Part shown: positions 1-64,000 of the stretch, piece after piece
Numbering within the stretch: position 1 is the stretch's first letter
Layout: every line of letters begins with the position of its first letter
DNA from: Streptomyces sp. ICBB 8177
GTDB taxonomy: Bacteria; Actinomycetota; Actinomycetes; Streptomycetales; Streptomycetaceae
Length of the DNA: 64,000 bases
Direction: 5' to 3'
Assembly: GCF_003144095.1 (NCBI RefSeq)
Contig: NZ_NSKH01000004.1
Coordinates: 228,727-292,726 of the forward strand
Position numbers and translations under genes: made by a program
Notes under the pieces: generated by a model
What the model was told of the DNA's origin: nothing
Databases searched by the model: none
The model's input: only the letters and a program-made list of their open reading frames with translations

Positions 1-322
1 GCGCGGTGAGCACCAGCACCGGCGTGCGGTCACCCAGGGCGCGCAGCCTCCGGCAGACCGCCAGCCCGTCCAGGACCGGCATGAGCACGTCCAGGACGAT
101 GGCATCCGGCTGCCACGCGGCCAGCTCGGCGAGGGCGGCGTGCCCGTCGGCGGCGCCCCGGACCTCGTAGCCCTCGATGGTCAGTCCGTCCTCCACGGCC
201 GCGCGGACGTCCGGGTCGTCGTCCACCACGAGGACGCGCGCGGGCCCGGGGTCGGCGGCGCGACCGGTGCGGCGGGCGGGCTCAGGCGCGGTTTGCGGAG
301 CGTCTCGGTCCATCTCGTGCAT
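1..322 (-). CDS. Response regulator, N-terminal receiver domain (3' end lies outside the window)
   Basis: Partial gene running off the left edge on the minus strand. The visible ~107 residues form a two-component receiver: RVLVVDDDPDVR with the acidic pair, then AIVLDVLMPVLDG with the phospho-acceptor aspartate, then PVLVLTA before the edge. A 30-residue Pro/Ala-rich extension precedes the receiver. Two in-frame ATGs are available (322 and 313). The output domain is not visible, so OmpR-like or another class cannot be decided; the VLDVLMPVLDGL wording is common in OmpR/PhoB-type regulators. A partner kinase, if any, would lie to the left. Confidence 0.8.
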   Translation of the reverse strand, partial: MHEMDRDAPQTAPEPARRTGRAADPGPARVLVVDDDPDVRAAVEDGLTIEGYEVRGAADGHAALAELAAWQPDAIVLDVLMPVLDGLAVCRRLRALGDRTPVLVLTA

Positions 323-513
323 CGCTCCACCGTCTCAGACGCGGGGCCGACGACGGCAATCCGGTGCGCCGTGGGTCGCCGGACCCAGGCCCCACGCCCG
401 CGGTTGCGGGCTCCCGCGAGGGTGGGCGGGACGCCCGGAAGGGGCGAGCGGACCGCGAGAAACGAGCCGACCGGGAGGGAGCCGGCCGCGAGAGGCGGGC
501 CGGCCGCCCTTGG

Positions 514-1170
514 TCAGGAACCCGCGCGCCGCAAGGCGTAGCGGACCGCGTCGGCGCGAGAGTGCAGGTCGGCCTTGGTGAACAGGTTGTTGATGTGGGT
601 CTTCACCGTCGCCTCGCTGATCACCAGCCTCCGAGCGATCTCCGGATTGCGCAGCCCCTCGCCGATCAGGCCCAGGATCTCGCGTTCCCGCGCGGTCAGG
701 GCGACGCGTTCCTCCTCGGGCGGCGCGGCCGGGGCGGGCCGGGTCGCCAGAGCGAGCAGGCGCCGCTGGACCTCCGGGGCCAGTACGGTCTGCCCCTCGG
801 CGGCGGTGCGCACCGCCTGGAGGATCGTGCCCCGATCGGCATCCTTGGTCAGATAGCCGCTGGCGCCCGCGCGCAGCGCGGCGAGGATCGACTCGTCGTC
901 GTCGAACGTCGTCAGCACGAGGACGGTGGTACCGGGCGCCGTGCGATGGATGCGTTCAGTCGCCTCCACTCCGCCCATGACCGGCATGTTGAGGTCCATG
1001 AGGATCACGTCGGGACGGTGGCGTTCCACGGCCTCCACCGCTTCGGCGCCGTCGCTCGCGGTGGCCACCACGGTGACGTCCTCGGCCAGTCCGAGCATGA
1101 CCGCGAGCGCCTCGCGGACGGTCGCCTGGTCGTCGGCGACGGCGAGCGTGATCGTGCGGTCCTCGGTCAT
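514..1170 (-). CDS. NarL/FixJ-family response regulator
   Basis: A 218-residue DNA-binding response regulator. The receiver occupies about residues 5-120: acidic pair in VADDQATVRE, phospho-acceptor D59 in DVILMDLNMPVMGG, switch Thr in VLVLTTFDDD, and conserved Lys in GYLTKDADRG. A LuxR-type helix-turn-helix follows at about 152-215 (LTAREREILGLIGEG, then SEATVKTHINNLFTKAD). Its ATG overlaps the stop of the upstream kinase gene (ATGA), so the two are translationally coupled and are almost certainly cognate partners. The palindromes at 3057 and 3231, in front of the operon, are plausible targets of this regulator (inference). No residue required for phosphorylation is missing. Confidence 0.93.
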   Translation of the reverse strand: MTEDRTITLAVADDQATVREALAVMLGLAEDVTVVATASDGAEAVEAVERHRPDVILMDLNMPVMGGVEATERIHRTAPGTTVLVLTTFDDDESILAALRAGASGYLTKDADRGTILQAVRTAAEGQTVLAPEVQRRLLALATRPAPAAPPEEERVALTAREREILGLIGEGLRNPEIARRLVISEATVKTHINNLFTKADLHSRADAVRYALRRAGS

Positions 1171-2327
1171 CGGGGCAGCTCCAGTTCCACGGTCCAGCCA
1201 CCCTCCCGGGTCGGCTCGGCCCGGAGGGTGCCGCCCAGAAGGGCGGCGCGCTCGCGCAGGCCGACGAGCCCGACGCCGGTGCCGCCGGTCAGGTCGGCGC
1301 GCGGTTCCTCGGGCGGCGGGCCGTTGCGCACGGTCAGCGTAACGTGATCGGCGGTGAAGGCCAGCTGTATCTCGCGGGGTGCGCCCGGTGCGTACTTGGC
1401 GGCGTTGGTGAGCGCCTCCTGCGCCGTGCGGACCATCGTGTGGGTCAGGTCCGCGGCGACGGCGACGGGGTCACCGGTCAACGTGAACCCGACGGCGTTG
1501 TGCTCGGCGAGCCGCCGCAGGGTGTCGGGCAGCGGCAGCGTGTCCTCACGCAGGGCGTGCACGGCGCGCCGGGTCTCGTTGATGCTGTCGACGGCCAGCG
1601 CCCTGGCCCTGCGGACAGCCGCGACGGCGTCCTGTTCGCGCCCGCTGTCGCGCAGCGCGTCGGCCATGTCCAGTTGCAGCGCGATGCCGGACAGCGAGTG
1701 CCCGAGGACGTCGTGGATCTCCCGGGCGATACGGCCCCGTTCGATCAGCGCCGCCTCCCGCGCCTCTGAGGCGGTGGCGCGTTTGGCCTCCTCTGCGGCG
1801 AGTTGGGCGTTGCGCAGCGCGTCCCGGCGGTCCCGGTTGGACATCCCGACGTAGACGGGGAGTGCCACGGTCAGCGACACCCACCAGGCCCACTGCGGCG
1901 CGTCGGGAGCCAGCCTCAGGACGACCTGGGTGGCAGCGGTCGCGGCGAGCGCGCCCATGACCGCCACGCCGATGGCCGCCTTGCGCGAGGCGAGCAGCCC
2001 TCCGGCCGAGGCCGACGCCACGTACGGGAACAGCGCGGCCAGCGTGGTCTGGTGCGCGAGCGGCAGCAGCAGCGAGCCGCACAGCATGTAGACCGCCATC
2101 ACCGCCACCCGCCGGCGCTCCGCCATCCGCGTCCACGGAACCACCGCGCCGAGCGCCGCGATCGAGGTGACGACGAAGAGCGGCAGCGCCACCGCCGGGT
2201 ACAGGACGTGCCCGTGCGACCACTGCACGATGGTGACCGCGATCGCGACGGCCACCAGGAACGGCCGGATCAACTCGTCGTGGAAGCGGTGCGGGCCGGC
2301 ATCCGGCCGCTGTTCCGTCGTGGCCAT
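1167..2327 (-). CDS. Membrane sensor histidine kinase (HisKA_3 type)
   Basis: A 386-residue kinase. The N-terminal ~165 residues hold five or six hydrophobic segments with no large extracellular loop, so it is an intramembrane-sensing type. A short linker leads to the HisKA_3 dimerisation box RIAREIHDVLGHSLSG, with phospho-acceptor His at about 205. The HATPase domain follows, with N-box QEALTNAAKYA and G-box GTGVGLVGLRERAALLGG. It phosphorylates the response regulator whose start codon overlaps its stop. The membrane protein gene at 2346-2969 ends 18 nt upstream, suggesting a three-gene transcription unit. The signal sensed cannot be read from the sequence. Confidence 0.93.
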   Translation of the reverse strand: MATTEQRPDAGPHRFHDELIRPFLVAVAIAVTIVQWSHGHVLYPAVALPLFVVTSIAALGAVVPWTRMAERRRVAVMAVYMLCGSLLLPLAHQTTLAALFPYVASASAGGLLASRKAAIGVAVMGALAATAATQVVLRLAPDAPQWAWWVSLTVALPVYVGMSNRDRRDALRNAQLAAEEAKRATASEAREAALIERGRIAREIHDVLGHSLSGIALQLDMADALRDSGREQDAVAAVRRARALAVDSINETRRAVHALREDTLPLPDTLRRLAEHNAVGFTLTGDPVAVAADLTHTMVRTAQEALTNAAKYAPGAPREIQLAFTADHVTLTVRNGPPPEEPRADLTGGTGVGLVGLRERAALLGGTLRAEPTREGGWTVELELPR

Positions 2328-2345
2328 GGCGCTGGGTTCCGATCC

Positions 2346-2969
2346 TTATCGACGACGGTCGCGGCGAAGCGTACGGGACCGAGTGTTCCACTCGCCTGCC
2401 CAACGGCCTTCTTCCGGGCCGCCGGCGCGGCCGTTGATGTTGCGCTGCAGGGTGTCCAGGAACGGGGACATCCGGTGCGGCGCGCCGTCCTGGCCCTGGG
2501 TCCACATGACCCGGTGGTCGGCGCTCAGCGCACGGTAGAGCGCGACGGCGCCCTCGGCGAGTATGCCCAGCCCCAGAGTGAAGAGCAGGCTGTCGCCGAC
2601 CGCGCCGGCGTCCTTGGAGTCGACCGCGCCGAGGATGAGGTTCGCGCCGAACTTGATCACCAGATTGAGCACCCACAGCGCGACCGTCGTCCCCGTGTAG
2701 CGGATGAAGGCGAGGCCGTCCCGCTGGGATATGCGCACGCTCCAGCCCCTCAACGCTCCGAGCGCGAGACTTGTCGCGGCGGTGGCGACGAGGAAGAGCA
2801 GTGAAATCGGTGACTTCACTTGTCCGCTCAGGTCGGAGAGCCCGATCACGGTCAGTACGGCCGGCAGTACCAGCATGCGTTTGGCCTGCGCGGGCTCCCC
2901 CATCAGTCGCCGCGCCAGCACATAGCCCACTCCTGCCACGACCAGTACGATTTCCACCGGCCCGCTCAT
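2346..2969 (-). CDS. Multi-pass membrane protein, function unknown (CcdC/DUF1453-like)
   Basis: About 207 residues with at least four or five hydrophobic helices (for example VEIVLVVAGVGYVLARR, then MLVLPAVLTVIGL) and a basic C-terminus. The start was chosen at the ATG at 2969, because GGAGG sits 8 nt upstream. The open frame extends further but without coding character; a second ATG exists at 2996. The topology resembles small CcdC/DUF1453 membrane proteins, an assignment by pattern only. It is followed by the kinase and response regulator genes, so it may act as an accessory sensor or be controlled by them. It diverges from another membrane protein gene at 3435. Confidence 0.75.
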   Translation of the reverse strand: MSGPVEIVLVVAGVGYVLARRLMGEPAQAKRMLVLPAVLTVIGLSDLSGQVKSPISLLFLVATAATSLALGALRGWSVRISQRDGLAFIRYTGTTVALWVLNLVIKFGANLILGAVDSKDAGAVGDSLLFTLGLGILAEGAVALYRALSADHRVMWTQGQDGAPHRMSPFLDTLQRNINGRAGGPEEGRWAGEWNTRSRTLRRDRRR

Positions 2970-3056
2970 CTCGGTTACCTCCGCTCGATGCGACATCTCG
3001 ACACCATGGAAATTACGGGGAATTGGCGCCGGAGTCGTGCACCCAGCGCCGTATTC

Positions 3057-3080
3057 CGGGTGGAGATCGTTCTCCACCCG
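3057..3080. promoter_or_regulatory. Perfect 24-bp palindrome, copy 1
   Basis: CGGGTGGAGA, a 4-nt spacer TCGT, then TCTCCACCCG: ten-base arms with no mismatch. The same arms recur at 3231-3254 with a different spacer. It lies in the divergent promoter region between 2969 and 3435, about 90 bp upstream of the minus-strand start. A dimeric regulator such as the adjacent NarL-type response regulator could bind it. As RNA it would be a strong hairpin, but the absence of a T-run argues against a terminator. Confidence 0.6.
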
Positions 3081-3230
3081 TGGGTGTAGCCCAGCCGCGC
3101 GACGACCGCTGCGACCTGCGGTGACACCCGGTTTCAGCCCAGGTGGAGCGAGTACGGGCAAGGTGGAGGGCCGAGTCGACGCAAGGGGCGGGGACCGGAG
3201 GAAGTTCAGGCCGGCATTCGGGGCACAGGT

Positions 3231-3254
3231 CGGGTGGAGACGCTTCTCCACCCG
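3231..3254. promoter_or_regulatory. Perfect 24-bp palindrome, copy 2
   Basis: CGGGTGGAGA, spacer CGCT, then TCTCCACCCG. Both arms are identical to those at 3057-3080 while the spacer differs, the pattern expected of a protein-binding operator. The centre lies 174 bp from the first copy and about 190 bp upstream of the plus-strand gene at 3435. Confidence 0.6.
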
Positions 3255-3434
3255 GATCTACGGCAGCCGCCGCATGACCGCATTCGGCGCCCGTCATAGC
3301 GTGAAGGGCGAATCACGGGGAAATCGACTCGGCCGGGCCGACCTGACGGCCGAGGAAGAGCGAACTCGCCTCTTCTGCCCCGGACATGGTTCACCTGCCG
3401 CGCACCTGCCATTCACTGATGGGGAGTCGCCACC

Positions 3435-4199
3435 ATGCCATCGCATTCTCTTGGTTCCGGGAATTCCACCGGTTCGCAACCCGCGCCCGGAAAGCCGTCG
3501 GACGAAGAGCGGAAGACTCCGGTGCCGCGCGGCCTGATCACCATGTTCCTCTACGACATCGGTCTCCCGGTGGCCGCGTACTTCGTCGCCGAACTGCTCG
3601 GGGCGAGCAGCTACGCCGCCCTGCTCACCGGCACCGTCGCCTCCGGGCTGCGCATGATCTGGGTGGCGGTACGGCAGCGGAGGCTCGACCCGTTCGCCGT
3701 CTTCCTGCTCGTCGTCTTCGGCGCCGGGCTGGCGCTGAGCTTCATCACCGGGGACCCCCGGTTCGTCCTCGCCAAGGACTCCGCGATGTCGTGTGCCGCG
3801 GGCCTTGTCCTGGTGGGCAGTTGCGTCATCGGCCGTCCGCTCGCCTACTACGCCGCGCAGCGCGTCGCCCGTTCCGCGGGAGGGGCGCGCTTCGAGCAAT
3901 TCCAGGCCGCCGCCAACACCGCCACGATGCGGGCTCGTTGGTACCGCACCTCGCTGGTGTGGGGCGTCGGCCTGCTGATCGACGCGGGTCTGCGCATCGC
4001 GGCCGTCTACCTGCTGCCGATCGGCGCCGCGGCCAACGTCTCCCAGATGCTCATGCTCGCCGTCTACGGCCTGCTGATGGGGTGGACCGTCCACTCGGCG
4101 AAGAAGGCGCGGCCCGCACGACACACGGAACCGGTCCGCGACGCCGACGCCGACGCCGACGCCGCGCGGTCCGTGGCCCATGGCCGCGTGCACGGCTGA
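3435..4199 (+). CDS. VC0807-family integral membrane protein
   Basis: A 254-residue membrane protein. After a polar ~33-residue N-terminus come alternating hydrophobic helices: FLYDIGLPVAAYFVAELLG, then SSYAALLTGTVASGLRMI, FAVFLLVVFGAGLALSFI, and two further segments near residues 175-230. The layout and the motif TGDPRFVLAKDSA match proteins annotated as VC0807 family, whose biochemical role is not known. The C-terminus is acidic with an Asp-Ala repeat. It diverges from the membrane protein/kinase/regulator operon across the palindrome-bearing region, so it is a likely target of that two-component system. A strong hairpin at 4257-4293 lies downstream. Confidence 0.82.
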   Translation: MPSHSLGSGNSTGSQPAPGKPSDEERKTPVPRGLITMFLYDIGLPVAAYFVAELLGASSYAALLTGTVASGLRMIWVAVRQRRLDPFAVFLLVVFGAGLALSFITGDPRFVLAKDSAMSCAAGLVLVGSCVIGRPLAYYAAQRVARSAGGARFEQFQAAANTATMRARWYRTSLVWGVGLLIDAGLRIAAVYLLPIGAAANVSQMLMLAVYGLLMGWTVHSAKKARPARHTEPVRDADADADAARSVAHGRVHG

Positions 4200-4256
4200 C
4201 GGCTGACGGCTCGGACGGCTCACGGCTCACGCCTGACTGGGCAGGACGGACAGAAA

Positions 4257-4293
4257 GCCGCCGGATGCCGCGTGGGGTGCGGCATCCGGCGGC
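4257..4293. terminator. Strong hairpin terminator
   Basis: GCCGCCGGATGCCGC, loop GTGGGGT, then GCGGCATCCGGCGGC: fifteen perfectly paired bases. It sits between the convergent genes ending at 4199 (+) and 4333 (-), so it can terminate both. There is no U-tract, which is usual in Streptomyces. Confidence 0.8.
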
Positions 4294-4332
4294 GGTCACT
4301 TCACCGAGTCCGGGCGGCGTGGAGGGCCCGTG

Positions 4333-4680
4333 TCATCCGTTGACGTGGATGTGGCGGACGGAGACCCAGCCCTTCACGTAGGTGCGGTTGTCGGTGATCT
4401 GCGCCCACTGGTCGTTGCCGCACGCCGGGTTGTACTCGCCTTCGGTGGCCTGCCAGAAGGTGAGCCCGTCGCCCGGATTGCCCTCGCCGAGGGCCGGCGA
4501 CCCGGTGTCCGAGTCGGTGTGGATGCGTACACCGGTGGCGGTGAAGTCACCACTCAGCGCCTGCGGCAGGGGCGCGCCAGCGGCCTGCGCGGAGGGGGCC
4601 GCGGCCACTCCGAGGCAGGCCACCAGGACAGTAGCGGCGAAGGCGGCGCCAAGAGGCTTCCTGGTCTTGGAGATCGTCAC
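4333..4680 (-). CDS. Small secreted protein with SH3-like domain
   Basis: A 115-residue secreted protein. It opens with a Sec signal peptide (basic MTISKTRKP, a hydrophobic core, then the cleavage-like APSAQA-AG near residue 33). The mature part reads VRIHTDSDTGSPALGEGN, then CGNDQWAQITDNRTYVKGWVS, the signature of a bacterial SH3-type cell-wall binding fold. A GTG start at 4680 was chosen because GAAAGG precedes it by a suitable distance. The reading frame stays open far upstream, but that stretch belongs to the neighbouring NlpC/P60 gene. The C-terminal domain of that neighbour is similar, suggesting the two act on the same wall structure. No catalytic motif is seen. Confidence 0.75.
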   Translation of the reverse strand: MTISKTRKPLGAAFAATVLVACLGVAAAPSAQAAGAPLPQALSGDFTATGVRIHTDSDTGSPALGEGNPGDGLTFWQATEGEYNPACGNDQWAQITDNRTYVKGWVSVRHIHVNG

Positions 4681-4751
4681 GGGCTGGCCTTTCTTCGAGC
4701 GCCGGCAGATGGGTATGTGGTCGAGCACGAAGACTGGATGCGGTCCGACCA

Positions 4752-4810
4752 GGTCCGGCGAGGCCCGTCCGGTCAACTCAGGTCCGGCGAAATCCAGTCC
4801 GGTCAGCTCA
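4752..4810. repeat. Imperfect tandem repeat, about 29-30 bp x 2
   Basis: Two adjacent copies beginning GGTCCGGCGA and ending GTCCGGTCA(A/G)CTCA, followed by a partial third unit (GGTCGGGACTGG). It lies between the two secreted-protein genes. The minus-strand transcript would carry it upstream of the 4680 start. Confidence 0.6.
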
Positions 4811-4832
4811 GGTCGGGACTGGTCTGGTCTGG

Positions 4833-5924
4833 TCAGGTGCACCGCGGCGAGCCGTCGATCGAGTTGGTGTGGTTCCTGACGTAGTAACTGGCCATCCAGC
4901 CCCACAGTTCGGCGCCGATCCTGACGCTGAGCCAGTACGGGTTGCCGCCGATCGTCTCGCCGGGCTGCTGGCAGGCGACGTAGACCGTGTCGGGTGTGCT
5001 TGTAGATGTTCGTCATCCACGAGCCGTTGGAGAGCTTGGACCACACGTCGTTCGTGTAGCCCTCGGCCGTGACCGTCTCAGCGTGCTCCTGGCAGACCAC
5101 GCCGACCTGGGTGGGGCCGCTGAAGGTGTGCACCACGCTGGAGGTCGTCGACGGGGAGCTGTGGGTGCGCACGTCCGTTCCCCAGGTCTGGAAGACGCTG
5201 CCGCCGCCCGCCGGTGGCGGGGTCGGGTTGCCCGGGGTGGCGGCCAGCCGGATCGCTCCCGCGTAGTCCCCGCCGGTGCGGACCGCCGCCTGGCGGATGT
5301 GCGTACCGGACTCGTAGGCCTCGCCCATCTGTCCGGCGCCGATGTACATCGCGACGTGGCGGATGTAGCCGCTGCCCCAGAACATCAGGTCGCCGGGGAG
5401 CAGTGGCCCGTCCCCCTGGGCGGCGCTGAACCGCTGTACCGCCAGCGAGCTGTGGTACTGGTCACTGGCGGTGCCGTCCAGGATGTCGCGACCGGTGGCC
5501 TCGTAGTACGCGTAGCGGGTGAGCCCGGAGCAGTCGAAGCCGTAGCGGCTGCCGTCATCCTTGCTCGCCGGGTCGCTGCCGTCGTAGTAGCCGTATGTCG
5601 GACCGGGCGTGGCACCGTGCCCGCCGCCCCAGGTGTACCAGACGCCGATCTGCGAGCAGACGGCGCGTACGGCGGCCTGCGCGGCGGCCGACGCTCCGGG
5701 CGCCGGCACCCGCAGCCGCTGTCCGCGGGGCGCTCGGTTGCGGTGCCGCGCGGTGCGGCGTGTGCGGCGGACGGCACCGCCAGGGCCAGGGCGAACGCCG
5801 ACAGCGCTGCCGCCGTCCCGGTCGCGAGCCGGCACGGGCTGACGAATCGGCGCGGGCTCACCAGCCGCCCCCGGCTCACACTCGGTCCCGGATTCGCGTG
5901 GCCCCGCAGGTTGTGGTGTCGCAT
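4833..5924 (-). pseudogene. NlpC/P60 (C40) peptidase with SH3 domain, interrupted by two frameshifts
   Basis: One coding sequence spread over three frames. From the ATG at 5924, frame one encodes a signal peptide ending SAAHA-APRG. A shift at about 5700-5770 leads to the C40 domain: VCSQIGVWYTWGGG, the catalytic Cys in YGFDCSGLTRYAYYEATG, LPGDLMFWG, and the His region YIRHVAMYIGAG. After an SH3-like segment (GSWMTNIYK), a second shift near 4990 leads to DTVYVACQQPGETIGGN, then YWLSVRIGAELWGWM, ending at 4833 in DGSPRCT. The intact protein would be a secreted peptidoglycan endopeptidase of about 360 residues. Either the gene is newly broken or the assembly carries two indels. Confidence 0.75.
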
Positions 5925-6158
5925 GGACCCCCGTTGGTTGTGGTGGCGGCCACGACGTGCGACCGCCGAACGACGCGGTACGCGACCACGGAACGCGCCG
6001 CCCGAGACCGACCGGTTCCAACCGGCCCCCGACCGGTCGCGGCCGGGTCGCGGCCGAAACCAGGTTGTCGTGCGCCGCGCCGGACCCACAAGGAATTCGG
6101 CGATGACCGAAGGCCCCAGTTCGGCGCAGTGGTTGACGGCTGCCGGAGGGCGCGCCGG

Positions 6159-6464
6159 TCACAGCCGCGCGGGTCTGCCCTCCAGCAGGGCCCACCCCAG
6201 GCGGCTCAGGGAGTGGCGGACCGTGCCGCCGTCCCGGAAGCTGACCACGAGTTCGGCCTCGCGCAGGGTGCGCAGATGCTCGCTGACGTTGGGTTCCGAG
6301 GATCCGACCCGTCGCGCGACCTGGCCGGTCGTCAGCGTTCCGTCCGCGGTCGCCTCCAGGACCGCCGCGCGGGATCCCGTTCCCCCTCGGTCGCCGACCG
6401 GCGTGCCGTCACCCCCGCGGCAGGCCCCGTCCCGGTCTGTGCGTTTCCTATGAGGGTAAGGCAA
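6159..6464 (-). CDS. Winged-helix (ArsR-like) protein, probably a truncated remnant
   Basis: A 101-residue open frame starting at a TTG. Residues 35-95 form a winged helix-turn-helix: LTTGQVARRVGSSEPNVSEH, then LRTLREAELVVSFRDGGTVRHSLSRLG. This is what is seen at the C-terminus of much longer (~330 residue) Streptomyces ArsR/DUF5937-type regulators. The first 30 residues here (Arg/Gly/Asp-rich) look non-coding. I therefore read it as the surviving 3' end of such a gene. A short independent regulator cannot be excluded. Confidence 0.5.
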   Translation of the reverse strand: MPYPHRKRTDRDGACRGGDGTPVGDRGGTGSRAAVLEATADGTLTTGQVARRVGSSEPNVSEHLRTLREAELVVSFRDGGTVRHSLSRLGWALLEGRPARL

Positions 6465-6669
6465 ACGTTGTCAAAGCCCGGCACACCAGCTCAGCCACCA
6501 GAGGGTGCGCCCGTCGCTTCCGGCCCTCCTGACCGCGCCTCGAAGGCCTTTGCCGCAGTCGGGCAATCATTCTCGAATTCACCCGATCGAGTTATGGATC
6601 GAACATGGCGGCGAGCGCATGGCCCGCGGCGTGCGGGGGAACGGAACCAACCGCTCACGCGAACCTCCG

Positions 6670-7443
6670 ATGGATTGGACATCTCCACCCGTGCTGAAGA
6701 ACACCACAGCCGTCGTCACCGGCGCCTCCAGCGGCATCGGTACCGCGGTCGCCGAGGCGCTCGCCGCGCAGGGCGCCACCGTCGCCCTCTTCGCCCGCCG
6801 CCGCGACCGGCTCACTGAACTGGCCGAGGCGATCAACGCCCGGGACGGCGGCCGCGCGTACCCGTACGAGGTGGACGTCACGGACGCCGACGCCGTGCGG
6901 GTCGCGATCGAGTCGGCGGCCGAGGCGCACGACGGCATCGGCATCCTGGTCAACAACGCGGGAAGCGGCACCTGGGCACCGGCCCTCGAAGCCGACCTCG
7001 CTGGCTGGCACAGCACGGTCGAGGTCAACCTGAACGGCGTCCTCAACACCACGCATGCCGCGCTGCCGCACCTGGACCGGGCCGCCTCCGGCGAACGCGG
7101 GGTGGCCGACGTCGTCACCATCAGTTCGGTGGCGGGACGCAGGGTCCCCACCCCGCAGAGCAACGTCTACGCGGCCACGAAGCACGCCGTGGGCGCGTTC
7201 ACCGAAGCCCTGCGGCAGGAGCTCGCCGAACGCCACGTGCGCGCGGGGCTGGTGGAGCCCGGCATCGTGGTGACCGCGCTGACCACCAGCGGCCAGGAGT
7301 ACGCACCCGACGCGCGCAACCCCACGGGGTACGGGCTGCTACGGCCCGAGGACGTGGCCACGGCCGTCGTCTTCATGGTGACCCGGCCCCGGCACGCGGC
7401 TGTCAACGAGATCCTGCTGCGCCCGACGGAGCAGGTCCGCTGA
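6670..7443 (+). CDS. Short-chain dehydrogenase/reductase
   Basis: A 257-residue classical SDR, cytosolic. The Rossmann glycine motif is TGASSGIGTAVAEAL (about residue 17). The LVNNAGSGTWA motif, catalytic Ser in VTISSVAGR and YAATKHAVGAF with the Tyr-x-x-x-Lys pair are all intact, so it should be active. ARRRDRL after beta-2 suggests NADP(H) preference. The start is placed at the ATG at 6670; a GTG at 6691 is an alternative. The substrate is not inferable. The methyltransferase gene starts 55 bp downstream on the same strand. Confidence 0.88.
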   Translation: MDWTSPPVLKNTTAVVTGASSGIGTAVAEALAAQGATVALFARRRDRLTELAEAINARDGGRAYPYEVDVTDADAVRVAIESAAEAHDGIGILVNNAGSGTWAPALEADLAGWHSTVEVNLNGVLNTTHAALPHLDRAASGERGVADVVTISSVAGRRVPTPQSNVYAATKHAVGAFTEALRQELAERHVRAGLVEPGIVVTALTTSGQEYAPDARNPTGYGLLRPEDVATAVVFMVTRPRHAAVNEILLRPTEQVR

Positions 7444-7497
7444 GGGCGTGGACCGCGGACCGGCCCTGGCCACAGGTGGCGCGACGCGGGTGCGAGG

Positions 7498-8307
7498 ATG
7501 AGCCGTATGGGATCGCAGGACGGCTATCTGCTCGACAACCGGCAGCGTGAGGCGGGACGGCGTTTCGACGCGTTCGCCGAGCTGTTCGACCCGTGGACGT
7601 TCGCCCACCTCGACCGTCTCGGGCTCGGGGCCGGCTGGCGCTGCTGGGAGGTGGGCGCGGGCGGCTCGTCGGTGCCCGCCGGGCTCGCGGAACGGGTCGG
7701 GCCGACCGGGCGGGTCTGGGCGACGGACCTCGACACCTCGTGGCTGGCCGGTCTCGCGTCGGACATCACCGAGGTGCTGCGGCACGACGTGACCCGCGAC
7801 GACCCTCCGGCCGCCGGCCTGGACCTGGTCCACGCCCGGCTCGTGCTGGTGCACCTGCCGGACCGGACGGAGGTGTTGCGACGGCTCGCCTCGGCGCTGC
7901 GGCCGGGCGGCTGGCTGGTCGTGGAGGACGCCGATCCCGCGCTGCAACCGCTGGCCTGCCCGGCGGGTGGCTCGGTCGCCGAGGAGCGGGCCGAGCGGAT
8001 CCGCCGGGGCTTCCGGTCGCTGCTCGCGGAGCGGGGTGCGGACCTGGCGTTCGGCCGGTCCCTGCCGCGCCTGCTGCGTGGGGCGGGTCTGCGGGACGTC
8101 TCGGCCGAGGGCTACTTCCCGCTCACCTCGGCCGCCTGCCGGGAGCTGGAGGCGGCCACCGTACGGCAGGTGCGCGACCAGTTGACCGGCGCCGGGTCGG
8201 CCACGGACGCGGAGGTCGACGAGCATCTGGCGGCGCTGGCCGGAGAGGACCTCGACGTCACCACCGCGCCCCTGATCACCTGCTGGGGCCGCCGCGCCGA
8301 GGCGTGA
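7498..8307 (+). CDS. Class I SAM-dependent methyltransferase
   Basis: A 269-residue methyltransferase. The SAM-binding motif I is CWEVGAGGSSVPAGLAERVG (about 48-67), followed by the acidic loop WATDLDTSW and motif LDLVHARLVLVHLPDR with post-motif RPGGWLVVEDADP. The N-terminus DGYLLDNRQREAGRRFDAF resembles Streptomyces ubiquinone/menaquinone-type or small-molecule methyltransferases. The substrate is unknown. The ATGs at 7498 and 7507 are both possible starts. A long hairpin at 8316 ends the transcript. Confidence 0.87.
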   Translation: MSRMGSQDGYLLDNRQREAGRRFDAFAELFDPWTFAHLDRLGLGAGWRCWEVGAGGSSVPAGLAERVGPTGRVWATDLDTSWLAGLASDITEVLRHDVTRDDPPAAGLDLVHARLVLVHLPDRTEVLRRLASALRPGGWLVVEDADPALQPLACPAGGSVAEERAERIRRGFRSLLAERGADLAFGRSLPRLLRGAGLRDVSAEGYFPLTSAACRELEAATVRQVRDQLTGAGSATDAEVDEHLAALAGEDLDVTTAPLITCWGRRAEA

Positions 8308-8315
8308 GCCCAACG

Positions 8316-8366
8316 CCGTCGGCCCGCTCCCCCGCCATGGTGGGTGCGGGGAGAGCGGGCCGACGG
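8316..8366. terminator. Bidirectional hairpin terminator between methyltransferase and katG
   Basis: CCGTCGGCCCGCTC plus CCCCGC pairs with GCGGGG plus GAGCGGGCCGACGG, with one bulged A and a ten-base loop. It lies between convergent genes ending at 8307 and 8402. Confidence 0.8.
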
Positions 8367-8401
8367 TCGTCGTGCGGGTGTTGCGGGGACCGGACGACGT
8401 A

Positions 8402-10783
<2,382 letters not shown>

Positions 10784-10838
10784 TCATCACCTCCTGTCAC
10801 AAGAAGGATCTCCCGTCCCTTGGCCCGTGCTGGAAACG

Positions 10839-10866
10839 ATCCTACGATAGACACAGTCCAAGTCAA
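10839..10866 (-). promoter_or_regulatory. Candidate katG promoter
   Basis: On the minus strand TTGACT is followed after 16 nt by TAGGAT, a good match to vegetative -35 and -10 elements, about 215 bp upstream of the katG start. The spacer contains TGGACTGTGTCTATCG, which may hold the Fur-family operator. The 326-bp gap between katG and the regulator gene (10625-10950) contains no other feature I can support. Confidence 0.5.
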
Positions 10867-10950
10867 GAAGCGCATCAGACCTGCGACCGGCCGAGGCCGC
10901 TCCATCCGGCCACCGGGGCCCGCTCGCGCTACCCGAAGAGGTGAACCGGC

Positions 10951-11376
10951 ATGAGCGACCTGCTGGAGCGACTGCGCGGCCGGGGATGGCGGATGACCGC
11001 GCAGCGCCGGGTCATCGCGCAGATCCTCGACGGCGACCACGTGCACCTGACCGCCGACGAGGTCCACACTCGCGCCGCCCGGCTGCTCCCCGAGATCTCC
11101 CGCGCGACGGTCTACAACACCCTGGGCGAACTGGTCGGCCTCGGCGAACTCGCGGAGGTCACCGTGGACGGCCGCGCGAAGCGCTACGACCCCAACGCCC
11201 GCCGCCCGCACCACCACCTGGTCTGCGCCCGCTGCGGAACCATCCGCGACGTCCACCCCACCGGCGACCCCCTCACCCGCCTCCCACCCGACCTGCGCTT
11301 CGGTTTCAGGGTCACCACGGCCGACATCGTCTACCGGGGCCTGTGCCCGGACTGCGCCGACGACACGCGGGCGTGA
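10951..11376 (+). CDS. Fur-family transcriptional repressor (FurA/CatR-like)
   Basis: A 141-residue Fur-superfamily protein. The N-terminal winged helix contains RMTAQRRVIAQIL, then SRATVYNTLGELVGLGELAEV (recognition helix). The C-terminal dimerisation/metal domain has the HHHLVCARCG site and a second CxxC in GLCPDCADD, giving a structural zinc site. It is divergent from katG, the arrangement in which such regulators (FurA, CatR, FurS) repress catalase genes until oxidised. The ATG at 10951 has GAAGAGG about 8 nt upstream. A short GC-rich hairpin follows at about 11380-11398. Confidence 0.92.
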   Translation: MSDLLERLRGRGWRMTAQRRVIAQILDGDHVHLTADEVHTRAARLLPEISRATVYNTLGELVGLGELAEVTVDGRAKRYDPNARRPHHHLVCARCGTIRDVHPTGDPLTRLPPDLRFGFRVTTADIVYRGLCPDCADDTRA

Positions 11377-11379
11377 GCC

Positions 11380-11398
11380 GCCCCCGTCGCGAGGGGGC
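11380..11398. terminator. Short hairpin between fur and arylsulfotransferase genes
   Basis: GCCCCC, loop GTCGCGA, then GGGGGC, positioned between convergent stop codons at 11376 and 11419. The stem is short, so this is a modest call. Confidence 0.4.
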
Positions 11399-11418
11399 CG
11401 GCTCGCGCCCGCACGAGG

Positions 11419-12642
11419 TCACCTGCCCCAGGCGAACCGGTACGCGCGGTAGGTGTTCACCCCCGTCGGGAACTCCGCGTTGAACAGCAGCCTTCCGGTG
11501 CGGTCGAACTCCGAGACGTACGGCAGCGAGCCCCAGCCGACGACGAGGTCGCCGCTCGCCGTGGTCTGGGCGTTGCCCTGCGATGGGGCGCTGAGGCCTT
11601 CGGGCTGGTCCTCGCTGCGCACCAGGGTCGCCACATGGCGGCGGGTGTCGAGCCGCACGGTCACGACCCGGCTGTAGGGAAGCGACGCGACGGCACCGGA
11701 GCCGGTGTTGCCCGCCCCGGCCGACTCGTTGTCGAAGAAGGTGTACAGGCCGTTCCCGAGCGGCTGGGGGTCGTGCTGCCAAGCGAAGATGGTGCCGGAG
11801 TCGTTGAGCCGCTGGCCGGATGCCGCCCTCAGGGTGAACGAGCTTGCCTTGCCGCCGAGTTGCCACTCGACTCGGCCGGTACGCCGTGAGATCTCGTAGG
11901 TCGTCCAGGTGTTGCGGGCGTCGACGAGCAGGTCGCCGTCGGTGTCGACTTTGACGGCGTTGACGTGGAACCAGTCCCAGGCGCTGTCCGGGGAGGACGG
12001 CAGCGGCTGCTCGCTCTGCGCGTACGGCACGTGGTCGGCTGCGTCCCACTGGAAGAGCACCTTGCCGGTGCGGATGTCGACCTCCTGCACCACGCCGTCC
12101 AGCACCTTCTGGTGGGAGGAGCCGCCGATGGAGGTGAGGTCGGCGGTGCGCTGCTTGTAGGCGAGCAGGAGCGCGGTGTTCCACGGGGTGATCAGGAACT
12201 CGTGGCCGTCGGCGGTGTAGCCGTTGCCGGCGTGCACGGTGGCGATCTCGCGGTAGTGGTCGTCGTAGACATGGTCCACGCCCTGGGCGGCGCCGCCGAA
12301 GCCGGTCCCCTGCCACCAGGTCAGCACCGGCTTGCCGTGGTAGGTCTGCTCGCGGAAGTCGGATGCCTCCTGACCCGCGGGAACGGCGTGGGACCACACC
12401 ACCTTTCGGCCGTCGGGGCTGAGGATCTCGACACCGGACGCGTAGCCGCCGGACGGCGTGTTCTCGTACGGCGCCACGAACAGGTCGCCCGCGCCGCGCG
12501 GAGCCGCGCCGCTCACGACGGACAGGGTCGGCACCCTTGGGCCGGTGGGTTCCGCGGCCGCCGCCAGGGCCGAGGGGAGGGTGAGGGCCATGGTGGCCGT
12601 CAGGGCCAGAATCCTGGCCGCTCGGGTCAGCGCGTAGCGCAT
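11419..12642 (-). CDS. Secreted arylsulfotransferase family protein (ASST)
   Basis: A 407-residue exported protein. A Sec-type signal peptide (MRYALTRAARILALTATMAL, ending SALAAAAEP) precedes a beta-propeller-like body with repeated motifs: VWSHAVPAGQEASDFREQTY, PVLTWWQGTG, YTADGHEFLITPWNTALL, DSAWDWFHVNAVKVDTDGD. These are characteristic of the arylsulfotransferase family, which moves sulfate between phenolic donors and acceptors outside the cytoplasm. The ATG at 12642 was chosen because the signal peptide begins there; the frame is open 120 nt further but non-coding. Four 11-bp direct repeats lie 16 nt upstream, and a leader-peptide ORF lies about 260 bp upstream. The substrate is unknown. 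Confidence 0.85.
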   Translation of the reverse strand: MRYALTRAARILALTATMALTLPSALAAAAEPTGPRVPTLSVVSGAAPRGAGDLFVAPYENTPSGGYASGVEILSPDGRKVVWSHAVPAGQEASDFREQTYHGKPVLTWWQGTGFGGAAQGVDHVYDDHYREIATVHAGNGYTADGHEFLITPWNTALLLAYKQRTADLTSIGGSSHQKVLDGVVQEVDIRTGKVLFQWDAADHVPYAQSEQPLPSSPDSAWDWFHVNAVKVDTDGDLLVDARNTWTTYEISRRTGRVEWQLGGKASSFTLRAASGQRLNDSGTIFAWQHDPQPLGNGLYTFFDNESAGAGNTGSGAVASLPYSRVVTVRLDTRRHVATLVRSEDQPEGLSAPSQGNAQTTASGDLVVGWGSLPYVSEFDRTGRLLFNAEFPTGVNTYRAYRFAWGR

Positions 12643-12657
12643 GGGTGATCCGCCTTC

Positions 12658-12701
12658 GTGGGAAGTTCGTGGGAAGTTCACGGGAAGCGCGTGGGAACGG
12701 T
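12658..12701 (-). promoter_or_regulatory. Four 11-bp direct repeats just upstream of the arylsulfotransferase
   Basis: On the plus strand the units read GTGGGAAGTTC, GTGGGAAGTTC, ACGGGAAGCGC and GTGGGAACGGT. The first two are identical. An exact 11-nt period, one helical turn, is the architecture of Streptomyces PhoP boxes (GTTCACC-like cores every 11 nt). On the minus strand the cores read GTTCCCA, CTTCCCG, CTTCCCA, CTTCCCA, a partial match. They sit 16 to 59 nt before the start codon, so they could act as operator or as mRNA leader. Confidence 0.5.
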
Positions 12702-12900
12702 CATCGCGCAGGGCACCGGCCGCGGGCCGACGCGCGGCGTCAACCGCCCACGCCGACAGCACACTTGGCCGTGGGCACGGCGAAGCGGCGGGCGATGGTG
12801 GAGGGAGAAGCGAGAGGAGACAGATCGTGCGGGCCGGCTCGGCCGGGGCGTGTCACGGCGTCATCGGACGCGGGTCACACGGGAGTACGGGCGCCGGTGC

Positions 12901-13017
12901 TCAGACGGCCCGACGACACAGGGCGCTGCTCACCCTCAGCAGATCCACGTGGCGTCGTGTGACACCCACGTGGGAGTGGCTTGCGGGGAGTGAGGCGACA
13001 CGTTGCTGTGCGCGCAT
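12901..13017 (-). CDS. Putative cis-acting leader peptide (RHVDL...SALC type)
   Basis: A 38-codon ORF from the ATG at 13017 to TGA at 12901, with AAGGGAG 5 nt before the start. The product ends THE motif T-R-R-H-V-D-L-L-R-V-S-S-A-L-C-R-R-A-V. This core (RHVDL x R x x S A x C) is that of the small 'putative leader peptide' family found in Streptomyces in front of sulfur-related operons; assignment is by motif recall. Here the next gene downstream on the same strand, 258 bp away, is an arylsulfotransferase, which is consistent with sulfur-responsive attenuation. Ribosome stalling at the Cys codon would be the expected mechanism (inference). Confidence 0.7.
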   Translation of the reverse strand: MRAQQRVASLPASHSHVGVTRRHVDLLRVSSALCRRAV

Positions 13018-13158
13018 GCCCACTCCCTTCCCCGGCCGGTCCCGCGTACGCGCCGACGGGCGCGGTACGTGATCACCCTAGTGGGCCGCTTCGAGGGGGC
13101 ACAAGGCTACTGATGGGTTCGCGCGCGCCGGGCCGCCGGGCGGCTCCGCGGGGTGGCG

Positions 13159-13611
13159 TCAGCGTGCGCCCTGCGGATGACACCGGGCGAACTCGTCGGC
13201 GAGGATGCCCATGATCACGACGTCGTGGTGGCGGCCGTCGACGAAGACCCGGTCTCGCAGGCGCCCTTCCTCGACGAAGCCCATCCGCCGCTGGAATGTC
13301 AACGACGCCTCGTTGTAGGCGAACACCCGCGCCTCGCACCTGTGGTAGCGGCGCTCGCCGAACATGTAGCGCAGCGACAGCACCACCGCCTCGGCCGCGT
13401 AGCCCTTGCGCCGGTGCTCGGCGTCGATCGTGACGCCGTACTCGAAGCAGCCCTCCCGCGGATCGGCGTGGTGGACGCCGACGGAGCCCACCGCCTCACG
13501 CGTGCCGATCTCCTCGATGACCAGCGGGAAGCAGTCGCCATCCGTCGTGGCCGCCGCCTGCTCCTTGGCCCGCTGGCGGTGGTCTTCGGCGGAGCGGGGC
13601 GGGTTCAGCAC
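13159..13611 (-). CDS. GNAT acetyltransferase, 5' end displaced by a homopolymer frameshift
   Basis: The open frame from GTG 13611 gives 150 residues of a RimJ/RimL-type GNAT: VIEEIGTREAVGSVGVHHAD, the acetyl-CoA loop RRKGYAAEAV and the C-terminal NEASLTFQRRMGFVEEGRLR. Homology clearly continues upstream in the same frame (ERVRLRAVEPDDW, then AAFARFAEHEERLGD), but that frame has no start before a stop. Adding one G to the seven-base run at 13695-13701 would join it to the ATG at 13714 and restore a normal ~185-residue protein. So this is either a recent frameshift, a phase-variable tract or a sequencing error. The protein substrate is unknown. Confidence 0.75.
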   Translation of the reverse strand: MLNPPRSAEDHRQRAKEQAAATTDGDCFPLVIEEIGTREAVGSVGVHHADPREGCFEYGVTIDAEHRRKGYAAEAVVLSLRYMFGERRYHRCEARVFAYNEASLTFQRRMGFVEEGRLRDRVFVDGRHHDVVIMGILADEFARCHPQGAR

Positions 13612-13798
13612 GTCGCCCAGGCGTTCCTCGTGCTCGGCGAAGCGCGCGAACGCCGCCCAGTCGTCCGGCTCGACGGCACGCAGCCGGACCCGTTCCCCCC
13701 CAGTAGGACACCATGCCTCATTCGATCAAGCCCGGCGTCGCGTGTCCACCCCGGGGTCGTCAACCCGCCCGCCTTCAGGGCGCCTTGGGCCGGCGGGG

Positions 13799-14428
13799 TC
13801 AGCTGCTGCGGGCGGCTCGGCGGCTTCGCAGGGCGTGTCGCAGGGCTTGCGGGACCGGGCCCGCGGCGTCGGTGAGTTCCTGAAGTCGCGCGCGGTGTTC
13901 GCGCCGGAGGCGGAAAGGCAGGACCGTGCGGAGCCTGCCGATGGCGGCCAGGACGACCAGTGCCGCCTCCTGCGGCTCGACCGTGCCGCCCGCTGCCTCC
14001 AGCGCCGCCAGCGCGCTCGCCCGCAAGGCGTCCGGCAGACCGGGGTCGGCGGGCATCGGGACGCGGACGGGGAAGAGCCCGAGCATGCGGCGTTCGGCCA
14101 GGTCGAGCACGCCGTCCTCGACGAGCCGGGCGCGCACCGTGCGGGCGAGGCCGTGGTGGCCGGTCTCCACCCAGCGGCGCCAAGGACGCGGCGCCGCCTT
14201 GGTGATCGCTTCCAGGGGATCCGCCAGCAGCGGGCTGAGGGACGCGGGGGCCGATCCGGTGGCGGCGGGGCGGCCACCTTCGTCCACGAGCAGGCGGCGC
14301 AGATGGAGATCGGCGAGCGCGGCGGCCCGCAGGATCACACCGAGGTCCGCCGCCTGCGCGGGGACCGCGTGGCCGGGGCGGATCGCGAGGAGGTAGAGGC
14401 GCTCGGGCAGGGTGTCGGGGAATCGCAT
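13799..14428 (-). CDS. GPP34 family phosphoprotein
   Basis: A 209-residue protein of the GPP34 (Golgi phosphoprotein 3) fold, which in eukaryotes binds PI4P. The many Streptomyces paralogues have no settled role. Visible features: the N-terminal LPERLYLLAIRP, then GVILRAAALADLHLRRLLVD with the basic/acidic pattern of the family, a helical central part and the Arg-rich C-terminus ALRHALRSRRAARSS. The ATG at 14428 follows AAGGAGACCAGACC, a good ribosome binding site. It lies downstream of the ribbon-helix-helix gene at 14521, 92 bp away on the same strand. Confidence 0.82.
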   Translation of the reverse strand: MRFPDTLPERLYLLAIRPGHAVPAQAADLGVILRAAALADLHLRRLLVDEGGRPAATGSAPASLSPLLADPLEAITKAAPRPWRRWVETGHHGLARTVRARLVEDGVLDLAERRMLGLFPVRVPMPADPGLPDALRASALAALEAAGGTVEPQEAALVVLAAIGRLRTVLPFRLRREHRARLQELTDAAGPVPQALRHALRSRRAARSS

Positions 14429-14520
14429 GGTCTGGTCTCCTTGCCATCACACGCTGCGTATGTGTCCGCGGCTCGGCGGGATCGGGACCGCCGTCGGCGC
14501 CTCAGGGAATCCCGCGGCCG

Positions 14521-14796
14521 TCACGGGAGCCCGTCCGCTGGCGGGTCGTCTCCTGGTGGCGTGCCGTCCTCGGGTGCCGCGCGATCCTCGGGCGGCGCGG
14601 CCGTCTTCGTGGGGCGGCCGCGCCGGGGGATGCCGGCCGCGCCTGACGGCATCCGCCCGGCCTCCGCCAGGGCGCGGCGCAACAGGAACTCGATCTGGGC
14701 GTTGGTGCTGCGCAGTTCGTCACCCGCCCAACGCGCCAGCGCGTCGTGGACGGCCGGGTCGAGACGCAGCAGGATCTTCTTGCGTTCAGCGGGCAA
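14521..14796 (-). CDS. Ribbon-helix-helix (Arc/CopG-like) DNA-binding protein
   Basis: A 91-residue protein. Residues 1-45 form a ribbon-helix-helix: KKILLRLDPAVHDALARWAG, then RSTNAQIEFLLRRALAEAGR. A Pro/Asp-rich disordered tail follows. It starts at a TTG at 14796, 9 nt beyond the stop of the SPFH gene, with GAGGG overlapping the junction, so the two are co-translated. The family often autoregulates or serves as an antitoxin, but no toxin gene is adjacent. The palindrome AGTGATATCACT at 15784, upstream of the SPFH gene, is a plausible operator for it. Confidence 0.8.
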   Translation of the reverse strand: MPAERKKILLRLDPAVHDALARWAGDELRSTNAQIEFLLRRALAEAGRMPSGAAGIPRRGRPTKTAAPPEDRAAPEDGTPPGDDPPADGLP

Positions 14797-14805
14797 GGGT
14801 CACCC

Positions 14806-15726
14806 TCACTGGTAGAGGGATCCGGAGTTGACGATGGGCTGGGCCCCCCGGTCCCCGCACAGCACCACCAGCAGGTTACTGACCATGGCCGCCTTGCGTT
14901 CCTCGTCCAGTTCGACCACGTCCTGCTCGGCGAGGCGGGCGAGCGCCAACTCGACCATGCCGACGGCCCCTTCGACGATCCGGCGCCGGGCCGCCACCAC
15001 CGCCCCCGCCTGCTGGCGTTGCAGCATGACCTGCGCGATCTCGGGCGCGTACGACAGGCGTGTGATGCGGGACTCGACGATGCGCACGCCCGCGGCGGCG
15101 ACCCGGGCGGAGATCTCCCGCGACAGCAGCCGGGTGATCTCCTCGCCGCTGTCGCGCAGCGAGGGGCGGTCCTCCTCGCGGGCGTCGTAGGGGAAGCTGT
15201 TGGCGATGTGCCGGACGGCGGTCTCCGACTGGATGGCGACGAACTTGCGGAAGTCGTCGACCTCGAAGACGGCCTGCGCCGTGTCCTCGACCTGCCAGAC
15301 GACCACGGCGGCGATCTCGATCGGGTTGCCGTCGGCGTCGTTGACCTTGGCGGCCTCGGTCTCCAGGTTGCGGATCCGGGTGGAGACGGTGCGGCGGGTG
15401 GTGAACGGGTTGACCCAGGTCAGACCGGGCGTGCGCAGCGTGCCGCGGTAGCGGCCGAGCAGCTGCACGACGCGGGCCTCGCCGGGCGAGACGGCGGTCA
15501 GACCGCGGAAGGTGAGGAACGCGGCCACGATCAGCACCACGCCGAGCCAGACGAGCCCCGTGTCCACGACGGCGACCGCGATCCCGCCGGCGAGGAAGAG
15601 CAGGCCGACCGCCAGCATGAGCAGGCCGGGCGCGCCGGCGATGGGCCGCTCGGTGACGGAGGGCCCGGGCATGTCCGGCGCGGCGCCGGGGGCGGCGGCC
15701 GGGGACGGGGTGGGTTGGTGGGTCAT
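14806..15726 (-). CDS. SPFH/Band 7 (stomatin/prohibitin-like) membrane protein
   Basis: A 306-residue protein. After a Pro/Ala-rich N-terminus come two hydrophobic segments at about 30-70 ([20 protein letters not shown], then [15 protein letters not shown]). The SPFH domain begins at [20 protein letters not shown], continues with [20 protein letters not shown] and [20 protein letters not shown], and reaches the C-terminal helical part [19 protein letters not shown]. Such proteins scaffold membrane microdomains. It is co-transcribed with the ribbon-helix-helix gene. The start is at ATG 15726; a candidate operator lies 58 bp upstream. Confidence 0.9.
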
Positions 15727-15783
15727 GACGCTCTCCGCTCTGCTGTCGTGCCATGCGCTGTCCGCATGGCACGAATCTAGCAG

Positions 15784-15795
15784 AGTGATATCACT
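15784..15795. promoter_or_regulatory. Perfect 12-bp palindrome upstream of the SPFH/RHH operon
   Basis: AGTGATATCACT, fully self-complementary, in the promoter region of 15726. TGATATCA-type sites suit dimeric RHH or GntR proteins. The RHH product of the same operon is the nearest candidate binder. Confidence 0.5.
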
Positions 15796-15802
15796 TTTTG
15801 CG

Positions 15803-15821
15803 AGAGCTCTTCGAGAGCTCT
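15803..15821. terminator. AGAGCTCT hairpin
   Basis: AGAGCTCT, TCG, AGAGCTCT: two copies of a self-complementary octamer that pair as an 8-bp stem with a 3-base loop, followed by TTTT on the plus strand. It sits between the ABC transporter operon (ending at 15872) and the SPFH promoter and may separate the two units. Confidence 0.4.
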
Positions 15822-15871
15822 TTTCGGGAGCCCCGATGGCGCCGCCTTCCCGGCTGCCGCCCCGGCGGCGG

Positions 15872-16924
15872 TCAGCTGCCCGTGGCGGACTGCCAGGCGT
15901 CGACGTAGTCCGTCAGCTTGTCGTCGATGGCGTTCCAGTCCGGGCGGAAGACCTGGACACCGGACATGATCTTCGCCAGTGCCTGGGCGTTGGCGTCCGT
16001 GGCCCTGACGTCGGTACGGGACGCGAAGCCGCCGCCGAGCCGGGAGACCTCCTGCTGGACGGCCGGGGAGAGCAGGTAGTCCAGGAACTTCCGGGCGTTG
16101 GCCGCGTGCGGCGCGTTCTTCACCAGGCCGGCCGCGTACGGCAGGGAGAGCGTGGTCGGCGCGCCGCCGCCGTTCGGGGCGGGGAAGAAGATGCCCTGGT
16201 CCGGCATGGAGGCGGTATCGGCGTAGTTCATCTGCACGTCACCGTTGGCGACCAGCAGTTCGCCCTTGTCGACCTTGGCGGCGAGCGCGCCGGTGGAGCT
16301 GGACGGGCCGACGTTGACGGCCTGGAGCTTCTTGAGGAACGCCATGGCCCGGGACTCGCCGCCGAAGTCGTGCATCGCCTTGACCAGTACGGCCGTTCCG
16401 TCGCCCGCGACGCCGGGGGTGGAGTACTGGAGCTTGCCCTTGAACTTCGCCTCCAGCAGGTCGTTCCAGGTCTTCGGCGGCTGCGGGAGCTGCTTCTTGT
16501 CGTAGATGAAGCACAGGTAGTTGTCGACGACCGAGGTCCAGGTGCCGTCCGCCGCCTTGTCCGCGGCCGGGACCTGCGCCGAGCCCTGCGGCCGGTAGGC
16601 GGCGAGCAGCCCCTTGCTGTCCGCCTCCTGGATGAACGGGGGCAGGGTGACGACGACGTCGGCCTGGGTGTTGGACCGCTCGCGGGCCAGCCGCTGCACC
16701 ATCTCGCCGGAGCCGCCCTCCACGTAGTCGACCCTGATGCCGGTGCGGGCCTGGAAGTCCTTGAAGACCTGGTTGTAGAAGCCGTCACCGGTCTCGGACT
16801 TCAGGCCGTCGGCGCTGTAGACGGTGATCTCCCTGGCGTTGGCGGACGGCTGTCCCGCACAGGCGGTGAGCGAGGCGCCGAGGACGAGGGCGGTGAGGAC
16901 GGCGGTGACGGTGTGCCTGGGCAT
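15872..16924 (-). CDS. ABC transporter substrate-binding lipoprotein, 2-aminoethylphosphonate/iron type
   Basis: A 350-residue lipoprotein with lipobox LTAC-AGQ at about Cys22. The mature domain is a type II periplasmic-binding fold: REITVYSADGLKSETGDGFY, then VEGGSGEMVQRLARE, and the hinge segment SVVDNYLCFIYDKKQLPQPP. These features match the Fe3+/2-aminoethylphosphonate (PhnS-like) binding proteins. It is the last gene of a four-gene operon (ATPase, two permeases, binding protein), separated from the second permease by 52 bp. The ligand is probably 2-aminoethylphosphonate or a related small anion or ferric complex; sequence alone does not decide. No phosphonatase gene is nearby. Confidence 0.83.
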   Translation of the reverse strand: MPRHTVTAVLTALVLGASLTACAGQPSANAREITVYSADGLKSETGDGFYNQVFKDFQARTGIRVDYVEGGSGEMVQRLARERSNTQADVVVTLPPFIQEADSKGLLAAYRPQGSAQVPAADKAADGTWTSVVDNYLCFIYDKKQLPQPPKTWNDLLEAKFKGKLQYSTPGVAGDGTAVLVKAMHDFGGESRAMAFLKKLQAVNVGPSSSTGALAAKVDKGELLVANGDVQMNYADTASMPDQGIFFPAPNGGGAPTTLSLPYAAGLVKNAPHAANARKFLDYLLSPAVQQEVSRLGGGFASRTDVRATDANAQALAKIMSGVQVFRPDWNAIDDKLTDYVDAWQSATGS

Positions 16925-16976
16925 GGCGGAACGAACTCCTGGCGTGGTGAGGGGGTTGGACGGGGAGGGGTGTCGG

Positions 16977-17774
16977 TCAGCGGTACGAGGCGCGGTTGCG
17001 CACCCGGGAGACGGCGAGCAGCGCGAGCAGCGTGGTGGTCATCAGCACGACGGCCAGGGCGGCGCCGGTGAACAGCGACCCGCGGTCGGTGGCGCCGAAG
17101 ATGCTGACCGGCAACGGCGTCCAGCTCGGCGGGTACAGCATCATCGTGGCGCTCAACTCGCCCATCGACAGGGCGAATCCGAGCCCGGCGGCACCGGTGA
17201 GCGACGGCAGGAGCAGTGGCAGCCGTATCCGCCACAGCACACGGGCGGGGCTCGCGCCGAGGCTCGCCGCGATCTGTTCGCAGGCGGGGTCGAGCCGGGC
17301 CAGCGCGGCGGCGACCGACTGGTGGGCGAACGCGGTGACCAGCACGGCGTGCGCGGTGATGACGATGCCGGGTGTGCCGTTGAGCAGCAGGGGCGGCCTG
17401 GAGAACGCGACCAGCAGGGACAGGCCGACCACCACGGAGGGCACGGCGACCGGCAGGGTGAACAGCGCGTCCATCGCCACGCGGCCCGCGCGCCGCAGCC
17501 GGTGCGCCGCGAGGGCGGCCCAGGCGCCGACGAGCAGGGCGACGAGGCTCGCGGCCACGGCGGTCAGCAGGCTGACGGTCAGCGCGTGCGCCGCGTCGCC
17601 GCCGAGCGCCTCGCGGTAGTGCGTCACCGTGAGGCCCGAGGGAAGCGCGCCGCTCCAGTCGGTGGCGAACGAGGCGACCACGATCACCAGGAACGGCAGC
17701 GCGAACAACGGAAGGAACAGGACGAGGAAGACGGCCCGGGCGATGAGCCTCGCGGCCTTACCGTGCAGCAGCAC
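16977..17774 (-). CDS. ABC transporter permease 2 (2-aminoethylphosphonate/iron type)
   Basis: A 265-residue inner-membrane permease with about six hydrophobic helices. The EAA-like coupling loop CEQIAASLGASPARVLWRIR, then LPLLLP, contacts the ATPase. The GTG at 17774 was taken as start because CCGGAGG lies 5 nt before it. It overlaps the upstream permease gene by 17 nt, so translation is coupled. A longer in-frame extension inside the upstream gene lacks coding character. It pairs with the 17758-18651 permease to form the import channel. Confidence 0.85.
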   Translation of the reverse strand: MLLHGKAARLIARAVFLVLFLPLFALPFLVIVVASFATDWSGALPSGLTVTHYREALGGDAAHALTVSLLTAVAASLVALLVGAWAALAAHRLRRAGRVAMDALFTLPVAVPSVVVGLSLLVAFSRPPLLLNGTPGIVITAHAVLVTAFAHQSVAAALARLDPACEQIAASLGASPARVLWRIRLPLLLPSLTGAAGLGFALSMGELSATMMLYPPSWTPLPVSIFGATDRGSLFTGAALAVVLMTTTLLALLAVSRVRNRASYR

Positions 17775-18651
17775 GTGTGCCTCCGGACGCGGGAAGGGTA
17801 CGGGAGACGACGGCGCGGTAGAGGGTGTGCAGCGCCACCGAGACGACGACGCTGACCACCGCGACCACGCAGGCGCCCGGGTAGTCACCGTCGAGGATCG
17901 CCTTGCCGTACACCAGCATCGGCAGGGTGGTGACCCCCTTGGCCCCGGTGAACAGCACGATGCCGAACTCGTTCAGGCACATCACCAGCACCAGTGAGCC
18001 TCCGGCGGCCAGCGCGGGCAGCGCCTCGGGGAGGATGACGCGGCCGACGATGCGCGGCGCGCGGGCTCCCAGCGAGGAGGCGGCCTCGATCTGTGCGGTG
18101 TCGAGCCGTTCGAACGCGGCCAGCAGCGGGCGCATCACGAAGGGCGTGAAGTAGGTGATCTCGGCGAGCACGACGCCCGATGGAGTCTGGAGGAAGTGCA
18201 GCGGCCCGTTCGCGGCGCCGGTCGCCTCGGTCCACAGGCCGTTGACGATGCCGGTCGTCCCGTAGAGGAAGAGCAGGGCGAGGGTGATCAGGAACGAGGG
18301 GAAGGCGAGGAAGACGTCCACCACGCGGCTGAGCGCCTTGCCGCCGGGGAACGGCACGAACGCGATGACCAGCGCCAGGACGAAGCCCAGCACCAGGCAC
18401 CCGGCGGTGGCCGAGGCGGCGATCACCACCGTGTTGACCAGCGCCTCGCGGAACACCGCCGAGCCGAGCACCTGCCCGTACGCGGACAGGCCGTGGCCGC
18501 CGGAGTCCGGGGAGAGCGACTGCCACACGACGAGGGCCAGCGGGTAGAGGAAGGCCAGTGCCAGCGCGGCGAGGGGCGGCAGGGTCCACGCCCAGCGCGG
18601 CGCCGCGAGTCGGCGGCCGGTGGGTACGGCCCCGGCGGTGGCGCTAGTCAC
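17758..18651 (-). CDS. ABC transporter permease 1 (2-aminoethylphosphonate/iron type)
   Basis: A 297-residue permease starting at a GTG (18651) that overlaps the ATPase stop by 8 nt. It has six hydrophobic helices. The EAA loop is EAASSLGARAPRIVGRVILP, preceded by SFLITLALLFLYGTTG and FVMRPLLAAFERLD. Sequence style matches 2-aminoethylphosphonate permease subunits of actinomycetes. It forms the transmembrane pore with the next gene product. Confidence 0.86.
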   Translation of the reverse strand: MTSATAGAVPTGRRLAAPRWAWTLPPLAALALAFLYPLALVVWQSLSPDSGGHGLSAYGQVLGSAVFREALVNTVVIAASATAGCLVLGFVLALVIAFVPFPGGKALSRVVDVFLAFPSFLITLALLFLYGTTGIVNGLWTEATGAANGPLHFLQTPSGVVLAEITYFTPFVMRPLLAAFERLDTAQIEAASSLGARAPRIVGRVILPEALPALAAGGSLVLVMCLNEFGIVLFTGAKGVTTLPMLVYGKAILDGDYPGACVVAVVSVVVSVALHTLYRAVVSRTLPASGGTRAAAR

Positions 18652-19702
18652 GGGCCACCTCCCGCACCCGGCCGGACGTCAGCAGCACGGCGTCCCGCGG
18701 GGCGAAGTGCAGCGTCGTGGGGGCACCGGGAGCGGGCGGGTCGCGCAGCTCCGGGACGTCGGCGGCGACGCGGTGGCCCGCGACGTCCACGACCAGCCGG
18801 TGGGTCGCGCCGCGCCACTGGACCTCGGCGAGCGTGCCGCGCAGCGCGTTCGGGCCGTCGCCGAGGCCGACGCGGTGCGGCCGTACACACAAGGTCGCTG
18901 CGTCCGTATCGGTCAACGCGGGCGCGGCGACCTCCAGTTCGGTGCCGGCGAACCGGACGGTGCCGCCGCTCACGCTGACCGGCAGCAGGTTGGCGCCCCC
19001 GACGAACGAGGCGGTGAACTCGCTGCCCGGGCTGCGGTACAGGCCGCGTGGCGTGCCGCACTCCTTCAGCCGCGCGCAGTCCATGACCGCCACCCGGTCC
19101 GCGAGGGTGAGCGCCTCGATCTGGTCGTGCGTGACGTAGAGGATCGTCAGGTCCGGCAACTCCCGGTGCAGACGGCCGAGTTCGGCGAGCATGGCGGAGC
19201 GCAGGGCGGCGTCGAGCGCGGAGAGCGGCTCGTCGAGCAGCAGCACCTCGGGGCGGATGGCCAAGGCCCGTGCGATGGCGACGCGTTGCTGCTGGCCGCC
19301 GGACAGCTCGCGCGGATAGCGGCGGGCGTAGGCCGCCATGCCCGTCATCTCCAGCGCCCGCGCGACGCGTTCCGCGGTCTCCTGGCGTGGGGCGCGCCGG
19401 GCCTTCAGACCGAAGGCTACGTTGGCGTCGACCCGCAGGTGGGGGAAGAGCGCGTAGCTCTGCACCACCATGCCGATGCCGCGCTCGCGCGGGGGCAGGG
19501 CGGTGACGTCCCGGCCGCCGATGAGCACCCGTCCGCTCGCCGGGGTGACGAACCCGGCCACGGCCCGCAGCGCGGTGGTCTTGCCCGAGCCCGACGGCCC
19601 CAGCAGGGCCATGACCTCTCCGGGTTCGACGGCGAGGTCGAAGGCGTCCAGGACGGTCTGGCTTCCGTAGGTCACGGTGACGCGGTCGAAGCGGACGGAC
19701 AT
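18644..19702 (-). CDS. ABC transporter ATP-binding protein (2-aminoethylphosphonate/iron type)
   Basis: A 352-residue ATPase and first gene of the importer operon. Walker A is GPSGSGKTTAL, the Q-loop VVQSYALFPH, signature LSGGQQQRVAIARAL, Walker B VLLLDEPLSALD, and the switch His is in YVTHDQIEAL. A C-terminal TOBE-like domain (TLCVRPHRVGLGD, then GTLAEVQWRGATHRL) is typical of the polyamine/iron/phosphonate group. The start is placed at ATG 19702, 8 nt after GGAG; GTGs at 19705 and 19711 are alternatives. A HutC/DasR-like operator and a palindrome lie about 145-175 bp upstream. Confidence 0.9.
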   Translation of the reverse strand: MSVRFDRVTVTYGSQTVLDAFDLAVEPGEVMALLGPSGSGKTTALRAVAGFVTPASGRVLIGGRDVTALPPRERGIGMVVQSYALFPHLRVDANVAFGLKARRAPRQETAERVARALEMTGMAAYARRYPRELSGGQQQRVAIARALAIRPEVLLLDEPLSALDAALRSAMLAELGRLHRELPDLTILYVTHDQIEALTLADRVAVMDCARLKECGTPRGLYRSPGSEFTASFVGGANLLPVSVSGGTVRFAGTELEVAAPALTDTDAATLCVRPHRVGLGDGPNALRGTLAEVQWRGATHRLVVDVAGHRVAADVPELRDPPAPGAPTTLHFAPRDAVLLTSGRVREVARD

Positions 19703-19845
19703 CACGACCACTCCGCCGGGGTGAGGGGGCGCGCCGCCGGGATCCGGTCGGCCGTGTGGTTGACGACTGGCATGCCTGGAGCCTGTGGGCGGGGCGTTGA
19801 CCGTTCACGGCCGAGGGGTGACGGGATGGTGAACAGCCCGAGACT

Positions 19846-19861
19846 GTTGGACTAGACCCGT
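19846..19861. promoter_or_regulatory. HutC/DasR-type operator-like site 1
   Basis: GTTGGACTAGACCCGT agrees at 12 of 16 positions with the DasR-element consensus A(C/G)TGGTCTAGACCA(C/G)T and also resembles PhnF-type sites (TGGTATAGACCA). It lies between the importer operon (-) and the methyltransferase-like gene (+). A GntR/HutC-family repressor is the expected ligand; none is encoded in this window. Confidence 0.45.
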
Positions 19862-19876
19862 TATCACTACGTGATA
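19862..19876. promoter_or_regulatory. Palindrome TATCAC-TAC-GTGATA
   Basis: Six-base perfect arms around a 3-base centre, directly abutting the HutC/DasR-like site. The arms share GTGAT/ATCAC with the palindrome at 15784. It could be a second operator in this divergent promoter. Confidence 0.4.
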
Positions 19877-19932
19877 TTCGGCGAGCGCGCCCGTGCCTGG
19901 CGGCCGGGGCGTGCCAGGAGGACGATCTCCCC

Positions 19933-20547
19933 ATGGGAGCGCTGCACTCGGTGATGGTCGGTCTCACCGCGGTCTGCGTGGCCGTCTTCGCGGTGACGTG
20001 GATCGTCGGAGCGGTGTACTTCGGGGTGCGCAGCGGCTCCCGCGTCGCCGACTGGGCTCCGGGCACCCGGCAGACCCTGGTCTACCGCCTGGTGCTGGCG
20101 GTCGGCGTGATCGCGTTCGTCCAGCTGGTACGGCACACCCCCGGCACCTTCTGGCACCACTTCTTCTACTGGCAGCCCGTGATCGCGGTGGTGGGAGCCG
20201 TGGTGATGGTGCCGTCCACCGCGTTGCTGGTGTGGGCACGCTGGATGCTGGGCGCGATGTGGGCGCCGGTACCGGTGGTGCGGGAGAACCAGGAACTGCG
20301 CACCGGCGGCCCGTACGCCGTGGTGCGGCACCCGATCTACACCGGGCTGCTGGGGCTGGTCGGCGGGGCCACGCTGGCGTGCGGGTTCGGCGGCTGGATC
20401 GTGGTGTTCGCGCTCTCCGTACCCTGGTTGCTGCACCGGGTGCGCGTCGAGGACGGCCTGATGCGCCGGGAGTTCGGCGCGCGGTACGACGCGTACCGGG
20501 CGCGGGTGCCCGCGCTGCTCCCCCTCCCGCGCCCGCGCGGACGTTGA
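19933..20547 (+). CDS. Isoprenylcysteine carboxylmethyltransferase-family membrane protein
   Basis: A 204-residue polytopic membrane protein with five hydrophobic segments. The C-terminal half has the ICMT/PEMT-like SAM-binding motif: LRTGGPYAVVRHPIYTGLL (the RHPxY signature), then RVEDGLMRREFGARYDAYRA with the acidic pair. Bacterial members methylate unidentified small substrates or lipids, since prenylcysteine proteins are absent. The ATG at 19933 follows CCAGGAGGACGATCTCCCC. It is divergent from the importer operon. Confidence 0.87.
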   Translation: MGALHSVMVGLTAVCVAVFAVTWIVGAVYFGVRSGSRVADWAPGTRQTLVYRLVLAVGVIAFVQLVRHTPGTFWHHFFYWQPVIAVVGAVVMVPSTALLVWARWMLGAMWAPVPVVRENQELRTGGPYAVVRHPIYTGLLGLVGGATLACGFGGWIVVFALSVPWLLHRVRVEDGLMRREFGARYDAYRARVPALLPLPRPRGR

Positions 20548-20595
20548 GGCTCTGTCCGCTGGGGCGCCGCGCACGTCCGCGCGTAACCTGGGAAG

Positions 20596-21024
20596 GTGCC
20601 CGCACCGAGGAAGAGCCGCCGCGCCCGGGTCGAGGACGTCCATGACCTGGCGCTGGCGATGCCGCACGTGACCGTGGAGTACGGACGGCAGGGCAACGCC
20701 GTCTACGCGGTGGGCGGGAGGTCCTTCGTGTTCTTCAGGACCGCCCGCCCGGACGCCTGCGATCCGGTGACCGGCGAGCGGTACACCGATGTCATCGTGT
20801 TGTGGGTGGCGTCGGAGGAGGACAAGAAGGCCCTGATCGCCGACGAGACCACGCCGTTCTTCACCACACCGCACTTCGACGGCCATCCGTCGGTCCTGCT
20901 GCGCGGTTCACGGTGCGGTGAGCTGTCGTACGGCGAACTGTCCGAGGTGGTGCAGGACGCGTGGCTCTCCCGGGCCTCGCCCACCCGGGCACGCGCCTGG
21001 CTCAAGGCGAATGGGCTTTCCTGA
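20596..21024 (+). CDS. MmcQ/YjbR-family protein
   Basis: A 142-residue MmcQ/YjbR-like protein (CyaY-like double-stranded DNA-binding fold). It shows VEDVHDLALAMPHVTVEYG at the N-terminus, FVFFRTARPDA, and the C-terminal LSEVVQDAWLSRASPTRARAW. The start is a GTG at 20596 without a Shine-Dalgarno sequence. TAACCT lies 6 nt before it, so the mRNA is probably leaderless. The gene follows the ICMT-like gene by 48 bp. Cellular role unknown. Confidence 0.85.
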   Translation: MPAPRKSRRARVEDVHDLALAMPHVTVEYGRQGNAVYAVGGRSFVFFRTARPDACDPVTGERYTDVIVLWVASEEDKKALIADETTPFFTTPHFDGHPSVLLRGSRCGELSYGELSEVVQDAWLSRASPTRARAWLKANGLS

Positions 21025-21054
21025 CGCGGGCGTTGACCCGCGCTGCGGCGCCGC

Positions 21055-21672
21055 TCAGCCTGCGTACGCCGGGGCACCTCCCGGGGCCAGCCATTCGAAG
21101 AGCGAGGCGTACAGCGCCCGGACCTGAGCCGGTCGGTCGTCGCCGTACAGGTCGTCGCCGACCCCGTAGCCCCGCGCGGCCAGCAGGCAGGTGAGCATGC
21201 GGTAGGAGGGCCGGGCCGCGGCGAGCGCCTCCGGGTCGACGGCCGGCCGGGTGCCCGGGACCGCGGGCAGCAGGACGTCGTACTCGTAGACAGGGTCGAG
21301 CGAGACGAGCACCCAGCGGTCCGCCCGCCGTTGCGCGCGGTACAGCAGGCGTGCCCGGGAGGTGAGATCCACCTCGACGCCGTTCAGGTCGGCGCGCAGG
21401 TGGATGCCCGCGGGCGCCTCGATCACGGCGCGCGCACCGTGGACGTCCACGACCGGTGGGTGCAGGGTGTGCCGGGCGGTGTCGCCACGCGCGGCCATCT
21501 CCCGTGACGCCGCGACGAATTCGGCGCCCGTGCCGCGGAACCAGCTCAGCCGCACGGACGCGTTCGGCGCCAGGCACTCCCCCATCACCCGCCACCAGCC
21601 GCGATCACGCGCCCGGCGCTCGCGCAGGACCAGCTGGGTCAGCTCGCTGACGTGGTCGGTGGTGGAGCTCAT
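21055..21672 (-). CDS. NTF2-like (SnoaL-type) protein
   Basis: A 205-residue cytosolic protein with the cone-shaped NTF2-like pattern: N-terminal helix VSELTQLVLRERRARDRGWW, then ECLAPNASVRLSWFRGTGAEF, and beta strands RARLLYRAQRRADRWVLVSL. Proteins of this group are often annotated as nuclear transport factor 2 family and act as isomerases, hydratases or binding proteins. No catalytic residues can be assigned. It is convergent with MmcQ (30 bp between stops) and is followed upstream by the cupin gene in the same direction. Confidence 0.75.
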   Translation of the reverse strand: MSSTTDHVSELTQLVLRERRARDRGWWRVMGECLAPNASVRLSWFRGTGAEFVAASREMAARGDTARHTLHPPVVDVHGARAVIEAPAGIHLRADLNGVEVDLTSRARLLYRAQRRADRWVLVSLDPVYEYDVLLPAVPGTRPAVDPEALAAARPSYRMLTCLLAARGYGVGDDLYGDDRPAQVRALYASLFEWLAPGGAPAYAG

Positions 21673-21711
21673 GGCGAACCCTTCGGCGAACGGGATGCGG
21701 TGCCGCGGACG

Positions 21712-22086
21712 TCACTGCGCCCAGGGCGGCAGGAAGGTCGCGCCGTCGACGGTGGCCTTCATGCCGACGGAGGTCACCGCGGTGAGGGAGGCCGGGTCCT
21801 CGGCGGAGGCGTTGCGGATCCGCAGGACGGCGTTGGCCGGAACGATGACGGCGTCACCGGGCCCGGCGGTCACGTCCTGCCCGGCGACGGTGGCCGAGAC
21901 GCTGCCGCTCACCACGACGAAGACCTCCTCCCGATCCATGTGGTGGGTCTCGCTGCACGCACCCGGGGACAGATCCAGTGCCCACAGGGCCAGTTCGGCG
22001 CTGCCCCGGGAGGGCACGGCGAGCGGCCGGAAGGTGAAGCCGTCGCGGTCGAAGACGGGCGCGCCGGCAAGGGTGGACAAAGGCAT
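21712..22086 (-). CDS. Cupin-domain protein
   Basis: A 124-residue single cupin. Motif 1 is GACSETHHMDREEVFVVVSG and motif 2 GPGDAVIVPANAVLRIRNAS. The HH..E metal ligands of motif 1 are present, and the motif 2 His is replaced (Ala-Asn), so metal binding may be partial. The ATG at 22086 follows CGGAGGAATCGCC. The divergent MarR gene and two palindromes in between indicate that this gene is a MarR target, possibly for detoxification of a small aromatic or aldehyde (inference). Confidence 0.85.
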   Translation of the reverse strand: MPLSTLAGAPVFDRDGFTFRPLAVPSRGSAELALWALDLSPGACSETHHMDREEVFVVVSGSVSATVAGQDVTAGPGDAVIVPANAVLRIRNASAEDPASLTAVTSVGMKATVDGATFLPPWAQ

Positions 22087-22116
22087 GGCGATTCCTCCGG
22101 GAGAACGAACGATATA

Positions 22117-22131
22117 GTCAAACTGGTTGAC
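22117..22131. promoter_or_regulatory. MarR-type operator candidate 1
   Basis: GTCAA-ACTGG-TTGAC, an inverted repeat 31 nt upstream of the cupin start. The half-site TTGAC is shared with the palindrome at 22162. Confidence 0.55.
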
Positions 22132-22161
22132 CACTTCACGCTACGCCCGTCACACCGAACC

Positions 22162-22178
22162 GGTCAACCATGTTGACC
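22162..22178. promoter_or_regulatory. MarR-type operator candidate 2
   Basis: GGTCAAC-CAT-GTTGACC, a perfect 17-bp palindrome. It shares GTCAA/TTGAC half-sites with 22117-22131, about 46 bp centre to centre. Both lie in the cupin/marR divergent promoter. Confidence 0.6.
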
Positions 22179-22234
22179 ATCTCGCAGGCGCCCGACGCCT
22201 GACGGCATCCGACAGGAGAGGTCCGGGACATCCC

Positions 22235-22717
22235 ATGGCCGCCGACCGGCACGACGCCGACCCGTCCCCGCAGGTCCCCCTGCTGCTGGCCATCGCGTAC
22301 CGGGCGATGACCGACCACTTCCACGCCCGCCTGGCGCAACTCGGCCGCGAGCCGTTGCGGCCCGCGCACGGATTCACCTTCCGCTACCTCGCCGGCCACC
22401 CCCGGGCCACCACCGTGGACCTGGCCGCCCACCTCGGCGTCACGAAGCAGGCGGCGTCCAAGACGGTCGCCGAGCTCGCCGACTGGGGGTACCTGCGGCG
22501 CGGGCCGCATCCCACGGACCGGCGCGCCCAGGTGCTCGCGCTGACCGAACGCGGCCACGAGTACCTGCGCCTGGCCGACCGGCTGTGGTCCGAGGTGGAG
22601 CGGGACCTCGCAGACGTCGTCGGTGCCGACCACGTGGCCGCGCTCGGCCGGGACCTGCGGGCGTACATCCGGCACGTGTACGGCGACCAGCCGGTGCCGC
22701 TGCGTCCGGTGTGGTGA
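22235..22717 (+). CDS. MarR-family transcriptional regulator
   Basis: A 160-residue MarR/winged-helix regulator: AHGFTFRYLAGHPRATTVDL, the recognition helix VTKQAASKTVAELADWGYL, the wing HPTDRRAQVLALTERG, and C-terminal dimerisation helices. The ATG at 22235 was chosen over an upstream in-frame start because the domain begins there; GGAGAGG lies 14 nt before, slightly far. It likely represses itself and the divergent cupin gene through the two palindromes between them. Confidence 0.88.
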   Translation: MAADRHDADPSPQVPLLLAIAYRAMTDHFHARLAQLGREPLRPAHGFTFRYLAGHPRATTVDLAAHLGVTKQAASKTVAELADWGYLRRGPHPTDRRAQVLALTERGHEYLRLADRLWSEVERDLADVVGADHVAALGRDLRAYIRHVYGDQPVPLRPVW

Positions 22718-22753
22718 TCCCGGCCGTCGCGGCGAGCACGGCCGGCGGCGCGG

Positions 22754-23163
22754 TCAGGCGGTGGTGAGCACCATGCGGAAGCGGCGGCGCCGGAGAGCAT
22801 GCGGTCGAAGGCGTCGGCCGCGCGCTCCAGTGGCACCTCCTCGATCCACGGCCGCACGCCGTTGTGCGCGGCGAAGCGCATGGTGTCCGTCGCAGTGGCC
22901 GCACGAGCCGCCGTACCAGCCCACGGCCACCGGTCCCCGGTCGACCAGCCGGTGACGTGCTCACCCACCGCGTCGATCCGTCCCGCGATCTCGTGGCCGG
23001 GGACGACCGGGAAGGATGTGCCGGGCAGATGGCCGGTGGTGATGAGGGCGTCGGAGTGGCGCACCCCGCAGGCCTCGACGGCGATCCTGACCTCGTCGGG
23101 GCCCGGTGCGCGCGATTGCGCGGTGGTCAGCGACATCGCGCCGCCGGGCTCGGCGACCTGCAC
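22754..23163 (-). pseudogene. Zinc-type alcohol dehydrogenase, internally deleted
   Basis: Remnant of a MDR alcohol dehydrogenase. The N-terminal part is clear: VQVAEPGGAMSLTTAQSRAP, VEACGVRHSDALITTGHLPG, FPVVPGHEIAGRIDAVGEHV. After GDR a one-base deletion shifts the frame (VAVG and GGSCGHCD would follow). The sequence then jumps directly to the C-terminal end, TMRFAAHNGVRPWIEEVPLE, then RAADAFDRMLSGAA, and a further shift reaches the stop at 22754. The whole Rossmann domain (about 200 residues) is missing. The gene cannot make an active enzyme. Confidence 0.8.
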
Positions 23164-23347
23164 GCGGCGGCGAGTGGCTGCTGGGGAGCGACTCCCTTTC
23201 CGTGCCGTACGGCGTGCGCGTCCGGTGGGCGCCACGCCCCGGGTGAGCGGCCTTTGCGTTCCCCGTCCCAGCGTGGCCGCGTCATGCGTGGCCGTCCTGT
23301 CCAGCGAGCGCCGTCACCCTGTGCGGTCAGGAAGCCGCCCGGTGCCC

Positions 23348-24859
23348 CTACCGGGTGCCCGCCAGGACCTCCGCCGCGGCCACCCCGGACGCGGCCGTGG
23401 CGCCGTTGGTGAAGATCTGGGCCGCGGCCGCTCCTGTCGGCACCGGCAGGCCCATCTCGACCACGATCGCGTCGGGACGGGCCGCCACCAGGTCTGCCAG
23501 CGCCCTGCCCATCCAGGCGTGCCGGGAGGCGTCCCGCACCACGACGACCAGGGGGCGGTCCTTGGCGGGGAGCAGCGCGTACTCCTCCAACGCCTTGGCT
23601 CCGTCATCGAGTTGGGCCGCGTGGACGCGCACGAACGTCGTGCCGGGCAGCCTTTCACGCAACGGCACCGCGACACCCCACGGGGTCTCCTTGCCGATGG
23701 CGAGGTTCGTGGAGGGCACCAACTCCACGACGTGCGGCGGGTGGTCGAGCGGCAGGGCGCCGTCGACCGCGCCGCTGGTGCGGATGGCGCGGCGGGCGGC
23801 GACGAATCCGATGTCCCCGCTGACCGGGTCGACGGGGGCGGCCTGCCCCAGCCGGGTCGACCAGTCGGCGAACTCCGCCACCCGGCGGGCCGCGTCGCGC
23901 AGGCGCTCCTCCGGCAACGTGCCGTCGGCGACCGCGTCGAGCAGGGCGCCGGAGAGCAGGGCGACAGTGGACTCCTCGGCGGTCTCGCCGCCCACGCAGA
24001 CGGCGTCCGCTCCGGCGGCTACGGCTCTGACCGTGGCGCCGCCGATGCCGTACAGGCCGGTCACCGCCCCCATCTCGATGGCGTCGGTGACGATCAGGCC
24101 GTCGAAGCCGAGTTCGCCGCGCAGCAGGTCGATCAGGATGCGGCGGCTGAGGGTGGCGGGCAGGTCGGGGTCGTAGGCCGGGACCAGCAGGTGGCCGCTC
24201 ATCACCGCGCGCACGCCGGCCTCCAGGGCGGCGCGGAACGGCGGCAGCGCCTGCTCCTGGATCTGGTCGAGGCCGGCCTCGTAGTGCGGCAGCCCGTGGT
24301 GCGAGTCCACGGCGACGTCGCCGTGGCCGGGGAAGTGCTTGGCGCAGGCGGCGACTCCGGAGGCCTGGAGGCCCCGGATCCAGGCGGCGGCGTGCCGGGA
24401 GACCAGCTTGGGGTCGACGCCGAAGGAGCGCACGCCGATGATCGGGTTGTCGGGGTTGGAGTTGACGTCCACGCTCGGCGCGTAGTCCAGGCTGACTCCG
24501 GCGGCGCGCAGCTGGCGGCCGAGGTCCTGGGCGACCGACTCGGTCAGCTCCACGTCGTCGACGGCGCCGAGCGCGAAGTTGCCGGGGCGGGACGAGCCGG
24601 TCGACGACTCGATGCGCGTGACATCTCCGGCCTCCTCGTCGATCGCGATGATCAACCCGGGGTTCTCGGCCCGCAGTTGAGTGGTGAGTCGGCTGACTTG
24701 CTGGGGGGAGGCGATGTTGCGCGAGAAGAGCACCACGGACGACAGGCCGTCGGCGATGTCCCGCAGCACCCAGTCCGGCGCCTGCGTCCCGACGAAGCCC
24801 GGCTGAAGGACGGAGAGCGCGAGACGTCGCAACTCCTTGCTGTGTTTGCTGGAGGACAT
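23348..24859 (-). CDS. Glycoside hydrolase family 3 beta-N-acetylhexosaminidase
   Basis: A 503-residue GH3 enzyme with the NagZ-type features: LIIAIDEEAGDVTRIE, the substrate/acid-base loop CAKHFPGHGDVAVDSHHGLP, and the nucleophile Asp in GLIVTDAIEMGAV. A C-terminal domain of ~150 residues is present. There is no signal peptide, so it acts in the cytosol on N-acetylglucosaminides such as chitobiose or cell-wall fragments. The ATG at 24859 is preferred; an upstream TTG/GTG extension lacks coding character. Its promoter (TTGACA at 24951-24956, minus strand) is overlapped by a DasR-like operator, fitting induction by N-acetylglucosamine metabolism. Confidence 0.93.
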   Translation of the reverse strand: MSSSKHSKELRRLALSVLQPGFVGTQAPDWVLRDIADGLSSVVLFSRNIASPQQVSRLTTQLRAENPGLIIAIDEEAGDVTRIESSTGSSRPGNFALGAVDDVELTESVAQDLGRQLRAAGVSLDYAPSVDVNSNPDNPIIGVRSFGVDPKLVSRHAAAWIRGLQASGVAACAKHFPGHGDVAVDSHHGLPHYEAGLDQIQEQALPPFRAALEAGVRAVMSGHLLVPAYDPDLPATLSRRILIDLLRGELGFDGLIVTDAIEMGAVTGLYGIGGATVRAVAAGADAVCVGGETAEESTVALLSGALLDAVADGTLPEERLRDAARRVAEFADWSTRLGQAAPVDPVSGDIGFVAARRAIRTSGAVDGALPLDHPPHVVELVPSTNLAIGKETPWGVAVPLRERLPGTTFVRVHAAQLDDGAKALEEYALLPAKDRPLVVVVRDASRHAWMGRALADLVAARPDAIVVEMGLPVPTGAAAAQIFTNGATAASGVAAAEVLAGTR

Positions 24860-24928
24860 CAGCTGGGCCTTCCCGATAGTGCCGAGGCATCGATCACCGC
24901 GCCGCGCATTGGTACAGACCATCGGGAT

Positions 24929-24956
24929 ATTGGCCTAGTCCAATCTGGAGTGTCAA
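24929..24956 (-). promoter_or_regulatory. Promoter and DasR-like operator of the hexosaminidase gene
   Basis: On the minus strand: TTGACA, 7 nt, then TTGGACTAGGCCA, then AATATC (weak -10). The operator ATTGG-N6-CCAAT is symmetric at its ends and agrees at 11-12 of 16 positions with the DasR-element consensus. Placing the operator between -35 and -10 predicts repression. The same layout occurs at 25378 on the opposite strand. Confidence 0.6.
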
Positions 24957-24959
24957 GAG

Positions 24960-25725
24960 GGCGAACGGCACCCCCGGACGGCCGCGCACCGGCTGTTCCG
25001 GACCCCGGGGGTGCACCCGGGGGCGCCACCGCCGGCGAGACACGGAACGAATCGCCACAGGAGACCCTTCTTCCTTCCGGAATCAGAACAGAGCACCCGC
25101 CCCGCAAACCCGGAAATGACCCAACGTCATCATCCGTCTACGCACCGGATTTACCGCGCCAATTGGACGGAGTCGAATTCACCGTGAGTCGATGCATGTT
25201 GCACCGGTAGTCACTCATGTCATGTCCGCCGCAAAGTCGTCGCCATAACCCATCAGTAACCAGGAATCGCACCGCACTCCCCAAACATCACTCGCCCAAC
25301 CCGCCCGACCTGCACTTATGCACCCCGCCGCAGTCTCGAATCCGAACCGAACCGCCCACAACCCACCAACTCGACTGTTGACACGTGAAGTTGGTCTAGT
25401 CCATTTTAGTGAGACGCGAGTTCGGCAAAGGGGCGGTTGTGGTCAACCGCCGTCAGCATTCGGCGCGTTGCCTCGTCACACCCCTGCCGCACGCATCCGC
25501 ATTCCGCGCGGGCACTGTCGCCGCGGCACCGGATCAACGGGGGAGATCCGGGCGGAAGGCCGCCGCCGTGCTCGCACGAGCCATTCCGACCCTGTCACGA
25601 CTGTTCACGACGTCCACCGGTGGTGCGCGTCCACTCCCCCGCGCCAACAGGCCGTTGCCCGGCCTCGTGTGCCCGGCGCGGGAGGGGCGCGTCCCCCGGC
25701 CGGACATCTTTCGAGGAGCGATTGC
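24960..25725. other. Long divergent intergenic region
   Basis: About 770 bp between the hexosaminidase promoter and the dioxygenase operon start. From about 25040 to 25430 the base composition drops visibly (A/T-rich patches such as ACCCAACGTCATCATCC), unlike flanking genes. No ORF here has coding character. The operon promoter lies at 25378, leaving a 5' leader of about 310 nt before the ATG at 25726. I see no recognisable riboswitch in it. Confidence 0.5.
25378..25407 (+). promoter_or_regulatory. Promoter and DasR-like operator of the dioxygenase operon
   Basis: TTGACA (perfect -35), 7 nt, then TTGGTCTAGTCCA, then TTTTAG. A weak -10 (CATTTT) starts 18 nt after the -35. The core TGGTCTAGTCCA matches the DasR consensus TGGTCTAGACCA at 11 of 12 positions. 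The spacing -35/operator is identical to that of the hexosaminidase promoter. Confidence 0.6.
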
Positions 25726-26790
25726 ATGCGGGCGCTTGACAGCAGCTACTTGTATCGGGCCGCCTCGGACGTCCCCTACTTCAGCTCGGACGGCGAAACC
25801 TACCTGGCGCAGACGCAGTTGCGTGACCTGCGCAAGCGGCGGGAACTGCGGGTGCTGTCCGAGGAGGACTTCGCCTTCTGGCAGACCTACGGCTACGTGG
25901 TCGTCAAACAGGCGATTCCCACCGCCGCCGCGCAACGCCTGCTGGAATTCGCGTGGGACTTCCAGGGCCTGGACCCTCGGCGCCCCGAGACCTGGTACGA
26001 GGAGCGCACCTTCCGTTCCGACCTCGACCGGGACCTGTACGTCTACGGCTTCGTCGAGGCGTACCACCACCAGCTGCTGTGGGACAGCCGCCAGACGCGC
26101 CGGGTGTACGACGCCTTCGTGGACGTGTGGGACTGCGAGGAGCTGTGGGTGACCCTCGACCGGCTCAACCTCAACCCGCCCAACGTCAAGAACCGCGACC
26201 GCGCGCTGATCGAGGCCACGGACAAGGGCTTCGACATCGAGCTGCACTGGGACGTCGACACCACCCTCGGTGTCCTGCCGCAGCGCGTGCAGGGCATCAT
26301 CGCCCTGAGCGACACCGAGGAGGACCACGGCGGTTTCCAGTGCGCACCGGAGCTGTTCCGCAGGTTCGAGCGGTGGCGCGCGCTCCAGCCGGACGACCGC
26401 GACCCGATCCGGCCCGCGTTCGACCGTGACGAAATGCCCGTGGTCCGGCCGCAGTTGAAGGCGGGCGACCTGCTGATCTGGAACGGGCTGCTGGCCCACG
26501 GCGTGGCCCGCAACACCTCGCGCGACGGTGTGCGGGCCGTGCAGTACCTGTCCATGATGCCCGCGCTGGAATCCCACCGGACGCTGCGGGACTCCCGCGT
26601 CGACTCCTGGCGCCACCTGAGCACCCCGGACTGGAACCGGACGCTGCTGGGCGACGCCAGGAAGCACGAGTCCCTCAGGTACGGCACCGCCCGCCTGAAC
26701 GACCTGGGCGCCCGGCTGCTCGGGCTGGAGTCCTGGGGGCAGGAGAGCGACGCGGTGAGCGGGGAGCGGGTATGCGCCGAATCTGTCTGA
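25726..26790 (+). CDS. Fe(II)/2-oxoglutarate dioxygenase (phytanoyl-CoA dioxygenase-like)
   Basis: A 354-residue non-haem iron oxygenase and first gene of a five-gene operon. The double-stranded beta-helix holds the facial triad: H174 and D176 in LHWDVDTT, H258 in NGLLAHGVARN, with R270 in DGVRAVQYLSM as the 2OG anchor. EDHGGFQCAPEL fits the PhyH family. The N-terminal ~50 residues (Arg/Tyr-rich) are an unusual extension. The ATG at 25726 follows CGAGGAGCGATTGC. It probably hydroxylates an amino-acid-derived intermediate of the pathway (inference). It overlaps the next gene by 19 nt. Confidence 0.85.
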   Translation: MRALDSSYLYRAASDVPYFSSDGETYLAQTQLRDLRKRRELRVLSEEDFAFWQTYGYVVVKQAIPTAAAQRLLEFAWDFQGLDPRRPETWYEERTFRSDLDRDLYVYGFVEAYHHQLLWDSRQTRRVYDAFVDVWDCEELWVTLDRLNLNPPNVKNRDRALIEATDKGFDIELHWDVDTTLGVLPQRVQGIIALSDTEEDHGGFQCAPELFRRFERWRALQPDDRDPIRPAFDRDEMPVVRPQLKAGDLLIWNGLLAHGVARNTSRDGVRAVQYLSMMPALESHRTLRDSRVDSWRHLSTPDWNRTLLGDARKHESLRYGTARLNDLGARLLGLESWGQESDAVSGERVCAESV

Positions 26791-28082
26791 CCCTGCCCAC
26801 GAACAGGGCGTGCGCGCCAACCATCGCGGCGCTGGGCGAGGAGGCCGCGTACGCGGTGCGCCACTTCGACGTCGAGGTGCACTTGCTGGTACTGGACTCC
26901 AGTGAGGGGCAGGTGTTCGCCGAGCACGCCCGCGCGGTGCGTGACCTGCCCGCGGTGCCCGGCGTCGTCGCCCACCACTTCGGGGAGGCGGACCAGCGGG
27001 ACTTCCTGCGCCGGGTGATCGACGAGGCGGGCGTGGCCAAGCCCGATCTGGTGCTCGACCTCATGCTGCCCGACCGGCTTTCCTACGGCGCCTGCACCAA
27101 CCGGGCGTTCCTGCTGGCCGCCGCGCTGGGGTGCGAGTCGGTGCACCGCAGGGACTCCGACAGCCGCTACCAGGTCGCCGACGGCTCACCGGTGTTCCCC
27201 GTCCACCCGGAGCTGACGGCCCTGGGGCGCCGCGCGTCCGACGTGGCGCCGCTGGTCTCGGACAACGTGCTGGAGACGGCCCACGCCGGCAAGCCCGTCG
27301 CCATGGTGGGCGGCTCGTTCGTGGGCGAACTGTCCGTCGACATCGGGGAGATCCAGCGCCTCGACCCGGAGGTCTACCACGACGTGGTGAGCCTGTGGGC
27401 CCCGCTCGACTGGCCCGAACAGCGGAAGCGGGAGCTGGTCGAGGAGTCGTTCCGCGGTGCGGGCGACGTGGTGTTCACGGCGGACCACACGGTCCTCGGG
27501 CTGGTCGACCCGATGCGGGTCGACATGTGCAACATCGCCTTCCACCGCGTGCAGGAACGCATACCGCTGCCGCCGGCGACCGACACCATCGGCAGCGACT
27601 ACTTCCTCATCCACGTCGTCCACGACGCCACGCTCCCCGGCGTCCTGCACAACCGCGACATCGTCAACTACTACACACCCGAGCGCAGGACCGGGGCGGG
27701 CTTCAGCGCGTACCAGACCCGGTACGTGAAGTTCCTGCTGTCGATGCTGTACCTCGACTTCGTCTACGACCGCATGGCCGAGGCCGGTTCCGCGCTGCTC
27801 GACGAGGGCGGCGAGGTGCGTGCGCAGGTCGTCGCCGGCTTCGTGCGGGAGAGCACCGGTCTCGACCAGGCCGGCAACACCCACCGGCTGGACGTGCTCG
27901 AAGCGGCGTACCGCAAACTCGGCGGCAAGTACGCGGCGTTCGCCGAACACGTCGCCGCCGACCGGGAACGGCTGCTGCGCGAGGCCCGTCAGGACACCGA
28001 GGACTTCGCCCTCCTGCTGGAGGCGTGGGCGTCGCTGGTGGACGCGAGCAGGAAGGTGGACCCGTGCGCACACCGCCGGTGA
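26772..28082 (+). CDS. DUF6271-type protein, glycosyltransferase-like
   Basis: A 436-residue cytosolic protein of unknown biochemistry. It opens like a GT-A fold (MRRICLTLPTNRACAPTIAA, then HFDVEVHLLVLDSS) and carries a D-x-D candidate, D128-S-D130, in SVHRRDSDSRYQ. GSFVGELSVDIGEIQ and FTADHTVLGLVDPMRVDMC are further conserved-looking blocks. A helical C-terminus of ~130 residues is rich in Arg and Glu. I recognise the overall sequence as DUF6271-like. The DxD suggests metal/nucleotide-sugar binding, which is not established. It sits in the middle of a translationally coupled operon. Confidence 0.7.
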   Translation: MRRICLTLPTNRACAPTIAALGEEAAYAVRHFDVEVHLLVLDSSEGQVFAEHARAVRDLPAVPGVVAHHFGEADQRDFLRRVIDEAGVAKPDLVLDLMLPDRLSYGACTNRAFLLAAALGCESVHRRDSDSRYQVADGSPVFPVHPELTALGRRASDVAPLVSDNVLETAHAGKPVAMVGGSFVGELSVDIGEIQRLDPEVYHDVVSLWAPLDWPEQRKRELVEESFRGAGDVVFTADHTVLGLVDPMRVDMCNIAFHRVQERIPLPPATDTIGSDYFLIHVVHDATLPGVLHNRDIVNYYTPERRTGAGFSAYQTRYVKFLLSMLYLDFVYDRMAEAGSALLDEGGEVRAQVVAGFVRESTGLDQAGNTHRLDVLEAAYRKLGGKYAAFAEHVAADRERLLREARQDTEDFALLLEAWASLVDASRKVDPCAHRR

Positions 28083-29329
28083 CGAGCACCACGCCCCCTC
28101 ACGGCACCCGGCTGCGCCGCGCGCTGGCGGACGCCCCCGCGGACCGCCTGGTCTACGACCTCGCGGGCATCGAGGCCGCCTACGCGAACCTGGTACGCGA
28201 ACTGCCCGGTGTGTCGGTGCGGTTCGCGATGAAGGCGTGCCCCGTGGACGAGGTGCTCACCTGCCTGGCACGCCGGGGCTCGGGCGCCGACGCGGCCAGC
28301 CCGCAGGAGATCGCCCACGCGCTGCGCACCGGGGTGCCGGTCGAGCGCGTGCACTATGGCAACACCATCAAGTCCGACCGCGACATCGCGCACGCCTACC
28401 GGCTGGGCGTGCGCGACTTCGCCACCGACAGCATGGAGGACGTCGAGGCCATCGCGGCGCACGCCCCCGGCGCCCGGGTCTTCTGCCGGCTCGCCACGGA
28501 CGGCAAGGGCGCCCTGTGGGGGCTGAGCCACAAGTTCGGCTGCTCCGCCGGCGACGCCGTGCGCGTCCTGGAGCGGGCCCGCGACCTGGGCCTGACGCCC
28601 GCCGGGCTCTCCGTCCACGTGGGATCGCAGCAGATGACCGCCGAGGCGTGGGACGATGCCTGCGACCGGCTCGCCGATGTCCTGACCGCCCTCGACCGGC
28701 GAGGCGTGTTCCTCGATCACATCAATCTCGGCGGCGGGCTGCCCGCCGCCGGCTACCTGGACGCGTGGGGAACCCCGCTGGAACCGCCGCTGGACGAGAT
28801 CCTCGCCGCCGTCCGCCAGGGCATGCGGCGGCTGACGCGGGTGGCGGGCCGCCGCCTGGCGTTCCTCATCGAGCCCGGCCGCCACCTCGTCGCCGACCAC
28901 GGCGCCATCAGGGCCCACGTCCTGCGCCTGACCTCACGCGAGCGGCAGGACGGGGGACGCGCGCACTGGCTCTACCTGAGCTGCGGCAAGTTCAACGGCC
29001 TGTATGAGATGGACCAACTCCAGTACCGTCTGGTGTTCCCCACGCACTCCGGCGCCGACCTCGTGCCCGCCGTGGTGGCCGGGCCGACCTGCGACAGCGA
29101 CGACGCCTACGCGCACGACCACGGCCTGGTGCGGGTGCCCAGGGCGGTCGCCTCGGGAGATCCGGTGTGGATCCTCGCGAGCGGCGCCTACGCGACGAGC
29201 TACATGACCCGCGGGTTCAACGGCTTCAGCCCGCTCCCGCACGTCTGCCTGCCGCCCGACCGCGTGCCGCCGCCGCGCCTGCCGGAGCGCATCGACGACG
29301 TCACCGCCTGTGCGGGAGGACCGCGTTGA
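28064..29329 (+). CDS. Fold-type III PLP-dependent amino acid decarboxylase
   Basis: A 421-residue ornithine/diaminopimelate/arginine decarboxylase homologue. An alanine-racemase-like barrel carries PLP lysine K57 in VRFAMKACP, then GADAASPQEIAHAL, HVGSQQMTAEAW, the phosphate-binding INLGGGLPAAGY and FLIEPGRHLV. The C-terminal domain has the active-site Cys-Asp motif GPTCDSDDAYA and SGAYATSYMTRGFNGF. All catalytic positions are intact. The substrate is a basic or dibasic amino acid, possibly hydroxylated (inference). A GTG at 28064 follows GGAAGG and overlaps the previous gene by 19 nt; a GTGA overlap at 28079 is the alternative start. Confidence 0.9.
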   Translation: MRTPPVTSTTPPHGTRLRRALADAPADRLVYDLAGIEAAYANLVRELPGVSVRFAMKACPVDEVLTCLARRGSGADAASPQEIAHALRTGVPVERVHYGNTIKSDRDIAHAYRLGVRDFATDSMEDVEAIAAHAPGARVFCRLATDGKGALWGLSHKFGCSAGDAVRVLERARDLGLTPAGLSVHVGSQQMTAEAWDDACDRLADVLTALDRRGVFLDHINLGGGLPAAGYLDAWGTPLEPPLDEILAAVRQGMRRLTRVAGRRLAFLIEPGRHLVADHGAIRAHVLRLTSRERQDGGRAHWLYLSCGKFNGLYEMDQLQYRLVFPTHSGADLVPAVVAGPTCDSDDAYAHDHGLVRVPRAVASGDPVWILASGAYATSYMTRGFNGFSPLPHVCLPPDRVPPPRLPERIDDVTACAGGPR

Positions 29330-29853
29330 CCACGCAGACACCACGGGTGAGGCACGTACGCGGCGACGACTGGGACGCCATCGTCGCCCTGGAGTCCGCC
29401 GCGTACACCCCGCTCGGCCTGTCGGAGGGCCGGGCCGCGCTGGAATCCAGGGTCCGTGCCTCGCCCGCCACCTGCTTCGTGCTGGACCTCGCAGAACGCC
29501 TCGCCGGATACCTGCTGGCGCTGCCGTACCCGATGTTCCGGTATCCCGACCTGACACGCGCCGAGAGCGTGGAGTTCCGCACCGGCAACCTCCATCTGCA
29601 CGACCTCGTCGTCGCCGAGGACCTGCGCGGCTCGGGTCTGGCGAAGACGCTTTTGAGCGCTCTGTTCGCGAGCGCGCGATCACACGGGTTCGCCTCGGTC
29701 TCCCTCGTGGCCGTCGGCGGCAGCGCGCCCTTCTGGGCCTCCCAGGGCTTCACGGAGCACCCCGGCGTGGTGCCTCCGGACGGCTACGGGCCCGGGGCGC
29801 GGTACATGTCGCGGCCGGTGCGGGTCGAGGTCACGGCGGGAGCAGGAGGGTGA
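29326..29853 (+). CDS. GNAT N-acetyltransferase of the dioxygenase operon
   Basis: A 175-residue GNAT. The acetyl-CoA motif is LVVAEDLRGSGLAKTLLSAL (R-x-x-G-x-A), followed by SLVAVGGSAPFWASQGF. It starts at a TTG (29326) overlapping the decarboxylase stop as TTGA, with GGGAGGACCGCG in front, so it is coupled. In this setting it may acetylate the amine released by the decarboxylase, as a tailoring or self-protection step; this is inferred from context. Confidence 0.87.
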   Translation: MTTQTPRVRHVRGDDWDAIVALESAAYTPLGLSEGRAALESRVRASPATCFVLDLAERLAGYLLALPYPMFRYPDLTRAESVEFRTGNLHLHDLVVAEDLRGSGLAKTLLSALFASARSHGFASVSLVAVGGSAPFWASQGFTEHPGVVPPDGYGPGARYMSRPVRVEVTAGAGG

Positions 29854-29939
29854 GCGGCACGGGAGGCGCCGGCACACGCGTCGTCGGCACAGGGGTCGGC
29901 GGCGCGAGCGGCGGCCCGACGAGAGAGGGGTTGACCCGC

Positions 29940-31160
29940 ATGTGGCGCCCGCACGACCCGTTCCGCAAGGGGCAGTTGGCCATCGCCGCGTTGTTCTGCT
30001 CACTGGGCTTCCAGTACGCGACCTGGGCGTCGCGGCTGCCGTCCATCAAGGCGCACCTGGGCCTGACCACCGCCGAGGTGGGTCTGCTGCTGATGGCGAC
30101 GGGCGTGGGCGCGGCGGCTTCGTTCCCGCTGGTCGCCGCGCTGATGAAGCGGCTGGGATCGCGGCGTCTCGCCCTGGGCTCGGCGGTGTGCCTGGCCCTG
30201 CTGCTGCTCGTACTGGCCGCCGCGCCCGACTACCCGGTCGCGCTGGTGGTGATGGCCTGCGACGGGGTGCTGGTGGGATGCCTGAACGTGGCCATGAACG
30301 CCCAGGGCGCGGCGCTGGAGGTCCGTCACGGCCGCAACGCGATGGCGAAGCTCCATGCCACGTTCAGCGGTGGGTCGCTGTTCGCCGCGCTGCTGGCCTC
30401 CGGCATGAACGCCGTGACGTCCACGGTCGCCGTGCACTTCGGGGTGGCCACCGTCCTGCTGCTGGCACTCGCCGGGTACGCCCGCTCCGGCCTGCTGACG
30501 CGGGACGAGGCGAAGCCCGGCAGCGCCGAGGAGTCCGAGGCGGCGCCCGCCGACGGAGCACGGCGGCGGGCCGGTTGGTCCCTGCCGTCGCGGATGACGC
30601 TGTGGATGTGCTGCGCGATGGCGTTCGGCACCGTCACCGAGGGCGCGATGAACGACTGGTCCGCGCTCTACATGAAGGACGTCGCGAAGGCGTCGGCGGA
30701 ACTGGCGCCCATGGGCATCGCGGTCGTCTCCTGCATGATGGTCGTGGCCCGGCTCTTCGCGGACGGCTGGCGCGACCGCTGGGGCGACGGGCCGATCGTC
30801 CGCCTGGGCAGCGCGCTGGCGGGCGTGGGGCTGGCGCTCGCGCTGCTGAGCGGCGGCGTGGTGCCTGCGCTGGCCGGATTCGCCTGCGTGGGGCTCGGCA
30901 TCGCCGCGGTCACCCCGTGCGTCTACGTCGCGGCGGCCGGACAGGGCTCCGGCGTGCTGACGCTGGTCGCGGCCATGGGGACGACGGGGCTGCTGGGCGG
31001 CCCTCCGGTCATCGGTTTCGTCGCGAACGCCTGCGGCCTGGTGTGGGGGCTGGGCGCGGTGGCGGTCTCGGCGGGCATCGTCTCGTTGTGCGCCACGCAG
31101 ATCCGGTGGACCCGGTCGGCCGAACCCGTCAGTGGGGAGCCCGCGCCGGTCGACGTGTGA
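29940..31160 (+). CDS. MFS transporter
   Basis: A 406-residue, twelve-helix major facilitator of the YbjJ/sugar-efflux-like branch. It opens with FRKGQLAIAALFCSLGFQY, then ATWASRLPSIKAHLGLT (typical of this branch), MLLMATGVGAA-like helix 2, and DGVLVGCLNVAMNAQGA in the middle; a charged loop joins the halves. The ATG at 29940 is preceded by GAGAGAGG. A GTG at 29850, overlapping the GNAT stop as GTGA, would add a low-complexity N-terminus. As last gene of the operon it is the likely exporter of the product. Confidence 0.88.
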   Translation: MWRPHDPFRKGQLAIAALFCSLGFQYATWASRLPSIKAHLGLTTAEVGLLLMATGVGAAASFPLVAALMKRLGSRRLALGSAVCLALLLLVLAAAPDYPVALVVMACDGVLVGCLNVAMNAQGAALEVRHGRNAMAKLHATFSGGSLFAALLASGMNAVTSTVAVHFGVATVLLLALAGYARSGLLTRDEAKPGSAEESEAAPADGARRRAGWSLPSRMTLWMCCAMAFGTVTEGAMNDWSALYMKDVAKASAELAPMGIAVVSCMMVVARLFADGWRDRWGDGPIVRLGSALAGVGLALALLSGGVVPALAGFACVGLGIAAVTPCVYVAAAGQGSGVLTLVAAMGTTGLLGGPPVIGFVANACGLVWGLGAVAVSAGIVSLCATQIRWTRSAEPVSGEPAPVDV

Positions 31161-31248
31161 GCGACGGGCGGGCCCGGTCGTCGCGAAAGCGAACGGGGGA
31201 CCCCGCCTGCCGTCGCCCCCTCACGCCTCCCTTCTCTTCGTAGGCGCT

Positions 31249-31267
31249 TGCCTAAAGCTCTTAGGCA
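31249..31267. promoter_or_regulatory. TetR operator candidate
   Basis: TGCCTAA-AGCTC-TTAGGCA, seven-base perfect arms, 40 nt upstream of the tetR-type gene at 31307. Position and symmetry suggest autoregulation. Confidence 0.6.
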
Positions 31268-31306
31268 GCTGCATAATCGGTGATGCCATCGAACGGGAGG
31301 AGGACC

Positions 31307-31876
31307 ATGCCCCGCGCCGGACTCACCACCGAGCGCCTGACCCTCGCGGGAGCGGAGCTGGCCGACGAGGTCGGCTTCGACCAGGTGACCGTCTCCGCGC
31401 TGGCCAGGCGCTTCGACGTCAAGGTCGCGAGTCTGTACTCCCACCTGAGGAACTCGCAGGACCTCAGGACCAGGATCGCCCTGCTCGCCCTGGCGGAACT
31501 CGCCGACCGGGCGGCCGACGCGCTGGCCGGGCGAGCGGGCAAGGACGCGCTCGCCGCCTTCGCCGGCGTCTACCGCGACTACGCCCGCGAGCATCCCGGC
31601 CGCTACGCCGCGATGCGGATGCCGCTCGACCCCGAGACGGCGGCCGCCGGCGCGGGCGCGCGACACGCGCAGATGTCCCGCGCCATCCTGCGCGGCTACG
31701 ACCTGGCCGAACCCGACCAGACCCACGCGGTCCGCCTGCTGGGCAGCGTCTTCCACGGCTACGTCAGCCTGGAGCTGTCCGGCAGCTTCAGCCACAGCGC
31801 GCCGGACCCGCGGGAGACCTGGCCGCGGATCATCGATGCCCTCGACGCCACGCTGCGCAACTGGCCCGCCCTCTGA
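31307..31876 (+). CDS. TetR-family regulator
   Basis: A 189-residue TetR protein. The N-terminal HTH reads LTTERLTLAGAELADEVGFD, then VTVSALARRFDVKVASLYSH. The C-terminal ligand domain resembles the WHG type (LGSVFHGYVSLELSGSFSHS). The ATG at 31307 follows GGGAGGAGGACC; an upstream ATG at 31280 is less likely because it lies closer to the operator. It probably controls itself and the adjacent SGNH hydrolase gene. Confidence 0.9.
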   Translation: MPRAGLTTERLTLAGAELADEVGFDQVTVSALARRFDVKVASLYSHLRNSQDLRTRIALLALAELADRAADALAGRAGKDALAAFAGVYRDYAREHPGRYAAMRMPLDPETAAAGAGARHAQMSRAILRGYDLAEPDQTHAVRLLGSVFHGYVSLELSGSFSHSAPDPRETWPRIIDALDATLRNWPAL

Positions 31877-31943
31877 GGCCGTTCGAGCCGCCGCCGTCAC
31901 GACCGCGGACGCACACCGACGCCTCCCGCGCGCGCCTTCCGGC

Positions 31944-31989
31944 TTCTCGCTTCGCTCCTCCCGACCTTCTCGCTTCACTCCTCCCGACC
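31944..31989. repeat. 23-bp tandem repeat x 2
   Basis: Two adjacent 23-nt units starting TTCTCGCTTC and ending CTCCTCCCGACC, with one mismatch (G/A). It lies in the short gap before the SGNH hydrolase start (32008). Confidence 0.75.
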
Positions 31990-32007
31990 GACCACCTGGG
32001 ACTTCCC

Positions 32008-33192
32008 ATGCACACCGCCGGGCACGCCCGCGTCACCACCCCCCTCACCGCCGCCATGGTGCGCGGCGCCCTCGACCTGGAACGCACCGAGCGCGGCGTG
32101 CTGCCGCACCGCCTGCCCGCCTGGGCCCGGGCGCAGTACACCGATCCGCAACTGGCCATGGCGGAGAGCCAGCCCTCAGGTGTCCGGCTCGTCTTCCGCA
32201 CGTCGGCCACCACCGTCGAACTCGACGTCCTGGCCACCAAGCGCGCCTACGTGGGCGTGCCGCCTCGCCCCGACGGCCTCTACGAACTGCTGGTCGACGG
32301 CGAGCCGACCGCGCGGGCGAGCGTCGCCGACGGCAACGTGCTGACCATCGACATGGCCGCGGGCACCATGGACCAACGTCCCGGCCGCATCGGCACGTTG
32401 AGCTTCACCGGACTGCCGGACCGCGAGAAGGACGTGGAGATCTGGCTGCCGCACAACGAGACCGCCGAACTCGTCGCGTTGCGCACCGACGCCCCGGTGC
32501 GGCCCGCGCCCGACTCGGGCCGCCACGTCTGGCTGCACCACGGCAGTTCGATCAGCCACGGCTCGGACGCCGAGAGCCCCACCACCACCTGGCCCGCGCT
32601 CGCCGCGCGTCTCGGCGGCGTGGAGCTGATCAACCTGGGTCTGGGCGGCAGCGCCCTGCTCGACCCGTTCACCGCCCGCACTCTGCGCGACACTCCCGCC
32701 GACTTCATCAGCCTGAAGCTCGGCATCAACGTGGTCAACGCCGACCTGATGCGGCTGCGCGCCTTCACCCCTGCCGTCCACGGCTTCCTCGACACCATCC
32801 GCGAGGGGCATCCCACCACACCGCTGCTGGTCGTCTCCCCCATCCTGTGCCCCATCCACGAGGACACCCCGGGCCCCTCCGCCCCGGACCCGGAGACCTT
32901 CGGCACGAGCCGGCCGCGGTTCATGGCGATGGGCGATCCCGCCGAGCGCGCGGCAGGCAAGCTGACGCTCAACGTGATCCGCGACGAACTGGCGCGCATC
33001 GTGGCGCAGCGGTCGGCGGACGACCCCGCGCTCCATTACCTGGACGGCCGCGAGCTGTACGGAGCGGCCGACGCCGCCGAGTCGCCGCTGCCCGACGCGC
33101 TCCACCCGGACGCCGCGACCCACCGCCGCATGGGCGAGCGCTTCGCGGCACTCGCCTTCCACGGCGAGGGGCCCTTCGCCCCGACACGGTGA
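32008..33192 (+). CDS. SGNH/GDSL-family hydrolase
   Basis: A 394-residue protein. The N-terminal ~165 residues form a beta-sandwich-like domain (GVRLVFRTSATTVELDV, then EIWLPHNETAELVALRTD). The SGNH hydrolase domain follows: block I WLHHGSSISHGSDA with Ser in an H-G-S-S-I-S variant, block II NLGLGGSALLD (Gly), block III SLKLGINVVNAD (Asn), and block V DALHPDAATHRRMGERFA (Asp and His). Probably an esterase of carbohydrate or lipid acyl groups. There is no signal peptide. It is downstream of the TetR gene and followed by a strong terminator. Confidence 0.87.
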   Translation: MHTAGHARVTTPLTAAMVRGALDLERTERGVLPHRLPAWARAQYTDPQLAMAESQPSGVRLVFRTSATTVELDVLATKRAYVGVPPRPDGLYELLVDGEPTARASVADGNVLTIDMAAGTMDQRPGRIGTLSFTGLPDREKDVEIWLPHNETAELVALRTDAPVRPAPDSGRHVWLHHGSSISHGSDAESPTTTWPALAARLGGVELINLGLGGSALLDPFTARTLRDTPADFISLKLGINVVNADLMRLRAFTPAVHGFLDTIREGHPTTPLLVVSPILCPIHEDTPGPSAPDPETFGTSRPRFMAMGDPAERAAGKLTLNVIRDELARIVAQRSADDPALHYLDGRELYGAADAAESPLPDALHPDAATHRRMGERFAALAFHGEGPFAPTR

Positions 33193-33230
33193 ACTCCCGC
33201 CCCGCCTGCCAGGGTTCAGGCAATCCAACG

Positions 33231-33268
33231 AGCCTCCCCGGCGGGACTTCGGTCCGGCCGGGGAGGCT
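33231..33268 (+). terminator. Hairpin terminator after SGNH hydrolase
   Basis: AGCCTCCCCGGC, a 14-base loop, then GCCGGGGAGGCT followed by TT: twelve perfect pairs, 39 nt after the stop at 33192. Confidence 0.8.
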
Positions 33269-33357
33269 TTCGCCGTTTCCGGCGACCTCGGGCCCGAGCG
33301 ACGCGCATCACCTGCGCGTCGCTCGGCGGCCCGGTCAGCGACCTCGAAGGAGGCTCC

Positions 33358-33912
33358 ATGCCCGATGTCTGCGTGCGCCACGCGACAGCCGACGACCGCA
33401 CCGTGGTCGAACGGCTGTGGCTGATGTTCCGGCACGACATGTCGGAGTTCGACGGCGCGCTACCCGGTGCCGACGGGCTCTTCCGGCAGGAGCGGCTCGA
33501 CGCGGCCTTCACCGATCCGGGCTGGGCGCCGTACCTGCTGCTGAGCGACGACCGCCCGGCGGGCCTTGCGTTCGTACGGGCCCTGGACGGACCGACGAGG
33601 GTGCTCAACAGCTTCTTCGTCGTGCGCGGCGCCCGCAGGTCGGGCGTCGGACTGCGGGCGGTGCGGCAGGTGGTCACCCGGCATCCCGGTTCGTGGGAAG
33701 TGGCGTTCCAGGATGTCAACGCGGGCGCGGTGGCGTTCTGGCGCCGGGTCGCCACCGACCTGTGCGGCAGCGCGTGGAGCGAGGAGCGCAGGGCGGTGCC
33801 GGGCCGGCCCGGCCTCCCGCCCGACGTCTGGATCTCGTTCCACGTCGACGCGGACACCCCCGGACCGGTCACGGGCTCGCACCGCACCGCACCGCGCTCA
33901 CGGCAGTCGTGA
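33358..33912 (+). CDS. GNAT-family acetyltransferase
   Basis: A 184-residue GNAT: VRHATADDRTVVERLWLMFR at the N-terminus, NSFFVVRGARRSGVGLRAVR with the acetyl-CoA loop, and DVNAGAVAFWRRVATDL. The last ~25 residues are low-complexity. The ATG at 33358 follows CGAAGGAGGCTCC. Its stop (33910-33912) directly abuts the convergent oxidoreductase stop at 33913, with no intergenic base. The substrate is unknown. Confidence 0.85.
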   Translation: MPDVCVRHATADDRTVVERLWLMFRHDMSEFDGALPGADGLFRQERLDAAFTDPGWAPYLLLSDDRPAGLAFVRALDGPTRVLNSFFVVRGARRSGVGLRAVRQVVTRHPGSWEVAFQDVNAGAVAFWRRVATDLCGSAWSEERRAVPGRPGLPPDVWISFHVDADTPGPVTGSHRTAPRSRQS

Positions 33913-35019
33913 TCACCTGCTCGGGAGCGCGACCGTCGCCGCCGGGACGAGGACGGTGCGTTCGAACGGGCCGCCGTGCGACGCGGCGTACGCCACGGCG
34001 TCGTTGACGGCGTCGAGACCGAAGGACCGGACGTGTTCGGGGGCGAGGTCCAGCGCGCCCGAGGTGATGAGCCGGATCATGCCGACGTTGGCGGCGCGCG
34101 GGAACATCCACTGGCCGCGCACGGTCACCGAGTTGCGCATGATCCACGGGTAGGGGAGCGCGAGGGCCTCGCCGCCGAGCATGCCGACGCCGCCCATGAG
34201 GACGACACGTCCGTACTCGCGCACGGTCATGGCCGCCACCCGCGCCACGGAGGCGGGCGCGCTCGGCGGAAGCAGATCGATCACCATGTCGATCGGCCCT
34301 TCGGCCGCCGCTGCCATCGCCGCCCGGTCCGCGTCCTCGTCCCCGCTCAGCGCCACCGGGCGCACCCGGGGACCGAACCGGTCGGCGAGAAGTCCGAGCG
34401 CCGCCCGGTTGCGGCCCGGCGCGACCACGCGGCCCGCCCCCATCGCGAGGGCCACAGCGACCGCGCTGCTGCCGAGGTTTCCGGTGGCGCCGCTGACCAG
34501 CAGCGTCTCTCCGGCCGCCAGCCCGCCCGCCAGCAGCCCGCCGTAAGGGATGGTGTGCACACCGAGCGCCGACCAGCGCGCCGGGTCGTCCTCCGCCGCG
34601 GCCGGCAGGGGATGGACGTTCTCCGTCGGGACCCGCATGAGTTCGGCGAACGGCCCGTCGTGCAGGTGCCGGGCCAGCCGTGCGCCGCCTTCCCCGCGGG
34701 AGCTCCAGCCCTGGAGTGTGATGTCCGGTGTGAGGGCGTCGTCCCGCGAACGCACCGTGCAGTCGCACCACACCAGGTCCCCTGCGCGCAGCCGGGTGGC
34801 ATCGGGGCCGACGTGCACGATCCGCCCCACGCCGCCGACCCCGGGCACGACGGGAGGCACCAGGGGGTAGTCGCGTTCGCCGCTGAAGACCTCGGCCGCG
34901 TACGGAGGGACGCAGGTGGCCAGTACCTCGACGACCACCTCACCGCCCGCGGCCTCGGGGTCGGGTGTCTCCCGCACCGTGAGCGGGGCGCCGAACCGCG
35001 TCAGGACTGCTGCTCGCAT
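33913..35019 (-). CDS. Zinc-binding-type MDR oxidoreductase (quinone reductase/alcohol dehydrogenase-like)
   Basis: A 368-residue medium-chain dehydrogenase. The GroES-like N-terminal half reads APLTVRETPDPEAAGGEVVV, then VPGVGGVGRIVHVG. The cofactor motif in the C-terminal half is LLVSGATGNLGSSAVAVALA (A-x-x-G-x-x-G), and PGRNRAAL suggests NADP(H). Catalytic zinc ligands are not obvious, so a zinc-independent quinone-oxidoreductase-like activity is likelier. The ATG at 35019 follows GGAGGTCACCGC. It is divergent from a LysR gene, which probably controls it. Confidence 0.88.
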   Translation of the reverse strand: MRAAVLTRFGAPLTVRETPDPEAAGGEVVVEVLATCVPPYAAEVFSGERDYPLVPPVVPGVGGVGRIVHVGPDATRLRAGDLVWCDCTVRSRDDALTPDITLQGWSSRGEGGARLARHLHDGPFAELMRVPTENVHPLPAAAEDDPARWSALGVHTIPYGGLLAGGLAAGETLLVSGATGNLGSSAVAVALAMGAGRVVAPGRNRAALGLLADRFGPRVRPVALSGDEDADRAAMAAAAEGPIDMVIDLLPPSAPASVARVAAMTVREYGRVVLMGGVGMLGGEALALPYPWIMRNSVTVRGQWMFPRAANVGMIRLITSGALDLAPEHVRSFGLDAVNDAVAYAASHGGPFERTVLVPAATVALPSR

Positions 35020-35120
35020 GCGGTGACCTCCAGGGTCGTCCGTGTTCGTCGTCGGGTCCTTCGGCACCGACACTAGGAGCCCCGCCGCCATGCGGGAAGC
35101 GACGATCTGGCATCTGTGGT

Positions 35121-35135
35121 ATGCGTATGACGCAT
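35121..35135. promoter_or_regulatory. Palindrome overlapping the lysR start
   Basis: ATGCGT-ATG-ACGCAT, a perfect 15-bp palindrome whose last two bases are the first two of the lysR start codon (35134). GCAT at 35110-35113 adds a further half-site. A LysR protein bound here would block its own translation/transcription and could activate the divergent oxidoreductase. Confidence 0.55.
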
Positions 35136-36027
35136 GGACATCTCCAGTGCGGGTCTGCGGGTCCTCCAGCAGATCGCGGAATCCGGCAGCTTCACCGCGG
35201 CGGCCACCAGGCTCGGCTACACCCAGTCGGCGGTCTCCCGGCAGGCCGCCTCCCTCGAACGGAGCGCGGGCACCACCTTGTTCGACCGCCGCGCCGACGG
35301 GGTACGGCTCACCCCCGCGGGTCTGACCCTGCTGCGCCACGCCCGCACCATCCTGGACTGCCTTGCGGCGGCCGAGTCCGACCTCACCGGCACCGCGTCG
35401 GGGACCGTACCGGTGCGGCTGGGGCTGTTCCTGAGCGCGGGCGCCGTCATCCTGCCCGCCGCGCTCTCCCGTCTCGCGTCGACCGATCCGCGGATCGCGG
35501 TCACCACGACCGAGGGCACCACGCCCGCCCTGATCCGGGCGCTGCGGGCGGGGTCGATCGACCTCGCCGTGCTGACGTCCCGCCCACCCCACCGGCCCCT
35601 GGACGGCGAGTCGCCGCGTCTGCACGTCGAGACCGTCGTGGACACCGAACTGGTCCTGGCGACGCCGTCGACGGGCAGGTTCGCGGGCCGCACCACGGTG
35701 CACGTCGACGAGCTGGTCGACGCCGCGTGGATCGCCACCCCTTCATCGAGCGCCGAGCCCCTGCTCGGCGTGTGGCCCGGCCTGCCAGGACGCCCACGCG
35801 TCGTCCACCGCGCACGCGACTGGCTGACGAAGCTGCAACTGGTCGCGGGCGGCTTCGGGGTGACGACGGTGCCGTCCCGGCTCTCGCCGGTGCTGCCGCC
35901 CGGGGTGAGCCTGGTACACGTCGAAGGCGCGCCACCCGAGATCCGCCGCGTTCTCGTGGCGCGCCTGCCCGGTCGCCCGACGCCGGCGATCACGGCCGTC
36001 ACCCGGGCGATCACCTCAGCCGTCTGA
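35134..36027 (+). CDS. LysR-family transcriptional regulator
   Basis: A 297-residue LTTR. The N-terminal HTH reads ISSAGLRVLQQIAESGSFTA, then AATRLGYTQSAVSRQAASLE. Residues 88-297 form the periplasmic-binding-like effector domain, beginning VPVRLGLFLSAGAVILPAAL. It is divergent from the oxidoreductase gene at 35019, 114 bp apart, the usual LTTR arrangement. The ATG lies inside a palindrome and has no clear Shine-Dalgarno sequence. Confidence 0.92.
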   Translation: MDISSAGLRVLQQIAESGSFTAAATRLGYTQSAVSRQAASLERSAGTTLFDRRADGVRLTPAGLTLLRHARTILDCLAAAESDLTGTASGTVPVRLGLFLSAGAVILPAALSRLASTDPRIAVTTTEGTTPALIRALRAGSIDLAVLTSRPPHRPLDGESPRLHVETVVDTELVLATPSTGRFAGRTTVHVDELVDAAWIATPSSSAEPLLGVWPGLPGRPRVVHRARDWLTKLQLVAGGFGVTTVPSRLSPVLPPGVSLVHVEGAPPEIRRVLVARLPGRPTPAITAVTRAITSAV

Positions 36028-36357
36028 CACGCGCCGCCGGAGCGGTCGGCCGACCCGGATCACCGTCCCCCTCGCATTCGTCGGCGCCCCGTCGGCTTGC
36101 CCGGCGCGTCGGCGACGGCCACACCTCTCGCTGATCTGTGCGGGTTTGTCCCGTCGCCTCCCCTCGTTCAGGTGAACGGCCCGCTTTTTCCCGCGCCGCA
36201 CCCGAAGTCGCCTCGATAGTGGAGAAGCCGCCCGGGTCCGGGAATGCGGACCGGAAAGCGAGATCAGTCCACGTTCACCGGAAACTCCCCGCCCCTCCCT
36301 TCCCGCGAAATCCAGTGAGACCAGCGAATTCCAGATCGAGAGAACGGTGATGGGTTC
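36028..36357. other. Intergenic leader of the EF-hand operon
   Basis: 330 bp without a supported gene. It presumably holds the promoter of the 36358-39587 operon. GAGAGAACGGTGATGGGTTC precedes the ATG and supplies a weak ribosome binding site. I could not find a convincing -35/-10 pair. Confidence 0.4.
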
Positions 36358-36891
36358 ATGCGCACTGAGGCGACCAAGCGGGTCAAGCTCGTCTTCGACC
36401 TCCTCGACGCCGACGGAAACGGAGTCCTGGAATCCGATGACTTCGACCTCATGGCGAGCCGGGTGATCGACGCCGCGCCCGATTCGGACGAGGCCGCGAA
36501 GGACGCGATGGTGGCGGCGTTCCGCCGGTACTGGGCGACCCTGTCCGCCGAACTGGACGTCGACAACGACGGCAGGCTCACCTTCGAGGAGTACTCCGCC
36601 TGCGTGCTGTCGCCTGAGCGCTTCGACCCGACGGTCGGCGACTTCGCCGAATCACTGGCCGCCCTCGGCGACCCGGACGGCGACGGGCTGATCGAACGGC
36701 CGGCGTTCATGGCGCTCATGGAGGCGATCGGCTTCGAACGCGCCAACGTCGACACCCTCTTCGACGCCTTCGAACCCACCGAGGACGACCGCGTCAAGGT
36801 GACGACCTGGGTGGTCGGGATCAAGGACTACTACAGCCCCGACAAATCCGGAATTCCCGGCGACCATCTCGTGGGGACGAAAGCGGCCTGA
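36358..36891 (+). CDS. EF-hand calcium-binding protein (calerythrin-like)
   Basis: A 177-residue soluble protein with four EF-hand units. Loop 1 is DADGNGVLESDD (about 17-28), loop 2 DVDNDGRLTFEE (about 67-78), loop 3 DPDGDGLIERPA (about 102-113); the fourth, EPTEDDRVKVTT, is degenerate. Three loops keep the D-x-D/N-x-D/N-G ligands and so should bind calcium. It resembles calerythrin-type actinomycete calmodulin-like proteins. It leads an operon with a dehydrogenase-like enzyme 28 bp downstream, so it may buffer calcium for, or regulate, those enzymes (inference). Confidence 0.88.
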   Translation: MRTEATKRVKLVFDLLDADGNGVLESDDFDLMASRVIDAAPDSDEAAKDAMVAAFRRYWATLSAELDVDNDGRLTFEEYSACVLSPERFDPTVGDFAESLAALGDPDGDGLIERPAFMALMEAIGFERANVDTLFDAFEPTEDDRVKVTTWVVGIKDYYSPDKSGIPGDHLVGTKAA

Positions 36892-36919
36892 CTCCGGAGA
36901 CCGACGAGGAAGGAGAACG

Positions 36920-38035
36920 GTGAAGCCGGTCATCGGCCTTGCTGTCGGCCGGGGAACGGGATCGGAGGTCGCCGCCGTATTCGAGCGGGTACTGGGCGCC
37001 CTCGCCCGTGCCCATGCGACCGACATCGCCATCGAGCGTTCCCCGCGGACCTATCATTCGTACGTGTCGCTCAAATCCGTGGGGGGAATCGGCCGGATCC
37101 GCGAACTCACCCAGGAGGACGCGCGGCATTACGAGGAATTCTGCCGCACGCTGGCCCGCCGGGGCACCACGGCCGTCTTCCGCACCGCGATCAACGCCCA
37201 GTCGCTCTACCTGGTCCGCCAGCGCCTGCGCGCGGTGAAGGTCGATCCCATCATCGCGGGGGAGACCTCGCTCCTGCTGGTCCGGGACGAGGCACAGGGC
37301 TTCTACACCGGTGAGAACCAGCACTCCCCCGGCCTGGTCACCCGCACCATGGCCTTCAGCGAGGAGATCACCGACGAGGTGATCGCGTTCGCCCTGCGGC
37401 GGGCCCGGCAGCAGTGGCCGCGCGAGGGGATCGGCCAGGTCGTCATGGCCTACAAGTTCCACCTTCTGGACGGCGCCCTCGACGAGTGGGTGGCCAGGGC
37501 CAGCGCGCGGCACGGCGTCGACATCGCGCTCTTCCAGCCTGACACGGTCAACCGCAACCTCATCGCCTCCGGGCCGCGCCCGCGCACCGTCGTCATCGCC
37601 GGGAACGAGTGGGCCGACATCATGCACGTCGTGCTGTTGGACCGCTTCGGCTCGGAACGCCAGGAGAACCGCTACACGGAGAACGTGCATCTCCACCCGG
37701 ACGTCGCCGGACTGGTCGAGTACCAGACGGTGCACGGTTCGGCGGACGACATCGAGGGCAGGGACACGGTCAACCCGCTGGCGACCGTGCGGGCCGCGGC
37801 GGCGATCGCGGAGCGGCACGCGGGGTGCGCGGGCGCGGTGGCCGCGACGGAACGCGCGATCCGGCGCACCGCCGAGCGGGGCGTCCTCACACCGGACCTC
37901 GGCGGGGACCACTCCACCACCGCCGTGGTCGACGCGCTCCTCGACGTGCTGGAGCCCTGTGACGACGCCTCGGCCGCGCCGTACGGCGGTCGCCCGGCCG
38001 AGGGCCCGGGAGCCGCCCTGGTCGCCGGATCATGA
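36920..38035 (+). CDS. Divergent isocitrate/isopropylmalate dehydrogenase-family protein
   Basis: A 371-residue member of the beta-decarboxylating dehydrogenase family. Recognisable are IGLAVGRGTGSEVAAVFERV at the start, LLLVRDEAQGFYTGENQ (the VREnxEGxYxG loop) and VHGSADDIEGRDTVNPLATV (the HGSAPDIAGKgiANP cofactor loop). The metal/substrate signature, usually N-x-x-G-D-I-x-S-D, reads NEWADIMHV here: the first Asp is kept, the second lost. The N-terminal substrate region (RSPRTYHSYVSLKSVGGIGR) is also atypical. A non-primary-metabolism substrate is likely. ATGA overlap with the next gene at 38032. Confidence 0.85.
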   Translation: MKPVIGLAVGRGTGSEVAAVFERVLGALARAHATDIAIERSPRTYHSYVSLKSVGGIGRIRELTQEDARHYEEFCRTLARRGTTAVFRTAINAQSLYLVRQRLRAVKVDPIIAGETSLLLVRDEAQGFYTGENQHSPGLVTRTMAFSEEITDEVIAFALRRARQQWPREGIGQVVMAYKFHLLDGALDEWVARASARHGVDIALFQPDTVNRNLIASGPRPRTVVIAGNEWADIMHVVLLDRFGSERQENRYTENVHLHPDVAGLVEYQTVHGSADDIEGRDTVNPLATVRAAAAIAERHAGCAGAVAATERAIRRTAERGVLTPDLGGDHSTTAVVDALLDVLEPCDDASAAPYGGRPAEGPGAALVAGS

Positions 38036-38748
38036 GGGCGGCGACCGGGACCGCGCTGGTCGTCGTCGATGTGCAGAACGACTTCTGCGTGGGCCCGGTC
38101 GCCGGTTCCCGCTACCGCGGTGACCCGGCGCGCCTCGCCACCGTGACGGCGAACGTCGTGCGTGCGGTCGACGTGGCACGGCGCCACGGCACCGAGGTCG
38201 TCTTCGTGCGGTTCCTGGGCGACGTGGCGTACCAGGGCGCGAGTTGGCGGCAGCGGGACCGCGCGCTGGGCAAGCGGCCCAAGTGCCTCGACGGCTCCTG
38301 GGGCGCCGAGTTCCACCAGGTGGCGCCCGCGCCCGGCGAGCGGGTCTTCACCAAGCGCGCCTGCTTCGACGCGTTCCTGGGCGACGGCTTCGAGTCGTAT
38401 CTCGCCCGACTCGGCGCCGAACGGCTGGTGTTCGCCGGCCTCTACACCGACGTCTGCGTGGACTCCACCGCGCGCACGGCGTTCCAGAAGGGCTACCACG
38501 TCACGGTGCTGACGGACTGCACCGCGAGCCTGCACCTGCCGGACGAGGAGATCCTGCGCTTCGTGCGCCTCGTCTACGGCGCCCACGTCACGACGCACGA
38601 CCGGCCGGAATCGTGGTCGGGACCCGCACCCGGGGAGGACATGTGGTCGGCACGGCACACCGCGACGCCGGAGAGCACCGCGAGCACACGACGGCGCCGG
38701 AGCACGGGGACCGGCGAGACGGGGGCGTCGAGAAGGGCGTCGGACTGA
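38032..38748 (+). CDS. Isochorismatase-like cysteine hydrolase
   Basis: A 238-residue protein; residues 1-185 are the isochorismatase-like fold. The catalytic Asp is in LVVVDVQNDFC, the Lys in RVFTKRACFDAFLG and the Cys in GLYTDVCVDSTARTAFQKGY, completing the D-K-C triad of amidohydrolase-type members. It could act as nicotinamidase-like, N-carbamoyl-amine or other amide hydrolase. The last ~45 residues are low-complexity because they overlap the next gene by 106 nt. It is coupled to the dehydrogenase-like gene by ATGA. Confidence 0.87.
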   Translation: MRAATGTALVVVDVQNDFCVGPVAGSRYRGDPARLATVTANVVRAVDVARRHGTEVVFVRFLGDVAYQGASWRQRDRALGKRPKCLDGSWGAEFHQVAPAPGERVFTKRACFDAFLGDGFESYLARLGAERLVFAGLYTDVCVDSTARTAFQKGYHVTVLTDCTASLHLPDEEILRFVRLVYGAHVTTHDRPESWSGPAPGEDMWSARHTATPESTASTRRRRSTGTGETGASRRASD

Positions 38749-39587
38749 CCGCCCTGATGGTGGCGGCCGCCCGGGCCATCGAGACCCACCGCCACGACGC
38801 CCTGGCGCGGGACGAGTTCGCGGAGCACTTCGTACGCGCCGCCCGCGCCTCCACGCACTGGCCGGTCAGGCCCGAGCAAGTGGCGGACGGGGAGGCCGAT
38901 CCGTTGTGGGGCCGGCTCGGACGCTATTTCGCCCTGCGCACCCGGGCGCTGGACGACTTCCTCCTGGCGACGGCGCATGACGGCGTTCAACAGGTGGTCC
39001 TGCTCGGGGCGGGGCTCGACGCGCGGGCGTTCCGGCTCGACTGGCCTGACGGGTGCGCGGTCTTCGAGATCGACACACCGGAGGTGCTGGCCTTCAAGCA
39101 CGGTGTCCTCGACGGCCTGGGCGCCACGGCGAAGGCGGTGCGCACACCGATCGGGGCCGATCTGCGGGCCGACTGGGCCTCGGCGCTGGCGCACGCCGGA
39201 TTCGACGCGTCGGCACCCACCGCATGGCTGGCGGAGGGCCTGCTGCTCTACCTGCCAAGCGCATCGGAGCGCCAACTCATGGCCTGTGTGGACGACTTGA
39301 GCGCTCCGGGCAGTTCGCTGGCGTTCGAGGTGAAACTCGGCGTCGAACGGCCGCAGGTCCGCGAGAGCCCGGTCTACACGGAGACCAGGCGGCAGATCGG
39401 GGTGGATCTCCTCGCGCTCTTCGACGGCGAGCCCCGTCCGGACTCCGCCGCCGACCTGGCGGCCCGGGGGTGGATCACCGCGGTCTGCACGCCCTACGAC
39501 TTCACCCGCCGCCACGGCCGCGGCCCCCGCCCCCAACGCGACGACGCCCTGGCCGCCAACCGCTGGGTGTTCGCCCGCAAACCGTGA
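38643..39587 (+). CDS. SAM-dependent O-methyltransferase (TIGR00027/LCMT-like)
   Basis: A 314-residue methyltransferase. The typical opening GLTALMVAAARAIETHRHDA leads to QQVVLLGAGLDARAFRLDWP (SAM motif I, G-x-G-x-D), CAVFEIDTPEVLAFK (acidic loop) and APTAWLAEGLLLYLP (post-motif). The family methylates carboxyl groups or hydroxyls of small molecules. The GTG at 38643 was chosen because GGAGGACAT precedes it; the gene then overlaps the isochorismatase gene by 106 nt in another frame. A later start near 38755 would shorten it but remove part of the conserved opening. Confidence 0.87.
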   Translation: MVGTAHRDAGEHREHTTAPEHGDRRDGGVEKGVGLTALMVAAARAIETHRHDALARDEFAEHFVRAARASTHWPVRPEQVADGEADPLWGRLGRYFALRTRALDDFLLATAHDGVQQVVLLGAGLDARAFRLDWPDGCAVFEIDTPEVLAFKHGVLDGLGATAKAVRTPIGADLRADWASALAHAGFDASAPTAWLAEGLLLYLPSASERQLMACVDDLSAPGSSLAFEVKLGVERPQVRESPVYTETRRQIGVDLLALFDGEPRPDSAADLAARGWITAVCTPYDFTRRHGRGPRPQRDDALAANRWVFARKP

Positions 39588-39684
39588 GGGGGGACGCGGG
39601 CGCGGTGTGGTGGCGGCGGGGTGTCACGGCGTACCGTCCCGGCAGGGGCCGCTGGGACCGGCCGCCGGACACGTGGGGGGCACG

Positions 39685-40647
39685 ATGGGCACGAGCACGC
39701 CGCCGCGCCGTGTACGTGCCTATCTGACGGGCGCCCTCGAACTGGTCCGGGAATCAGCGCTGTTCAGTGACGCGGTGGACTGGGCGGCCGTGCGGCGGGA
39801 CGCCGAGGCCGTCCTGTCCCGGGCACGAAACTACGCGGACACGCACGCGTTCCTCGCGGAAGTCCTGTCGCGTGCGGGCGGACGGCACAGCCGGCTGACG
39901 CCTCCCCGCGGCACGCGGTCCGGCCCGGGAGGCGGCGGCGGCCGAACAGGCCGCGCCGGAGGCGAGGGCGTCCGAGGGACGGGGGCCGCCGCCCAGCCGA
40001 TGCTGCCCACCGGGCGCGTCGTGCGGTCGGTGGGCTACGTCCGGCTCCCAGGGCTGCCGGGCGGGCGGCGCCTGGCGCGGCGTTACACGGCCACGGGTGG
40101 CGAACTCCTCGACGGCTTGGCGTCGGCCCGTCCCGTGGGATGGATCCTCGACCTGCGGTCCAACGGGGGCGGGAACATGTGGCCCATGCTGGCAGTGGTC
40201 GCGCCCCTGCTTGACGAAGGGCCGGTGGGCCGCTTCGTCCGTGCCGACGGCGGCAGCGAAGTGTGGGCGCTGGAGCACGGCAGGGTCCTCCTTGACAGCA
40301 CACGCATGGCCCGCTCCCTCAGCAGCACGGGCGGCCCCCGCGACGTGCCGCTCGCGGTGCTCACGTCGAAGGGTACGGCGAGCGCCGGGGAGGCGGTGGC
40401 TGTGGCCTGCCGAGGGGAGCCCGTCGTCCGCTTCCTCGGCACGCCGACAGCGGACTTCACCACGGGCAACCTCACTCGCGTCCTGCGCGACGGCACCCGC
40501 CTGCACATCACCTCGGCCCACTACGCCGACCGCACCGGCCGTTTGATCGTCGGACCACTCGCCGTCGATGAAACGGTCGGCGACAGCGATCCGCGCGCGG
40601 CTGTCAGAGCGGCGCTGACCTGGATACACCGCCGGTGTGACGGCTGA
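39685..40647 (+). CDS. S41-family (tail-specific) peptidase-like protein
   Basis: A 320-residue protein. The N-terminal helical part (ALELVRESALFSDAVDWAAV, then THAFLAEVLSRAGGRHSRLT) resembles the lead-in of bacterial S41 proteases. After a Gly/Arg-rich insertion comes the protease core: VRSVGYVRLPGLPGG, WILDLRSNGGGNMWPML and the nucleophile Ser in TSKGTASAGEAVAVAC. A PDZ domain is not visible. There is no signal peptide, so it is probably cytosolic. The ATG at 39685 has a G-rich ribosome binding site. Confidence 0.82.
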   Translation: MGTSTPPRRVRAYLTGALELVRESALFSDAVDWAAVRRDAEAVLSRARNYADTHAFLAEVLSRAGGRHSRLTPPRGTRSGPGGGGGRTGRAGGEGVRGTGAAAQPMLPTGRVVRSVGYVRLPGLPGGRRLARRYTATGGELLDGLASARPVGWILDLRSNGGGNMWPMLAVVAPLLDEGPVGRFVRADGGSEVWALEHGRVLLDSTRMARSLSSTGGPRDVPLAVLTSKGTASAGEAVAVACRGEPVVRFLGTPTADFTTGNLTRVLRDGTRLHITSAHYADRTGRLIVGPLAVDETVGDSDPRAAVRAALTWIHRRCDG

Positions 40648-40722
40648 CCGCGTTCTCTGGCATGGTCGGAGGCGATCAGTGGGCGCGCTGACGCCCGTTC
40701 ACCGAGCCATGGAGGACCGCCC

Positions 40723-41664
40723 ATGCCGGACCGCCCCAGCCGCCGCACCCTGCTCGCCCTCGGGGCGGGCGCCGCCCTGGCCACGTGGCCGGGCGCCTCG
40801 GCGCACGCCGCCGACGCCCGGCGCCGCAACGCCGCTTCCCATGGAGGCGTTCGCCGTTCCGACAACGCTGTCGAGGCGCGGCTGCTCGACCTCGAAGCGC
40901 GACACTCCGCCCGCCTAGGCGTGTTCGCGCGCAACACGGCCACGGGCAGGACCGTGGCATACCGCGCCCGCGAGTTGTTCCCCATCTGCTCGGCGCACAA
41001 GGTGATCTCGGTCGCCGCCCTGCTCAAGGACCTGGACGTGCACGGCGACTTCCTGGCCGAGCGCATCACCTACACGGTGAAGGACACCACGGATTCGGGA
41101 TACGCGCCCGTGACCGGAACCCCGGATCACCTCGCACACGGCATGACGGTCGCGCAGTTGTGCGCCGCCGCGATCGAGTACAGCGACAACGCCGCGTCCA
41201 ACCTGATCGTGCGTCAACTCGGTTCGCCACAGGCCGTGACGCGCTTCTGCCGCTCGATCGGGGACCGTACGACGCGGCTGGACCGATGGGAGCCCGCGCT
41301 CAACTCGGCCGAGCCGTGGCGCGTCACGGACACCACCAGCCCGGTGGCCGTCGCGCGGACCTACGCCCGACTCGTGCTGGGCGGCGTGCTCTCCCGTGCG
41401 CACCGGAATCTGCTGACCGGATGGATGCTCGCCGACACCACGAGCGGACAGCGCTTCCGGGCGGGGCTGCCCCGCGACTGGCGTCTCGCCGACAAGACCG
41501 GCACCGGTGACTACGGCACGGCCAACGACGTCGGCATCGCCTGGACTCCGGACGGGACACCGGTGGTCCTCTCCGTGCTGTCCACGAAGCACGACCCCAA
41601 GGCCCAGGCCGACGAACCGCTGATCGCCGAGGTGGCGGCGGTACTGGCGGGGGCGATCGGCTGA
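40723..41664 (+). CDS. Class A beta-lactamase, Tat-exported
   Basis: A 313-residue serine beta-lactamase. A twin-arginine signal (PSRRTLLALGAGAALATWPG) is followed by a complete active site: S-x-x-K in FPICSAHKVISVAALL, S-D-N in EYSDNAASNL, E-x-x-L-N in RWEPALNSAEPWR (general base Glu166), and K-T-G in RLADKTGTGDYGTAND. Length and motifs match functional Streptomyces enzymes hydrolysing penicillins or cephalosporins. The ATG at 40723 follows GGAGGACCGCCC. No beta-lactam biosynthetic genes are in the window. Confidence 0.94.
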   Translation: MPDRPSRRTLLALGAGAALATWPGASAHAADARRRNAASHGGVRRSDNAVEARLLDLEARHSARLGVFARNTATGRTVAYRARELFPICSAHKVISVAALLKDLDVHGDFLAERITYTVKDTTDSGYAPVTGTPDHLAHGMTVAQLCAAAIEYSDNAASNLIVRQLGSPQAVTRFCRSIGDRTTRLDRWEPALNSAEPWRVTDTTSPVAVARTYARLVLGGVLSRAHRNLLTGWMLADTTSGQRFRAGLPRDWRLADKTGTGDYGTANDVGIAWTPDGTPVVLSVLSTKHDPKAQADEPLIAEVAAVLAGAIG

Positions 41665-41720
41665 GTCGTGGCGGTGGCCGGCGGCCGCCTCCGCCTCCGC
41701 CTCCGCCGTCGAGCGCGGCG

Positions 41721-42560
41721 TTACGACCTGCGGCGGGGCTTGCCCCGCCGACCGCTCTGGGTGCCGCCCTTCGTCCCTCCGGTGCGGCTCCGGCCGGTCT
41801 TGCCGTGGGAGGCGCCCGACGCCCCGGAGGCCCGCCCGCGCCGCGCGTCGCCGGACCTCCTCGCGGCGCCCGTCTTGTTTCCGTCGCCGGACTTCTTCGC
41901 GGTCCCGCCCGCGGTGCCGGTGCCCTTGGTCTCCGGCTGGGCGGCGGCGCGGCGGCCGCGCGTGCTGTTCGCCGTCCTGCCGCGCACGATGCCGATGAAG
42001 TCGTCCACCATGTCCGTGGTCTCGGCCTCCGGCCAGGACAGGCCGACGCGGGACTGCGGCGCGTCCGTCACCGTGCGGAAGGTGAGGTCGCGGCGGTGGT
42101 GCAGGCGGGCGAGGGACTGCGGGGCGACGAGGACGCCCACGCCCGCCGCGACGAGTTCGATGGCGTCCGCCGTGGTGGCGGGGCGCTCGACGGCGGGGCG
42201 GCCGGGGCGGCGGTCCCACTCCAGCGTCTCGTCGAGCGGATGGAAGACCACCTCGTCGGCCAGGTCCTCGGCGGTCACCTCGTCGGCCGCGGCCACGAGG
42301 TGGTCCTTCGGGACCACGACGACGGTGGTCTCGGTGTAGAGGGGGATCACACTCAGCCCCGACCGGTCGGACGGCACCCGCAGCAGGGCCGCGTCGACCT
42401 CACCGCGCCGCACCGCGTCGGGGGCCTCGACGGCGGTCACCGCCACCAGCTCCAGAGGGGTGTCGGGCAGCCGCTCCTGCCAGATCCGCACCCACTTGCC
42501 GGGCGTGACACCCGGCACGTAGCCGAGCCGGAACGAAGGGGCTGTCTCGGAGTCCGTCAC
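41721..42560 (-). CDS. LysR substrate-binding-domain protein lacking an HTH, with basic tail
   Basis: A 279-residue protein. Residues 10-185 are a LysR-type effector domain (FRLGYVPGVTPGKWVRIWQE, then GEVDAALLRVPSD, VSVIPLYTETTVVVVP-like strands and AAGVGVLVAPQSLAR), but the DNA-binding N-terminus is absent. The C-terminal ~90 residues are a Lys/Arg/Gly/Ser-rich low-complexity tail (KKSGDGNKTGAARRSGDARR), reminiscent of histone tails, which may bind DNA instead. The GTG start (42560) lacks a Shine-Dalgarno sequence. TAACCT lies 6 nt upstream, indicating a leaderless mRNA. It is divergent from the DUF5997 gene, a pairing I recognise as conserved in Streptomyces. Confidence 0.83.
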   Translation of the reverse strand: MTDSETAPSFRLGYVPGVTPGKWVRIWQERLPDTPLELVAVTAVEAPDAVRRGEVDAALLRVPSDRSGLSVIPLYTETTVVVVPKDHLVAAADEVTAEDLADEVVFHPLDETLEWDRRPGRPAVERPATTADAIELVAAGVGVLVAPQSLARLHHRRDLTFRTVTDAPQSRVGLSWPEAETTDMVDDFIGIVRGRTANSTRGRRAAAQPETKGTGTAGGTAKKSGDGNKTGAARRSGDARRGRASGASGASHGKTGRSRTGGTKGGTQSGRRGKPRRRS

Positions 42561-42566
42561 CAGGAC

Positions 42567-42611
42567 AGGTTACCGGGCGTGGTCGAAGGGGCCGTACGCA
42601 GTCGATATCCT
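42567..42611. promoter_or_regulatory. Two divergent leaderless -10 elements
   Basis: Minus strand: TAACCT at 42572-42567, six bases before GTG 42560. Plus strand: TATCCT at 42606-42611, seven bases before ATG 42619. Neither start has a Shine-Dalgarno sequence. Convincing -35 hexamers are not apparent, as is common for such promoters. Confidence 0.5.
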
Positions 42612-42618
42612 TGACACC

Positions 42619-43020
42619 ATGACGTCGCACAAGACCCCCCAGACCATGAAGCCCGCGACCGCGGCGAAGAAGCTGGGGGTGTACCTGGAGGCCACTCCCG
42701 CCGCGTTCCGCGAGGGCGTGGTCTCGCGCGACGAGCTGAACGCGCTCCAGGCCGATCCGCCGGAGTGGCTGCGCGAGCTGCGGCGCAACGGCCCGCACCC
42801 CCGCCCGGTGGTCGCCGCCAAGCTGGGGATCTCCATCTCCGGGCTCGCCCGCGGCGGGGTGACCGAGCCGCTCACCACGGACCAGATCGAGGCGCTGAAG
42901 GACGAGCAGCCCGAGTGGCTGAAGCGCGAGCGCGCCACCCAGGAGGAGGTCCGCAAGGAAGCGGTCCGCCTGAAGGAGAAGCAGGCCACCCGGCGCGACG
43001 GCGGCACCGGCCAGTCCTGA
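42619..43020 (+). CDS. DUF5997 family protein
   Basis: A 133-residue small basic protein: QTMKPATAAKKLGVYLEATP, then EGVVSRDELNALQADPPEWL, then GISISGLARGGVTEPLTTDQ and a highly charged C-terminal helix. This matches DUF5997, of unknown function. The repeated xxPPEWLxxL / xxQPEWLKxE units suggest two similar helical modules. It is transcribed divergently from the LysR-effector-domain gene, probably from a leaderless promoter. Confidence 0.85.
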   Translation: MTSHKTPQTMKPATAAKKLGVYLEATPAAFREGVVSRDELNALQADPPEWLRELRRNGPHPRPVVAAKLGISISGLARGGVTEPLTTDQIEALKDEQPEWLKRERATQEEVRKEAVRLKEKQATRRDGGTGQS

Positions 43021-43107
43021 CGTTCGTTCCCACGGTGCTCGGCCGTTCGCACGGCGGCCGGGGCTTGTGGGTGACCCCCTGGGCCCCGCGGCTCGACGGG
43101 CACGTGG

Positions 43108-43860
43108 TCACCCATCACGCCGGAACAGACCCGCCCACAGGGCCGGACCAGCGCTGGAGTCGGTCGCCTCGCCAGGCACGCGGCGCAGCTCGATCTCCGT
43201 GAGGTCGTGGAGGATCAGCCGCAGCGTTGCCGCCGTGCAGGCCGCAGGCGCGTCCGGAGCGCCCCTGCCATCGGCTTCCACGACGCCCCCGCCATCGGCC
43301 TCCGGTGCCATCCCACCAGCGCTGTCCGCGGCCCACAGTGCCATCGCGTCCGCCGCCGGGCAGGTGAGGAAGAGGTGTCCGCCCGGCGCCAGTACGCGCT
43401 CGCGCAGGGCGCGATAGGCGATGCGCCGCTGCGGCGGCAGCCGGCCGAAGCAGCCCGCGTCGTGGACCAGGTTGTACGGCCCCGCCAGGACGTCCGTGGT
43501 GAGCGCGAAGGCATCGCCGTGGTGGAATCGCACCGCGGCGCCCGCCTCACGTGCGCGCGCCACCGCCGATGCCACGGCCGTCGCCGACGGGTCGACCGCG
43601 TCCACCTCGAAACCGTGGGATGCCAGGCGGAGGGCGTCGCGACCCGTGCCGCAGCCCAGCACCAGTGCCCGGCAGGGGGTGACCAGACCCCGGCCGACGT
43701 ATGACACGAGGCCCTCGTGCGAGTCGAGGCCCTCGTGCGAGTCGGGGCCCTCGTCCGAGTCGGGCCTTCTGTCCGACACCAGGTCCTGGTCCGACACCAG
43801 GTCCTGGTCCGGCACCGAGCCCTGGTCCGGCACAACGCTCTCGTCCGCCCCGCGGTCCAT
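43108..43860 (-). CDS. Class I methyltransferase with N-terminal hexapeptide repeats
   Basis: A 250-residue protein. Residues ~55-250 are a SAM methyltransferase: ALVLGCGTGRDALRLASHGF (motif I), VDAVDPSATAV, FHHGDAFAL and VHDAGCFGRLPPQRR (the thiopurine/tellurite-type HDAGCFH-like motif). The first ~50 residues consist of six-residue repeats (VPDQGS, VPDQDL, VSDQDL, DSDEGP, DSHEGL, DSHEGL), encoded by an 18-bp minisatellite. The ATG at 43860 follows GAAGGGACCACGAC. The repeat region is probably disordered and dispensable. Confidence 0.83.
   Translation of the reverse strand: MDRGADESVVPDQGSVPDQDLVSDQDLVSDRRPDSDEGPDSHEGLDSHEGLVSYVGRGLVTPCRALVLGCGTGRDALRLASHGFEVDAVDPSATAVASAVARAREAGAAVRFHHGDAFALTTDVLAGPYNLVHDAGCFGRLPPQRRIAYRALRERVLAPGGHLFLTCPAADAMALWAADSAGGMAPEADGGGVVEADGRGAPDAPAACTAATLRLILHDLTEIELRRVPGEATDSSAGPALWAGLFRRDG
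43706..43832. repeat. 18-bp in-frame minisatellite
   Basis: About seven units of 18 bp in two variants, GTCCTGGTCCGACACCAG and GCCCTCGTGCGAGTCGAG, inside the 5' end of the methyltransferase gene. Unit length is a multiple of three, so copy number can change without loss of frame. Confidence 0.8.
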
Positions 43861-44285
43861 GTCGTGGTCCCTTCCCTTCCCCCTCGCGATGCCATCGCAC
43901 ACGGCGTCGGTATGATCGCGTCCGCCTCCCGGGACTCAACACCCCCGTCAGAATCCTGCCATTCGGCACCCTGACAGGCGAACACCCATGCGGCCAACGG
44001 CACGATCAGGGGAACGGACTTCACCGTCATCAGCCGACGGTCCCGCAGTGGAATCCATGGCGGCGGCAGGCCAACTCCCCATCAGCGTAAGGCCGGAGAG
44101 CAACAGACGCCCCCGCGGCAACCGCCACCGACGTGGGTGGCGGGGCCGCCGATCAGGTCCGGGCAGGCATGAGAATCCGCTTGCCGACCACACGACCGAG
44201 CGATGCCACCTGGTATTCCACGTCCTGTGCCCCTTACAGTTGCACCCCACTTACCAGTGGCAAGAGAAAGACAGGGAAAGACATC
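43861..44285. other. Intergenic region before the histone-like gene
   Basis: 425 bp with divergent flanking genes and no supported ORF. A short inverted repeat CCACT-TACC-AGTGG lies at 44247-44260, 26 bp before the ATG at 44286, between a likely promoter and the ribosome binding site CAGGGAAAG. Confidence 0.4.
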
Positions 44286-44942
44286 ATGGCAACGACCCAC
44301 CCCACCAAGGAACTCGACACCACCATCGGGGGACTGCGCGCCGAGGTCCCCGAACTGGAACGCCAGAAGGACCGGTTGGAGGCGGAGTTGCAGGCCGTCA
44401 CCACCCGTCTGCGTGCCATCGAGTCCGCTCTGCGGGCGTTGGAGACGCTGGCCGACGCCCCCGCCGCCCCGGCGCGTACCGAGGCCGCCGGGACCCCCGC
44501 CGAGGCTCCGGCCGCCACGCTGCCCGAGGCGGCCATTCCGGCGCCGCGTCCGCAGGAGGAGTCCACTCCTGAGCCGAAGAGGACCACCCCGCGCAAGAGC
44601 ACGGCGAAGAAGACCACCGGCAAGGCCGCCAAGTCCACCGCCGCCAAGGCGAAGAAGGACACGAAGGCCGCCAAGGCCCCCGCGTCCAGCACCTCCCGCA
44701 AGAAGGCGGCGGCCGCCCCCAAGGCCGACGCGGCGCGGACCAACGGCGGTCTCGCCGACCGCATCATCGAGGTGCTGCGCGAGGCGGGCGAGCCGATCCG
44801 GGCGCGTCAGGTCAACGACGCGCTCAACCGGGAGGCCACCCCCGGCGCCGTCAACTCGGTGCGCAACATCCTGGAGCGCCTCACCTCCGACCAGCGCCTG
44901 CGCCGGCCGGCCCGTGGTCTGTACGAGCTCGCCGAGTCGTAA
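44286..44942 (+). CDS. Lysine-rich histone-like protein with coiled coil and winged-helix end
   Basis: A 218-residue protein in three parts. Residues 1-60 form a coiled coil (LRAEVPELERQKDRLEAELQ, then AVTTRLRAIESALRALETL). Residues 95-150 are a Lys/Ala/Thr-rich, histone H1-like segment (KSTAKKTTGKAAKSTAAKAK). The last ~60 residues look like a small winged helix (LADRIIEVLREAGEPIRARQ, then VNDALNREATPGAVNSVRNI). The layout suggests a nucleoid-associated DNA-binding protein. The ATG at 44286 has a good ribosome binding site. Function is inferred from architecture only. Confidence 0.8.
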   Translation: MATTHPTKELDTTIGGLRAEVPELERQKDRLEAELQAVTTRLRAIESALRALETLADAPAAPARTEAAGTPAEAPAATLPEAAIPAPRPQEESTPEPKRTTPRKSTAKKTTGKAAKSTAAKAKKDTKAAKAPASSTSRKKAAAAPKADAARTNGGLADRIIEVLREAGEPIRARQVNDALNREATPGAVNSVRNILERLTSDQRLRRPARGLYELAES

Positions 44943-45160
44943 CCGGCTCGTGGTGTGACGGACGGCGGCCCGAGCCCTTGGGGCCGCCAAGTCCACGGCC
45001 GAGTCTCCCGCCGCGTCCACCACCGCAGTCCACCGCTGCGCGACCCGGCGGGGCGACCCAGGCGATGACGTTCAGCCCGCGGGACGTGTCAAGCGGTCGC
45101 CGTGGCCCGGCCGTTCGCGGCCACCGAGTCCCACGACGGCCCGGCACGGGGCCACGCGGC

Positions 45161-45826
45161 TCACAGCACCCCGGCGCGGAGCGCGTACACCACCGCGTGC
45201 GTGCGGTTGCGCAGGTTCAACCGGGTCACGACGCTGTGCACGATGCTCTTGACGGTGCGTTCCGAGTAGCTGAGACGGGCGGCGATGTGGCGGGTACTCC
45301 ATCCGTCGGCGAGCAGGCGCAGCACCTTGATCTCCCGGGGTGAGAGCCCCGCGACGTTGATGCCGTGCGGCAGCAGCACACTGTCCCTGACGGTCTTGAT
45401 CTGGTTGATCAGCGCCTGCTGGAAACGCCGGCCCGGCTCAGGGCCCTCGGCGGCCTCCGCGACAGCCCTCCTGACCTCGTCGAAACCGCTGTCCTGCCGG
45501 TAGAGGAAGCTCACCAGACCGAGGTCGATCGCCCGCAGCAGATGGTGTTCGGGTAATTCGTTGGCGATCATGACCACCGGCAGCGGGCAGCCCGGCTGGT
45601 CGCGCTGTACGCGCTCGACCCGGGTCAGGGTGTCCCCGGTGACCTCGGTGGCGAACACGGCCAGGACGTCGGCCGGCTGACGGTGCGCCCAGTGGACGGC
45701 GGTCAGCTCCTGGCACGCCGACAGCCAGGAGACGGCGCCTTCGGCGGTGACCGGGTCGTTGGCCAGCACGGCCACCGCGAGGGTCGCGGACTTCGCCGAC
45801 ACATCCTGGACGAACTCTCGTATCAA
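45161..45826 (-). CDS. Orphan LuxR-family regulator with degenerate receiver
   Basis: A 221-residue regulator. The C-terminal LuxR HTH is complete (LSPREIKVLRLLADGWSTRH, then LSYSERTVKSIVHSVVTRLN). The N-terminal ~125 residues resemble a response-regulator fold, but the acidic pocket and the phospho-acceptor Asp are missing (LAVAVLANDPVTAEGAVSWL; LAVFATEVTGD), so it is probably phosphorylation-independent. It starts at a TTG (45826) with AAGGAACCATC in front. It is divergent from the NRPS operon, 770 bp apart, and is the nearest regulator to it. Confidence 0.85.
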   Translation of the reverse strand: MIREFVQDVSAKSATLAVAVLANDPVTAEGAVSWLSACQELTAVHWAHRQPADVLAVFATEVTGDTLTRVERVQRDQPGCPLPVVMIANELPEHHLLRAIDLGLVSFLYRQDSGFDEVRRAVAEAAEGPEPGRRFQQALINQIKTVRDSVLLPHGINVAGLSPREIKVLRLLADGWSTRHIAARLSYSERTVKSIVHSVVTRLNLRNRTHAVVYALRAGVL

Positions 45827-46595
45827 GATGGTTCCTTAAGAGGGTAATTCCGTTGAGTGACAATGGCCACACCCATTCACTCAAGCCCGCGGCGACGTCA
45901 TCGCGTTGAAGGGTCACTTCATTGCGAACGGCCCGGAAGAGCGCTGTCGGCTCCCGCCGGGAAGGCTAGGATGATCTTGAAGAACGCGCAAGTTCTGCCA
46001 TTCTCCGGGCGCTTCGCCGACACTTCCCCGCCAGTTACCCGGACCTTCCCGGTACTTCCCCGACAGCCACTCCCGCTCCCGTTCCGTAACCCGCGCGGCG
46101 GTTGCGATTCAGCTGACATACATCCCCTGCATGGGCATTGACCTGCGTGAACCTTGTCCGGTTCCACGGCTGCCCCATCGTGCAGTCTGCTTCTCCCCAA
46201 TGGGCAGGACGCCTTGCAAAGCCGACCGGTTGGGCCGTACACCTTTGGTAACGGCACGGAAGCCCGAGGGCGATTTCCGTCGCCCCCCACGCATTGACCA
46301 CGCGCCACCGAAATGAGAGCACCACGTGCCCGAGCGCCTTGGCCTTCCGCCGAATGATTCCGCGGAGGGCCCCGCGTCGAATGGACCGGCGAACCGTCGC
46401 CGCCCGGGCCGCCCGTCGTACCGGACGTCCTCCGGAACCTGACGAGTCGCCGACCATCTCCTTCGCAATCGATCCCGGCCCCCGACCCCCTCGCCTCTGT
46501 GTGACGCGCGTAGCGGCACGCACCGGGCGGAGCGATGCCCCGGGGAGACCCGCCGGGGTTCCGGCGAGGACCGGGCAGAGAGGAAGCCTGCACCC
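45827..46595. other. Intergenic region upstream of the NRPS operon
   Basis: 769 bp between the divergent LuxR gene and the first NRPS gene. Several short open frames exist (for example 46131-46316) but lack codon bias or a convincing start. The left 500 bp are visibly less GC-rich than the genes. The operon promoter must lie here; I could not identify it with confidence. Confidence 0.45.
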
Positions 46596-47060
46596 ATGAG
46601 GTCCAACGGGCAGACCGCGCACGGCGATGCCGCCGGCCGCGCACCGCTCCGCGAGCCGGACAGCCGCCGCGGCGGCGCACCGGACAGCGGCGCAACCCAC
46701 TCCTCCCTCGCGGCCCCGCACGCCGCGCCGTCCGGCCGGCCCACCCTCGCCGGAACGCAGGCCGGCCCGGGCCCGGGACGGCTCTCGTACGACGCGGTGC
46801 GGCCCGTGGTCACCCGGATCTGGGAGCAGGTCCTGCGCGTCGACGATCTGCGTCCCGACGACGACTTCTTCGAGCTGGGCGGTCACTCGCTCGCCGCCTC
46901 CCAGGTGATCTCCCGGATGCGCGAGGCGCTGCGGGTCGAGGTGCCGCTCGCCGCGTTCTTCGAGTGCCCGACCATCGCCGAGTTGTCGGCCTACGCGGTG
47001 ACCGCCGCCATGGCCCCGGCGCGGGCCGGTGGTGACCGTGCCGAGCGGGACGGGCGCTGA
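46596..47060 (+). CDS. Free-standing peptidyl carrier protein
   Basis: A 154-residue protein. The last ~85 residues are a phosphopantetheine carrier domain with the attachment Ser (about residue 97) in DDFFELGGHSLAASQVISRM. The first ~60 residues are a Gly/Pro/Arg-rich linker that looks disordered. The ATG at 46596 has GGAAG about 10 nt upstream. The following NRPS gene starts within it (47029, different frame), indicating coupling. Without its own A domain it must be loaded in trans, and its product can serve as donor for the first C domain of 47029-50214. Confidence 0.9.
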   Translation: MRSNGQTAHGDAAGRAPLREPDSRRGGAPDSGATHSSLAAPHAAPSGRPTLAGTQAGPGPGRLSYDAVRPVVTRIWEQVLRVDDLRPDDDFFELGGHSLAASQVISRMREALRVEVPLAAFFECPTIAELSAYAVTAAMAPARAGGDRAERDGR

Positions 47061-50000
47061 GGTGGGCGGCGAGCGGGTGTCACCGCTGGCCTCGGCGCAG
47101 CAGCGGCTGTGGTTCTTCTGGCAACTGCGGCCCCAGGGCAGCGAGTACAACGTCCCCAGGGCCACTCGGCTGCGCGGCACGCTGGACGTCGCCGCGCTGG
47201 AGTGGGCGATCGGGCGGCTGGTCGAGCGCCATGACGCGCTGCGAGCCACTTATCCCGTCGTGGACGGTCGCCCGGTGATGCGGATCGCGGCGCGGGCCGA
47301 GGTGCCGCTGGCCCGCACCGATCTCACGGACCTGCCCGCGACGGCCCGCCCGGCGGCGGCCGACGAGGAGGTGAACCGGGCCGCGCTGGAGCCGTTCGAC
47401 CTGGCCGGTGGGCCGGTGTTCAGGGCGCGGCTGATCCGGCTCGCCGAGGAGGACCACATCCTGCTGCTCGCCTTCCACCACATCGTGGTCGACGGCTGGT
47501 CGCTCGGCATCGTGGAGCGCGAGATCGCGACACTGTACGCGGCGCGGCGCGACGGGGCGCCCGATCCGCTGCCGGACCCGCCGCACGCGTACGAGGACTA
47601 CGTGGCGGCCGAGCGGCGGATGCTCGACGGCCCGCGCAGGGCCGAAGCCCTGGCCTACTGGCGTCGGCAGCTGGCCGACGCGCCGTCCCAGCTGACGATG
47701 CCCACCGATCGGCCGCACCCGGCTGTCGCCGATCACACCGGTGACAGCGCGCCGTTCCTGGTCTCGCCCCAACTCGGACAGGAGATCCAGGCGTTGGCGA
47801 AGCGGCTTCGCGTGACGCGCTTCGTGGTCCTGCTCGGCTGCTACGCGGCACTGCTGTCGCGGCTGTCCTCGTCCGAGGAGGTCGTGGTGGGCGTGCCGGT
47901 AAGCGGGCGCACGACGCTGGAGGTCGAGGACGTCGTCGGGCTCTTCGTCAACATGCTGCCGGTGCGGGTGCGCGTGGCCCCCGGCATGACGTTCGGGGCG
48001 CTGCTGCACCACGTCCGCGACACCTTCCTCGCCGGGCACGAGTACCAGGACCTGCCGTTCCAGCAGGTGGTCGAGGAATTGCAGCCCGAGCGCCTGACGT
48101 CGCGCCACCCGGTGTTCCAGGCCGCGTTCACCTACGAGGACACCTTGGATGAGGGGTCGGCGCTGCCGGGTCTGGCGTCCTCCCCGGTGCCGTTGCGCAC
48201 CGAGACCGCGAAGTTCGAACTCACCCTGCACATGGCCTGGGGAGCCGGGCGGATCGAGGGCTTCACCGGCTACCGCGCCGACCTGTTCGACGCCCGCACC
48301 GCCGCTCTCCTGGGCGAGCGCTACCTGCGTCTGCTGTCGGCCGCCGTCGCCGCGCCCGACACCCCCGTCTCGGCGCTACCGGTCCTCGGGCGCCGCGAGG
48401 AACGCGTGCTGCTGTCCGGCGGAACGCGCCCGCCCGCTCCCGGCGCGGAACGCGTCGACCGGACGGTGCGGCGCCGCGCGGCCGACAGGCCCGAGGCGAT
48501 CGCCGTACGGCAGGCGGGAGTCGAGCTGTCGTACGGTGAACTCGACGTCAGGGCGGAGGCGTTGGCGGCGGCGTTGCGCGCGCGGGGGGCGGGGCCGGAG
48601 CGGCTGGTCGCCGTGTGTCTGCCGCGCGGCGCGGACCTGGCCGTGGCCGTCCTCGGAGTACTGCGCAGCGGAGCCGCGTACGTGCCGCTCGACCCGGGCC
48701 ATCCCCCGTCCCGCCTGCACGCGATCCTGGACGAGGCCCAGCCGCTGTGCACGGTGACCGGCAGCGCGCACGCCCACCTCGTCAGCGGCGCGATGGTGAA
48801 CGTCGATCAGACCTCAACCGGCCTGAGAATGACCGGTCATGACGTGGCATCAGCGAACACTCTGTCCGATCTCGCCTACGTCATCTACACCTCCGGGTCG
48901 ACCGGGCGCCCCAAGGGCGTGATGGTCGAGCACCGCGCGCTCGCCAACCTGGTGGCCTGGCACCACGACGAGTTCGGCCTCGGGCCCGACGACCGTGCGA
49001 CCATGATCGCGGCGCCCGGCTTCGACGCGTCGGCGTGGGAGATCTGGTCGGCGCTGACCGCGGGCGCCACGCTGGAGGTGCCCGACGCTCAGACCGTGCT
49101 GTCCCCCGGCGATCTGACGCGCTGGCTGGTCGAGCGCCGGGTGACCAGCTGCTTCGTGCCGACACCGCTCATCGAGGGGATGGCGCGGGCGCCCTGGCCG
49201 GACGGCGCGCCGCGTACCGTGCTCACCGGCGGCGACCGGCTGCGTGCCCCTGAGCGGCGGTCCTGGCCGTTCCGCCTGGTCAACAACTACGGGCCGACCG
49301 AAGGCACGGTGGTCGCCACCTCGGGCACGGTATCCGGTGACGCCCAGCCCTCGGCAGGCCTGCCGGACATCGGGCGTCCGTTGCCCGGTGTGGAGGTCTA
49401 CGTACTCGACGCCGACCTGCGCCCCGTACCCATCGGCGTACCCGGCGAGCTCTACCTCGGCGGCACCCAACTCGCCCGCGGCTACCTCACCCGACCCGAC
49501 CTCACCGCCGACCGCTTCATCCCCCACCCCCACACCACCACACCAGGACAACGCCTCTACCGCACCGGCGACCTCGTCCGCTGGAACACCAACACCACCC
49601 TCGACTACCTCGGACGCAACGACCACCAACTCAAAATCCGCGGCTTCCGCCTCGAACCCGGAGAAATAGAAAACACCCTCCGCGACCACCCCACCATCCA
49701 CGACGCCATCACCACCACAACCACCACACCCCACAACGAACCCACCCTCACCGCATACGTCACCCTCGCCGACGGCGCGGGCGACCACGACGCTGTGGTC
49801 GAGGCGATCCGCGACCACCTGCGTGACCAGTTGCCCCGCTACATGGTTCCGAGCCATGTGATCGTGTTGCCCGCGTTCCCCCTGGGCGCCAGCGGCAAGG
49901 TGGACCGTGCGGCGCTGCCGGCACCCGAGGCGCACTGCGCCGCGGACCGGGGCGGCGCCCCGCGCGACGAGGTGGAACGCGAACTCGCCGCCATCTGGGC

Positions 50001-50214
50001 GCAGGTGCTGGGGCGGCCGGAGCCGGGAGTGGAGGAGGACTTCTTCGAGGCGGGCGGCGACTCGTTGCGCAGCATTCAGGTGGTGCACCGGGCGCGCGAG
50101 GCCGGGTGGACGCTCACCGTCAGCGATGTCTTCCACCACCCGACCATCGCCGAACTCGCCGCGTTGTTGCGCCCGCAGGCCCGCACGGCGGCGGCCCCGG
50201 GAGGGTCGCGGTGA
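47029..50214 (+). CDS. NRPS module C-A-T, A domain predicted to activate leucine
   Basis: A 1061-residue single-module synthetase. The condensation domain (about 15-440) has an intact HHIVVDG motif at 150-156. The adenylation domain (about 470-965) shows YVIYTSGSTGRPKG, the FDASAW core and YGPTEGTVVA. The ten specificity residues read by alignment to GrsA are D-A-W-F-L-G-N-V-V-K, identical to a classical Leu code. A carrier domain at 990-1055 has Ser in EDFFEAGGDSLRSIQV. No epimerase or thioesterase. The GTG at 47029 overlaps the carrier-protein gene; a second GTG follows at 47032. Codon usage changes sharply at about 49450-49770. The stop overlaps the next start (GTGA). Confidence 0.95.
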   Translation: MVTVPSGTGAEVGGERVSPLASAQQRLWFFWQLRPQGSEYNVPRATRLRGTLDVAALEWAIGRLVERHDALRATYPVVDGRPVMRIAARAEVPLARTDLTDLPATARPAAADEEVNRAALEPFDLAGGPVFRARLIRLAEEDHILLLAFHHIVVDGWSLGIVEREIATLYAARRDGAPDPLPDPPHAYEDYVAAERRMLDGPRRAEALAYWRRQLADAPSQLTMPTDRPHPAVADHTGDSAPFLVSPQLGQEIQALAKRLRVTRFVVLLGCYAALLSRLSSSEEVVVGVPVSGRTTLEVEDVVGLFVNMLPVRVRVAPGMTFGALLHHVRDTFLAGHEYQDLPFQQVVEELQPERLTSRHPVFQAAFTYEDTLDEGSALPGLASSPVPLRTETAKFELTLHMAWGAGRIEGFTGYRADLFDARTAALLGERYLRLLSAAVAAPDTPVSALPVLGRREERVLLSGGTRPPAPGAERVDRTVRRRAADRPEAIAVRQAGVELSYGELDVRAEALAAALRARGAGPERLVAVCLPRGADLAVAVLGVLRSGAAYVPLDPGHPPSRLHAILDEAQPLCTVTGSAHAHLVSGAMVNVDQTSTGLRMTGHDVASANTLSDLAYVIYTSGSTGRPKGVMVEHRALANLVAWHHDEFGLGPDDRATMIAAPGFDASAWEIWSALTAGATLEVPDAQTVLSPGDLTRWLVERRVTSCFVPTPLIEGMARAPWPDGAPRTVLTGGDRLRAPERRSWPFRLVNNYGPTEGTVVATSGTVSGDAQPSAGLPDIGRPLPGVEVYVLDADLRPVPIGVPGELYLGGTQLARGYLTRPDLTADRFIPHPHTTTPGQRLYRTGDLVRWNTNTTLDYLGRNDHQLKIRGFRLEPGEIENTLRDHPTIHDAITTTTTTPHNEPTLTAYVTLADGAGDHDAVVEAIRDHLRDQLPRYMVPSHVIVLPAFPLGASGKVDRAALPAPEAHCAADRGGAPRDEVERELAAIWAQVLGRPEPGVEEDFFEAGGDSLRSIQVVHRAREAGWTLTVSDVFHHPTIAELAALLRPQARTAAAPGGSR
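49450..49770 (+). other. Codon-usage block inside the A domain (probable recombination segment)
   Basis: Across the A7-A10 region, third positions become almost uniformly C or A (ACC, CAC, CAA, AAA, GAA, ATA) instead of the G/C mix on both sides. ATA and AAA, rare in Streptomyces, occur close together (GGAGAAATAGAAAACACC). Both edges are abrupt. This points to replacement of the C-terminal part of the A domain from another NRPS. Confidence 0.65.
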
Positions 50215-50960
50215 GGAACCCGTGGCTGCTGCGCTTCCCGCCGCGCCCCGGCGCGCGGCTGCGGTTGCTGTGCCTGCCCGGCGCGGGTTCGGCGGCGGCG
50301 ATGTACCGTTCGTGGGCCGGTGAGTTGCCGGACGACGTCGAGGTCTGCGCCGTGCAGTTGCCGGGACGAGCCGGACGGCTGCGGGAGACGCCGTTCACCG
50401 CGATGGACCCGCTGGCCGACGCGCTGGCGGAGGCGGTCGTCGCCGAACTCGATCGCCCGACCGTGGTGTTCGGGCACAGCCTCGGGTCGCTGGTCGGCTA
50501 CGAGATGGCATGCCGCCTGCGGGACGCCGGTGCCGACGGGCAGCTGCGCGAGCTGATGGTGGCCGCGCACCGGCCGCCACGGCTGGGCAGCGCCGGTCTG
50601 GCCTACCATCGTCTGCCCACCGAGCAGTTGATGACGGTGATGGCGGGGCTCGGCGGCACGCCCGCCGGTGTGCTGGCCCGGCCCGACCTCGTACGCCTCG
50701 CGGAACCGGCGATGCGTGCGGACTTCGAGGTGGACTACACCTACCGCCACCGGGAACGGGAGCCCCTCTCCCTCCCCGTCAGTGTGTTCGGCGGTACCGG
50801 GGACGCCACCGTCTGCGAGGCGGAGCTTGCACAGTGGCGCACGCACACCACCGCGGAGTTCACGCTGCGCATGCTGCCCGGAGACCACTTCTTCCACGAG
50901 GGGCCGAGTCGCGCGGAACTGCTGTCGCTGATCGGCGCGCGCCTCCTGCGACACGTCTGA
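50211..50960 (+). CDS. Type II thioesterase of the NRPS cluster
   Basis: A 249-residue alpha/beta hydrolase: LLCLPGAGSAAAMYRSWAGE (oxyanion region), the nucleophile in VFGHSLGSLVGYEMA, Asp in FGGTGDATV and His in PGDHFFHEGP. It resembles editing thioesterases that remove aberrant acyl groups from carrier domains. Because no module ends in a cis thioesterase, it might also assist product release. Start GTG 50211 overlaps the NRPS stop (GTGA). A 7-bp repeat tract separates it from the MbtH gene. Confidence 0.93.
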   Translation: MRNPWLLRFPPRPGARLRLLCLPGAGSAAAMYRSWAGELPDDVEVCAVQLPGRAGRLRETPFTAMDPLADALAEAVVAELDRPTVVFGHSLGSLVGYEMACRLRDAGADGQLRELMVAAHRPPRLGSAGLAYHRLPTEQLMTVMAGLGGTPAGVLARPDLVRLAEPAMRADFEVDYTYRHREREPLSLPVSVFGGTGDATVCEAELAQWRTHTTAEFTLRMLPGDHFFHEGPSRAELLSLIGARLLRHV

Positions 50961-51006
50961 CACCGGGGCCCCGGAGCCCCGAAGCGCCCGCCCCATCCCG
51001 CATTCC

Positions 51007-51050
51007 CCATCCCACATTCCGCATTCCGCATTCCGCATTCCGCATTCCGC
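51007..51050. repeat. Heptanucleotide microsatellite (GCATTCC)n
   Basis: Four perfect GCATTCC units at 51021-51048, preceded by ACATTCC and more degenerate CATTCC/CATCCC copies from about 50991. It lies between the thioesterase stop and the MbtH start, the only untranslated gap inside the NRPS operon. Confidence 0.8.
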
Positions 51051-51090
51051 AACCCAGCGAACGACCGTGTTGAGAAAGGACGTTGGTGTC

Positions 51091-51300
51091 ATGTTCGAGG
51101 ACGGCGACGACCGCCGCTACGCCGTGGTGCGCAACCACGAGCACCAGTACTCCATCTGGCCCGAGGACCGGCCGGCGCCCGTCGGCTGGGAGCCGGTGGG
51201 GGTGACCGGGGTCAAGCAGGAGTGCCTCGACCACATCGGCCGGGTGTGGACCGACATGCGTCCGCTGAGCCTGCGGCCGCAGGACCCCTCGGCCGCGTGA
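51091..51300 (+). CDS. MbtH-like protein
   Basis: A 69-residue MbtH family chaperone of adenylation domains. Diagnostic positions are all present: VVRNHEHQYSIWPED, PVGWEPVG, the Cys in KQECLDHIG, and RVWTDMRPLSLR. It should activate one or both A domains in the operon. The ATG at 51091 is preceded by AAAGGA about 10 nt upstream. It ends 17 nt before the chosen start of the free A-domain gene. Confidence 0.95.
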   Translation: MFEDGDDRRYAVVRNHEHQYSIWPEDRPAPVGWEPVGVTGVKQECLDHIGRVWTDMRPLSLRPQDPSAA

Positions 51301-51317
51301 GGGAAGGGACCGGCACC

Positions 51318-52922
51318 GTGTTGTCACAGCTGAGCCTCTACGAGGTGTTCGCGCGTCAGGCCGAGCTGCGCCCGGACGCACCCGCGGTCACCGACGGCCG
51401 GGAAGAGCTGACCTACCGTCAACTCGCCGACCGGGCCGACCGCCTGGCCGCCGCGATCCTGCGCGAGGTCCCAGGGCCGGGCGCCCGCGTCGGCCTGTGT
51501 CTGCGACGCGGCAACGACGTCGTGGTCTGCGTCCTGGCGGTGCTGCGCGCCGGGTGCGCCTACGTGCCGCTCGACCCGTCCTACCCGGCCGACCGGGTGC
51601 GGTACATGGCCCGGGACGCTGCGGTGGACCTGGTGCTGACGGACCACGACGCCGATCCGGCCGTACTGCCGGACGCCGGGCGGGTGCTGCCGCTGGGCCC
51701 GGCCCTGTGGCGGGACGATGCACCGGGCGCCGGGGAGGTGGCCGTGACCCCGGACGAGCCCGCCTACGTCATCTACACCTCCGGTTCGAGCGGCCGGCCC
51801 AAGGGCGTCGTGGTCTCGCACCGCAACGTCACCGCGCTGCTGGAGTCCTGCGAGAAGGTCCTCGACACCGGCGAGGACGACGTGTGGACGCTCTTCCATT
51901 CGTACTGCTTCGACTTCTCCGTGTGGGAGATGTGGGGCGCGCTCTCGCACGGCGCCACGCTGGTCGTGGTCCCCGCCGACGTGGCCCGCTCCCCCGAGGC
52001 GACGCTCGCCCTGCTGCGCGAGCGGCGGGTGACCGTCCTCAACCAGGTGCCGTCGGTGTTCCGCTACCTGTCGCGGGCGAGCGCGGACGAGGCGCTCGCG
52101 GTGCGGTACGTCGTCTTCGGCGGCGAGACGGTCGATGTGGAGGCGGTCCGGGCGTGGCGCCGGACGCACGGGCCCGCCGCGGAGTTCGTCAACATGTACG
52201 GGATCACCGAGACCACGGTCTTCTCCACCTTCCGCCGGCTCCTCGCGCACGAGATCGACGGCACTCCCGCCCCCGAGGCGCAGAGCGAGTCGCCCGACCC
52301 GGCGCCGGACCCTGCGCTCAACATCGGAGTGCCGCTCGACGGCTTCGAGCTGGTGCTGCTGACCGACGAGGGCAAGGTCGCGGAGCCGGGGCAGATGGGC
52401 GAGATCCACCTCGCGGGCCCGCAGTTGGCCCTCGGCTACCTGGACCGGCCCGAGCTGACCGCCGAGCGCTATCCCACGCTCACCCTGCCCGGCCGCGAAC
52501 CGCGCCGCTACTACCGCACCGGCGACCTGGCGACCGCGCGCCACGACGGCACCCTGGAGTACGCGGGCCGCGCCGACGACCAGGTGAAGATCAACGGATA
52601 CCGCATCGAGACCGGCGAGGTGGAGACCGCGCTGCGCGGCACGCCGGGCGTGGCCGACGTCGTGGTGGTCGCTGCCACCAGCCGCATCGGCGAGCGCATG
52701 CTCGTGGCGTTCTACACCACCACCCCCGGCGGCGGGGGCGACGGACCGGCGGAGGGACTGCCGCAGCGGCTCGCTGCCCGGGCGCGGGCGGTGCTCCCCG
52801 CGTTCATGGTGCCCGGGCGGTTCGTCGCCGTGGCGCAGATGCCGCTCAGCCCGTCCGGCAAGACCGACAAGCGCGCCCTCGCCGAACGGCTGACCCGGCG
52901 CCCCTCGGGAGGGATCGCGTGA
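51318..52922 (+). CDS. Stand-alone NRPS adenylation domain, Thr-like specificity
   Basis: A 534-residue free adenylation enzyme. Core motifs are present: LTYRQLADRADRLAA, YVIYTSGSSGRPKG, FDFSVWEMWGALSHG, YGITETTVF, YRTGDLA and the catalytic Lys in LSPSGKTDKRAL. The specificity residues read D-F-W-N-V-G-M-V-F-K, closest to the threonine code D-F-W-N-I-G-M-V-H-K (8 of 10). It must charge a carrier in trans, either the C-T-C protein downstream, the free carrier at 46596, or both. The GTG at 51318 follows GGAAGGGACCGGCACC; GTG 51297, overlapping the MbtH stop, is the alternative. The stop overlaps the next start (GTGA). Confidence 0.92.
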   Translation: MLSQLSLYEVFARQAELRPDAPAVTDGREELTYRQLADRADRLAAAILREVPGPGARVGLCLRRGNDVVVCVLAVLRAGCAYVPLDPSYPADRVRYMARDAAVDLVLTDHDADPAVLPDAGRVLPLGPALWRDDAPGAGEVAVTPDEPAYVIYTSGSSGRPKGVVVSHRNVTALLESCEKVLDTGEDDVWTLFHSYCFDFSVWEMWGALSHGATLVVVPADVARSPEATLALLRERRVTVLNQVPSVFRYLSRASADEALAVRYVVFGGETVDVEAVRAWRRTHGPAAEFVNMYGITETTVFSTFRRLLAHEIDGTPAPEAQSESPDPAPDPALNIGVPLDGFELVLLTDEGKVAEPGQMGEIHLAGPQLALGYLDRPELTAERYPTLTLPGREPRRYYRTGDLATARHDGTLEYAGRADDQVKINGYRIETGEVETALRGTPGVADVVVVAATSRIGERMLVAFYTTTPGGGGDGPAEGLPQRLAARARAVLPAFMVPGRFVAVAQMPLSPSGKTDKRALAERLTRRPSGGIA

Positions 52923-55900
52923 ACGACGACCCGCGCACCGCCACCGAAGCGCCCGGCAGCCTGCCGCTGTCCGCCACCCAGGAGGCGATGTGGGTGACCT
53001 GGCGGATGGACCCGGGTAAGTGGGAGCACATCATCCCGCTCGCCTTCCAGGTCACCGGCGCGCTGGACGTCGAGCGGCTGCGTGCCGCCGTCGACGCGGT
53101 GGTCCGCCGCCATCCGGCGCTGCGCGCACGGGTGTCGGACGCCCCGGAAGACCCGCGCCTCACCTGGGACGGCGCTCCCGTGGCGGCCGTCGGGGTCCGC
53201 GTGCGTGCCGTCAGCGGTGAGCGGGACGCAGCGATCACGGCGGCACGGGCACCGTTCGACCTCACCGCGGGACCGCTGGCCCGGGTCGAGGTGCTTGAGG
53301 GTCCCGGATACACCGTCCTGCTCCTGACCGTGCACCACATCGTGCTGGACGGCACGTCGATCCCCCTTCTCCTGGACGACCTGCGACGGGCCTACGCGGG
53401 CGAGGACATCGGCGGGCCCGAGGACCCCGCGCCGCTGGTCGCCCACGCCGCCCGATCGCGTGAGGCAGCCGAGGGGGACGCGGGCGAGCCGCTGCGCGCG
53501 TTCTGGCGGCAGGCGTTGAGGGACGCGCCGGAGGACGGCCTGCTGGCGGCACCGGACGCGAACGGGTCGGCAGAGCCGGTCACATGGCCCCTGGCGCTCG
53601 AACCTGAGACGGCCGCCGGCGTGGCGCGGCTCGCCGACGCGCTGGGCGTCTCCCGTTTCACCGTGGCGTTCGCGGCGCTCTTCGTCGTCCTGCGGCACCA
53701 CACCGGCGGTGACGACCTGATCATCTCGGCGCCGTACCACGGGCGTTCGGACCAGGCGCTGGCCGGGCGGGTCGGCTTCTTCGTCAACGTCCTGCCGTTC
53801 CGGCTGCGGATGCGCGCGAGTGACACCTACGAGCGCGTCGTACGCGAACTGCGGTCGGTCGTACGGGAGTCGCTGGCGCACGGGACACTGCCGCTGCCCG
53901 CGATCCTGCGCACCGCGGGCCTGGTGGGACCGCGCGCCCGGCACACCACGCACCAGGTGGTCTTCGAGTACTGGAACACCGCGAGCGAGACCGGTGTGGA
54001 CGTCTTCGACTTCGCCCTCGCCCACGAGGGCACGCGGTGCGGGCTGAGCATGCTCGACCTGACGGACGTGGCGGACTACCGGCTCACGGTCATGCTCGCC
54101 GAGGGCAGCACCGGCAGCCGGATGCTGTGGAAGGACCCGTCCGGCACGGTCGGGGCCGACCGGATCGCGTCACTGGCACGGGACTACCACGCCGTGCTGA
54201 GCGACATGCCGGCAGACCCCCGGCGCACCCTCGCCGACATCGGCGCCCTGCTGACTCCGGTCACGTCGGCGGCCTGCCCGGAAGCCCCCGATGCCTCCGA
54301 CAGCACTTCGGCGGACGGCGGCGGCGCTCCGTGCGAGGCGACGCCCTCGACGCTGGACGCCATGGCCGCCGTGTGGAGCGACGTGCTCGGCATCGACGAC
54401 CTGACCCCCGACGAGTCGTTCTTCGAACTCGGCGGCCACTCCCTGCTCGCCGCCACGCTGCTCGGCCGGATCACCGACCGCCTCGGCGTCGAGCTGACGA
54501 TGCGCGACCTGTTCGCCCACCCCCGACTGGGCGCTCTCGCCGGGGTGGCCGAAGGCCGCCTCGCCGCGCGGATCGCCCCGGCGGCGGAGGGGGCGGCCGG
54601 GGCGGACGAGGACGGATGGGGCCCGCTCTTCCCCGCGTCGGGTTTCCAGGAGAGCATCTGGCTGGCCGAACGCCTCGACCCGGCCCATGCGCGCTACCAC
54701 ATCCCGCTCTTCTGGCACGTGCGCGGCACCCTGGACCCGGACGCGCTGCGGTCGGCGCTGGCGCTGCTCGTGGAACGCCACGAGATCCTGCGCACCCGCT
54801 TCGTGGACCGCGACGGCCGCCTCCACCACGAGGTCGGCGACGCGTGGGAGCCCGAGGTGGAGTTCGCCGAGGTGGCCGAGTCGGGCGACGAGGCGCGGCG
54901 GCAGTGGCTGCGCAAGTGGTCCGACACCGCCGCCACCGGGTTCGTGCCCGGCGAGGGGAGACTGCTGGCCGCCGCTGTGGTCGGTTCGCCGGACGGCGAT
55001 CCGGTGCTCGCCCTGTGCGTCCACCACCTGGTCCTGGACGGCGAGTCGGTGCCCCTGCTGGTGCGGGAGCTGGAGCGCTGCTACCGGCACGCGGCCGCTC
55101 CCGGCTCACCGCCGCCCGAGGCCGGCGGCCAGTACCGCGACCTGGTCCGCGCCCAGCGCACCGGAACCGGCCGGGCGAGGGCCGAGGCCGATCTGGCGTA
55201 CTGGCAGGAGCACCTGCGCGACGCCCCGGCCGCACTGGACCTGCCCGCGCCCGACGTCGCCGAGCCGTCCGGCACCCTCTCGTTGCCTCTCGCGCCCGAC
55301 GCGGCGGTGAAGGCCGAGGCGCTCGGCTCGCGCCGGCGGACCACGGCGTTCGCGGTGCACGCCGCGGCGCTCGCGGCGGTGCTGCACCGCGCGTCGGGCG
55401 CGGCGGACCTCACCTTCGGCGTCCCGGTCGCCGACCGCGCCGGGCGGAGCGCGGGCGACGTGCTCGGACCAAGCCTCAACACCGTTGTCCTGCGGTCGCG
55501 TTGTGCGCCGGAGACGACCTTCGGGGATCTGCTGGGGGCGATGAGGGACGAGGTGCTCAACGCCTTCGAGCACCGGCACGCGCCGTTCGAGGAAGTCGTG
55601 GGACGGCTGCGCCCTCGACGCAGGCCCGGACGCGCGCCGTACGTCGACTGCGTGCTGAACAACGTGAGCATGGCCGACTGGTCGGCGGACCTGGGCAGCG
55701 CGCGGCTGGTGCCGCTCGAAGCCATGCACAGCGACGAGGCCGCCAAGTTCGGCCTCACCGTCACCTTCACCCGGGGAGCGGACGGGACGCGCGGCGACCT
55801 GGCCTTCCGGGGCGATGTGGTCGGCGCCGCCGACGCGCACGCGCTGGCGGACGAACTCGCCGCCGTCATCGGCCGGTTCCCCGGTCTGCTCACGCGGACC

Positions 55901-55999
55901 GTGTGGAACTCCCGCCCCGGCGCGGCCGGTTCCGGTGACGCGGACGCCGCTGCCCCCACCGACCCGACACCTTCCCTTCCGGCGAGGAGCACCGAGTGA
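52919..55999 (+). CDS. NRPS C-T-C protein lacking an adenylation domain
   Basis: A 1026-residue protein with the unusual order condensation, carrier, condensation. C1 (about 15-440) has the motif VHHIVLDGTS at ~139, the carrier Ser lies in SFFELGGHSLLAATLL (~505), and C2 (about 560-990) has VHHLVLDGES at ~701. Both active sites are intact. No A domain and no thioesterase are present, so the carrier is loaded by the separate A domain. The terminal C2 either passes the chain to a soluble nucleophile or releases it. The GTG start overlaps the A-domain stop (GTGA) and its stop overlaps the next start. Confidence 0.94.
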   Translation: MNDDPRTATEAPGSLPLSATQEAMWVTWRMDPGKWEHIIPLAFQVTGALDVERLRAAVDAVVRRHPALRARVSDAPEDPRLTWDGAPVAAVGVRVRAVSGERDAAITAARAPFDLTAGPLARVEVLEGPGYTVLLLTVHHIVLDGTSIPLLLDDLRRAYAGEDIGGPEDPAPLVAHAARSREAAEGDAGEPLRAFWRQALRDAPEDGLLAAPDANGSAEPVTWPLALEPETAAGVARLADALGVSRFTVAFAALFVVLRHHTGGDDLIISAPYHGRSDQALAGRVGFFVNVLPFRLRMRASDTYERVVRELRSVVRESLAHGTLPLPAILRTAGLVGPRARHTTHQVVFEYWNTASETGVDVFDFALAHEGTRCGLSMLDLTDVADYRLTVMLAEGSTGSRMLWKDPSGTVGADRIASLARDYHAVLSDMPADPRRTLADIGALLTPVTSAACPEAPDASDSTSADGGGAPCEATPSTLDAMAAVWSDVLGIDDLTPDESFFELGGHSLLAATLLGRITDRLGVELTMRDLFAHPRLGALAGVAEGRLAARIAPAAEGAAGADEDGWGPLFPASGFQESIWLAERLDPAHARYHIPLFWHVRGTLDPDALRSALALLVERHEILRTRFVDRDGRLHHEVGDAWEPEVEFAEVAESGDEARRQWLRKWSDTAATGFVPGEGRLLAAAVVGSPDGDPVLALCVHHLVLDGESVPLLVRELERCYRHAAAPGSPPPEAGGQYRDLVRAQRTGTGRARAEADLAYWQEHLRDAPAALDLPAPDVAEPSGTLSLPLAPDAAVKAEALGSRRRTTAFAVHAAALAAVLHRASGAADLTFGVPVADRAGRSAGDVLGPSLNTVVLRSRCAPETTFGDLLGAMRDEVLNAFEHRHAPFEEVVGRLRPRRRPGRAPYVDCVLNNVSMADWSADLGSARLVPLEAMHSDEAAKFGLTVTFTRGADGTRGDLAFRGDVVGAADAHALADELAAVIGRFPGLLTRTVWNSRPGAAGSGDADAAAPTDPTPSLPARSTE

Positions 56000-56895
56000 G
56001 TCCGGCCACCCCCTTCCGTTTCGGCGTCAATCTCTCGCCGGTCGCCTCCCGTGGCCCTGAGTGGGCTGACCGGTGCCGCGCCGCCGAGCGCCACGGGTTC
56101 GACGTCATCGCCGTCCCCGACCACCTGGGAGTGCAGGCGCCGTTCACCGCGATGGTCGCCGCGGCGCACGCGACGCAGCGGGCGCGCGTGACCACGTACG
56201 TCCTCAACAGCGCCTTGTGGAACCCGGTCCTGCTGGCCCGCGAGGCGCTGTCCGCCGAGGCGCTGACCGGCGGCCGCGTCGAGGTGGGCGTCGGCACCGG
56301 CTACGTGCGCTCGGAGTTCGACACCGCAGGGGTGGAGTGGGGCAGCGCGGGCAGCCGGGTGGACCGGCTCGAGGACACCGTCACCAGTCTGCGTGCCCTG
56401 TTCGCCGACCCGCGTCCGCTGGGCTTCACCGAGCCGCCCGCCCGGCTGCCGGTGCTGATCGGTGGCAACGGCGACCGGGTGCTGCGGCTCGCCGCCCGCC
56501 ACGCGGACATCGTGTCGTTCGCCGGTGCCGTCCTCGCGCCCGGCTCGGCTCGCGGCACGCTGCGACTGATCGACGCGGACGCCATGGCCGAACGGGTGGG
56601 CTACTTCGAGCGGGAGGCGGGCGAGCGCGGGGCGCGCACGGAACGCAACATCCTCGTGCAGACGGTCGTGGTGACGCCCGACCGGTCGGGCACCGCGGAG
56701 ACGATGCGCAGGCGCCTGCCGTACCTGACGGCCCAGCAGATCGTCGAGGTGCCCACCCTGCTGGTCGGCAGCGAGCGGCAGATCGCCGCCGCGCTGCTGG
56801 AGCGCAGGGAGCGGTACGGCTTCTCGTACGTGTGCGTGCACGAGCGGGACATGGCCGCGTTCGCACCGGTGATCGGACTGCTGCGAGGGCGGTGA
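55996..56895 (+). CDS. LLM-class F420-dependent oxidoreductase
   Basis: A 299-residue luciferase-like TIM-barrel enzyme: FRFGVNLSPVASRGPEWADR, AVPDHLGVQAPFTAMVAAA, GRVEVGVGTGYVRSEFD and RLPVLIGGNGDRVLRLAARH. This resembles the TIGR03621-type F420-dependent group, which transfers hydride to or from small molecules. It starts at a GTG overlapping the NRPS stop (GTGA), so it is the tailoring enzyme of the operon. A reduction of a dehydro-amino-acid or imine is plausible (inference). It is the last coupled gene. Confidence 0.9.
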   Translation: MSPATPFRFGVNLSPVASRGPEWADRCRAAERHGFDVIAVPDHLGVQAPFTAMVAAAHATQRARVTTYVLNSALWNPVLLAREALSAEALTGGRVEVGVGTGYVRSEFDTAGVEWGSAGSRVDRLEDTVTSLRALFADPRPLGFTEPPARLPVLIGGNGDRVLRLAARHADIVSFAGAVLAPGSARGTLRLIDADAMAERVGYFEREAGERGARTERNILVQTVVVTPDRSGTAETMRRRLPYLTAQQIVEVPTLLVGSERQIAAALLERRERYGFSYVCVHERDMAAFAPVIGLLRGR

Positions 56896-57066
56896 CGGGA
56901 CGCGGCGGCCAGGACGCTTCACCCGCATCGCGTATTGATCCGGGCCTTCGTACGGGGTATGCCGGTCCCGAGGCCCTTGGGCGGAGTGCGGTGCGGTTCC
57001 CGGGTGCCCGGCGGGCCGGGCCGCGTCCGCCGGGCGGGCGGTACGGGAACGAGGGGACGGCGGCGC

Positions 57067-57885
57067 ATGCGGGTCCGTACGGTCGGTGCGGTGCTCTCCC
57101 TGGTCGCGGTGCTGGCCGCAGGGCGTATCGTCGCGGCCATGCATTCCACGGCCGACGCGAACGCTGACGTGGCCTCGATGGTCTCCGGCGCGACGGGACA
57201 GCCGGCGGGTTCGGGCACCGGACGGCTGTCGGTCGCCGTCCGCGACCTCGACACCGGCGTCAGCGGCCGGTACTCGACGGCCGACGGCCACCGCTTCGTC
57301 TCCGCGAGCGTCGTCAAGGTCGACATCCTCGTCACGCTGCTGCTCCAGGCGCAGGAACGGCACCGGCCGCTCACCGACCGGGAGCGGCAGCTGTGCGGCC
57401 TGATGATCCAGGACAGCGACAACGACGCCGCGAGCACGCTGTGGAGCGAACTCGGCGCCGCCGCGGTGACCCGGACCAATCAGGCGCTGGGGCTGCGCTC
57501 GACCACCGCCGGGACAGGACCTGCGTGGGGCCTGACCACGACCACCGCCGACGACCAGCTGCGACTGCTCGCGGCGATCATGACACCGGCCTCGCCGCTG
57601 ACCGCTTCGTCCCGCCAGTACGCCGTGTCGCTGATGCGTGCGGTGCGCGCCGACCAGCGGTGGGGCGTGAGCGCGGCGGCCGATCCCGGCACCGTGAGCG
57701 GGCTGAAGAACGGCTGGCTGCCGCGCAGCGGCGACGGCCTGTGGGTGGTCAACAGCGTGGGCGAGGTACGGCATGGCGGCCACCGCCTGCTCATCGCCGT
57801 GCTCAGCGACGGCCAGCCGTCCCAGCAGGCGGGCATCTCCCTGGTGGAGACCACGGCCCGGGCGGCGGCCGAAGCGGTGGACTGA
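57067..57885 (+). CDS. Penicillin-binding/beta-lactamase-like serine hydrolase
   Basis: A 272-residue protein with an N-terminal hydrophobic anchor (VRTVGAVLSLVAVLAAGRIV). The serine-transferase motifs are S-x-x-K in VSASVVKVDILVTLLL, S-D-N in MIQDSDNDAAS, and K-x-G in GLKNGWLP instead of KTG. The Glu166 motif of class A beta-lactamases is missing (GPAWGLTTTT), so deacylation of beta-lactams should be poor. It is probably an esterase/carboxypeptidase-like hydrolase rather than a resistance enzyme. The ATG at 57067 follows GAGGGGACGGCGGCGC. It lies 171 bp after the LLM gene. Confidence 0.85.
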   Translation: MRVRTVGAVLSLVAVLAAGRIVAAMHSTADANADVASMVSGATGQPAGSGTGRLSVAVRDLDTGVSGRYSTADGHRFVSASVVKVDILVTLLLQAQERHRPLTDRERQLCGLMIQDSDNDAASTLWSELGAAAVTRTNQALGLRSTTAGTGPAWGLTTTTADDQLRLLAAIMTPASPLTASSRQYAVSLMRAVRADQRWGVSAAADPGTVSGLKNGWLPRSGDGLWVVNSVGEVRHGGHRLLIAVLSDGQPSQQAGISLVETTARAAAEAVD

Positions 57886-57957
57886 TCTTCGGCGCTCGCT
57901 TCCCCGACGGGGTCGCCGGTCCCCTGTACGCCCGCCGCCCGCTTCGGCGGTCCGCCC

Positions 57958-58737
57958 TCAGTGCACGGAGAAGCCGCCGTCCACGAAGAGGGCCTGGCCG
58001 GTGACGTAGGCGGAGGCGGCCGAGGCGAGGAAGACCGCGGCGCCCGCGAAGTCCTCCGCCACGCCGTTGCGGCCCACGAGCGTGCGCCGGGCGAGCGCCT
58101 CCACCCGGTCCGGGTCGGACGAGAGCCGGGCGTTGAGGGGCGTCATCACGAAGCCGGGCACGAGCGTGTTGCTCGTCACGCCGTACGGGGACCACGCCTC
58201 GGCCTGCGAGCGGGCCAGCGACTCGAGCCCGCCCTTGGACACCCCGTAGGCGCCGCTGTCGACGAACGCGCGGTGCGCCTGCTGCGAGGAGATGTGGATG
58301 AGGCGGCCGAAGCCGCGCCGCGCCATGCCCGGGCCGAAGCACTGCCCGAGCAGGTAGGGCGCGGTGAGGTTCACGGCCATCGTGGTGTCCCACGTGGCGT
58401 CGTCCAGGTCGCCCATCGGCGGGCGCAGGTTGATCCCCGCGCTGTTGACCAGGATGTCGGGCTCCCCGAACACCGCGGCCGCCTCCCGCGCCGCGTCGCG
58501 CACGCCGTCGCGGTCGGCCAGGTCGGCGCTCACCCATGCCGCCTCACCGCCGTCGGCCTTCAACTCCTGTGTCACGGAGGCGAGTTCGTCCTTCTTCCGG
58601 GCCACGATCACGACGCGGGCGCCCGCCCGGGACAGCGCGCCGGCGATCGCCCGGCCGATGCCGGAGCTGCCGCCGGTCACCACGGCCACCCGGCCGTCCA
58701 GGGAGAACAACTGCGTCAGATACGTCTGCGGCGTCAT
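57958..58737 (-). CDS. SDR-family oxidoreductase (gluconate/3-ketoacyl reductase-like)
   Basis: A 259-residue classical SDR: VAVVTGGSSGIGRAIAGALS, VARKKDEL (NADP preference), ILVNSAGINLRPPM, HISSQQAHRAFVDSG and the catalytic YGVSKGGLESLARS. The ending FVDGGFSVH is typical of SDRs of the FabG/gluconate-5-dehydrogenase branch. All catalytic residues are intact. It is convergent with the serine hydrolase and divergent from the ribosomal-protection GTPase. The substrate is unknown. Confidence 0.9.
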   Translation of the reverse strand: MTPQTYLTQLFSLDGRVAVVTGGSSGIGRAIAGALSRAGARVVIVARKKDELASVTQELKADGGEAAWVSADLADRDGVRDAAREAAAVFGEPDILVNSAGINLRPPMGDLDDATWDTTMAVNLTAPYLLGQCFGPGMARRGFGRLIHISSQQAHRAFVDSGAYGVSKGGLESLARSQAEAWSPYGVTSNTLVPGFVMTPLNARLSSDPDRVEALARRTLVGRNGVAEDFAGAAVFLASAASAYVTGQALFVDGGFSVH

Positions 58738-58846
58738 GACGGCCACCCTAGACGGCGGTTCGCGCGGCGCGATATTCGGTTGCGCGCGGCCCGACGGCTG
58801 CCAGGATGTCCGAGGACCCGTTCCCCACCAGGCAGGAAGCAACGCG

Positions 58847-58963
58847 ATGCGCCGACTCCACGGAATCACCCAGCGCCCCGTCCGGACGGTGACTCTCCGA
58901 GGACTCACACACGCATGCGCACTCCTTCCCTCCCTCCCACGGGGGACGTCCAGCACACTCTGA
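58847..58963 (+). CDS. Small upstream ORF overlapping the ribosomal-protection gene
   Basis: A 38-codon ORF from ATG 58847, with AGGAAG 8 nt before it, to TGA ending at 58963. It overlaps the first 49 nt of the GTPase gene (start 58915) in a different frame. The peptide is basic with several Thr and Leu (MRRLHGITQRPVRTVTLRG). tet(M)-type genes are commonly controlled through a short leader peptide. Here the overlap would couple GTPase synthesis to ribosome progress on the leader (inference). It may also be chance. Confidence 0.4.
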   Translation: MRRLHGITQRPVRTVTLRGLTHACALLPSLPRGTSSTL

Positions 58964-60867
58964 ACGTCGGCATCCTGGCGCACGTCGACGCGGGCAAGAC
59001 CAGCCTGACCGAGCGCCTTCTGTTCGACACCGGCGTCATCGACCGCCTGGGCGGCGTCGACACCGGCGACACCCAGACCGACACCGGGGACATCGAACGG
59101 CAGCGCGGCATCACCGTGCGCTCCGCCGTGGTCTCGTTCACCACGGGCCACACCCGGGTCAACCTGATCGACACACCAGGGCACGCGGACTTCGTCGCCG
59201 AGGTCGAGCGGGCGCTCGGCGTGCTGGACGCGGCGGTGCTCGTGGTGTCCGCGGTGGAGGGCGTGCAGGCGCACACCCGGCTGCTGATGCGGACCCTGCG
59301 CGGCATGGGTTTGCCGACGCTGCTGTTCGTCAACAAGATCGACCGGGCCGGGGCCCGCCACGCCGGTTTGCTCGACGACATCCGGCGCAAGCTGGTCCCC
59401 CGGATCGTCGCGATGACCCGGGTGAGACGGCTCGGCACGCCGCAGGCCCGCGCCCTGCCGCTGTCCCTCGACGACCCCGATGTGCTCGCGGCCGCGGGAG
59501 ACGTGCTCGCCGAGACCGACGACGCGTTGCTCGCCAGGGTGGTGGACGGCCCGCCTCCCACGGCCGCCGAACTGCGCGCCGCCCTCGCCGAGCAGGTCGC
59601 CGGGGCCCGGGTCTTCCCCGTGTACTGCGGCTCCGCGCTCAGTGGCGAGGGCGTCGGGGCGCTGGTCGACGGCATGACCGGTCTGCTCGCTCCCGCCGTC
59701 CCCGCCCGGCCAGACGTCGCCGCCGAGCCACGGGGGACGGTCTTCGCCGTGGACCGCGGTCCCGGTGGCGAACGGCGGGCGTACCTGCGGCTGTTCGCGG
59801 GCGAGTTGGCGCCCCGACGGCGGGTGACCCTGCTGCGCCGGCAGGCGGACGGCTCGACGGGCCGCCACGCCGGACGTGTCACCTCCCTCCACGTCGTCGG
59901 CCGCGACGGGCCCGGGGCACCGGTGCTCACGGCGGGGAACATCGGCCGGATCACCGGCCTGCATGGCGTACGGCCCGGTGACCGGTTGTCGGGGGACGAA
60001 CTCGGCGGCGACGCACCGCTGTTGCCCGCGCCGACGCTCAGGACCACCGTCAGGCCACGGCACCCGTCACCCGGCGCCGCCACCCGGCTGCACGCCGCGC
60101 TCCTGGAGCTCGCGGACCGCGATCCGCTCATCCACGCCGAGGCGGAGCCGGACGGCACCACCCGCGTCCTGCTGTACGGCGAGGTCCAGAGGGAGATCAT
60201 CGCCGCGATCCTCGTGCGCGAGTACGGCATCGAGGCCGACTTCGCACCGAGCGCGATCATCTGTACCGAGCGTCCGGCCGGTTCCGCCGAGGCGTGCGAG
60301 GAGATGGCCTGGCGTGCTCCCACCCCGGGCGGCATGTGGGCCACGGTGGGACTGCGGGTGGAGCCGCTGACGCGCGGCTCAGGCAACGCGTTCCGGTACG
60401 AGACCGAACTCGGTGCGCTCCCGCCCGCGTTCCACCGTGCCGTCGAGGAGAGCGTCCACGCGGGGCTGCGCGAGGGGCCGGGCGGCTGGGCGGTGACCGA
60501 CTGCGCCGTCACGCTGGTCCGTTCTGCCTTCGTCGGCCCCCTCAGCACCGCGGGCGACTTCCGCGAGGTGACCCGCCTGGTGCTGCGAAGGGCGCTGGCG
60601 CGGGCGGGAACGCGGGTGTACGAACCGTGCCACGCCTTCGAGGCCGACGTGCCGCTGGACTGCCTCGCGCCGGTCACCGCCTGCCTGGGCCGGCTCGGTG
60701 CGCGGATCCGGCGGACCTCGGGTGGTACGTCGTCGTGGCTGGTCGAGGGAGCGATCCCGGCGCGCACGGCGCCGGAGGCCCAGCGGAGGCTCCCCGGGCT
60801 GTCGCACGGTGAGGGCGTGTGGTGGTCGCGCCCGGACGGCGACCGGCCGCTGGACGGGAGGCACTGA
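58915..60867 (+). CDS. Tet(M)/OtrA-type ribosomal protection GTPase
   Basis: A 650-residue EF-G paralogue. G1 is AHVDAGKTSLTERLLFDTG, switch/G2 RQRGITVRSAVVSF, G3 DTPGHADF and G4 VNKIDRAG; domains III-V follow with the EF-G-like FREVTRLVLRRALA near the C-terminus. The opening LNVGILAHVDAGKTSLTERL is characteristic of tetracycline ribosomal protection proteins, which dislodge the drug from the 30S A site; otrA is the Streptomyces example. A general EF-G2 is less likely given this opening. ATG 58915 has GAGGA 12 nt upstream. It may give self-protection to a nearby cluster or act as a stand-alone resistance gene. Confidence 0.9.
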   Translation: MRTPSLPPTGDVQHTLNVGILAHVDAGKTSLTERLLFDTGVIDRLGGVDTGDTQTDTGDIERQRGITVRSAVVSFTTGHTRVNLIDTPGHADFVAEVERALGVLDAAVLVVSAVEGVQAHTRLLMRTLRGMGLPTLLFVNKIDRAGARHAGLLDDIRRKLVPRIVAMTRVRRLGTPQARALPLSLDDPDVLAAAGDVLAETDDALLARVVDGPPPTAAELRAALAEQVAGARVFPVYCGSALSGEGVGALVDGMTGLLAPAVPARPDVAAEPRGTVFAVDRGPGGERRAYLRLFAGELAPRRRVTLLRRQADGSTGRHAGRVTSLHVVGRDGPGAPVLTAGNIGRITGLHGVRPGDRLSGDELGGDAPLLPAPTLRTTVRPRHPSPGAATRLHAALLELADRDPLIHAEAEPDGTTRVLLYGEVQREIIAAILVREYGIEADFAPSAIICTERPAGSAEACEEMAWRAPTPGGMWATVGLRVEPLTRGSGNAFRYETELGALPPAFHRAVEESVHAGLREGPGGWAVTDCAVTLVRSAFVGPLSTAGDFREVTRLVLRRALARAGTRVYEPCHAFEADVPLDCLAPVTACLGRLGARIRRTSGGTSSWLVEGAIPARTAPEAQRRLPGLSHGEGVWWSRPDGDRPLDGRH

Positions 60868-60885
60868 GGCGGGACGGCACTGAGG

Positions 60886-60917
60886 GCGGGAGGCATTGAG
60901 GTTTCAACGCCTCCCGC
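60886..60917 (+). terminator. Hairpin after the GTPase gene
   Basis: GCGGGAGGC pairs with GCCTCCCGC; inside, TTGA and TCAA extend the stem. It lies between the GTPase stop (60867) and the small membrane protein start (60935), so it can end the first transcript or regulate read-through. Confidence 0.6.
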
Positions 60918-60934
60918 ACGGCAAGGCGTTGGGC

Positions 60935-61231
60935 ATGACCGGATACAGAGCCCGATACGGAGGAAGTGGCGCGGCGCGTCTGGTTGCGGGAGTCGCGGAC
61001 GCGGCGGCACTCATCCTGATCGTGTGGATCGTGATGTGGTTCCTGGACGCGAACCGCGCGAACGACCTGGTCAACTGGGTCCACAATGCCGCCGACTGGC
61101 TTTCGGGCTGGTCGCGCGACCTGTTCACACCGCGTGCGGGCTGGCTGCGCACGCTACTCAACTACGGCATCGCGGCGGCGGTCTACCTGGCCGTCGGCCA
61201 CTTCGTGGCGGACCGCATCGGGCGCGTCTGA
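60935..61231 (+). CDS. Small two-helix membrane protein
   Basis: A 98-residue protein with hydrophobic helices at about 20-42 (VADAAALILIVWIVMWFL) and 74-92 (LLNYGIAAAVYLAVGHFVAD), separated by a polar stretch rich in Trp and Asn (DLVNWVHNAADWLSGW). The ATG at 60935 is preceded by GCAAGGCG. The function is not known. Similar short proteins are widespread in Streptomyces. Confidence 0.75.
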   Translation: MTGYRARYGGSGAARLVAGVADAAALILIVWIVMWFLDANRANDLVNWVHNAADWLSGWSRDLFTPRAGWLRTLLNYGIAAAVYLAVGHFVADRIGRV

Positions 61232-61401
61232 CAGCGGGACGTGCCCGCGGCTTCCGGCTGCCGCTTCGCCTGTGGGGGGCGAGGCGGTGGCCGGGGGCCG
61301 CGTTCGTGCGGGCGGGTGGCCCGAAGCGCGTGCACGTGGTGTGACGTGCGGTACGCAGCGCCGTGTGCATAGTCCGGCGCCCCTCGGGCACGCGACCGGG
61401 C

Positions 61402-62796
61402 GTGGCTTTGACAGAGGAGCGGGTACGACGGGTCCTGGACGTGGCACTGCGGCTGGGCGAGACGCTGCTGGCCCGGCAGGCGGGCAGCGCCGACGTCGCC
61501 GACTCGGTGCTGGCGGTCGCCGCGGCCTACGGCGTACCGGAAGCACAGGTGAACATCACGGCGGACGCCATCACCCTCTCGGTGCCCAGGGGCGTGCCCG
61601 GGGCGCCGGTGACGGCCATGTGGCTGGTGACCTCGCGTTCGCCCGACTACACCCGGCTGTACGAGGCGACGCGCCTGGCGCAGTGTATCGTCGCGGAGAA
61701 GCCGCCGCTGGACGAGGTGGAGTCGCAGCTCGTGGAGTTGTCGCGGGGCGGTCACCGGTATCCGCGATGGGTGTCGACCGTGTCACTCGCGGTCATGGCG
61801 GCCAGCATGTCGTTGCTGCTGGGCGCGGGCGCGCTGGTCGTGATGCTCGCGGGCCTGACCACGGCGTTGATCGACCGGGTGGGGCGGGTGCTCAACACCC
61901 ACCGGGTGCCGTTGCTCTTCCAGCAGGTGGTGGGCGCGGCGCTGGCCACCGGGGTGACGGTCTGCCTGGACGCGGCGGGCCGGTTGCCCGCTGGGCAGGC
62001 GCCCTCGCTGGTCGTCGCGGCGAGCATCGCGGTGCTGCTGTCCGGGCTGGCCACGGTCGGCACCGTGCAGGACGCCATCACCGGCTACCTGCTGACCGCG
62101 ACGTCGAGGGGCGTGGAGATCCTGCTGTCCTCCATCGGCGTGCTGGTCGGTGTGACGATCGCGGTACGTTTCGGTGTGCTGGCGGGGGTGGACGTGCGGG
62201 TCACGCCGAACCTCCCGGTACCGCTGCTCAGCCTGCCGACCCGGGTGATCGCCGGGACGCTGGGCGCCGGGGCGGCGGCGGTCGCCAACTACGCACCGGC
62301 GCGGGCGGCGCTTGCGGCGGGTGCGGCCGGGGCGGCCGGATCGCTGCTGTACCTGGTGGCGTCGATGTTCGGGGCGAGCACGGTCGCGGCGTCGTTCGCC
62401 GCCGCGCTCGGCATCGGGCTGGCCGGGGCGCTGTGTGCCCGCAGCCTTCGGGTGCCGCCGCTGGTCATCGTGATGGCGGGGATCTTCCCTCTGGTGCCGG
62501 GGCTCTCGTTGTACCGCGGCTTCGTCGACCTGAGCACCGGCCTGTACACGCCGGGCGTGGCCTCGCTGGTGACGGCAAGCGGGATCGCGCTGGCGCTCGG
62601 CGGCGGCGTGGTGCTGGGCCCGTTGCTCGCGCCCACGTTGCGGCGCGAGTTGGGCCATCTGCGCAGCCGGCGCACCGCCCGCGGTCACCGCTGGCGCCAC
62701 GGGCACGCGCACCGGCTGCCCGCGCTGGCCGGAGTCGAGACGAGCCCGGCGGGCGGCGACCCGGGCACGGGCACGGGTCAGGCGGTGCAGGGGTAG
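61402..62796 (+). CDS. ThrE-family threonine/serine exporter
   Basis: A 464-residue protein. An N-terminal soluble domain (residues ~1-125: VLDVALRLGETLLARQAGSA, then VAAAYGVPEAQVNITADAI) is followed by about ten hydrophobic helices in two sets. This is the ThrE layout, a hydrolase-like domain fused to the DUF1212/DUF3815 membrane parts. It exports threonine or serine. The GTG at 61402 was preferred to GTG 61363 because the conserved domain starts right after it; no strong ribosome binding site distinguishes them. A strong terminator follows at 62891. Confidence 0.88.
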   Translation: MALTEERVRRVLDVALRLGETLLARQAGSADVADSVLAVAAAYGVPEAQVNITADAITLSVPRGVPGAPVTAMWLVTSRSPDYTRLYEATRLAQCIVAEKPPLDEVESQLVELSRGGHRYPRWVSTVSLAVMAASMSLLLGAGALVVMLAGLTTALIDRVGRVLNTHRVPLLFQQVVGAALATGVTVCLDAAGRLPAGQAPSLVVAASIAVLLSGLATVGTVQDAITGYLLTATSRGVEILLSSIGVLVGVTIAVRFGVLAGVDVRVTPNLPVPLLSLPTRVIAGTLGAGAAAVANYAPARAALAAGAAGAAGSLLYLVASMFGASTVAASFAAALGIGLAGALCARSLRVPPLVIVMAGIFPLVPGLSLYRGFVDLSTGLYTPGVASLVTASGIALALGGGVVLGPLLAPTLRRELGHLRSRRTARGHRWRHGHAHRLPALAGVETSPAGGDPGTGTGQAVQG

Positions 62797-62890
62797 GCGT
62801 GCCTCTTCCCCGGCCACCCAGGTCTGCCTCTCGCCCGGCCGCCTGCGTGTGTCTCTCGACCTGGCCGCCTTCGCCCGCGCGAGCGTGTCC

Positions 62891-62929
62891 GTGCGCCCGG
62901 CCGCCGGTGTTCGCGGCGGCCGGGCGCAC
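62891..62929. terminator. Strong bidirectional hairpin terminator
   Basis: GTGCGCCCGGCCGCC, loop GGTGTTCGC, then GGCGGCCGGGCGCAC: fifteen perfect pairs between the convergent ThrE and carboxypeptidase genes. Confidence 0.85.
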
Positions 62930-62940
62930 GGTGTGTCGTC

Positions 62941-63915
62941 CTAGCGGCTGAAGCCGTAGTTCAGCAGCTTCTCCGCGTCCGTGGTGCGGGTGGCCTCCGT
63001 CGTGGAGTCCAGCACCGCCCCGATGAGCGTCCTGCCGTCGCGTACGGCCGCGAAGACCAGGCAGTACCCGGCTTCCGGACCCGAGCCGGTCTTGACTCCG
63101 ATGGTGCCGGGGTAGGCCGTGAGCAGGTTGTCGGTGTTGCTCCAGTCCATGTAGCGGTAGCCGCCCGACTTCGTGGTGACCGTCTGACGGGTCGCCTTGG
63201 TGTCCACGATGGCGCGGAACGTGCTGTAGCGCATCGCGCTCGCCGCGAGCACGGACAGGTCGTGCGGCGTGGAGTAGTTGGCGCCGTTGCCTATGCCGTC
63301 GAACGAGTCGAAGTGGGTGTCGCGCAGTCCGAGGCTCTTGGCGGTGGCGTTCATCCGCGCGATGAACGACGCCACGCGCGCGGCCCGTGTGGTGCCGCTG
63401 CCGAAAGTGTCGGCGAGGGCGTAGGCGGCGTCGCAGCCCGAGGGCAGCAGCATGCCGTACAGCAGTTGGCGGACGGTGACCTTGTCGCCGACGATCAGGT
63501 GGGCGGACGAGGCGTTCTTGGCGACGATGTAGTCGCTGTAGGCCTTCTGGATCGTCACCTTGGCGTTCAGGTCGAGGTTCTTGCCGGCGAGCACCACCCG
63601 GGCCGTCATGATCTTCGTGGTGGAACCGGTGGAGCGACGGGTGTCGGCGGCCTTGGCGAACAGGGCCCGGCCCGTGGCGTCGTTCATCACGTAGCCGCCC
63701 TTCGCCACGATGGAGGGCGCCTTCGCGGTCGCGGGCTTCGCCACCGCGACCTTCCTCACTACTGCCTTCGCCGGGACGGACCGAATCGGCGTCGCTCGCG
63801 CCGGTGCGGCTTGCGCCGAGGTGGCGAGCGTACCGCTGATCAGGACGGCGCCCGAGGTCAGGGCGACCGCGCAGCCGCGGCGCAGGCGTTGGGGCGGGCT
63901 GGCCTTCATGGGCAT
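62941..63915 (-). CDS. D-alanyl-D-alanine carboxypeptidase (peptidase S11)
   Basis: A 324-residue secreted S11 penicillin-binding protein. A signal peptide (RRGCAVALTSGAVLISGTLA, then TSAQA-AP) precedes an Ala/Lys/Pro linker. The catalytic motifs are S-x-x-K in RSTGSTTKIMTARVVL, S-G-C in MLLPSGCDAAYALAD (S-x-N variant) and K-T-G in GTIGVKTGSGPEAGYC. It trims the terminal D-Ala of peptidoglycan stem peptides. The ATG at 63915 follows GGAG by 5 nt; ATG 63909 is an alternative. The region 63916-64000 upstream contains only its ribosome binding site (CAGGAGGTTGGAG) and presumably the promoter. Confidence 0.92.
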   Translation of the reverse strand: MPMKASPPQRLRRGCAVALTSGAVLISGTLATSAQAAPARATPIRSVPAKAVVRKVAVAKPATAKAPSIVAKGGYVMNDATGRALFAKAADTRRSTGSTTKIMTARVVLAGKNLDLNAKVTIQKAYSDYIVAKNASSAHLIVGDKVTVRQLLYGMLLPSGCDAAYALADTFGSGTTRAARVASFIARMNATAKSLGLRDTHFDSFDGIGNGANYSTPHDLSVLAASAMRYSTFRAIVDTKATRQTVTTKSGGYRYMDWSNTDNLLTAYPGTIGVKTGSGPEAGYCLVFAAVRDGRTLIGAVLDSTTEATRTTDAEKLLNYGFSR

Positions 63916-64000
63916 GGGGACTCCAACCTCCTGTGGACAAGGGCCGCTTGGGACGTGCGGCGCACGTACCCACGATGCACGAGAAGGCGGCGCGGTGCGG

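Follow-up and report, generated by a model that had tools for sequence, protein, structure and literature searches.

A co-conserved five-gene Streptomyces operon encoding a DUF6271 protein of predicted GT-A fold, possibly for an exported amino acid derivative

The five genes at positions 25726-31160 of the window, the 64,000-nucleotide stretch of Streptomyces sp. ICBB 8177 DNA analyzed here, may form a compact biosynthetic unit of patchy distribution, by which a basic amino acid would be hydroxylated, glycosylated, decarboxylated and N-acetylated to yield an exported small metabolite. We give this reading a probability of about 0.4; the genes and their conservation are observed, and from them we infer the substrates, the order of steps, the sugar and the product. 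New here are the predicted GT-A fold of the DUF6271 protein, a GH3 neighbour in 49 of 80 loci, and the occurrence of DUF6271 in clusters with aaRS-like and carrier-protein-like genes. The first-pass annotation had read the set as a small amino-acid-derived route that oxidises, decarboxylates, acetylates and exports. The co-conserved unit and the small pathway with export are retained, and glycosyl transfer probably joins the steps, since DUF6271 now looks like an enzyme of GT-A fold whose NDP-sugar site is conserved. As also claimed, no NRPS, PKS or terpene core gene is found in the operon, which thus lacks the genes usually used for spotting clusters. That the first-pass annotation recognised no characterised cluster in the set agrees with our literature searches on the operon and its relatives, which yielded no description; "uncharacterised" is meant within the scope of those searches.

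Gene organization and co-conservation

All five genes lie head to tail on the forward strand. A PhyH-family 2OG/Fe(II) dioxygenase gene (25726-26790, 354 aa; Pfam PhyH 1.3e-11) is followed by the DUF6271 gene (PF19787; 26772-28082, 436 aa; 4e-236), a gene for a PLP decarboxylase of ornithine/lysine-decarboxylase fold (28064 or 28079 to 29329; Orn_Arg_deC_N 9.7e-42), a GNAT N-acetyltransferase gene (29326-29853; Acetyltransf_1 4.5e-11) and the gene of a predicted MFS exporter (29940-31160, alternative GTG start at 29850; MFS_1 8.9e-24). Every element of the overlap pattern described earlier is present: 19 nt between PhyH and DUF6271 (26772-26790), 19 nt at GTG 28064, the TTGA at 29326 with the TTG start of the GNAT gene, and the GTGA at 29850. 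Two of these overlaps depend on start codon choice. The second 19-nt overlap, between DUF6271 and decarboxylase, holds if GTG 28064 is used, whereas the GTGA at 28079 gives 4 nt instead; the Shine-Dalgarno-like GGAAGGTGG suits 28064 better, but this start is still not certain because the GTGA exists in the window and a 4-nt-overlap start is possible in 52 of 78 loci. The GTGA at 29850 does provide an overlapping MFS start, but ATG 29940, preceded by GAGAGAGGGG, is for that reason likelier and would leave an 86-nt gap after the GNAT gene; homologues match from 29940 on, in a comparison that begins only at this ATG.

A scan of 84,980 species genomes for DUF6271 relatives returned 343 stretches, not necessarily distinct loci, and the best 80 of these, a choice biased towards close relatives, were compared. 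PhyH, decarboxylase and GNAT genes occur in 80/80 of them and the MFS gene in 79, with strict gene order in 76. The PhyH/DUF6271 overlap measures exactly 19 nt in 63 of the 80 loci, and comparison with L035, the nearest relative, gives pairwise dN/dS values of 0.14-0.37 across all five genes; both findings argue for a gene set beyond chance. Hence the proposal that the genes belong together, which the first-pass annotation would have withdrawn had homologues not been co-conserved, is borne out, a decarboxylase gene lying near DUF6271 in every locus compared. In a panel of 100 genomes, the window's own included, DUF6271 was found in 28, PhyH in 27 and the decarboxylase in 25, every genome with a decarboxylase or PhyH being among the 28. 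A search with a PhyH relative in 396 genomes of the phylum gave matches only in DUF6271-bearing genomes. In G040 the set is split but retained, with PhyH and decarboxylase on one contig and DUF6271, GNAT and MFS on another. Six loci (L122, L124-L127 and L130) carry DUF6271 and GNAT genes without adjoining PhyH or decarboxylase; the MFS gene accompanies them only in L130, and a decarboxylase is encoded elsewhere in all six genomes. Conservation of residues was assessed, window included, in 68 PhyH, 72 MFS, 80 decarboxylase, 81 GNAT and 81 DUF6271 sequences, leaving out loci whose tblastn-derived frame had a stop or lay on the opposite strand.

The operon could alternatively serve primary or protective metabolism, making a polyamine-like compatible solute or detoxifying an amino acid, rather than a secreted specialised metabolite. 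Haloarchaea and Roseateles, among others, do have PhyH relatives of 38-48% identity that are not part of such an operon, but the patchy spread (28 of 100 genomes), the presence on megaplasmids, the dedicated MFS gene and the carrier-protein variants described below fit specialised metabolism, and we regard the primary role as very unlikely. Judged by the 343 DUF6271 stretches and the 28 carriers among 100 genomes around the window's own, the operon may rank among the more frequent streptomycete small-molecule pathways that lack a description.

The DUF6271 protein and its predicted active site

The AlphaFold2 model of the DUF6271 protein has a mean pLDDT of 91.3. Structure comparison of this model (Foldseek/VIA) gave the GT75 mutase MtdL as best solved match (Z 23.8, rmsd 3.3, 314 residues aligned), then rice UAM2 (Z 21.5), the next family reaching Z 17.6; 630 of 999 aligned chains had Z 8 or more, and the 50 fold matches listed bear the titles of sugar-nucleotide transferases or mutases, except for a handful whose title states no function. 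Residues T10, D42, R127-D128-x-D130, T272-x-G274-x-D276 and H293 are invariant in 81/81 sequences, D128-x-D130 being the DxD motif. Among 18 aligned panel proteins, three more distant ones (L026, L027 and L030) have Asn in place of the first Asp of the DxD, yet they keep D130 and H293. MtdL uses Asp111, His287, Thr13 and Asp40 for metal and nucleotide (PMC9937993), and D130, H293, T10 and D42 are their plausible counterparts, retained in an Apilactobacillus DUF6271 protein of 21% identity. These equivalences are based on motif order and fold rather than on superposed coordinates, because comparison of the DUF6271 and GT75 profiles detected no sequence-level relationship (probability 0.1%). By these predictions DUF6271 has in common with the GT75 mutases (MtdL/Hyg20, plant UAM/RGP) a GT-A fold that spans almost the entire chain and the order in which the DxD, the metal His and the base-binding Asp follow each other, but it differs from them in sequence.

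That the closest structural matches are GT75 enzymes, at Z 23.8 and 21.5 against 17.6, would suit an NDP-sugar mutase like MtdL or UAM, or some other enzyme that modifies NDP-sugars and so provides a furanosyl donor. MtdL, however, requires the nucleophile Arg159 (PMC9937993), and no Arg is invariant among the 81 DUF6271 sequences at residues 131-271, between the DxD and TxGxD motifs, where R249 (76/81) and R220 (68/81) are the most frequent. By motif order MtdL Arg257 also lacks a clear counterpart in DUF6271, and the operon contains no second glycosyltransferase to spend a furanosyl donor. A mutase role thus appears highly improbable. Plain membership of GT75 was rejected as well, for want of an invariant Arg where the nucleophile Arg159 would lie and of a PF03214 (RGP) match, PF19787 being the only family matched at E up to 0.1.

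We describe the protein as an enzyme of predicted GT-A fold whose metal/nucleotide-sugar site is conserved, and as a predicted NDP-sugar-dependent glycosyltransferase. The first-pass annotation had left it as a D-x-D protein of unknown chemistry; the motif stands and the chemistry is now narrowed. Given this resemblance to sugar-transferring enzymes, the product may carry a sugar.

DUF6271 is also found in other cluster types. In Streptomyces clavuligerus (L031) its companions are an aaRS-like gene (26.1 bits) and a carrier-protein-like gene (18.7 bits), each slightly under its Pfam cut-off, together with a condensation domain and genes annotated as transketolases. On Apilactobacillus plasmids the aaRS-like gene and the carrier protein that accompany it score above the Pfam cut-offs, and transketolases are present too. 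The Apilactobacillus DUF6271 protein showed no match when compared with phages. The family thereby ties actinomycete pathways to a plasmid-borne pathway in a bee symbiont. Such pairings suggest that the GT-A fold could have been turned to other chemistry, for instance nucleotide-activated amino-acid or carrier-protein tailoring, the operon then yielding a sugar-free, hydroxylated, decarboxylated and N-acetylated diamine. In the 81 loci the flanks of the operon contain no conserved gene family for sugar nucleotides and, apart from GH3, no conserved sugar gene at all, which also speaks for a sugar-free product. The invariance of DxD, base-binding Asp and metal His in the 81 sequences and the recurrent GH3 hexosaminidase neighbour oppose it, and we consider it unlikely. 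Now that DUF6271 has a predicted fold, a probable class of substrate and a broader genomic setting, its chemistry becomes directly testable.

Partner enzymes and the neighbouring GH3 gene

Searches of PDB sequences found nothing close to PhyH, DUF6271, GNAT or MFS, the decarboxylase being the only one of the five with a close solved relative, the lysine/ornithine decarboxylase 2plj (5e-36), which we take to be a Vibrio enzyme. With 2plj and ODC it shares the fold family (fold type III, group IV) and all the motifs: PLP Lys, HVGSQ, GGG, EPGR and Cys-Asp. Its catalytic K57, H185 and D344 are conserved in 80/80 sequences and C343 in 79. In ODC, D332 and D361 are the carboxylates that contact the substrate amine. 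The D361-type Asp is retained in all 80 sequences, whereas the D332 position is never acidic (Cys in 70, Val in 7, Ala in 2, Ser in 1). Only one of the two carboxylates being present, decarboxylation of plain ornithine or lysine is not assured. A BtrK-type carrier-protein glutamyl decarboxylase was considered and rejected, as the match to BtrK (1e-15) is much poorer than that to the lysine/ornithine enzyme (5e-36) and the operon encodes no carrier protein.

The dioxygenase belongs with the phytanoyl-CoA dioxygenase family by its Pfam matches to PhyH (1.3e-11) and Gig2-like (8.3e-8), but it forms a distinct subfamily with proteins of Roseateles, Agrobacterium and haloarchaea and has no close solved relative. 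H174-x-D176...H258 and R270, presumably the Fe facial triad and the 2OG-binding Arg by their roles in the family, are conserved in the 68 sequences and invariant in 14 from bacteria and haloarchaea. Its AlphaFold2 model (pLDDT 36.7) was unusable.

The operon ends with GNAT and MFS, and of its five genes GNAT shows the lowest conservation, with 83.7% identity and a dN/dS of 0.37 in the comparison with the nearest relative. Both features would agree with a GNAT devoted to self-resistance, acetylating an active free amine inside the producer, rather than to biosynthesis. Its pairing with DUF6271 in the six loci without adjoining PhyH or decarboxylase suits a biosynthetic pair instead, so that we hold a pure resistance role to be rather unlikely.

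Divergent from the operon, on the reverse strand at 23348-24859, lies a gene for a NagZ-like GH3 beta-N-acetylhexosaminidase (PF00933 1.8e-71; NCBIfam 4.5e-55, with a score of 187.1, below the cut-off of 207). It contains the motifs KHFPGHG...DSH and the Asp motif (residues 174, 185 and 258), which we take to be the NagZ-like catalytic dyad and nucleophile. A GH3 gene adjoins the operon on its upstream side in 49 of the 80 loci, divergently in 35 of them and co-oriented in 14; none was found in the examined flank of 29, some of them with short flanks. Among called gene families other than those of the operon and GH3, none recurs in more than 14 of the 81 loci; a second count, with shadow frames set aside, gave the same maximum. 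This, together with the two orientations and several lineages, led us to reject shared synteny as the whole explanation. The tree covers 70 GH3 proteins: 36 with a divergent and 14 with a co-oriented link to the operon, 2 encoded 7 kb away, 4 of operon type but unlinked, and 14 hand-picked further genomic copies, the short linked hits L089 and L094 being left out. It derives the neighbours from more than one GH3 lineage. Seven of the 14 co-oriented proteins share a clade with the ordinary genomic copies, and some of the linkage could therefore reflect insertion beside a resident gene; the low support of 0.05 between the two linked groups within that clade means that they may be one event. When genomes of the family are compared, GH3 is only modestly associated with DUF6271 (Fisher p 0.002), DUF6271 missing from 3 of 15 genomes with an operon-type GH3, as delimited at 68% identity after the list had been inspected. 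The gene may be part of the functional set in many strains, as a facultative sixth member, and its linkage hints at an N-acetylhexosamine. Inspection by eye found no signal peptide in the GH3 sequence, which makes an extracellular unmasking step unlikely.

Proposed pathway and comparison with known systems

In the proposed pathway PhyH would hydroxylate an amino acid of the lysine or ornithine type, and DUF6271 would add a sugar from a common NDP-sugar onto the new hydroxyl, with UDP-GlcNAc favoured as donor because of the GH3 link. The ODC-like enzyme would strip the alpha-carboxylate, GNAT would N-acetylate the amine, as tailoring or self-protection, and the MFS protein would export the product; the NagZ-like GH3 beside the operon in 49 of 80 loci could remove the sugar again. 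A bolder version is unlikely: a new, core-gene-free cluster class, widespread in Streptomycetaceae, in which DUF6271, as a new GT-A family, joins an N-acetylhexosamine to a hydroxylated basic amino acid that is decarboxylated and acetylated, the co-recruited GH3 controls masked and unmasked forms, and carrier-protein pathways, even those of distant honeybee lactobacilli, employ the same DUF6271 step.

In collagen, hydroxylysine is made by 2OG-dependent hydroxylation and then glycosylated, by the LH3/ColGalT1 system. The proposed pathway would follow the same order, with GT-A glycosylation coming after 2OG hydroxylation, but the analogy is one of logic only: the collagen enzymes act on protein lysines, their structural match to DUF6271 is weak and membership is not claimed. 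Self-protection of the oleandomycin type works by glycosylation and deglycosylation, with a glycosyltransferase and a glycosidase tied to one pathway. The GH3 of the operon differs in being NagZ-like, facultative and devoid of a signal peptide; the operon with its GH3 nevertheless resembles that system in placing a putative glycosyltransferase and a glycosidase in one pathway.

Layout and co-conservation of the five genes

The five genes of the operon lie head to tail on the plus strand at 25726-31160 of the window and belong to the Pfam families PhyH, DUF6271, Orn_Arg_deC_N, GNAT and MFS_1, none of the five proteins matching above cut-off in the NCBIfam search. The gene overlaps claimed by the first-pass annotation proved correct on re-examination of the window; two candidate starts exist for the decarboxylase gene (28064 or 28079) and two for the MFS gene (29850 or 29940). 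The host genome is Streptomycetaceae-like, and among the best 80 loci of a profile search of genome contigs the closest relative is Streptantibioticus parmotrematis, with a DUF6271 protein 92% identical. Comparison of the window with the nearest relative locus, L035, gave dN/dS values of 0.14-0.37 across the five genes. Elsewhere the window carries PhnS/PhnT-like genes of a 2-aminoethylphosphonate ABC transporter (15872-19711), a class A beta-lactamase (40921-41664; 277.9 bits against an NCBIfam class A cut-off of 200) and a catalase-peroxidase gene above its NCBIfam cut-off with a divergent gene that is Fur-like by eye (8402-11376).

Scanning genome contigs with a DUF6271 alignment gave 343 encoding stretches, the best 80 of which were analysed as loci with up to 10 kb of flank on each side. 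At these best 80 of 343, PhyH, decarboxylase and GNAT genes are each present in 80/80 and the MFS gene in 79/80, the exception, L109, reaching a contig border there. Strict gene order on the same strand is kept at 76 of the 80 (the decarboxylase is upstream in L091 and L104, MFS is reversed in L048 and L109 is cut), and the overlap of PhyH with DUF6271 is exactly 19 nt in 63. In a panel of 100 genomes that includes the genome of the window, DUF6271 was found in 28, PhyH in 27 and the decarboxylase in 25 (66-100% identical, a second hit of 41% in genome G017 being excluded). Fisher tests of association with DUF6271, uncorrected for phylogeny, gave p values of about 1e-20 for the decarboxylase and 1e-23 for PhyH, and of 5e-14 and 2e-16 when restricted to the family's 61 genomes. 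The co-conservation on which the earlier reading had been made to depend is thus borne out, the genes standing together at nearly all 80 loci and neither PhyH nor the decarboxylase ever occurring in the panel without DUF6271 in the same genome.

The decarboxylase retains the catalytic motifs of the ornithine decarboxylase fold, its closest solved relative by sequence being the lysine/ornithine decarboxylase 2plj. The substrate aspartate of the CDSDD motif is kept in 80/80 loci and the second carboxylate is replaced, with Cys at that place in 70/80, a replacement suggesting that the far end of the substrate is probably unlike that of plain lysine or ornithine. In PhyH the iron triad is conserved. 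Members of its subfamily, 38-48% identical, are found in Roseateles, Agrobacterium, another Streptomyces cluster and haloarchaea, a spread that suggests that PhyH may act on a common metabolite. The relative on an Agrobacterium salinitolerans plasmid (L137:5602-7888) overlaps a gene for a 459-aa protein that carries a DxD-like NDID and matched no Pfam family; in the vicinity are two carbamoyltransferase genes and one for a glycosyltransferase. Clustered with the relative in Streptomyces sp. NBC_01431 (L138:4553-14187) are genes for a SPASM radical SAM protein, for two carbamoyltransferases and for an MFS protein, as well as a phenazine-inducer-like gene.

Split and variant loci

The operon is split in genome G040, with PhyH and decarboxylase on one contig and DUF6271, GNAT and MFS on another, and in G049 and G015 some 21-22 kb separate the decarboxylase from the DUF6271-GNAT pair. 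Neighbours of the decarboxylase in G015 (L145), by Pfam, are E1 alpha/beta, a ketosynthase, an AMP-ligase, an FMN dehydrogenase, an aminotransferase, a glyoxalase-fold protein and another PhyH gene; the surroundings in G049 (L147) resemble these by eye, Pfam having been run on L145. Both gene sets, which could yield hydroxyphenylglycine-like units, also include small carrier-like proteins. G049 retains 69 aa of the operon-type PhyH (L147:7569-7778; 47% identity over 60 aa), apparently a decayed copy, which overlaps the start of the decarboxylase. In G043 the decarboxylase match is limited to a 53-aa piece between DUF6271 and GNAT (L131:10547-10705), and six stretches (L122, L124-L127, L130) hold DUF6271 and GNAT with neither PhyH nor decarboxylase adjoining.

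PhyH and DUF6271 stand together, with decarboxylase and GNAT matches absent, in L031, L034, L120 and L128. In L031, from S. clavuligerus, the pair is followed by a condensation-domain gene, MFS and two annotated transketolase genes, with an aaRS-like and a carrier-protein-like gene (both slightly below Pfam cut-offs) and a phosphopantetheinyl transferase on the divergent side; L120 and L128 have genes resembling this set by eye. Six plasmid records of the honeybee symbiont Apilactobacillus kunkeei carry a far-diverged DUF6271 (19.7% identical in tblastn; PF19787, 2.1e-27); its cluster (L033:5498-15896, OX335191.1) holds MFS, two ddl-annotated genes, an aaRS-like ligase, a carrier protein, a methyltransferase, an IlvE-type aminotransferase, DUF6271, transketolase A/B and a 302-aa protein with no Pfam match.

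The upstream GH3 gene

Upstream of the operon, on the minus strand at 23348-24859, lies a GH3 beta-N-acetylhexosaminidase gene (PF00933, 1.8e-71; NCBIfam 4.5e-55, under cut-off). Of the best 80 loci, 51 have a homologue in their flanks, directly upstream and divergent in 35, directly upstream and co-oriented in 14 and about 7 kb off in two; none was seen in the available flank of the other 29, and no other called gene family around the operon is common to more than 14 of the 81 loci. In a FastTree phylogeny of 70 GH3 proteins, 36 operon-linked members group as a divergent clade (support 0.93) and six as a co-oriented clade (support 1.0); one further linked case stands singly, and linked groups of three and four are nested in the clade of ordinary genomic copies. 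This scatter points to probably three or more separate origins of the linkage. Operon-type GH3, taken as at least 68% identical, a limit chosen after the list was seen, is present in 15/100 panel genomes, adjoining the operon in 11, elsewhere in an operon-bearing genome in one and without DUF6271 in three (Fisher p 8e-6 over the 100 genomes, 0.002 within the family). No signal sequence was found by eye at the N-termini from the window and ten loci, which points to a probably cytoplasmic enzyme.

DUF6271 and a proposed pathway

No description of the operon turned up in the openly accessible papers searched, and the name DUF6271 is absent from all papers searched. The operon is read as a compact cluster whose product would be a tailored amino-acid metabolite; one of its enzyme families has no assigned function. 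The AlphaFold2 model of DUF6271 (mean pLDDT 91.3) has MtdL, a GT75 NDP-pyranose mutase, as its top solved structure in Foldseek (E 4e-8). VIA-align gave Z 23.8 for MtdL (rmsd 3.3, 314 aligned), 21.5 for rice UAM2 and 17.6 for mannosyl-3-phosphoglycerate synthase. For the operon, the analysis demonstrates gene content, gene overlaps, co-conservation, a predicted fold and conserved sites; the step order, substrates, sugar and product are those we infer. In the scheme favoured here, PhyH would hydroxylate, DUF6271 would then transfer a sugar, decarboxylation would come after the sugar transfer, and N-acetylation and export would follow; the GH3 enzyme could take off an N-acetylhexosamine. As to the chemistry, the strongest competing reading is that DUF6271 puts the same GT-A fold to transfer of another activated group, giving a sugar-free product.

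According to PMC9937993, Asp109-111, His287 and Arg289 of MtdL handle the metal and diphosphate and Thr13 and Asp40 contact the base, with Asp260 proposed to act as base catalyst; the mutase nucleophile is Arg159. L142, a GT75 protein, has the site residues named there at identical numbers. Compared by profile with the L142 GT75 protein and two further sequences, DUF6271 showed no significant match, although the short alignment pairs the DxD motifs. The residue equivalences with MtdL follow motif order, not superposed coordinates. In DUF6271, T10, D42, D128, D130, D276, H293 and R295 are invariant in all 81 sequences; the Apilactobacillus protein keeps T10, D42, D130, D276 and H293, and position 128 is Asn in the stretches L026, L027 and L030. 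No invariant arginine occurs within residues 131-271 among the 81 sequences. Taken together with the fold match and the invariant site residues, this points to a GT-A-fold enzyme with a conserved predicted metal and nucleotide site. The enzyme is probably a transferase rather than a mutase of the GT75 type to which MtdL and UAM belong.
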